Both the position numbers and the translations under genes were made by a program. The notes below the pieces were generated by a model. That model was not told where the DNA came from. It made no database searches and was given only the letters and a program-made list of their open reading frames with translations. 33,654 nucleotides of DNA. It comes from Hydrogenophaga sp. Its GTDB lineage: Bacteria; Pseudomonadota; Gammaproteobacteria; Burkholderiales; Burkholderiaceae_C. The stretch is taken from contig NZ_JAQVEJ010000013.1 of NCBI RefSeq assembly GCF_028698005.1, positions 1 to 33,654 on the forward strand. The letters run 5' to 3'. Of the stretch, positions 1-33,654 are shown piece after piece; the stretch's first letter is position 1, and each line of letters starts with the position of its first letter.

Positions 1-2
1 TG

Positions 3-41
3 CGGCACTGGGTCGAACTGCTCGATGACGCGCTGGGTTGA
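3..41 (+). CDS. C-terminal end of an upstream CDS truncated by the window edge (...RHWVELLDDALG*)
   Basis: Open frame from the window edge to TGA at 39-41; plausible composition only. Confidence 0.35.
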   Translation, partial: RHWVELLDDALG

Positions 42-213
42 CACCGGGCGGCATTTTGCACGCCTGGGGGGTGATGTCGGCCCGGTGCCGGGGTGGGGGT
101 ATGCCGTCAGCCGCGGCAGGCGTTAAGCTGTCACCGGACCATCCTGGCCCCGCTACCGTGTACCGGGCGTCAGGGTGGGCCGTCGAACGTCAACACATCA
201 GGAGCAATGCGCC

Positions 214-636
214 ATGGGATTCTTTAGCAACATTCTGGAAAAACTGGGCATGAAGGAGGCCGCCGCCGCCCCGGTCATCACGCCGCCGGCCGCCGCGGCC
301 CCGGCACCCGCGCCGGCAACGCCGGTCGCCGCCGCCCCGGCAGCGCCCGCCGAACCCGTGGTGCAGCCCATCGCCATGGTGGACGTGATGGCCCTGCTGA
401 CGGAAAAGGCCGCCAAGCACCCCGAAAAACTCAACTGGAAAACCTCCATCGTCGACCTGCTCAAGCTGCTGGGCCTGGACAGCAGCCTGGCGGCACGCAA
501 GGAGCTGGCCAAGGAGCTGTACTGCCCCGACGAACTGATGGGCGACTCGGCCAAGATGAACATGTGGCTGCACAAGCAGGTGCTGGGCCACGTTGCCGCC
601 AACGGCGGCAACATTCCCAAGGAACTGCTGGACTGA
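214..636 (+). CDS. DUF3597 domain-containing protein
   Basis: MGFFSNILEKLGM... Ala/Pro-rich linker, then EKLNWKTSIVDLLKLLGLDSSLAARKELAKEL; internal ATG at 214 preferred over 175. Confidence 0.85.
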   Translation: MGFFSNILEKLGMKEAAAAPVITPPAAAAPAPAPATPVAAAPAAPAEPVVQPIAMVDVMALLTEKAAKHPEKLNWKTSIVDLLKLLGLDSSLAARKELAKELYCPDELMGDSAKMNMWLHKQVLGHVAANGGNIPKELLD

Positions 637-645
637 GCCTGTCCC

Positions 646-704
646 GCGCATCCTGTGCGCGCGGCAGGCGCCGGCAGGCGCCGGTCAGGCACCACAGGAT
701 GCGC
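646..704. repeat. Long inverted repeat between convergent genes (12-bp perfect arms)
   Basis: GCGCATCCTGTG (646-657) and CACAGGATGCGC (693-704); loop carries GGCAGGCGCC twice in tandem (663-682). Confidence 0.85.
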
Positions 705-733
705 ACGGGGGCGATGCGGGGGCCGGACCGGCC

Positions 734-1219
734 TCACATGTTCAGGGCTGCCTCGATGTCGCCGGCCAGTTTGTCGGGCGCGTCCCGCGGCGCGTACCGG
801 CGGATGACGCGGCCATCCCGGCCGACCAGGAACTTGGTGAAATTCCATTTGATCGCCTTGCTGCCCAGGATGCCGGGGGCTTCGGCCGTGAGCCAGCCAT
901 ACAGGGGGTGGGCGCCGGCGCCATTGACCTGGATCTTGCCCATCATCGGAAAGCTCACGCCGTAGTGGCGCTGGCAGAAAGCCCCGATGGCTTCGTTGCT
1001 GCCCGGGTCCTGATGGCCGAACTGGTTGCAGGGGAAGCCCAGTACCGTCAGGCCCCGCTCACGGTACCGCTGGTACAGCGCTTCCAGGCCGCCGAACTGC
1101 GGTGTGAAGCCGCAGGCGCTGGCCGTGTTGACGATCAGCAGCACCCGGCCGCGGTATTGCGCCAGCGCCACGGGTTGTCCATCGATGGAGACGGCGTCGA
1201 AGTCGTAGGCGGTCGGCAT
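734..1219 (-). CDS. Glutathione peroxidase (Cys form)
   Basis: VNTASACGFTPQFGGLEALYQRY, FPCNQFGHQDPGSNEAI, IKWNFTKFLVGRDG motifs. Confidence 0.93.
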   Translation of the reverse strand: MPTAYDFDAVSIDGQPVALAQYRGRVLLIVNTASACGFTPQFGGLEALYQRYRERGLTVLGFPCNQFGHQDPGSNEAIGAFCQRHYGVSFPMMGKIQVNGAGAHPLYGWLTAEAPGILGSKAIKWNFTKFLVGRDGRVIRRYAPRDAPDKLAGDIEAALNM

Positions 1220-1366
1220 GGCGGTGTGAAATATGTGACAAGGTGTGTCGGCTGGGCCACATGGGTGTGTCATTGCAGCGCCCTGTGGGTGGTTGGGCAG
1301 AAGGTATCTGCTGTGGGCGATGCCATACTCCGCGCAGTTCCCGATTGAACAACTTGGACTGACAGG

Positions 1367-2482
1367 ATGAAACGCGCATTCACGGTGGCTCTGGTCGGGT
1401 TTGCCCAGCACGAATCGGCCACCTTCGAGGCCTTTTTCCGTCTGGCATCCCGGCGTCCGCCAGCCTATCACGTGCAGGATGAGGTCGTCGATGCCCAACT
1501 GCTGGTCGCCAACGCCGACAACGGCCAGGCCATGGACCTGCTGCGCCAGGCGCAACTGCCGGGGCGCGTGCTCCTGATCGGTCGCCACGATGGCGGAACC
1601 GGCTGGCCGCTGGTGCGCAAGCCGGTGAAGCTGGTGTCCGTGCTGGCGGAGCTGGACCGCCTGGCCGGGGTGCGCCCCGCAACGTCCGCAGGGCGGGCCG
1701 TGGTGCCTGCCGAGCCGCGCCTGGCCTCGCCGTTCAAGCCGCTGGAGGAAAGCATGCACCAGCCGCGTCGACCCCTGCAGCCACGCAGCCAGCCAGGCGC
1801 GCCCGAGACCGAGTTCCCGCCGACGCGCCTCATGGTGCGGCGCCCCGGGGCTGCGCCGGCCCGGACGCCGGCGGCGCCGCTGGTGCCCGAACCGTCGGCG
1901 CTGGCTCAGCGCATGGCCCGCCCGGGTGTGATCCGGCTCACCGATTTCGGCGGGCTGGAGGAGCTGCCGCTGCCCTCGCTCCGGCCGGCGAGCCGGCGGA
2001 CCCGGCAGCCGGCGGACGAGATGCCGCGCGGCGACGCCCTGCTGGTGTCGGACAGCCTGGTCGAGGGCCGGATCCTGTACAGGCGCTTCGCGCGCTATGG
2101 CTTGAAGGTGGACTGGTCGCGCGAGGGCGGCCAGGCCGAGCAGATGCTGCGCGCGCACCCCTACCGGCTGGTGGTGATCGACCGGGTCACCGGCAACCCC
2201 GATGCCTTCCAGATCTGCCGGGTGGCGCGCCAGCAGCGGCTGCCCAACGGTCAGCCGCCCGCCGTCCTGATGTTCGCCACCCACGCGGGCAGCATGGACC
2301 GCATCAAGGCCGGTCTGGCCGGCTGCGACGCCTACCTGTCGCGTTCGGTGTCGGAGGCGGCGCTGTACCGGCAACTGGCCCAGCACCGCCTGGTCAGGCA
2401 GGATGTCTTTGCACCGACGGAGATCGTGTTTTCCTCCGGGGAAGGGGGCGTCCCTGCGGGTGCGGACGGTCCGGTGCGGTGA
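1367..2482 (+). CDS. Hypothetical protein with two degenerate response-regulator receiver-like segments
   Basis: N-terminal segment ends in LVRKPVKLVSVLAELDRL; C-terminal segment has LVSDSLVEGRILYRRF..., LVVIDRVTGNPDAFQICRVARQ, VLMFATHAGSMDRIKAGLAGCDAYLSRSVSEAALYRQL. Confidence 0.6.
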   Translation: MKRAFTVALVGFAQHESATFEAFFRLASRRPPAYHVQDEVVDAQLLVANADNGQAMDLLRQAQLPGRVLLIGRHDGGTGWPLVRKPVKLVSVLAELDRLAGVRPATSAGRAVVPAEPRLASPFKPLEESMHQPRRPLQPRSQPGAPETEFPPTRLMVRRPGAAPARTPAAPLVPEPSALAQRMARPGVIRLTDFGGLEELPLPSLRPASRRTRQPADEMPRGDALLVSDSLVEGRILYRRFARYGLKVDWSREGGQAEQMLRAHPYRLVVIDRVTGNPDAFQICRVARQQRLPNGQPPAVLMFATHAGSMDRIKAGLAGCDAYLSRSVSEAALYRQLAQHRLVRQDVFAPTEIVFSSGEGGVPAGADGPVR

Positions 2483-2486
2483 TGCC

Positions 2487-3767
2487 TCACCCGTGCAGGT
2501 CGTCGCGGCGGGCGATGGTCAGCAGGCGGCGCAGCTCGTGCGGATGCCTGCGCACGTTGTGCCGGTACCACAGCGCGATGGCCCACATCATGCCGGCCAC
2601 CAGCAGGCCGAAGCAGGTGATGGCCGCGAAGGCCGAGAGTCCGAAGCCGGTGGCCAGGCTGTAGAGAAAACCCAGGCCCAGGATGCAGGCCTGCTCGTTG
2701 AAGTTCTGCACCGCAATCGAGCGCCCGGCACCCATGAGGTTGTGGCCGCGGTGCTGCAGCAGCGCGTTCATCGGGACCACCAGGAATCCGCCCAGGCCGC
2801 CGAGCAGCACCAGGAACGGGGCGGCCACCCAGACGTTGTCGATGAAGTTCATCAGGATGACCAGCATGCCCATGCCGATGCCCAGCGGAATGACGCGGGT
2901 GGCATGGTCCAGCCGCATGCGCAGGGAGGCGAGGACGGCGCCCACCGCGGTGCCCAGGGCGACCACGCCCACCAGCGAGGAGGCCTGGGTGGTGGAGTAG
3001 CCCAGGGCCGCGCCGGCCCAGGCCAGCACGATGTAGCGCAGGTTGCCCGACACCCCCCAGAACAGGGTGGTCGTGGCCAGCGAGATCTGGCCCAGGCGGT
3101 CGCGCCAGAGCCGGTTGTTGCAGCGCCAGAAATCGGGCAGCAGGGCCAGCGGGTTGCGCGGCATGGGCCGCGGCGTGACGCCGGTCAGCGGGATGCGCAG
3201 GTTGAACGCTGCGGCCACGACATAGATGCCCGCGAGCACCGCGACGGCCGCCTCGGCGACGTGGCCGATCCCCACCATGCCCGCCATGTCCGTCGATGCC
3301 AGCAGGGACGACATCCCCGGGCCGACGAGCTGACCGCCGAAGAGCACCCCCAGGATGATGGAGGCTATGGTCAGGCCCTCGATCCAGCCATTGGCCTTGA
3401 CCAGTTGCGAGGGCGGCAGCAGTTCGGTGAGGATGCCGTACTTGGCCGGCGAGTAGGCTGCCGCGCCCAGGCCGACCAGGGTGTAGGCCAGCAGCGGGTG
3501 TGTGCCGCCGAGCATCAGCAGGCAACCCACGATCTTGATGGCGTTGCTGATGAACATGACCCGCCCCTTGGGGTGGGCATCGGCGTAGGCACCCACGAAG
3601 GGGGCCAGCACCACGTAAAAAAGGGCGAACAGGGGCACCAGGGCGGCGCTCTGCCATTCGGGCGCGCCGTGGGTGCGCAACAGCTCGATGGCGACGACGA
3701 ACAGCGCGTTGTCAGCCAGGGAGCTGAAAAACTGCGCTGTCATGATGGTGTAGAACCCGCGCTTCAT
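2487..3767 (-). CDS. lplT: MFS transporter, lysophospholipid transporter LplT-like
   Basis: MKRGFYTIMTAQFFSSLADNALFVVAIELL... YSPAKYGILTELLPPSQLVKANGWIEG; adjacent to alanine racemase. Confidence 0.85.
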   Translation of the reverse strand: MKRGFYTIMTAQFFSSLADNALFVVAIELLRTHGAPEWQSAALVPLFALFYVVLAPFVGAYADAHPKGRVMFISNAIKIVGCLLMLGGTHPLLAYTLVGLGAAAYSPAKYGILTELLPPSQLVKANGWIEGLTIASIILGVLFGGQLVGPGMSSLLASTDMAGMVGIGHVAEAAVAVLAGIYVVAAAFNLRIPLTGVTPRPMPRNPLALLPDFWRCNNRLWRDRLGQISLATTTLFWGVSGNLRYIVLAWAGAALGYSTTQASSLVGVVALGTAVGAVLASLRMRLDHATRVIPLGIGMGMLVILMNFIDNVWVAAPFLVLLGGLGGFLVVPMNALLQHRGHNLMGAGRSIAVQNFNEQACILGLGFLYSLATGFGLSAFAAITCFGLLVAGMMWAIALWYRHNVRRHPHELRRLLTIARRDDLHG

Positions 3768-3840
3768 GGGTGTGGGGGCGGTGCCGGTGACGGCCGGGGC
3801 CGCGCCGGATTCATCTCTTGATGGGCGAGTTGCTGACGAT

Positions 3841-3857
3841 CTGTCCGGAATGGACAG
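3841..3857. promoter_or_regulatory. Perfect inverted repeat CTGTCC-GGAAT-GGACAG in the lplT/alr divergent intergenic region
   Basis: 6-5-6 palindrome followed by GTTATAG. Confidence 0.35.
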
Positions 3858-3938
3858 CGGGTTATAGCACGCCGCTCCGCGCGCTTCGGGGCGGCCGGTG
3901 ACGTATTACAGTGCGATTTTCCCTTCAGCCACCGCACC

Positions 3939-5069
3939 ATGCCCCGTCCGATCCTTGCCACCATCCATTCTGCTGCCCTGCGCCACAACCTGGGTCAGGC
4001 GCGGCGGCGCGCACCCGATGCCCGTGTCTGGGCGGTGGTCAAGGCCAATGCCTACGGGCACGGGATCGAGCGCTGCTTCGAGGCCCTGCGTGGCGCCGAT
4101 GGCTTCGCCTTGCTGGACCTGGCCGAGGCCGAGCGTCTGCGCGCACTGGACTGGCGTGGGCCGATCCTGCTGCTGGAGGGGGTGTTCGAGCCGCGCGACC
4201 TGGAGACCTGCTCGCGTCTGAACCTCTGGCACGCGGTGCACTGCGACGAGCAGATCGACTGGCTGGCCGCCCACAAGACCCAGCAGCCGCACCGGGTGTT
4301 TCTCAAGCTCAACAGCGGCATGAACCGCCTGGGGTTCCGGCCGGCGGCCTTGCGCGCGGCCTGGTCGCGGCTGAATGCCCTGCCGCAGGTGGACGAGATC
4401 TCGTTCATGACCCACTTCAGCGATGCCGACGGCACGCGGGGCATCGGGCACCAGGTGGCGGCCTTCGAGGCCGCCACCGCCGACCTGGCGGGCGAGCGCA
4501 CGCTGTGCAACAGCGCGGCCATCCTGCGCCACGTCGACCACCCGCTGCGCGGCGTGGGGGTGTCGACGCTGGCGGCCGACTGGGTGCGCGAGGGCATTGC
4601 CCTGTACGGTGGTGCGCCCGATTACCCGGAGCACACGGCCGGGGACTGGGGGTTGCGGCCGACCATGACCCTGTCGAGCCGCCTGATCGGGGTGCAGCAG
4701 CTGCAGCCCGGCGACACGGTGGGCTACGGATCCACGTTCACCGCCGAGCGGCCCATGCGCGTCGGGGTGGTGGCCTGCGGTTATGCCGACGGTTACCCGC
4801 GTCACGCGGCTACCGGCACGCCGATCCTGGTGGCCGGCGTGCGAACCCGAACCATTGGCCGCGTCAGCATGGACATGCTGGCGGTGGACCTGTCGCCGCT
4901 GGACGAGGCCGGGGTGCCGGCGGGCATCGGCAGCGAAGTGGTGCTCTGGGGCGTGTCGCCCTCGACCGGCACAGCCCTGTCCATCGACGAGGTGGCGTGC
5001 GCGGCCGGCACGATCGGCTACGAGCTGATGTGCGCGGTGGCCAGCCGGGTGCCGTATTTGCTGGAGTAG
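3939..5069 (+). CDS. alr: Alanine racemase
   Basis: [17 protein letters not shown] (PLP lysine motif), [26 protein letters not shown]. Confidence 0.95.
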
Positions 5070-5101
5070 TGTCCGATCGGTCGCGTGGCCTCAGACAGGT
5101 A

Positions 5102-5134
5102 TTGTACTGTGGGGAGTATGCAGATATACTGCAT
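5102..5134 (+). promoter_or_regulatory. Predicted sigma70-type promoter overlapped by an inverted repeat, upstream of the RND operon
   Basis: TTGTAC (5102-5107), 17-bp spacer, TATACT (5125-5130); inverted repeat ATGCAG-ATATA-CTGCAT at 5118-5134. Confidence 0.55.
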
Positions 5135-5152
5135 CAGCCATAGGAAAATGCC

Positions 5153-6292
5153 ATGCCTGCCCACCCACTGACCCCATTCCACACGCTCCCCGCGAGGGTT
5201 GCCGCCCTACCGCGCCGCCGTCTGCTGATGGCTGGCCTGGGGCTGGTGCTGTCTGCTGCCGGATGGTCGGCCGCGCCCGCCCGGGCGGCGGACGGGCCGC
5301 AGGTGGCGGTGATCACCGTTGGCGAGCGCGCTGTCGGTGAAGGGCTGGTGCTCGATGGCAGCCTGCAGGCCGTGCACCAGAGTGTGCTGTCGGCCCAGGC
5401 CAGCGGCCGCATCGCCAATCTGACGGTCAAGGCCGGCGACCGCGTCAAGGCCGGGCAGGTGCTGGCGGTGATCGATGACCGCGCCACCCGGGCCGGCGTG
5501 GCTCAGGCTCAGGCCGGGGTGGCGCAGGCCGAGGCGAACCTGGCCCATGCCCGCGCGGCCTTCGAGCGGGCGCAGGCCTTGCGTTCGCAGGGGTTTGTGG
5601 CGCAGGCGGCGCTGGACGCCGCGCAGGCGCAGTTCCGCGCGGCAGAGGCTGGTGCGGCGGCGGCGCGCGCCGGACAGACGCAGGCGACGGTGGCGCAGGG
5701 CTTCACCCGGCTGACGGCGCCTTATGACGGCTGGGTGCTGGCCACCCATGCCGAAGCCGGCTCGCTGGCCGTGCCGGGTGCGCCAGTGCTCACGGTCTAT
5801 GCGCCGCAGCCGATCCGTGCGGTGGTGCATGTGCCGGCCTCGCAGCAGGCGCTGGCGGTGGCGGCGCGGCGCGTCGAGGTCCGTCTGCCCGGTGCCGATG
5901 CGCGCTGGGTCGAGCCGGTGGCGCGCACCAGCCTGCCGGCGGCCGATGCGGTGTCGCAAACGGTCGAGTGGCGGCTCGACCTGGGGCCGGACGATGGCGC
6001 CGGGCAGGTGCCCGGGCGACAGGTGCAGGTGCGCTTCGTTGGCGGAGACACCCAGCGGCTGACGGTGCCGGCGTCGGCGTTGCTGCGCCGGGGCGAGTTG
6101 ACCGCGGTCTACGTGGCGACATCGCGCGGCCAAGGCCCGGGCGAGGACGGGTTCGTGCTGCGCGCCGTCCGTGTGGGCGCTGGCCGTGGCGAGGCGGGCG
6201 TCGAGATCCTGGCCGGGCTCAAGGCCGGTGACCGCGTGGCGCTGGACCCGGTGCGCGCGGGCCTGGCCGGCGCACGGCCGGTGGCGCGCTGA
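5153..6292 (+). CDS. RND efflux periplasmic adaptor subunit (HlyD/MFP family)
   Basis: Signal-like N-terminus; LDGSLQAVHQSVLSAQASGRIANLTVKAGDRVKAGQVLAVIDDR; alpha-hairpin; RBS AGGAA upstream. Confidence 0.92.
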   Translation: MPAHPLTPFHTLPARVAALPRRRLLMAGLGLVLSAAGWSAAPARAADGPQVAVITVGERAVGEGLVLDGSLQAVHQSVLSAQASGRIANLTVKAGDRVKAGQVLAVIDDRATRAGVAQAQAGVAQAEANLAHARAAFERAQALRSQGFVAQAALDAAQAQFRAAEAGAAAARAGQTQATVAQGFTRLTAPYDGWVLATHAEAGSLAVPGAPVLTVYAPQPIRAVVHVPASQQALAVAARRVEVRLPGADARWVEPVARTSLPAADAVSQTVEWRLDLGPDDGAGQVPGRQVQVRFVGGDTQRLTVPASALLRRGELTAVYVATSRGQGPGEDGFVLRAVRVGAGRGEAGVEILAGLKAGDRVALDPVRAGLAGARPVAR

Positions 6293-6303
6293 AGGGAACT
6301 GCC

Positions 6304-9300
6304 ATGAGCCGATCTCCCGACACCGAGGCGCTGGGCTTCTCGGGCCGTGTGGCCCGGATGTTCCAGGCCAATGCCATCACGCCGCTGCTGGCGCTGGTGG
6401 CGCTGCTGCTGGGCCTGTTCGCCGTACTGGTCACGCCGCGAGAGGAAGAGCCGCAGATCAACGTGACGATGGCCAACGTCATCATTCCCTTCCCGGGGGC
6501 GTCCAGCGCCGACGTGGCGCAGATGGTGGCGCAGCCGGCCGAACAGGTGCTGGCGCAGATCCAGGGCATCGAGCACACCTTCTCGGTGTCGCGCCCGGGC
6601 GTGGCGGTGCTGACGGTGCAGTTCGAGGTCGGCGTGCCGCGCACCGAGGCGCTGGTACGCCTGTATGACGTGCTCAACGCCAACCAGGACTGGCTGCCGC
6701 CCGGCCTGGGCGTGATGGCACCCATCGTCAAACCCAAGGGGATCGATGACGTGCCGGTGCTGGCGGCCACGCTGTGGTCGCCCGATGGCGCCAGCGCGCA
6801 TGAGCTGGAGCGCGTGGCGCGCGCGATCGAGGCCGATCTCAAGCGCGTGCCCGGCACGCGCGAGGTGACGACCATCGGCGGTCCGGGCCGGGCCGTGCAT
6901 GTGTGGCTCGAGCCGAACCGGCTGCGCGAGCGCGGCGTGAGCGTGCAGGCCTTGCAGGCGGCCATCGCCGCAGCCAACCAGGCCATGCCCTCGGGCACGG
7001 TCGTGAATCCGGCGCCGGCGCCGGGTGAGCCCGGCATGCTCACGGTGGAGACGGGCGAGTTCCTGCGCAACGAGCAGGACGTGGGCGACATCGTGGTGGG
7101 TGTCACTGGCCGGGCGGGCGAGGGCCGCCCGATCTACCTGCGCGAGGTGGCCCGGGTCGAGGCCGGCGCGCAATTGCCGCAGCGTTATGTGTGGTTCACG
7201 CCGGGCGCGGCCGATACCGACCACGCGGACCGCCAGGGGCAGGCCTTCCCGGCCGTGACCGTCACCGTGACCAAGAAACCGGGCGAGAATGCGGTGGATG
7301 TGGCGCGCGATGCCGCCGAACGACTGGCGCAGTTGCGCAACGCGGTGATCCCGGACGGGGTCGAGGTGTCGATCACGCGCGACTACGGCCAGACCGCGGC
7401 CGACAAGGCCAACCAGCTGATCCAGAAGCTGGTGTTCGCCACGGCCAGCGTGATCGTGCTGGTGGGGCTGGCGCTGGGGCGGCGCGAGGCGGTGATCGTC
7501 GGCGTGGCGGTGATCCTCACGCTCACGGCGACGCTGTTCGCGTCCTGGGCCTGGGGTTTCACGCTCAACCGCGTCTCGCTGTTCGCGCTGATCTTCTCCA
7601 TCGGCATCCTGGTGGACGACGCCATCGTGGTGGTCGAGAACATCCACCGCCATCGCCAGCTCGCGCCCGAAGCGTCCCTGCGGGTCATCATCCCGCGCGC
7701 GGTCGACGAGGTGGGCGGCCCCACCATCCTGGCCACCTTCACGGTGATCGCGGCACTGCTGCCGATGGCCTTCGTCACCGGCCTGATGGGGCCCTACATG
7801 GGGCCGATCCCGATCAACGCCAGCATGGGCATGGCGATCTCGCTGGCGATCGCGTTCACGGTCACGCCCTGGCTGGCGCTGAAGCTGACGAAGACCGGTC
7901 ACCACGCCGACCACGGCCCGGGCCGCCTCACGCGCGGCCTGCAAAGCGCCTTCACGAAAATCCTCACGCCCTTCCTGCACAGCGCCCGCAAGCGCTGGCT
8001 GCTGCTGGCCGGCATCGTGGCCGCGCTGATGCTGTCGGTCGGGCTGGCGCTCGTCCAGTGGGTGGTGCTCAAGATGCTGCCCTTCGACAACAAGAGCGAG
8101 TACCAGGTGGTGCTGGACATGCCCGCCGGCACGCCGCTGGAGGGCACCGCCGCCGCGCTGCAGGACCTGACGGCCTGGCTCGCGCGCCAGCCCGAGGTGG
8201 CCAACGTGCAGGGCTACGCCGGCACGGCCAGCCCGATCACCTTCAATGGCCTGGTGCGCCAGTACTACCTGCGCGCCGAGGCCGAGGGGGGCGACCTGCA
8301 GGTCAACCTGGTGGGGGCGGGCGAGCGCCGCGAGCAAAGCCACGCCATTGCGCAGCGCCACCGCCCCGAGCTGGAGCGGATCGCCGCCGCGCACGGTGCG
8401 CGCCTGAAGGTGGTGGAGGTGCCGCCGGGGCCACCCGTGATGTCGCCCATCGTGGCGGAGGTGTACGGCCCCGACGAGGCCGGCCGCGCCGAGCTGGCAC
8501 AGCGCATCGCCCGGGCCTTTGGCGATACGCCCGATATCGTCGCCATCGACACCTCGCTCAAGGACAGCGCGCCGCGCGCCTTCCTGCGCATCCAGCGCCA
8601 GCGTGCCGAGTCGCTGGGCATTCCGGTGCAGGCGATTGCACAGACGGTGCATGGCGCGCTCTCGGGCACGGACGCGGCCTGGCTGCACGATGGCCAGACC
8701 AAGATCCCGGTGCCGGTGCGCCTGCAACTGCCGCGCGAGGCGCAGGTGGGACTGGACGCGCTGCTGGCGCTGCCCATGCGCTCGGCGGCCGGCACCATGG
8801 TGCCGCTGTCAGAGCTGGTCACGGTGGAGCGCGGCGTGATCGACCAGCCGCACCACACCAAGAACCTGCTGCCTGTGAGCTACGTGTTCGGCGACATGGC
8901 CGGCCGCACCGATTCGCCGCTGTACGGCCTGTTTGGCATCCGGCCGCAACTGCAGACGGCCGCGTTGCCCGACGCTGGTGCCCTGGGCGAGTACTGGATC
9001 CGCCAGCCCGCCGATCCCTGGCGCGAATACGCCGTCAAGTGGGACGGTGAGTGGCAGATCACCTACGAGACCTTCCGCGACATGGGCGCAGCCTATGGTG
9101 TCGGCCTGATCCTGATCTACCTGCTGGTGGTGGCGCAGTTCAAGAGCTACCTGACACCGCTGATCATCATGGCGCCGATTCCGCTGACCATCATCGGCGT
9201 CATGCCCGGCCACGCGCTGCTGGGCGCGCAGTTCACCGCCACCTCGATGATCGGCATGATCGCGCTGGCCGGCATCATCGTGCGCAACTCCATCCTGCTG

Positions 9301-9570
9301 GTGGACTTCATCGAGCTGGAGACCGTCCGCGGCATGCCCTTTGCGCAGGCGGTGGTGCGTTCGGCCGCGGTGCGCGCCCAGCCCATCGCGCTGACGGGCA
9401 TTGCCGCCATGATGGGCGCCTTCTTCATCCTCGACGACCCGATCTTCAACGGTCTGGCGATTTCGCTGATCTTCGGCATTGCGGTGTCCACGCTGCTGAC
9501 GCTGGTCGTGATCCCGGTCCTGTACTACGCCCTGTACCGCCGGCGCCACGAGGCGCAGGCGGCCGCCTGA
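6304..9570 (+). CDS. RND efflux transporter permease subunit (AcrB/HAE1-like)
   Basis: 1088 aa; FPGASSADVAQMVAQPAEQVL, GILVDDAIVVVENIHRHR (proton-relay DD), repeated TM architecture. Confidence 0.95.
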   Translation: MSRSPDTEALGFSGRVARMFQANAITPLLALVALLLGLFAVLVTPREEEPQINVTMANVIIPFPGASSADVAQMVAQPAEQVLAQIQGIEHTFSVSRPGVAVLTVQFEVGVPRTEALVRLYDVLNANQDWLPPGLGVMAPIVKPKGIDDVPVLAATLWSPDGASAHELERVARAIEADLKRVPGTREVTTIGGPGRAVHVWLEPNRLRERGVSVQALQAAIAAANQAMPSGTVVNPAPAPGEPGMLTVETGEFLRNEQDVGDIVVGVTGRAGEGRPIYLREVARVEAGAQLPQRYVWFTPGAADTDHADRQGQAFPAVTVTVTKKPGENAVDVARDAAERLAQLRNAVIPDGVEVSITRDYGQTAADKANQLIQKLVFATASVIVLVGLALGRREAVIVGVAVILTLTATLFASWAWGFTLNRVSLFALIFSIGILVDDAIVVVENIHRHRQLAPEASLRVIIPRAVDEVGGPTILATFTVIAALLPMAFVTGLMGPYMGPIPINASMGMAISLAIAFTVTPWLALKLTKTGHHADHGPGRLTRGLQSAFTKILTPFLHSARKRWLLLAGIVAALMLSVGLALVQWVVLKMLPFDNKSEYQVVLDMPAGTPLEGTAAALQDLTAWLARQPEVANVQGYAGTASPITFNGLVRQYYLRAEAEGGDLQVNLVGAGERREQSHAIAQRHRPELERIAAAHGARLKVVEVPPGPPVMSPIVAEVYGPDEAGRAELAQRIARAFGDTPDIVAIDTSLKDSAPRAFLRIQRQRAESLGIPVQAIAQTVHGALSGTDAAWLHDGQTKIPVPVRLQLPREAQVGLDALLALPMRSAAGTMVPLSELVTVERGVIDQPHHTKNLLPVSYVFGDMAGRTDSPLYGLFGIRPQLQTAALPDAGALGEYWIRQPADPWREYAVKWDGEWQITYETFRDMGAAYGVGLILIYLLVVAQFKSYLTPLIIMAPIPLTIIGVMPGHALLGAQFTATSMIGMIALAGIIVRNSILLVDFIELETVRGMPFAQAVVRSAAVRAQPIALTGIAAMMGAFFILDDPIFNGLAISLIFGIAVSTLLTLVVIPVLYYALYRRRHEAQAAA

Positions 9571-9605
9571 ATTCCTTTCCTGAACCCCAACCCAAGGAGT
9601 CTGCA

Positions 9606-9839
9606 ATGACTGTCGAACGTTACATCCGCATCCTGGCCGGCTTTGTGGTCATGCTTTCGCTCGCGCTGGGCGTCGAGGGCAGCCCGATCTTCGTGAACAA
9701 GTGGTTCCTGGCGCTGACCGCCTTCGCCGGATTCAACCTGTTCCAGTCGGGCATCACGGGCTTTTGCCCGCCGGCCTTCCTGTTCCGCAAGCTGGGCGTG
9801 CCCGATGGCAACGGCGCCTGCAGCACCGGCAAGCGGTGA
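9606..9839 (+). CDS. DUF2892 / YgaP-type small membrane protein
   Basis: MTVERYIRILAGFVVMLSLALG... FNLFQSGITGFCPPAFLFRKLGV pattern. Confidence 0.85.
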   Translation: MTVERYIRILAGFVVMLSLALGVEGSPIFVNKWFLALTAFAGFNLFQSGITGFCPPAFLFRKLGVPDGNGACSTGKR

Positions 9840-9918
9840 GCGGGGGCCGGCCTCGGGGTGGCGGTGTGGTAGAACTGCCCGCACCGGCCGTTTCGTTTCC
9901 TGATCGTTCCCGCCTGCC

Positions 9919-10950
9919 ATGTCCAGTCCCACACCCTTGAAATTTCTGATGCCCGGCTGGTTCGCCACCGTCATGGGCCTGTGCGGGCTGGCGCTGGCCT
10001 GGTACCGCGCCCAGGGCCTGCTGGGCGAGATGGCCGGGGCGGTGTCGTTGCTGATCGGGCTGCTGGCGGCGGCGGTGGCGGTGCTGCTGCTGGCGGCTTC
10101 GCTGCTGCGCTGGCAGCGCTACCCGCAGGCGCTGGCCGAGGACCTGAAGCACCCGGCGCGGCATGCCTTTGTGGCGGCGCTGCCGGTGTCGCTGCTGCTG
10201 CTGGCCACCGTCGGGGTGGTGCACGATGGCGCGGCCGGGGCCCTGGCCGGTCTGTGGCGCGCGCTGTGGTGGCTGGGCAGTCTGGGCCAGTTGTGGGCGA
10301 CGTTGTGGGTGCTGGGCCGCTGGCTGGCGCCGGTGGCGCTGGTGCCCGCGGGCGCGAATGCCGGCGGTCTCTGGCCCTCGGTGACGCCGGTGCTGCTGAT
10401 CCCGGTGGTGGGCAATGTGGTGGTGCCGCTGGCGGGTCTGCCGCTGGGGCATGAGCTGTGGTCGGCAGCCCAGTTCGGCATCGGCGCCTTGCTGTGGCCG
10501 GTGGTGATCGGCCTGGTGCTGGTGCGCCGGCTGGCGCACAGCCCGTTGCCTGACCGGCTGCTGCCGGCCTGGTTCATCACCATCGCGCCTCCCACGGTCA
10601 TCGGCCTGGTGCTGCTGCAGATGCGGGCGCCGCTGGCGGTGGTGGCCGGCCTGTGGGGCGTGGCCCTGTTCTTCCTGCTGTGGCTGCTGCCGCTGGCGCG
10701 GCGCATCGCCGGTCAGCCGTTCGGCGTGCCGTTCTGGGGCCTGTCCTTCCCGCTGGCCGCGCTGGCCACGCTGACGCTGCGCCTGAGCCAGGAGCGGCCT
10801 GAGCTGGGCCTGCTGCAGACGTTCGCGGTGCTGATGCTGGCGGCCAGTTCGATGGTGGTGCTCTGGCTGTGCGTTGCCACGGTGCGTGGCCTGCGCGACG
10901 GCACCTTGCTGGCGCCCGAGCCGGTGGCCATGATCGCGCCGGCGTCCTGA
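9919..10950 (+). CDS. SLAC1/TehA (TDT) family anion channel
   Basis: PGWFATVMGLCGLALAWYRA N-terminus and a multi-TM profile typical of bacterial SLAC1 homologues. Confidence 0.85.
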   Translation: MSSPTPLKFLMPGWFATVMGLCGLALAWYRAQGLLGEMAGAVSLLIGLLAAAVAVLLLAASLLRWQRYPQALAEDLKHPARHAFVAALPVSLLLLATVGVVHDGAAGALAGLWRALWWLGSLGQLWATLWVLGRWLAPVALVPAGANAGGLWPSVTPVLLIPVVGNVVVPLAGLPLGHELWSAAQFGIGALLWPVVIGLVLVRRLAHSPLPDRLLPAWFITIAPPTVIGLVLLQMRAPLAVVAGLWGVALFFLLWLLPLARRIAGQPFGVPFWGLSFPLAALATLTLRLSQERPELGLLQTFAVLMLAASSMVVLWLCVATVRGLRDGTLLAPEPVAMIAPAS

Positions 10951-11063
10951 ATGCCGGGGCTGGCCGGAAGCACTTGTGACTGGAACCGGGGTAATCAGCG
11001 AGAAGGTGGCCTCAATAATCGGATGAGGCAGGCCAATGGGGTCTGCGCCATGTTCCGAGGCTG

Positions 11064-11831
11064 ATGACCGACCTGTTTTCCATTCTGCTGCTGGCCGCCG
11101 CGGCCTTTGGTGCCGGTGTGCTCAACGCCATCGCCGGTGGCGGCAGCTTCCTGACGTTCCCCGCGCTGGTGTTCACCGGCGTGCCCCCCATCGTGGCCAA
11201 CGCCACCAGTGCCTTGGCGGTGAGCCCGGGCTACCTGGGCAGCACCCTGGGGTTCCGCCCCGAACTGCGCGCCCTGCCATCGCGACGCCTGGGGCGTGAG
11301 GCGGCGATCTCCGGCCTGGGCGGTCTGCTCGGTGCCGGCCTGCTGCTGGTCACGCCGGCCAGCGTATTCGCCGGCATCGTGCCCTGGCTGCTGCTGTTCG
11401 CGACGGCCCTGTTCGCCGCCGGGCCGGTGATCGCGCGCCGCGCCCGGGCCATCGGTGGCACGGCCGATGGGGCGGCCCACGGACGCGAGGCCGGCTTGCT
11501 GGCCGTGGCCATCTACGGTGGCTACTTCAACGGTGGCCTGGGCATTTTGCTGATGGCGCTGTACACCGTCGCCGGGGAGTCGCGCATCCACACGGTCAAT
11601 GCGCTCAAGAACCTCAATTCCCTGGTGCTGTCGTGGCTGTCGGTCGTGGCCTTCATCGTGGCCGGTGCCATCGCCTGGCGGGAGGGCATGGTGATGATGG
11701 TGGCAGCGACCCTGGGCGGCTACGCCGGTGCCCGCTGGTCGCGCCGGCTGCCGGCGGCCTGGGTGCGCGCGGGTGTCATCGCGACCGGGCTGGTCATGAG
11801 TGCCCTGTTCTTCCGGTTGGCGATGGGGTAG
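11064..11831 (+). CDS. TauE/SafE family sulfite exporter-like permease
   Basis: AFGAGVLNAIAGGGSFLTFPALVFTGVPPIVANATSALAVSPGY; internal repeat GYFNGGLGILLMAL. Confidence 0.92.
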   Translation: MTDLFSILLLAAAAFGAGVLNAIAGGGSFLTFPALVFTGVPPIVANATSALAVSPGYLGSTLGFRPELRALPSRRLGREAAISGLGGLLGAGLLLVTPASVFAGIVPWLLLFATALFAAGPVIARRARAIGGTADGAAHGREAGLLAVAIYGGYFNGGLGILLMALYTVAGESRIHTVNALKNLNSLVLSWLSVVAFIVAGAIAWREGMVMMVAATLGGYAGARWSRRLPAAWVRAGVIATGLVMSALFFRLAMG

Positions 11832-11872
11832 GGAAAAGCAGAGAATGCTGGTCGCAACGTCCGAAAGTGTCG

Positions 11873-12799
11873 ATGAACAGCGAGCTCAACTACAAGCATC
11901 TCTATTACTTCTGGGTCACGGCCAAGGAAGGGGGCATGTCGCATGCGGCGGCGCGTCTGGGCATGGCCGTGCAGACCATCAGCGCGCAGGTGCGCCAGCT
12001 CGAGCGCGAACTCGGGCATGCCCTGTTCAAGCCGGCCGGCCGCGGGCTGGCACTGACCGACGCCGGCCGGACGGCACTGCAACTGGCCGAGCAGATCTTC
12101 CAGCTGGGCGAGCAACTGCCCGCCGTGGTGCGCCATGCCGCCAGCCAGAATGGCCTGCGCCTGGCCGTCGGCATATCGGGCGGTCTGCCCAAGCTGGCGG
12201 TGCGCGACCTGCTGGAGCCGGTGATGAACGAGCCACGGCTGCGCCTGCTGTGCCACGAGGACGATTTCGACGACCTGCTGGCCGATCTGGCACTGCACCG
12301 GCTCGATGTCGTGCTGTCCGACCGCCCGGCACCGGCCAACCCCAATCTGCGCCTGTACAGCCACGCGCTGGGAGCCTCGCCCCTGGCCTGGTTTGCGCCG
12401 GCCGGCTGGCTGGCCGCGGTGTGCCAGGACTTCCCGGCCAGTCTGGACCGGGTCGACGTGTTGCTGCCCACCGCCCACGCCTCGGTGCGCTTGCGGCTGG
12501 ACCAGTGGTTCGAGCGCAAGGGGGTGTCGCCGCGTGTGGTGGGCGAGTTCGAAGACAACGCCTTGATGACCACGTTCGGTGCCTCGGGCATGGGGGTGTT
12601 CCCGGCACCCGAGCGCATGCGCGACAGGCTGGCCAGCGCCTACGGCCTGCAGTGGGTCGCCCCGTGCGATGGCGTGCAGGAGCATTTCTATGCCATCAGC
12701 ACCGCGCGCAAGGTCCAGCACCCGCTGGTGCAGCGCCTGCTGGAAGCGCACCTGGATGCCCCGCGCGGGGCGTTCAACGACTTGCCGCAACCCCTGTGA
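11873..12799 (+). CDS. nhaR: LysR-family regulator, NhaR-like
   Basis: [51 protein letters not shown] at 11873. Confidence 0.85.
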
Positions 12800-12836
12800 T
12801 GGCGCGCGGCATGGTGTACGACGCGGGACGGCAGCC

Positions 12837-13184
12837 ATGAAGGGGCAGGCCCTGGCGCTGCTGCAGGTGGGTGTGCTGTTTGCGCTGACGGCACTGGCCG
12901 AGATCGTGGGCTGCTATCTGCCCTGGCTCGTGCTGCGCCAGGGCAGATCGGCGCTGTGGCTGCTGCCGGCCGCGGCATCGCTGGCGCTGTTCGCCTGGCT
13001 GCTGACACTGCACCCGGCGGCGGCCGGCCGCACCTATGCCGCCTACGGCGGCATGTACATCACCATTGCCCTGATCTGGTTGCGCATGGTCGACGGCGTG
13101 GTGCTGACGCGCTGGGACGGGCTCGGTGCCGCGCTGGCGCTGGCCGGCATGGCCGTCATTGCCCTGCAGCCCGCCGCGCGCTGA
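12837..13184 (+). CDS. YnfA family (UPF0060) membrane protein
   Basis: [20 protein letters not shown]... [34 protein letters not shown]. Confidence 0.92.
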
Positions 13185-13304
13185 GCGGGGGCGGGCGAAC
13201 CGGTCGCCTCGCGATCAGGCTATGCTTGTGCCGTGGCCGACTTTGCCAGGGATGGCGATCGTCCCGCCCATCGCCATCAGCACAGCCGAGGAGACAACGG
13301 ACGC

Positions 13305-14981
13305 ATGAGCAGCAGCACCACGTTCGATCACATCGTCATCGGGGCCGGCACCGCCGGCTGCCTGATGGCCAACCGGCTCAGCGCCGATCCGCAGCGCAGG
13401 GTGCTGCTCATCGAGGCGGGCGGCAAGGACGATTACCACTGGATCCACATTCCGGTCGGCTACCTGTACTGCATCGGCAACCCGCGCACCGACTGGCTGT
13501 ACCAGACCGAGCCCGATCCGGGCCTGAACGGCCGCACGCTGCGCTACCCGCGCGGCAAGACGCTCGGGGGCTGCTCCAGCATCAACGGCATGATCTACAT
13601 GCGCGGCCAGGCGCGCGACTACGAACAGTGGGCCGCCCTCACGGGTGACGACGCCTGGCGCTGGGGCAACTGCCTGCCCGACTTCATGGCGCACGAGGAC
13701 CACTGGCGGCTCGATCCGGCGCAGCAGGGCCAGTCCGATCCGGCGTTCGCCGCGCGACATGGCAACAAGGCCTCGGGCAGCACGGGCGAGTGGCGCGTGG
13801 AGAAGCAGCGCCTGCGCTGGGACATCCTTGACGCCTTTGCCCAGGCGGCGCAGGAGGCGGGCATCCCGGCCACGAGCGACTTCAACGGCGGCGACAACGA
13901 GGGCGTCGGCTACTTCGAGGTCAACCAGAAGGCCGGCTGGCGCTGGAACGCGGCCAAGGCCTTCCTGCGACCCACCTGCACGAGTCGCCCGAATTTCACC
14001 CTCTGGACCGGCGCACAGGTGGCGGCACTGATCACCGAGACCGGTCCCGACGGCGCGGTGCGCTGCACCGGCGCTCGGATCTGGAACGGCCGGGAGATGG
14101 TCGAGGCCCGCGCCACGCGCGAGGTCATCGTGTGCGCCGGCAGCATCGGCTCGGCGCAGATCCTGCAACTGTCGGGCATCGGCCCGGGCGAGCTGCTGCA
14201 CCAGCACGGCCTGCCGGTGGTGCACGACCTGCCCGGCGTGGGCGAGAACCTGCAGGACCACCTGCAGATCCGGGCGGTCTACAAGATCCGCGGTGCCACC
14301 ACGCTCAACACCCTGGCCAGCTCGGCGCTGGGCAAGGCGCGCATCGGTCTGCAATACCTGCTCACGCGCAGCGGCCCCATGAGCATGGCGCCCAGCCAGC
14401 TCGGCGCCTTCACGCGCAGTGACCCCTCGCGTCCGCACGCCAACATCGAATACCACGTCCAGCCGCTGAGCCTGGACGCCTTCGGCGAGCCGCTGCACGG
14501 CTTTCCGGCCTTCACGGCCAGCGTGTGCAACCTCAATCCCACGAGCCGCGGCCATGTGCGCATCCGCAGCCCGCGCTTCGAGGACGCGCCGGCGATCGCG
14601 CCGTGCTACCTGAGCACCGAGGAGGACCGCCGCGTGGCGGCCGACAGCCTGCGCGTGACGCGGCACATCGTGTCGCAGAGCGCGCTGGCCAGGTTCCAGC
14701 CCGAGGAATACAAGCCGGGTCCCCAGTACCAGACCGACGAGGAACTGGCGCGGCTGGCCGGCGACATCGCCAGCACCATCTTCCACCCCGTCGGCACCAC
14801 GAAGATGGGCGCGGCCGACGACCCGCTGGCGGTGGTCGACAGCCATCTGCGCGTGCGCGGCGTGGCCGGCCTGCGGGTGGTCGATGCCGGCGTGATGCCC
14901 ACCATCACCAGCGGCAACACCAACAGCCCGACGCTCATGATCGCCGAGAAGGCGGCGCGCTGGGTGCTGGCCGGCACCTGA
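13305..14981 (+). CDS. GMC family oxidoreductase (choline/alcohol dehydrogenase-like)
   Basis: FDHIVIGAGTAGCLMANRLS (FAD-binding), RGKTLGGCSSINGMIYMRG, C-terminal VDAGVMPTITSGNTNSPTLMIAEKAA. Confidence 0.95.
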   Translation: MSSSTTFDHIVIGAGTAGCLMANRLSADPQRRVLLIEAGGKDDYHWIHIPVGYLYCIGNPRTDWLYQTEPDPGLNGRTLRYPRGKTLGGCSSINGMIYMRGQARDYEQWAALTGDDAWRWGNCLPDFMAHEDHWRLDPAQQGQSDPAFAARHGNKASGSTGEWRVEKQRLRWDILDAFAQAAQEAGIPATSDFNGGDNEGVGYFEVNQKAGWRWNAAKAFLRPTCTSRPNFTLWTGAQVAALITETGPDGAVRCTGARIWNGREMVEARATREVIVCAGSIGSAQILQLSGIGPGELLHQHGLPVVHDLPGVGENLQDHLQIRAVYKIRGATTLNTLASSALGKARIGLQYLLTRSGPMSMAPSQLGAFTRSDPSRPHANIEYHVQPLSLDAFGEPLHGFPAFTASVCNLNPTSRGHVRIRSPRFEDAPAIAPCYLSTEEDRRVAADSLRVTRHIVSQSALARFQPEEYKPGPQYQTDEELARLAGDIASTIFHPVGTTKMGAADDPLAVVDSHLRVRGVAGLRVVDAGVMPTITSGNTNSPTLMIAEKAARWVLAGT

Positions 14982-14988
14982 ACAGGTC

Positions 14989-15339
14989 CTAGCGCAGACG
15001 GCCGATGTAGCGCTGGGACAGCGAGTCGCCGGCCGGGGCCGGGACGGGGGCGATACTGTCGGCCACCACGGCATCGACCGTGGGCACCGCCGGGTCGTCG
15101 CGGGGCGGACGGCTGGCGCGCGCCGGCTCGGTCAACTGCATCAGCGTCTCGACACGGGCAGCCAGCGGCAGCAGGTCCACATGGCCGTCCTCTTCCGCGC
15201 AGGCACGGGCAAATGCCACCATGGCGCGGGCGTATTCCACATTGCTGGCCATCCACTCGGTGTCGGTCACGCGGCCAGTCTTGCGGCGCAGCAGCACGTG
15301 CAGGTGCGCGGCCGCGGCAAGTGCTTCACTGTGGGGCAT
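14989..15339 (-). CDS. Small hypothetical protein
   Basis: 116-aa ORF, MPHSEALAAAAHLHVLLRRKTGRVTDTEWMASNVEYARAMVAFARAC; non-overlapping intergenic position. Confidence 0.65.
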   Translation of the reverse strand: MPHSEALAAAAHLHVLLRRKTGRVTDTEWMASNVEYARAMVAFARACAEEDGHVDLLPLAARVETLMQLTEPARASRPPRDDPAVPTVDAVVADSIAPVPAPAGDSLSQRYIGRLR

Positions 15340-15451
15340 GTTTGCGCTCCTCAACCATAACGATGCCGGGTACCGAGCATTTCTTGTGCCAGATGAGGGT
15401 AACTCCCGATGCGCCGCCTTGGTGCATGGCCTACAGTATGGCCACTCGCTG

Positions 15452-15467
15452 CAGTGCCAAGGCACTG
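15452..15467. promoter_or_regulatory. Perfect inverted repeat CAGTGCC-AA-GGCACTG (possible activator site)
   Basis: 7-2-7 palindrome centred about 43 bp upstream of the predicted start at ~15503. Confidence 0.4.
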
Positions 15468-15502
15468 TGTACCGCGGGGGACCGAGGAGACATAATCTAA
15501 AA

Positions 15503-15579
15503 CTCGAACGACATTGATCGATCAGCGTCCCTGAGAGATGCCAGACATGCACAACCGGCCCACAAGGCCGGTTTTTTTT
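15503..15579 (+). ncRNA. Candidate orphan small RNA (~77 nt) ending at a strong intrinsic terminator
   Basis: CATAAT -10-like box at 15491-15496, no plausible + strand CDS, terminator at 15553-15579. Confidence 0.35.
15553..15579 (+). terminator. Rho-independent terminator on the + strand
   Basis: AACCGGCC-CACAA-GGCCGGTT with a run of 8 T. Confidence 0.85.
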
Positions 15580-15587
15580 GGGCGTCT

Positions 15588-16844
15588 TCAGGCCGACGGC
15601 AGCTCGATCACGAAGCGCGCGCCGCCCCCTTCGCGTTCCTCGCAGCGCGCGCTGCCGCCATGGCGCTGGGCGATCGTGCGCACCAGTGCCAGCCCCAGGC
15701 CGACGCCACCCTCGCGCTCGCTGGCACCGGGCAGGCGGAAGAAGGGCTCGAAGATGCGTTCGCGCAAGGCGGCCGGCACACCCGGTCCGCGGTCCTGCAC
15801 CACCAGGCGCAGGTGTGGCCCCTGCGCATCGCTGAACCGCTCCAGCCGCAAGGTGACGGCCGCTTCACCGGCCTCGGTGGCCGCCGTCCCCGTGCCGTAG
15901 CGGCGGGCATTTTCCAGCAGGTTGCGCACCAGCCGGCGCAGCAGCCGCGGGTGGCCTTGCACCAGCAGGGGGGCGCTGCCCTCGGCGATCTGCAGGTCGG
16001 CCCCCGTGCGTGCGCACTCCTCGGCGGCCAGACCGATCAGGTCGATTTCCTCGGTCGGCCCCAGGGCCTGCGGGTCGTCGGCGCGCGCATCGAGCCGGCT
16101 GGCCAGCAGGATCTCGTCGATCAACTGGTCCAGCTCCTCGATGCTGCGCGACATCTCGGCGCGCTGTGCGGCGGTGCCCGGGTCATGGCCCAGCAGTTCC
16201 AGGCCCATGCGCAGGCGTGCCAGTGGCGAGCGCAACTCGTGCGAGGCGTTGGCCAGCAAGGACTTGTGCGACAGCAGCAGGGTCTGTACCCGTTCGGCGG
16301 CGGCGTTGAAACGCCCGGCCAGGAAGGCCACTTCGTCGTGGCCCTGCACCGGCAGGCGGGTGCTGAGGTCGCCTCCGCCCCAGCGCTCGACGCCGCGTTG
16401 CAGCACCTCAAGCCGCTTGGTCAGGCGCCGCACGATGGGGTAGGCGCCCAGCGCGACGGCCAGCGCCACCAGCGTGAGCATCCAGAAAAAACCGGGGGTC
16501 GTGCGCAGCCACTCGTGGGCGCGGCCGCCCATCAGGGGGCTTTCCGGGGGGCGTTTGGCTCGGGGCAGCTGGATGTACAGCATCTGCCCGTCCTTCATCT
16601 GCACCTGGAATTCCAGCCCGGCACCGGGCACCCGCACCGCCTGTGCCGGGGCTTGCGCCAGAATGTCGCCGCCGCCGTTGCGGATGATGATGGTGCGCCC
16701 GGTGCGGCTGTCGTTCTGGGCGCGCTCGAAATCGAGCGCCATCTGCCAGAGCCAGCCCACGACCAGCGTCAGCACCGCGACCGCCGCCACCACGGCCAGC
16801 CAGATGCGCAGGTACAGCCTTTGGCCGAGAAAACCCCGGGTCAC
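15588..16844 (-). CDS. HAMP-domain sensor histidine kinase (GTG start)
   Basis: LLANASHELRSPLARLRMGLELL H-box, LLENARRYG N-box, DRGPGVP, GVGLGLALVRTIAQRHGG. Confidence 0.93.
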   Translation of the reverse strand: MTRGFLGQRLYLRIWLAVVAAVAVLTLVVGWLWQMALDFERAQNDSRTGRTIIIRNGGGDILAQAPAQAVRVPGAGLEFQVQMKDGQMLYIQLPRAKRPPESPLMGGRAHEWLRTTPGFFWMLTLVALAVALGAYPIVRRLTKRLEVLQRGVERWGGGDLSTRLPVQGHDEVAFLAGRFNAAAERVQTLLLSHKSLLANASHELRSPLARLRMGLELLGHDPGTAAQRAEMSRSIEELDQLIDEILLASRLDARADDPQALGPTEEIDLIGLAAEECARTGADLQIAEGSAPLLVQGHPRLLRRLVRNLLENARRYGTGTAATEAGEAAVTLRLERFSDAQGPHLRLVVQDRGPGVPAALRERIFEPFFRLPGASEREGGVGLGLALVRTIAQRHGGSARCEEREGGGARFVIELPSA

Positions 16845-16855
16845 CGTCAGACCCT

Positions 16856-16965
16856 CCCGCGCAGCGGGGGCGCGTGGAGGCCGACGATCCCGCCGCCGGG
16901 CCGCCCCAAGGCGGGATCAGCCCCCTCGGGGGGCAGCGACCCGCGCAGCGGTGGAGCGTGGGGGC
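16856..16965 (-). repeat. Structured intercistronic repeat element between regulator and kinase genes
   Basis: Two 22-bp direct copies (16856-16877 and 16940-16961, 20/22 identical), a perfect GATCCCGCC/GGCGGGATC stem (16886-16894/16910-16918), and a C/G-run hairpin GCCCCCTCGGGGGGC. Confidence 0.8.
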
Positions 16966-16971
16966 TTTTTT

Positions 16972-17685
16972 TCATGCCTGTTGCTTCGCGAACACGTAGC
17001 CCACGCCACGCACCGTGAGGATGCGTTTGGGGTCTTTGCTGTCATCTTCGATGGCGTTGCGGATGCGTCCCACGTGCACGTCGATCGAGCGGTCGAAGGC
17101 CTCCAGTTCGCGCCCGCGCACGGCCTCCATGATCTGGTCGCGCGTGAGCACGCGGCCGGCGCGCTCGGCCATGGCCACCAGCAGGTCGAACTGGTAGGAG
17201 GTGAGTTCGCAGGCCCGGCCGCGCACCTGCACGGAGCGGGCATCGCGGTCGATCTCCAGCGAACCGAAACGCAGCACGGGCGTGATGCGCTCGGCCGGGA
17301 CGGCACCTTCGCCGCGGCGGCGCAGCACGGCGCGCACGCGGGCCAGCAATTCGCGCGGCTCGAAGGGTTTGGGCAGGTAGTCGTCGGCACCCAGTTCCAG
17401 CCCGATGATGCGGTCCATCGGGTCACCCTTGGCCGTCAGCATCAGCACCGGGGTGCGGGCCAGGCCGTTGGGCAGCGCGCGGATGCGGCGGCACACTTCC
17501 AGGCCGTCGATGCCCGGCATCATCAGGTCCAGGATGACCAGCGCCGGCTGGATCAGCGGTAACTGCTCCAGACCGGTTTCGCCGTCGCCGGCGTGGGTCA
17601 CCTCGTAGCCGGACTGCGCCAGGTAGGCCGAAACCATCTGGGCCAGGCGGGCATCGTCCTCGATCATCAGCAGGCGGGAAGTCAT
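16972..17685 (-). CDS. OmpR/PhoB-family response regulator
   Basis: VILDLMMPGIDGLEVCRRIR, GADDYLPKPFEPRELLARVRAVLRR, C-terminal winged helix RSIDVHVGRIRNAIEDD...RILTVRGVGYVF. Confidence 0.95.
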   Translation of the reverse strand: MTSRLLMIEDDARLAQMVSAYLAQSGYEVTHAGDGETGLEQLPLIQPALVILDLMMPGIDGLEVCRRIRALPNGLARTPVLMLTAKGDPMDRIIGLELGADDYLPKPFEPRELLARVRAVLRRRGEGAVPAERITPVLRFGSLEIDRDARSVQVRGRACELTSYQFDLLVAMAERAGRVLTRDQIMEAVRGRELEAFDRSIDVHVGRIRNAIEDDSKDPKRILTVRGVGYVFAKQQA

Positions 17686-17858
17686 GCGTTCAGTGTAGCG
17701 GGCAGAACAAAAAAAGATCCCATGCGCCACCGCCTTGTCCCGAGGGCGTGCGCGCCCTGGGGCGGGCCGGTGGCCCGGGAGGGATACCGTCATCTTGCCT
17801 TCGGGGTGTGTCGCGCGCTTGCCGCCAGCGTAAAGAAATGTGAATGGCCGCGGGGATG

Positions 17859-19238
17859 TCAGCGCGGCCCCGCTGCCGCGGCTGCCGCCGGTGGCACGGC
17901 GCGCGCCGCCAGCGCGATCAGCGCCAGCACCGGCAGGCCCAGCGCGGCGGTGCCGATGAAGAAGCTCGTGTAGCCATGGGCATCGACGAAGGCGCCGGAA
18001 AAACCGGCCAGCCACTTGGGCGCCAGCAGCATCATCGAGCTGAACAGGGCGTACTGCGTGGCCGAGTAGCTCACGTTCGTCAGGCCCGAGAGGTAGGCGA
18101 TGAAGGCGGCCGAGGCGATGCCGGCGCTGAGGTTGTCGGCCGAGACGACGGCGATCAGCGCGGTGACGTCGTGGCCGTGGCCGGCCAGCCAGGCGAACAG
18201 CAGGTTGGTGGCGGCCGACAGCAGCGCGCCCAGCATGAGCACGCGCATCACGCCCAGGCGCAGCGACAGCGCACCGCCCACGAAGGCGCCCGCCAGCGTC
18301 ATGATCACGCCGTACACCTTGGTGACGGCGGCCACCTCGTCCTTGCTGTAGCCCATGTCGACGTAGAACGGGTTGGCCATGATGCCCATCACCACGTCGC
18401 TGATGCGGTAGACGCCGATCAGCGCCAGGATCAGCACGGCGTGCATGCCGTGGCGGCGCAGGAAGTCCGCGAAGGGCTCGACGAGCGCGCCGCGCAGCCA
18501 TTCGCGCGCGTTGCGCGCGGGCGGCTGCGGTGCCGGCACCGGTTCGCGCGAGAACAGCACCGTGAGCACGCCCACCGCCATCGACGCGGCCATCACCAGG
18601 TAGGCGGTGGCCCAGGCGCCGTTCTGGTAGGCGGCGCCGTCCAGGCCGGCCGGTGCCTCGGCGCGCGCGGCCAGCCACAGCACGCCGGCGCCGGCCCAGA
18701 TCATGGCCAGCCGGTAGCCGGTCTGGTAGGTGGCGGCCAGCACGCCCTGGTGGCGGGTGTCGGCCGACTCGATGCGGAAGGCGTCCAGCGCGATGTCCTG
18801 GGTGGCCGAGGCGAAGGCCACGGCCAGGGCGCACCAGACCATGGTGTCGAGCGCGCCGCGCGGGTCGGCCAGCGCCATGCCCGCGAGCGCGGCCATGATG
18901 GCCAGTTGCGAGACCAGCAGCCAGCTGCGCCGCCGGCCCAGCCAGCGCGTGAGCAGCGGGAGGGGCAGGCGGTCCACCAGCGGTGACCACACCCATTTGA
19001 AACCGTAGGCCAGCCCGACCCAGCTCAGGTAGCCGATGGTGGTGCGGTCCAGCCCGGCCTCGCGCAGCCGGAAGCTCAGCGTGCCCAGCACCAGCAGCAG
19101 CGGCAGCCCGGCCGAGAAGCCGAGCGCGAACATGCGCAGGCTGGCAGGCTCGAGGTAGGCACGCAGCGTCTCGCCCCAGGTCGGGCGTGGCTCGGTGTCG
19201 CTGGCGGATGGGGGACGCGTGACGGGGTGCTCGGGCAT
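17859..19238 (-). CDS. MFS transporter, AmpG-like muropeptide permease family
   Basis: GFSAGLPLLLVLGTLSFRLREAGLDRTTIGYLSWVGLAYGFKWVWSPLVDRLPLPLL, SATQDIALDAFRIE. Confidence 0.9.
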   Translation of the reverse strand: MPEHPVTRPPSASDTEPRPTWGETLRAYLEPASLRMFALGFSAGLPLLLVLGTLSFRLREAGLDRTTIGYLSWVGLAYGFKWVWSPLVDRLPLPLLTRWLGRRRSWLLVSQLAIMAALAGMALADPRGALDTMVWCALAVAFASATQDIALDAFRIESADTRHQGVLAATYQTGYRLAMIWAGAGVLWLAARAEAPAGLDGAAYQNGAWATAYLVMAASMAVGVLTVLFSREPVPAPQPPARNAREWLRGALVEPFADFLRRHGMHAVLILALIGVYRISDVVMGIMANPFYVDMGYSKDEVAAVTKVYGVIMTLAGAFVGGALSLRLGVMRVLMLGALLSAATNLLFAWLAGHGHDVTALIAVVSADNLSAGIASAAFIAYLSGLTNVSYSATQYALFSSMMLLAPKWLAGFSGAFVDAHGYTSFFIGTAALGLPVLALIALAARAVPPAAAAAAGPR

Positions 19239-19290
19239 CGGCAGGGCAAGGATGCGCGCCAGCGGCGCGTGGTTTGCCTATTATTGACGC

Positions 19291-20169
19291 ATGTGCATCC
19301 TCTGCGATTTCAAGTCATCCGCTGCCGTCCGGGGTGACGGCGGCAGCCACCGCTGGTCGGCGCGCCGGGGCTTCCTGAAAGCGGCCGCTGCCGGTGCGGC
19401 CACGGCCGCGGGCGGCGCCGCGCTGGCACAGGTGGACGTGGGCAAGTCCTCGTCGCTGCGCAAGCTGGTGCCGGCCGAGACGCTGGAAAATGCCGCCAAC
19501 CAGCAATACCTGCAGATGCTCCAGGAGGCCAGCGGCCAGAAGGCCCTGCTGCCGGCCAGCGACCCGCAGGTGCAGCGTCTGCACGGCATCGCCCGGCGCC
19601 TCATCCCGTTCACGGCGGCCTGGAACGACCGCGCCAGACAGTGGAAGTGGCAGGTCAACCTGATCCGCAGCGAGCAGATCAACGCCTTTTGCATGCCGGG
19701 CGGCAAGATCGCCTTCTACACGGGCATCCTGGATCAACTCCGGCTGACCGACGACGAGACGGCCATGATCATGGGCCACGAGATGGCGCATGCGCTGCGC
19801 GAGCACGCGCGCGAGCGGGTGGCCAAGAGCACCGCCACCAGCGTCGGCCTGCGCCTGGGCGCGGCACTGCTCGGCCTGGGCGAGCTCGGCGACGTGGCGG
19901 CCAACCTGGGCGCGCAGCTGCTCACGCTCAAGTTCAGCCGCGAGGACGAAAGCGAGGCCGACCTGGTCGGTCTGGAGCTGGCCGCGCGCGGGGCCTTCCA
20001 GCCCCGGGCCGGCGTCAGCCTGTGGCAGAAGATGGCCGCCGTCCAGCAGGGCAAAGGCATCGAGTTCCTCTCGACCCACCCCAGCGGCCCGGCCCGCATC
20101 CGCGAACTGGAAGCCAACGTGCCCAAGGTCCAGCGGCTGTATGAACAGGCCGCCCGGCCGCCTCGCTGA
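19291..20169 (+). CDS. M48-family metalloprotease with a twin-arginine-type N-terminal signal
   Basis: GHEMAHALREH (HExxH), EDESEADLVGLELAARGAF; N-terminal SARRGFLKAAAAGAATAAGGAALA. Confidence 0.9.
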   Translation: MCILCDFKSSAAVRGDGGSHRWSARRGFLKAAAAGAATAAGGAALAQVDVGKSSSLRKLVPAETLENAANQQYLQMLQEASGQKALLPASDPQVQRLHGIARRLIPFTAAWNDRARQWKWQVNLIRSEQINAFCMPGGKIAFYTGILDQLRLTDDETAMIMGHEMAHALREHARERVAKSTATSVGLRLGAALLGLGELGDVAANLGAQLLTLKFSREDESEADLVGLELAARGAFQPRAGVSLWQKMAAVQQGKGIEFLSTHPSGPARIRELEANVPKVQRLYEQAARPPR

Positions 20170-20184
20170 GGCGACCTGAACCGG

Positions 20185-20820
20185 TCAGTCCCGCACGTAG
20201 GGGTTGAAGCGCCGTTCCTCGCCGAACGTGCTCTCCGGCCCGTGGCCGGGGATGAACACGGTGTCGTCGCCCATGGGCCACAGGCGCTCCCGGATGCTGC
20301 GGATGAGCTGGGCGTGGTCGCCCTGCGGGAAGTCGGTGCGGCCAATGCTGCCGGCGAACAGCACGTCGCCGACGAAGGCGCGCCGCGCCTCGGGCGAGTG
20401 GAACACCACATGGCCGGGTGTGTGGCCGGGGCAGTGGCGCACGTTGAGCGTGCAGTGGCCGATGCGCACCGTGTCGCCGTCGGTCAGCCAGCGTGTGGGG
20501 GTGAAGTGGCCGGCCGGCGGGAAGCCGAACATCTGGCTTTGCCGGGGCAGGCCATCGATCCAGAACTGGTCGCCCGGGTGCGGGCCGATGATGGGCAACT
20601 GCAGGCGTTCGGCCAGCGCCGCCGTGCCGCCGGCGTGATCGATGTGGGCGTGGGTCAGCCAGATGGCCTTGAGCGTGACGCCCAGCTGAGCGGCCTCCGC
20701 CTCGATGCGGTCGAGGTCGCCCCCCGGGTCGATGACGGCCGCTTCCATGGTCTCGTCGCACCAGACGATGGAGCAGTTCTGGGCGAAGGCGGTCACGGGG
20801 ATGGTGCGGTACTGAAGCAT
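20185..20820 (-). CDS. MBL-fold metallo-hydrolase
   Basis: LTHAHIDHAGGTAALAERL (HxHxDH), CPGHTPGHVVFHS, GDVLFAGSIGRTDFP, FIPGHGPESTFGEE. Confidence 0.93.
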   Translation of the reverse strand: MLQYRTIPVTAFAQNCSIVWCDETMEAAVIDPGGDLDRIEAEAAQLGVTLKAIWLTHAHIDHAGGTAALAERLQLPIIGPHPGDQFWIDGLPRQSQMFGFPPAGHFTPTRWLTDGDTVRIGHCTLNVRHCPGHTPGHVVFHSPEARRAFVGDVLFAGSIGRTDFPQGDHAQLIRSIRERLWPMGDDTVFIPGHGPESTFGEERRFNPYVRD

Positions 20821-20850
20821 GGCGGTCGTCGTGGGGTCCGGGATGGCGTG

Positions 20851-22068
20851 TCAGCGGATGAGTCCGCGCTGGCGCAAGGCGGCGATCTGCTCATCGCTGT
20901 GGCCGAGTTCGCGCAGCACGGCGTCGGTGTCCTCGCCCAGGTGGGGCGCGGGGTGGCGTATCCCGCCCGGTGTGGCCGAGAGCTTGGGCACGATGCCGGG
21001 CACGTCGAGTTCGTGGCCGTCGCGCGTGCGCTGCGTCAGGATCATGTCACGGGCCCGGTAATGCGGGTCTTCGGCAATGTCCCGGGCGGTGTAGATGCGG
21101 CCCGCCGGCACGTTCACGGCGTCCAGCGCGGTCAGCACCTCGCTCACCGTGCGCTGCCCGGTCCAGTCGCCGATGGCACCGTCGATCTCGGCCACGGCGG
21201 CCACGCGGCCGGTGTTGTGGGCCAGATCGGGCCGCTCGCCCAGGTCGGGCCGGCCGATCGCCTTCATCAGGCGCTTGAAGATGCTGTCGCCGTTGCCGGC
21301 CACCAGCACCTGGCCGTCGGTGCAGCGGTAGGCGTTGGACGGCGCGATGCCGGGCAGCGCGCTGCCGGCGGGCTCGCGCACCGCGCCGAAGGCGCTGTAC
21401 TCGGGCAGCAGGCTTTCCATCACGTTGAACACCGCCTCGTGCAGCGCGACGTCGATGACCTGGCCGCGGCCGGTGGCGTGCCGGTGATGGAGCGCCGCCA
21501 GGATGCCGATGACCCCGTGCAGCGAGGCCAGCGTGTCGCCGATGGACACGCCACAGCGCACCGGCACACGGCCCGGCTCGCCGGTGAGGTGGCGCAAGCC
21601 GCCCATGGCTTCGCCGACGACGCCGAAGCCCGGCTTGTCGCGGTAGGGGCCGGTCTGGCCGTAGCCGGAGATGCGCAGCAGGATCAGCCCCGGGTTGGCG
21701 GCCGCCAGTGTCTCGTAATCCATGCCCCAGGCCTCGAGCGTGCCGGGGCGGAAATTCTCGACCAGCACGTCGGCCTGCGCGGCCAGCGCGCGCGCGATCG
21801 CCTGGCCTTCGGGCTGGCGCAGGTCCAGCGCGATGGAGCGCTTGTTGCGCGACTGCACCTGCCACCAGACCGAAGTGCCGTCCTGGATGAGACGCCACTG
21901 GCGCAGCGGATCGCCCCCTTCGGGCGGCTCGATCTTGATCACGTCGGCGCCGAAGTCGCCCAGGGTCTTGGCGGCGAACGGGCCGGCAATGAGCTGGCCC
22001 ATCTCGAGCACCTTGAGGCCCTGCAGCGGGCCGGCGGTCGTGGCGGTCGGGGTACGGGTTTCGGTCAT
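20851..22068 (-). CDS. CaiB/BaiF family CoA-transferase
   Basis: LQGLKVLEMGQLIAGPFAAKTLGDFGADVIKIEPPEGGDPLRQW, RNKRSIALDLR, LVENFRPGTLEAWG. Confidence 0.95.
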   Translation of the reverse strand: MTETRTPTATTAGPLQGLKVLEMGQLIAGPFAAKTLGDFGADVIKIEPPEGGDPLRQWRLIQDGTSVWWQVQSRNKRSIALDLRQPEGQAIARALAAQADVLVENFRPGTLEAWGMDYETLAAANPGLILLRISGYGQTGPYRDKPGFGVVGEAMGGLRHLTGEPGRVPVRCGVSIGDTLASLHGVIGILAALHHRHATGRGQVIDVALHEAVFNVMESLLPEYSAFGAVREPAGSALPGIAPSNAYRCTDGQVLVAGNGDSIFKRLMKAIGRPDLGERPDLAHNTGRVAAVAEIDGAIGDWTGQRTVSEVLTALDAVNVPAGRIYTARDIAEDPHYRARDMILTQRTRDGHELDVPGIVPKLSATPGGIRHPAPHLGEDTDAVLRELGHSDEQIAALRQRGLIR

Positions 22069-22102
22069 GGGTCGGGGTGCGGCGGCATGCGAAAGCGGCA
22101 TC

Positions 22103-23035
22103 TTAGACCGGTCTGGCATCGCGCCACCGGCCTTCGGCGCACAGGCGCCGCATCAGCTCCAGCGCCAGGCCGCTGACGGCCAGGCAGGCATTGGAGCGCG
22201 GAATGTGGGCAGAGGCGCACAGCGCGATCACGCGTTCCAGCCGGGGCGGCGCCACCGGCGTGGCGCGCAGCAGGCCGGCGTCGATCTCGGGCAGCAGCGG
22301 CATCACCGGCAGCAGCGTGCGGCCCAGGCCGGCCAGCAGGCTGGTGCGCAGGATGCTGACCGAGCTGATGTCGGCGAACACCTGCGGTGGCGGCAGGCCG
22401 GCCGCTTGCGCCGCCGCCTCGATGATGGGCCGCACGCCGTGCGGGCTGGCCGGCAGGATCAGCGGATGGGCGAGCGCCTGCTTCAGTCCGATGCGGCGGC
22501 CGTTGCCCACGGGTTTGAGGCTCGCCGGCTCGATCAGCGAGAGCTGTTCGCTGAGCACGCGGGTGACCGCCAGGCCCCCCAGGCTGCCGTCGTCGAACAG
22601 CGCCGCCAGCTGGATCTGGCCCGTGCGCAACTGGCGTGACAGGTTGCCCGTCAGCTCCTCGGTCAACTCCAGCTCCACCAGCGGGAAGCGCTGGCGCACC
22701 TCGCGCAGCAGTGGCAGGGCCAGCGCCTGCGAGGCGCTGTGCGGGATGCCGAACACCACCTTGCCGGCCGGTGCCTCGGAGACGCTGCGCGCGCTGGCCG
22801 CGGCCTCCTCGGTCTGGCGCAGGATGGCGACCGCATGCGGGAAGAAGCGCTGCCCGGCCTCGGTCAGCTCCACGCCCCGGCGCGAGCGGTGGAACAGCGC
22901 CGTGCCCAGCTCGTCCTCCAGTTGCGCCAGCTGGTGGCTCAGCGCCGACTGCGCCACGAACACCTTCTCGGCCGCCTTGGTCAGGCTGCCGCTGTCGGCG
23001 ATGGCGACGAAATAGCGCAGCTGCCTCAGTTCCAT
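22103..23035 (-). CDS. LysR-family transcriptional regulator
   Basis: MELRQLRYFVAIADSGSLTKAAEKVFVAQSALSHQLAQLEDELGTALFHRSRRGVELTEAG. Confidence 0.95.
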   Translation of the reverse strand: MELRQLRYFVAIADSGSLTKAAEKVFVAQSALSHQLAQLEDELGTALFHRSRRGVELTEAGQRFFPHAVAILRQTEEAAASARSVSEAPAGKVVFGIPHSASQALALPLLREVRQRFPLVELELTEELTGNLSRQLRTGQIQLAALFDDGSLGGLAVTRVLSEQLSLIEPASLKPVGNGRRIGLKQALAHPLILPASPHGVRPIIEAAAQAAGLPPPQVFADISSVSILRTSLLAGLGRTLLPVMPLLPEIDAGLLRATPVAPPRLERVIALCASAHIPRSNACLAVSGLALELMRRLCAEGRWRDARPV

Positions 23036-23054
23036 GGGGTGCGTCCCGGTTGAT

Positions 23055-23103
23055 CCATCTGAAATCCAGATGGTAGCGTCTCAATTCTGAATTGGACAGA
23101 TGG
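23055..23103. promoter_or_regulatory. LysR-type box array upstream of the LysR gene
   Basis: CCATCTG-AAATC-CAGATGG (23055-23073), CAATTC-T-GAATTG (23082-23094), extra CAGATGG half-site (23097-23103). Confidence 0.6.
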
Positions 23104-23239
23104 AATGCCAAGGCGTCCAATAGCGCCATCGACGTTGCCGGATCGCCGGCCGCACCGGCAGCCACAAGCCGCCGTTTCCCTGGCCACACGGGCCACCGCG
23201 GTCGGTGGACACGCCTCACATCGCAGGCGCGCAAACGAC

Positions 23240-23260
23240 GCACCCCCCACCCGGGGGTGC
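23240..23260 (-). terminator. Terminator-like hairpin after the exodeoxyribonuclease gene
   Basis: GCACCCCC-CACCC-GGGGGTGC, 8-5-8, just past the stop of the 23277-24071 gene; no clear U-tract. Confidence 0.45.
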
Positions 23261-23276
23261 CTCGATACCCTGGTGT

Positions 23277-24071
23277 TCAGAGGCGGAAGCCGTACTCCAC
23301 CGTCAGCGGCGCGTGGTCGCTGAACTTCTCTTCCTTGTAGATCGATACCGAGCGCGCGTGCTCGGCGATGGCCGGTGTGGCCAGGTGGTAGTCCAGACGC
23401 CAGCCCACGTTCTTGGCATAGGCCTGGCCGCGGTTGCTCCACCACGTGTAGCAGGCATCGGTGGTGTCGGGCTGCAGGCGCCGGTACACATCGACCACCC
23501 CGGCCTCGTTCAGGAGCCGGGTCATCCAGGCGCGCTCCTCGGGCAGGAAGCCGCTGTTTTTCTGGTTGCTCTTCCAGTTCTTGAGGTCCTTTTCGGTGTG
23601 CGCGATGTTGACGTCGCTGCAGACGATGAACTCGCGCTGCGCCTTCAGGCCCGCCAGGTGCGGGTACATCAGGTCCAGGAAACGGTATTTGGCCTCCTGC
23701 CGCTCGGGCCCGGAGGAACCGCTGGGAAAGTACACGCTGATGATGGACAGCCGGCGCTGCGGCGTGTCGAAGCGCAGCTCCACCCAGCGGCCCTCGGCAT
23801 CGAACTCGCCGCCGCCGTCGAAGCCCACGATCACGTCGCTCGGCTCGTGGCGGGTATAGACGCCCACGCCCGAATAGCCCTTTTTCCGCGCGAAGTGGAA
23901 ATGCCCTTGCAGGCCGGCGATCTGCTCGAAGCGGCCGCTCACATCAGGCGCCTGGGCCTTGATTTCCTGCACGCAAATACAATCGGGTGCGTGTTGTGCC
24001 AGCCAGGCTTCCAGTCCCTTGGAAGTGGCCGAACGGATGCCGTTGAGGTTGAGGCTGGTCAGTTTGAACAA
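23277..24071 (-). CDS. Exodeoxyribonuclease III
   Basis: MFKLTSLNLNGIRSATSKGLEAWL, CVQEIKAQ, GYSGVGVYTR, WRLDYHLATP, KFSDHAPLTVEY. Confidence 0.94.
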   Translation of the reverse strand: MFKLTSLNLNGIRSATSKGLEAWLAQHAPDCICVQEIKAQAPDVSGRFEQIAGLQGHFHFARKKGYSGVGVYTRHEPSDVIVGFDGGGEFDAEGRWVELRFDTPQRRLSIISVYFPSGSSGPERQEAKYRFLDLMYPHLAGLKAQREFIVCSDVNIAHTEKDLKNWKSNQKNSGFLPEERAWMTRLLNEAGVVDVYRRLQPDTTDACYTWWSNRGQAYAKNVGWRLDYHLATPAIAEHARSVSIYKEEKFSDHAPLTVEYGFRL

Positions 24072-24081
24072 GGACTCTCCG

Positions 24082-24786
24082 ATGGTGTCAGATCAGGGGG
24101 CGGCGGGCGGTGAAGCGCTGGCGCAGGATTTCGTGCAGTTCTGCGTCGATGCCGGCGCGCTGCGCTTTGGCGAATTCAAGACCAAGGCAGGGCGGTTGTC
24201 GCCGTATTTCTTCAACGCCGGCCTGTTCGACGACGGCGCCAAGCTCGGGCGCCTGGCGCAATTCTATGCAAAGGCCCTGCTGGCCAGCGGCATCGAATTC
24301 GACATGATCTTCGGCCCCGCGTACAAGGGCATTCCCCTGGGCGCGGCCGTGGCCATCGAGCTGGCCCGCCTGGGTCGCAACGTGCCCTTTGCCTACAACC
24401 GCAAGGAAGCCAAGGACCACGGCGAGGGCGGCACGCTGGTGGGTGCCCCCCTGCGCGGCCGGGTGCTGATCGTGGACGACGTGATGAGCGCCGGGACGGC
24501 GGCGCGCGAGTCGATCGCCCTGATCCGCGCGGCCGGTGCGACGCCGCACGCGGTCGCCATCGCGCTGGACCGCCAGGAGATGGCCACCGAGGTCGGCCCG
24601 GATGGCGTGGTTCGTGATGTTCCCCACAGTGCGGTCCAATATGTGCAGCGCGAACTGGGCATGCAAGTCTGCGCCATTGCGAGGCTCGCCGATTTGATGC
24701 AGTATCTGGTTACACATGCCGGTGATGACTTGGCGGTCCACCGCGAGCGGGTGCTGGCTTACCGCCAGCGCTACGGCGTGCAGTGA
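24082..24786 (+). CDS. pyrE: Orotate phosphoribosyltransferase
   Basis: FGEFKTKAGRLSPYFFNAGLFDDG, FGPAYKGIPLGAAVA, NRKEAKDHGEGG, VLIVDDVMSAGTA. Confidence 0.96.
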   Translation: MVSDQGAAGGEALAQDFVQFCVDAGALRFGEFKTKAGRLSPYFFNAGLFDDGAKLGRLAQFYAKALLASGIEFDMIFGPAYKGIPLGAAVAIELARLGRNVPFAYNRKEAKDHGEGGTLVGAPLRGRVLIVDDVMSAGTAARESIALIRAAGATPHAVAIALDRQEMATEVGPDGVVRDVPHSAVQYVQRELGMQVCAIARLADLMQYLVTHAGDDLAVHRERVLAYRQRYGVQ

Positions 24787-24802
24787 ATGAGGATCCGAGC
24801 TT

Positions 24803-25471
24803 TTGTCAGACGTGCCGAGACCAACCACCTGCCTTGTTCTGCTGGCTGCCGCTGTCGGCCTGTCGGCAGCGTTGCCGCGGTCGGTCCTGGCCCAGACGGG
24901 CTCGGCAGGGATCTACACCTGCGTCGATGCCTCGGGGCGCCGCATCACGTCCGACCGGCCGATTACCCAGTGCCTCGACCGCGAACAGCATGAACTGACG
25001 GGCAGTGGCACGGTCAAGCGGGTGATTCCGCCCAGCTACACGGCCGAGGAGCGTGCCCGTCTCGAGGCCGAGCGTCGTCGCGAGGCCGAGATCCAGGCCC
25101 GCATCGCCGACGAGCGCCGGCGCGACAAGGCGCTGTTGCTGCGCTACCCGAACAAGGCCGTGCACGACAAGGAGCGTGCCGAGGCGCTGGCCCAGATCGA
25201 TGCCGTGGCCCTGGCCGTGAACCGCCGGGTGGAGACGCTGCAGGACCAGCGCCGCGACATCGACAGCGAAATGGAGTTCTACCAGAAGGACCCGGCGCAG
25301 GCGCCCGCCTGGCTCAGGCGCAAGCTCGAGGACAACCAGCAGGAGATGGACACGCATCGGCGTTTCCTGCAGGCGCAGGCCGACGAGAAGGCGCGCGTGG
25401 GCGCCCGCTTCGACGACGAACTCGCGCGCCTGCGCAAGCTCTGGCAGGAATTCGGCGTGCAGCAGCCCTAG
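24803..25471 (+). CDS. DUF4124-type protein (signal peptide, coiled-coil C-terminal part)
   Basis: GIYTCVDASGRRITSDRPITQC N-terminal motif followed by a charged helical region. Confidence 0.8.
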   Translation: MSDVPRPTTCLVLLAAAVGLSAALPRSVLAQTGSAGIYTCVDASGRRITSDRPITQCLDREQHELTGSGTVKRVIPPSYTAEERARLEAERRREAEIQARIADERRRDKALLLRYPNKAVHDKERAEALAQIDAVALAVNRRVETLQDQRRDIDSEMEFYQKDPAQAPAWLRRKLEDNQQEMDTHRRFLQAQADEKARVGARFDDELARLRKLWQEFGVQQP

Positions 25472-25495
25472 GTGCCTGTCTGCGGAAAAATGGCA

Positions 25496-25518
25496 GGGGC
25501 GCCGCTGGCGCCCCTTTT
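25496..25518. terminator. Intrinsic terminator between convergent DUF4124 gene and gatB, probably bidirectional
   Basis: GGGGCGCC-GCT-GGCGCCCC followed by TTTT; A-run upstream of the opposite arm. Confidence 0.8.
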
Positions 25519-25522
25519 CCGT

Positions 25523-26989
25523 TTATTGCAGCTTGGCGCGCAACAGCTCGTTGACCTGCTGCGGATTGGCCTTGCCCTTGCTGGCCTTCATCACCTGGCC
25601 GACCAGGGCGTTGAACGCCTTGTCCTTGCCGGCCTTGAACTGGGTCACGTTGTCCGGGTTGGCCGCGATCACCTCGTCGATGATCTTCTCCAGCGCGCCG
25701 GTGTCGTTCATCTGCCGCAGGCCCTTGGCCTCGATGATGGCATCCACGTCCTGGCCCTCGCCCGACCACAGCGCGTCGAACACCTGGCGCGCGGCGTTGT
25801 TCGAGACCGTGCCGTCGGCGATGCGCGCGAGCAGCGCGGCCAGCGTGTCGGCGTTCACCGGGGCGTCGGCGATATCGCGTTCCTCGCTGTTGAGGCGGCG
25901 CGAGACTTCGCCCATGATCCAGTTGCTGGCCAGCTTGGCCTGGCCCGAGGCCCTGGCGGCGGCTTCGAAGTAGGCGGCCATGGCCGGGCTTTGCGTCAGT
26001 GTGGTGGCGTCGTACTCGGGCAGGCCGTACTCGGTCACCAGGCGATCCGCCATGGCGCGCGGCAGTTCGGGCATGCCGGCCTGGACCTCGCTGACCCACT
26101 CGCGCTCGATCACCAGCGGTGGCAGGTCCGGGTCGGGGAAGTAGCGGTAGTCGGCCGCGTCTTCCTTGGTGCGCATGGCGCGCGTCTCGCCCGTGTCGGG
26201 GTCGAACAGCACCGTGGCCTGCTCGATCGCGTGGCCGTCCTCCAGCTGCTCGATCTGCCAGCGGATCTCGTAGTCGATCGCCTGCTGCATGAACTTGAAA
26301 CTGTTCAGGTTCTTGATCTCGCGCCGCGTGCCCAGCGGCTCGCCCGGCTTGCGCACCGAGACGTTGGCATCGCAGCGGAACGAGCCTTCCTGCATGTTGC
26401 CGTCGCAGATGCCGATCCAGGTGACGATCTTGTGCAGCTCCTTGGCGTAGGCCACGGCCTCGGCGGTGGAGCGCATGTCGGGCTCGGTCACGATCTCCAG
26501 CAGCGGTGTGCCGGCGCGGTTGAGGTCGATGCCGCTTTGGCCATGGAATTGCTCATGCAGGCTTTTGCCCGCATCCTCTTCCAGGTGCGCGCGCACCAGG
26601 CGCACGGTCTTCTTCTCGTCGCCCAGATAGAACGACACCTCGCCGCCCTGCACGACGGGGATCTCGTACTGGCTGATCTGGTAGCCCTTGGGCAGGTCGG
26701 GGTAGAAGTAGTTCTTGCGCGCGAACACGCTGTGCTCGGCCACGTGGGCGCCCACGGCCAGGCCGAAGCGGATGGCGTGGGCGACGGCCTCCCGGTTCAT
26801 CACCGGCAGCGTGCCGGGCAGCGCCATGTCCACGGCGCAGGCCTGGGTGTTGGGCTCGGCGCCGAAGGCGGTGGGCGCACGGCTGAAGATTTTGCTCTGG
26901 GTGGCGAGCTGGGCGTGGGTCTCGAAGCCGATCACGACCTCGTAGCCGTGCACCAGCAGCGATGCGGTTGGCTTGGCTTTCTGGTTCAT
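25523..26989 (-). CDS. gatB: Asp-tRNA(Asn)/Glu-tRNA(Gln) amidotransferase subunit B
   Basis: [57 protein letters not shown]-terminal GatB/YqeY domain. Confidence 0.97.
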
Positions 26990-26990
26990 C

Positions 26991-28487
26991 TCAAAAGCCC
27001 TCCGGCGACTTCGTGTGCCAGTCGGTGGCTTGCTGGAAGGCGTGCGCGGTCTGCAGCAGCGCGGCTTCCTGGAAGTAGTTGCCGATCAGCTGCAGGCCCA
27101 CGGGCAGGCCGCTGTCGCCGAAACCGGCGGGCACGCTCATGCCGGGCAGGCCGGCCAGCGAGGCCGGCAGGGTGAAGATGTCGGCCAGGTAGTTGGCCAC
27201 CGGGTCGTCGCTCTTGTCGCCGATCTTCCAGGCCACCGTGGGAGCGGCCGGCCCGGCGATCAGGTCGCACTGCGTGAAGGCCTGCTGGAAGTCCTGCGCG
27301 ATCAGGCGCCGGATCTGCTGCGCCTTGAGGTAGTAGGCGTCGTAGTAGCCGTGCGAGAGCACGTAGGTGCCGATCATGATGCGCCGCTGCACCTCGGGCC
27401 CGAAGCCCTCGCTGCGCGACTTCTTGTACATGTCGATCAGGTCGTCGTACTGCGCGGCGCGGTGGCCGAACTTGACGCCGTCGTAGCGGCTGAGGTTGGA
27501 GCTGGCCTCGGCCGGGGCGATGATGTAATAGACCGGAATGGCCAGCTCGGTGCGCGGCAGCGAGATGTCCACCAGCGTGGCGCCGAGCTTTTCCAGCTCG
27601 GCCAGCGCGGCGCGCACCGGGCCCTGCACGTCGGCGGCCACGCCCGCGCCGAAGAACTCGCGCGGCAGGCCGATGCGCAGGCCCTGCAGCGGTCGCTCGG
27701 CACGGGCGCCCTCGCGCGGCTGACCCAGCAGCCGGGTGTAGTCCTCGGCCGGGTGGTCCAGGCTGGTGGAGTCGCGGTCGATGTCGGGGCCGGCCATCAC
27801 GGACAGCAGCGCGGCGCAGTCGGCGGCGCTGCGCGCCATCGGGCCGGCCTGGTCGAGGCTGGAGGCAAAGGCCACCATGCCGTAGCGCGAGCAGCGGCCG
27901 TAGGTGGGCTTGATGCCGGTGACGTTGCAAAAGCTCGCGGGCTGGCGGATCGAGCCGCCGGTGTCGGTGCCGGTGACCGCCGGCGCCAGGCGCGCGGCCA
28001 CGGCCACGGCCGAGCCGCCCGAGGAGCCACCGGGCACGCGGGCGGTGTCCCAGGGGTTGCGCGCCACGCCGTAGGCGGAGTTTTCGTTGCTGCCGCCCAT
28101 GGCGAACTCGTCGCAGTTGAGCTTGCCCAGGGTCACCGTGCCCGCCTCGGCCAGCTTGGCCACGACCGTGGCGTCGAAGGGGCTGCGGTAGCCCTCGAGC
28201 ATCTTGCTGCCGGCGGTGGTGGGGAAGTCCCGGGTGACGAAGATGTCCTTGTGCGCCAGGGGCACGCCCAGAAGCGGGCCGCGCTCGCCGGCGGCGATGC
28301 GTGCGTCCGCCGCCCGGGCCTGGGCCAGGGTCGCCTCCTCGTTGAACGCCAGGTAGGCGCCCAGGGACGCGTGCGCCCTGGCGCGCGCCAGCAGGTGCTG
28401 CGCGGCCTCGACGGCGGAGGTGCTCTTGTCGGCGATGGCGGCGGCCAGCTCGGCCACGCCCATCTCATGCAGGTCGCTGCGGCTCAT
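26991..28487 (-). CDS. gatA: Asp-tRNA(Asn)/Glu-tRNA(Gln) amidotransferase subunit A
   Basis: [78 protein letters not shown] overlaps gatC TGA. Confidence 0.97.
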
Positions 28488-28783
28488 TCGATCACCCTGG
28501 GCACGAGGAACAGGCCGTGCTCGACGGCGGGGGCGCTTTGCTGGTTGGCTTCGCGCTGGTTGGGTTCGGAGGCCACGTCGGGGCGCAGGCGCAGGGCCAC
28601 ATGATCGATCACGGCGGTGGGGTGGGCCAGCGGCTCGACACCGGTGGTGTCCACGGCCTTCATCTGCTCGACGATGTCGAAGAAGTCGTTGAGCTGGGTC
28701 CGCATGCGCTCGGCCTGGGCGGGTGGCATTTGCAGCCGTGCCAGATGGGCGATGCGGTCGATGTCGGAGGAACGCAAGGACAT
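28484..28783 (-). CDS. gatC: Asp-tRNA(Asn)/Glu-tRNA(Gln) amidotransferase subunit C
   Basis: [19 protein letters not shown]... [22 protein letters not shown]. Confidence 0.96.
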
Positions 28784-28851
28784 GACGGTCGGTTGGACGG
28801 GTGTGTTGGTGGGGGGCGGACGCCACCGGTGGTCGGAAACCGCCGGCAACG

Positions 28852-28898
28852 GCTTGTAAATCGGGAAGATCGACCCCGTTTACAGGCAGTTATACACA
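28852..28898. promoter_or_regulatory. gatC/mreB divergent region: imperfect inverted repeat plus DnaA-box-like sequence
   Basis: GCTTGTAAATCGGG / CCCCGTTTACAGGC arms (28852-28865 / 28875-28887) and TTATACACA at 28890-28898. Confidence 0.5.
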
Positions 28899-29001
28899 GG
28901 GGATACGGTATTATCGGTGGTTTGGCGACAATGCCCGCGTGCAAGCGCTTTTTGCCGCCGAATCAAGCACTTGGCCACCTGATTCCCACCCACGGCGATG
29001 A

Positions 29002-30087
<1,086 letters not shown>

Positions 30088-30145
30088 GGCCGGGAGCGCG
30101 CCGGTGGGTGTTCCTTCCTGATCCATCCACCCGGCCAGAGACGAC

Positions 30146-31096
30146 ATGCCACTGGGCACGCTGGACCGCACGCCGCCCCCGTTCTTCAAGCAGGGGCCCT
30201 CGGCCCTGTCCCGGCTTGTGGTGTGCAGCGCGCTGGCGCTGTTCCTGATGGTGGCCGACCAGCGCTTTGACGTGATGCATCCCGTGCGCACGGTGCTGGC
30301 GACGGCGCTGTATCCCTTGCAGTGGACGGTGATGCAGCCGGTGGAACTGGTGCGTCGCGGTGGCCGCTACCTGACCTCGCTGCACGCGGCACAGCAGGGC
30401 GAGGCGCTGGCGCGAGCCCAACTGGCCGTGCAGGCCGAGCGCAGCCAGCAGGTGGAGCTGCTGATGCTGGAGAACCAGCGCCTGCGGGCGCTGCTGCAGA
30501 TGCACGATCGCGTGCAGACGCGCTCGGTCGGGGCCCAGGTGCTGTACGACGCGGCCGATCCGTACTCGCGCAAGGTCATGATTGACCAGGGGCTGGCCCA
30601 TGGGATTGAGGCGGGCTCGCCGGTCATCGACGACCAGGGCGTGCTTGGCCAGGTGACGCGGGTCTATCCGCTGGTGTCCGAGGTGACGCTGCTGGTGGAT
30701 CGGGACCAGATCATTCCCGTGCTCAATGCCCGCACCGGTGCGCGTTATGTGGCCTTTGGCCAGCCCGGCGAGAAGGGCGACGGGCTGGAGCTGCGCTACA
30801 CGCTGTCCAGCGCCGACATCGACGAAGGGGATCTGCTGGTCACCAGCGGTGTGGACGGGGTCTATCCGGCCGGTCTGCCGGTGGCCCGCGTGACCCGGGT
30901 GGAGCGTCGGGTCGAGTCGTCTTTCAACCGCATCCTGTGCGAGCCCCTGGCCCGCATCGACGGTGTGCTGCAGGTGCTGGTGCTGTCGCCGGTGGATGCG
31001 CAATTGCCGCCGCGGCCCGCCGAGGAGGCCACGGCGCGCGCGCGGGCTGCGCGGCCGGCGGCCGGGCCGGGGCATCCAGGAGGTGGGCAGCCATGA
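30146..31096 (+). CDS. mreC: Rod shape-determining protein MreC
   Basis: Position after mreB; VMIDQGLAHGIEAGSPVIDDQGVLGQVTRVYPLVSEVTLLVDRD, LVTSGVDGVYPAGLPVARV. Confidence 0.96.
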   Translation: MPLGTLDRTPPPFFKQGPSALSRLVVCSALALFLMVADQRFDVMHPVRTVLATALYPLQWTVMQPVELVRRGGRYLTSLHAAQQGEALARAQLAVQAERSQQVELLMLENQRLRALLQMHDRVQTRSVGAQVLYDAADPYSRKVMIDQGLAHGIEAGSPVIDDQGVLGQVTRVYPLVSEVTLLVDRDQIIPVLNARTGARYVAFGQPGEKGDGLELRYTLSSADIDEGDLLVTSGVDGVYPAGLPVARVTRVERRVESSFNRILCEPLARIDGVLQVLVLSPVDAQLPPRPAEEATARARAARPAAGPGHPGGGQP

Positions 31097-31623
31097 TCAT
31101 GCGCCCGGGACTGCAGCTGCTGCTGCCAGCCAATCCGGTGTTCATCTGGGTCACCCTGCTGGGTGCGCTGATGCTGAACATGCTGATGAACATGGGCCTG
31201 TGGGGCCGGGCGGCGTGGATGCCCGACCTGCTGGCCGTGGTGCTGGTGTTCTGGGGTGTGCACCAGCCGCTGCGCATCGGCGTGGGCGTGGGCTTCATCT
31301 TTGGCCTGGCGATGGACGTGCACCAGGGTGCGCTGCTGGGCCAGCACGCACTGGCCTACACGGTGCTGGGCTTCATGGCGGTGTCCATCCACCGACGGCT
31401 GCTGTGGTTCGCGTTGCCCAAGCAGGCGATCCAGGTGCTGCCGCTGTTCGTGGTCGCGCACCTGTTGTCCCTGCTGGTGCGCCTGTTGGCCGGTGAGAGC
31501 TTCCCGGGCTGGGCTTACTTGCTGGCGCCGGTGGTCGAGTCGGTGTTGTGGCCGCTGATCAGCGTGCTGCTGCTGGCGCCGCAGCGGCGTGCGCCGGATC
31601 CGGACGCCACCCGGCCCCTGTGA
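31093..31623 (+). CDS. mreD: Rod shape-determining protein MreD
   Basis: ATGA overlap with mreC; small multi-TM protein with PDLLAVVLVFWGVHQP...GLAMDVHQGALLGQHALAY. Confidence 0.95.
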   Translation: MIMRPGLQLLLPANPVFIWVTLLGALMLNMLMNMGLWGRAAWMPDLLAVVLVFWGVHQPLRIGVGVGFIFGLAMDVHQGALLGQHALAYTVLGFMAVSIHRRLLWFALPKQAIQVLPLFVVAHLLSLLVRLLAGESFPGWAYLLAPVVESVLWPLISVLLLAPQRRAPDPDATRPL

Positions 31624-31630
31624 CATGGTG

Positions 31631-31669
31631 CCCCCACGCTCCACCGCTGTGCGGGCCGCTGTTCCCCGA
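31631..31669 (+). repeat. Second copy of the intercistronic repeat element (mreD-mrdA spacer)
   Basis: CCCCCACGCTCCACCGCTGTGCGGGCCGCTGTTCCCCGAGG matches the reverse complement of the 16926-16965 region with about 4 mismatches in 40. Confidence 0.75.
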
Positions 31670-31704
31670 GGTGAAACGCTGTTGTCTTTCCCGTGTGATG
31701 CGCC

Positions 31705-33651
31705 GTGACGGAACTCAAGAACGTTGAAGCCGATCTGGCCCGGTTCCGCATCCGGGTCATCGCTGCGGTGCTGGCCGTGCTGGTGGCGTTCGGGCTGATC
31801 GTCGCGCGCATGGTGTACCTGCAGGTACTGCGGCACGAGTCGCTGGCGATGCAGGCCGAGAGCAACCGCACGGCGGTGCTGCCCGTGGTGCCCAACCGGG
31901 GCCAGATCCTCGACCGCCACGGTCGCGTGCTGGCGTCGAACTACTCGGCCTATACGCTGGAGATCACGCCCTCGAAGGTGCGGGATCTGGAAGCCACCAT
32001 CGACGAGCTGTCGACGCTGGTGGAGATCACGCCACGCGACCGGCGGCGCTTTCGCAAGCTCATGGAAGAGTCGAGGCGCTTCGACTCGCTGCCGCTGCGT
32101 GCCCGTCTGAGCGACGAGGAGGTGGCGCGTTTCGCGGTACAGCGCTACCGCTTTCCCGGCGTCGATGTGCGCGCGCGCCTGTTCCGCCAGTACCCGAACG
32201 GCGAAGTGGCCAGCCATGTGATCGGCTACATCGGGCGCATCAACCAGCGCGAGAAGGAGCAGATGGACGAATGGCCCGAGGAGGAGCAGGCCAACTACCG
32301 GGGCACCGAGCACATCGGCAAGCTCGGCGCCGAGCAAAGCTACGAGCGGCAACTGCACGGCGTGACGGGCTTCGAGCGGGTCGAGACCTCGGCGGGTGGG
32401 CGGGCGGTGCGTTCGCTGGCCCACACGCCGGCCATGCCGGGCGACACCGTGGTGCTGTCGATCGACATCCGCCTGCAAAAGCTGGTTGAGGACCTGTTTG
32501 GCGAGCGCCGCGGCGCGCTGGTGGCCATCGATCCGCGCACCGGCGAGGTGCTGGCCTTCGTGTCCAAGCCGACCTTCGATCCCAACCTGTTCGTCGACGG
32601 CATCGACGTCGAGAGCTGGAAGGCGCTCAACGAATCGGTGGACAAGCCGCTGCTCAACCGCGCCTTGCGGGGCACCTATCCACCAGGCTCGACGTACAAG
32701 CCCTTCATGGCGCTGGCGGCCCTGGAAACGGGCACCCGCCAGGCCCAGGTGATCGTCCAGGACGGTGGCTCGTGGACCTTTGGCGGTCACACCTTCCGCT
32801 CGGGCCATGCGCTGGGGCCGGTGGACATGCGCCGCTCCATCATCAAGTCGAGCAATGTCTACTACTACACCCTGGCCAACGAGATGGGGGTGGATGCGAT
32901 CCATGACTTCATGGCGCCGTTGGGCTTTGGCCAGCTCACGGGCGTGGACCTGCGGGGCGAGGTCCGTGGTGTGCTGCCCAGCCAGGCCTGGAAACGCAAC
33001 ACCTACAAGCGGCCGGAGCAGCAGCGCTGGTACGGTGGTGAGACGATTTCGCTGGGCATCGGGCAGGGCTACAACAACTTCACCATGCTGCAACTGGCCC
33101 AGGCCATGGCCACCATCGCCAATGGCGGGCATCGCTTCAAGCCGCACCTGGCCATTGCCACCGAGGACGCGGTGACGCGCCAGCGCGTTCCTCTGCCGCA
33201 GGAGCCGCCCGTGAACCTGGGGTACAAGCCGGAGAACGTCGCGGTCATCCTTGATGCGATGCACGCGGTGACGATCGAGGGGACATCGGCGCGGGTGTTC
33301 GCCGGCGCCGGCTACACCAGCGGGGGCAAGACCGGGACGGCGCAGGCGGTGACCATCGGCCAGAAGGAGCGCTACGACGCGCGCAAGCTCGAGGAGCACC
33401 AGCGAGACCACTCGCTCTACCTGGCCTTCGCGCCGGTGGAGGCGCCCAGGGTGGCGCTGGCGGTGGTCGTCGAAAACGCGGGCTTCGGTGCCGCGCACGC
33501 CGCGCCCATCGCGCGGCGCGTGTTCGATTACCTGCTCATGGACCAGTACCCGAACCCGCAGGACATGGCGGCGGTTCAGAAGGGGCAGGCCGCCGCGCCG
33601 ATCGGCACGCCGCTCAAGGCCAGCGAGTTGCCCTGGCCTCTGGAAGAGTAA
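31705..33651 (+). CDS. mrdA: Penicillin-binding protein 2 (peptidoglycan D,D-transpeptidase), GTG start
   Basis: NRGQILDRHGRVLASNYSAYTLEITP, YPPGSTYKPFMALAALETG (SxxK), KSSNVYYYTLA (SxN), SGGKTGTAQ (KTG). Confidence 0.97.
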   Translation: MTELKNVEADLARFRIRVIAAVLAVLVAFGLIVARMVYLQVLRHESLAMQAESNRTAVLPVVPNRGQILDRHGRVLASNYSAYTLEITPSKVRDLEATIDELSTLVEITPRDRRRFRKLMEESRRFDSLPLRARLSDEEVARFAVQRYRFPGVDVRARLFRQYPNGEVASHVIGYIGRINQREKEQMDEWPEEEQANYRGTEHIGKLGAEQSYERQLHGVTGFERVETSAGGRAVRSLAHTPAMPGDTVVLSIDIRLQKLVEDLFGERRGALVAIDPRTGEVLAFVSKPTFDPNLFVDGIDVESWKALNESVDKPLLNRALRGTYPPGSTYKPFMALAALETGTRQAQVIVQDGGSWTFGGHTFRSGHALGPVDMRRSIIKSSNVYYYTLANEMGVDAIHDFMAPLGFGQLTGVDLRGEVRGVLPSQAWKRNTYKRPEQQRWYGGETISLGIGQGYNNFTMLQLAQAMATIANGGHRFKPHLAIATEDAVTRQRVPLPQEPPVNLGYKPENVAVILDAMHAVTIEGTSARVFAGAGYTSGGKTGTAQAVTIGQKERYDARKLEEHQRDHSLYLAFAPVEAPRVALAVVVENAGFGAAHAAPIARRVFDYLLMDQYPNPQDMAAVQKGQAAAPIGTPLKASELPWPLEE

Positions 33652-33654
33652 GGA

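Follow-up and report, generated by a model that had tools for sequence, protein, structure and literature searches.

Two operon junctions of the window hold copies of one repeat

The window, the 33,654-nt stretch of Hydrogenophaga DNA analyzed here, contains two gene junctions occupied by the same element, one between mreD and mrdA on the forward strand and the other between a response regulator and a sensor histidine kinase on the reverse strand. The element is the Beta-proteobacterial Repeat Element (BRE), as set out below. The features of both junctions are as follows.

30937 to 31623, + strand: mreD, upstream gene (Pfam MreD; open reading frame [ORF] as listed, the true start probably lying further in)
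31625 to 31708, + strand: predicted bridge mini-ORF encoding MVPPRSTAVRAAVPRGETLLSFPCDAP followed by a stop (27 aa; translation predicted)
31630 to 31671, + strand: 5' portion of BRE with the constant block GCCCCCACGCTCC...CCCCGA; identity to the copy at 16886 to 16965 is about 90%
31670 to 31679, + strand: remnant GGTGAAACGC, interpreted, by alignment to the stem type of relative G003, as what an internal deletion of 30 nt left of hairpin 2, namely its 3' arm
31705 to 33651, + strand: mrdA (PBP2), downstream gene with a GTG start (Pfam Transpeptidase and PBP_dimer)
16972 to 17685, − strand: response regulator, upstream gene
16847 to 16975, − strand: predicted bridge mini-ORF encoding MKKSPHAPPLRGSLPPEGADPALGRPGGGIVGLHAPPLRGRV followed by a stop (42 aa; translation predicted)
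16886 to 16965, − strand: full BRE unit with hairpin 1 and hairpin 2, the latter with stem GATCCCGCC/GGCGGGATC and loop TTGGGGCGGCCCGGC
16852 to 16881, − strand: second BRE unit in tandem, partial and decayed (3 mismatches in the 20-mer)
15588 to 16844, − strand: sensor histidine kinase, downstream gene with a GTG start

Both junctions share the 20-mer GCCCCCACGCTCCACCGCTG, which is found exactly at 31630-31649 (+) and 16946-16965 (−) (0.03 expected by chance) and a third time, with 3 mismatches, at 16862-16881 (−); none of 100 shuffled sequences gave three matches. Aligned by BLAST, the two copies are 90% identical over 42 nt (E = 8e-10), which bears out the resemblance of about 4 differences in 40 that the first-pass annotation had seen between the mreD-mrdA repeat and the element at 16926-16965. 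That annotation had also placed each copy after an upstream stop codon and before a GTG-start gene, and the coordinates agree at both loci: the stops are the mreD TGA (31621-31623) and the response-regulator TGA (16974-16972), and the starts are those of mrdA (31705) and of the kinase (16844). The mini-ORF of the mreD-mrdA junction begins with an ATG 1 nt past the mreD stop and ends with a TGA that overlaps the mrdA GTG. That of the other junction (16975-16847, −) begins with an ATG overlapping the response-regulator stop (ATGA) and ends with a TGA 2 nt before the kinase GTG; the decayed partial unit comes after the full unit within this same mini-ORF. Neither mini-ORF had been noted in the first-pass annotation.

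The mre copy folds no better than shuffled sequence (z = −0.49), so the earlier description of its hairpin as decayed holds, but the cause appears to be other than the loss of a G-run. Compared with a full unit carrying the G003-type stem, 30 nt are missing between CCCCGA and GGTGAAACGC, and on this alignment an internal deletion within a BRE explains the copy better than simple decay of the G-run does.

The repeat is BRE

Far from being limited to two copies, the repeat gave 58 BLAST matches to a 146-nt stretch in its own genome (281 contigs, 3.17 Mb) and is present in all 36 same-genus genomes searched, which confirms a dispersed intercistronic repeat family. Many of the own-genome copies stand in head-to-tail arrays with a period of about 80 to 87 nt; over all genomes in which arrays were seen, the period is about 75 to 87 nt. 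On four contigs (C58, C90, C147, and C273), BRE units lie in the first ~200 nt, at contig ends, so the assembly is probably interrupted by the arrays and the number of copies underestimated. A covariance model built from 35 copies detected the repeat in 46 of 399 genomes of the order, among them 11 of 12 same-family genomes outside the genus. No Rfam match above the gathering score was obtained in the window or in loci L003 and L006.

The unit is 79 to 81 nt long, the copy in the mreD-mrdA gap being a 42-nt partial one. The blocks CCCCCACGCT, GCTGCCCCCCGAGGGGGC, and CTTGGGGCGGCCCGGCG stay the same throughout the order, and the middle of the element and the stem of hairpin 2 are variable. This stem differs from locus to locus with its complementarity kept: 98.3% of hairpin-2 cells are paired, 40 of them changed on both sides, a level reached by 0 of 500 shuffles, and shifting the partner by one column lowers pairing to about 60%. 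The units of one array generally share the same stem, which suggests local duplication. With the covariation observed in hairpin 2, a role of the hairpins in mobility or in RNA structure is probable.

In the literature searched, one description matches, that of BRE by Hot et al. 2011 (PMC3110155). In that paper BRE is a repeat of about 90 nt, with units of about 75 to 91 nt and partial copies of 40 to 60 nt; it is GC-rich and occurs in tandem in variable number in Bordetella, Comamonadaceae, and Azoarcus. The repeat described here agrees in length, GC-rich palindromes, tandem arrays of variable size, intergenic position, and host taxa. It was found in all three of the published taxa, and a pattern derived from the model matches in one other family of the order retrieved Bordetella, Achromobacter, and allied genera. 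The two descriptions also share the lexA locus: at published locus #3, B. pertussis has 2 repeats between BP1793 and lexA (PMC3110155), and locus L394, from the Bordetella genus, holds exactly two tandem units directly after the lexA stop. The other 13 of the 14 lexA loci examined in that genus held no copy, in line with the weak conservation of context described in PMC3110155; a search of five named Bordetella genomes, which preceded that of the whole genus, was also negative. On the basis of anatomy, taxa, and this one shared locus, we conclude that the repeat is BRE. It is indeed a dispersed family, one that had already been named and that occurs across the order. The published account gives far fewer copies per genome, includes no reading frame, stop-codon anchoring, or covarying stem, and proposes no function.

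Sense copies are anchored to stop codons

The gene context of BRE was analyzed statistically in 2.0 Mb of the relative G023, with a home-made gene caller and with the elements masked. Of the 37 loci, 23 lay in co-directional gaps (17 sense and 6 antisense), 13 in convergent gaps, and 1 in a divergent gap. Divergent gaps are thus depleted of BRE (1/37; p = 8e-4), and the sense orientation is favored in co-directional gaps (17:6; p = 0.03). A test independent of the gene caller looked at 195 loci for ORF stops no more than 15 nt away from the element, on the same strand at its 5' end or antisense at its 3' end; the loci that were discordant favored the same-strand stop at the 5' end by 87 to 11 (p = 8e-16), and the direction was the same in four groups (G023, the genus, the order, and Alcaligenaceae). 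Sense copies begin 0 to 10 nt past a stop codon. The first-pass annotation had seen both copies in the same orientation relative to transcription, and the bias holds statistically, yet the mreD-mrdA gaps of G020, G021, and G024 hold reversed copies, so the orientation of BRE is a tendency and not a rule. In a Rhodoferax antarcticus plasmid (L435, 1501-1574), a BRE copy runs antisense within a gene whose annotation is Fic family protein.

Orthologous junctions differ in occupancy

Presence and absence were compared at the mreD-mrdA and response regulator-histidine kinase junctions across 28 to 29 relatives, several of which share one insertion event in these two deep comparisons. In many relatives the mreD-mrdA gap is only 4 to 8 nt, with the mreD stop close to the mrdA start. 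Sense copies occupy it in G001, G002, G003, G023, and G031, and their number differs between relatives, one copy versus three (three in G003); the response regulator-histidine kinase junction shows the same patchwork of occupancy. At 13 of 17 comparable G023 loci, the orthologous site is cleanly empty in at least one of the close relatives G013 and G016, and at G023 locus 8 both of these hold the repeat in the opposite orientation. From the empty sites and the polymorphic occupancy, we conclude that BRE is or was mobile.

Two possible traces of insertion were considered and set aside. A target-site duplication was sought in the flanks, which share slightly more than shuffled pairs do in all four groups, a signal confounded by tandem copies and by the start codons present on either side. 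The idea that the stem arms copy the target site rests on a few AT-rich examples and fails at the mreD-mrdA gap.

The two junctions also hold a second dispersed two-hairpin repeat, found in the mreD-mrdA gap of G007, G010, G019, G020, G022, G024, and G034 (the last being locus L065). It consists of CACCCCCGCGCCGCCTTCGGCGTCACCCCCTCAAGGGGGC plus GATGCG...CGCATC around GGCCCGGCAAAGCCGG and differs from BRE in sequence while having the same two-part design. Matches to it number 46 in G034, 34 in G023, and 8, all weak, in the own genome.

Reading frames often bridge occupied junctions

Comparison with empty sites shows that the start codon is in many cases located to the left of the element, which means that the element is read. 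In the genus, 21 of the 27 occupied mreD-mrdA and response regulator-histidine kinase gaps are tiled by such an ORF, with tiled gaps of up to 346 nt, and most of these ORFs end at the ATGA of the next gene. Across different junctions, tiling was found at 23 of 44 loci versus 11 of 123 control frames (p = 1e-8). A strict version of the test, with related loci removed, TTG excluded, and overlap or abutment of the next start required, gave 16 of 38 loci versus 8 of 114 control frames (p = 2e-6); 13 of the 16 bridge ORFs begin at a −4 overlap. Co-directional gaps of 60 to 300 nt that are free of BRE are also less often tiled (35 of 186 in G023; p = 2.5e-5 in comparison with the gaps holding BRE). 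The enrichment is in part a matter of openness, given that one frame of the element contains a stop of its own, which closes 61 of the 114 control frames. Moreover, 14 of the 52 deduplicated co-directional loci lack an ATG or GTG close to the upstream stop, and another 17 form neither a bridge nor a fusion (31 of 52 in all). Start codons are difficult to call in GC-rich genomes.

Each of the three frames of the repeat is used by some bridge ORFs, so that the peptide is neither conserved nor the point; what is kept is continuity. Arrays of 2 to 5 units are read through, and the mini-ORF peptides gave no Pfam match. The ORF is kept despite the loss of the hairpins in the window mre copy and in G001, where the 5' arm is destroyed. 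Other copies are fused in frame to the downstream gene, as at a CoA-transferase-like gene of G023 (named from its N-terminal region only). An independent in-frame example comes from another order, where Azoarcus KH32C has a BRE at the junction of a transketolase family gene. In the corresponding stretch of plasmid pAZKH of Azoarcus sp. KH32C (L436, 1488-1617), the annotated start is at 1617, and an in-frame ATG at 1488 overlaps the upstream stop; the BRE would be an N-terminal extension of that gene.

In a minority subtype, GGAG, GAGG, or AGGA stands immediately ahead of the next ATG, within the 3' arm of hairpin 2 (examples are L149, L153, L154, and L158). Copies with such a Shine-Dalgarno-type arm have a start in this position in 9 cases and lack it in 8, compared with 27 and 151 for the other copies (p = 8e-4). 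Several gaps holding the second repeat are also tiled by ORFs, so that tiling may belong to the junction rather than to BRE.

A model for the retention of BRE

We favor, with a probability of roughly 0.6, the reading that BRE is a mobile hairpin repeat kept as a predicted translated bridge mini-cistron that preserves translational coupling. BRE inserts at tight gene junctions, sense copies just past a stop, and the copies retained at co-directional junctions tend, as the statistics show, to be open: a start codon, usually overlapping the upstream stop (RTGA), reads into the element, and the frame ends on a stop that overlaps or abuts the next start, or is fused in frame as an N-terminal extension. 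According to the proposed model, one RTGA stop/start junction would thereby become two, with a translated mini-cistron between them; terminating ribosomes would re-initiate twice, and the downstream gene would stay coupled and shielded from polarity. In one minority subtype, hairpin 2 also supplies, through its 3' arm, a Shine-Dalgarno sequence immediately ahead of the following ATG. We infer translation of the bridge ORFs, which would be retained by selection for coupling or against polarity. However, about one-third of the G023 copies lie between convergent genes, which leave no coupling to preserve, and some copies are antisense, which counts against a role in coupling. The bridge pattern may also be a mere filter on tolerated insertions, considering that gaps with the second repeat tile as well and that more than half of the deduplicated loci neither bridge nor fuse.

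It is possible, at clearly less than even odds, that BRE and the second repeat family are both mobile mini-cistrons, each bringing or capturing a start, an open frame, and a stop on the next start. On this broader reading, insertions would sometimes carry a hairpin-masked Shine-Dalgarno sequence, and the number of copies would both add translated modules to operons and set the coupling of the neighboring genes.

Alternative explanations

Alternatively, BRE might act as an RNA-level hairpin at the 3' end of the upstream cistron, in the manner of REP/BIME, protecting the mRNA 3' end, serving as an RNase III processing site, or attenuating transcription, with the ORFs being incidental. The covariation of hairpin 2 fits this explanation, as do the sense orientation and the tight stop-codon anchoring, convergent gaps included. 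It is also in keeping with the small RNA bprJ, which changes in an RNase III mutant of B. pertussis (PMC8386462) and whose region contains a BRE (PMC3110155). Nevertheless, we consider it unlikely: a hairpin role does not predict the frame-specific enrichment of bridges, the window mre copy and G001 have kept the ORF while losing the hairpins, and no sense-strand T-tract terminator-like site lies immediately 3' of the element in the window. An intrinsic terminator is not supported, the only sense-strand call near the kinase start being a weak 5-pair stem and a stronger call lying on the opposite strand. Where the first-pass annotation had suggested that the repeat possibly tunes expression as REP/BIME do, the data point instead to selection for continuous translation across the junction.

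A second alternative holds that BRE is a selfish mobile repeat that inserts at stop/start junctions, perhaps with a short RTGA duplication, and that purifying selection removes the insertions that break translation and leaves those that bridge. This would account for most of the data, among them the empty sites and polymorphic occupancy, the weak flank duplication signal, the use of all three peptide frames, and the existence of convergent and antisense copies, and it departs from the coupling model mainly by denying a benefit. The Shine-Dalgarno-bearing subtype suggests more than tolerance, however, and we regard pure selfishness as rather improbable.

Very improbable, finally, is a REP-like element mobilized by a RAYT (Y1/HUH) transposase: BRE units do form dispersed palindromes that occur in tandem, and a Y1_Tnp gene, nearly always single, is present in 30 of 36 genomes of the genus, but none of the 12 Y1_Tnp loci examined has repeats within 1.5 kb, and the homologue in the own genome falls below the family cutoff and lacks the HUH histidines despite the 58 matches there. 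The RAYT association that the first-pass annotation had suggested looking for is not supported. This homologue (L031; G000:C215:13903-14151) is the only RAYT-like (Y1_Tnp) protein of the own genome and reads NRVRLL where relatives have the catalytic HUH motif NHFHLL.

Relation to known systems and significance

Like REP/BIME, BRE forms dispersed intergenic palindromes in operon gaps, often in arrays. In contrast to them, it has a different sequence and no RAYT gene flanked by copies, and its operon-junction copies read as bridge ORFs; a fixed GTAG-type tetranucleotide 5' of the hairpin is absent, the upstream flank being A/G-rich. Rickettsia palindromic elements are palindromic repeats kept as in-frame coding sequence. 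These insert inside protein genes, whereas BRE in most cases makes up a mini-cistron of its own, or extends the downstream gene at its N terminus, where two operon genes meet; N-terminal fusions do occur, but most bridge copies are separate mini-ORFs. With translationally coupled leader ORFs and RTGA overlaps, BRE shares the stop/start overlap and the short ORF before the downstream gene, but in its case a mobile repeat brings the short ORF along. BRE itself was already known; new here are the stop-codon anchoring of sense copies and the bridge-ORF pattern at co-directional junctions.

In the literature searched, no function of BRE has been proposed since 2011. If the coupling model is true, translated bridges would give a simple, testable account of where these palindromes are placed, and the unusual N-terminal extensions and small hypothetical ORFs annotated in beta-proteobacteria would find an explanation. 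It would also show how a repeat can spread into operons, that of cell-wall elongation (mre-mrd) among them, and leave their genes coupled.
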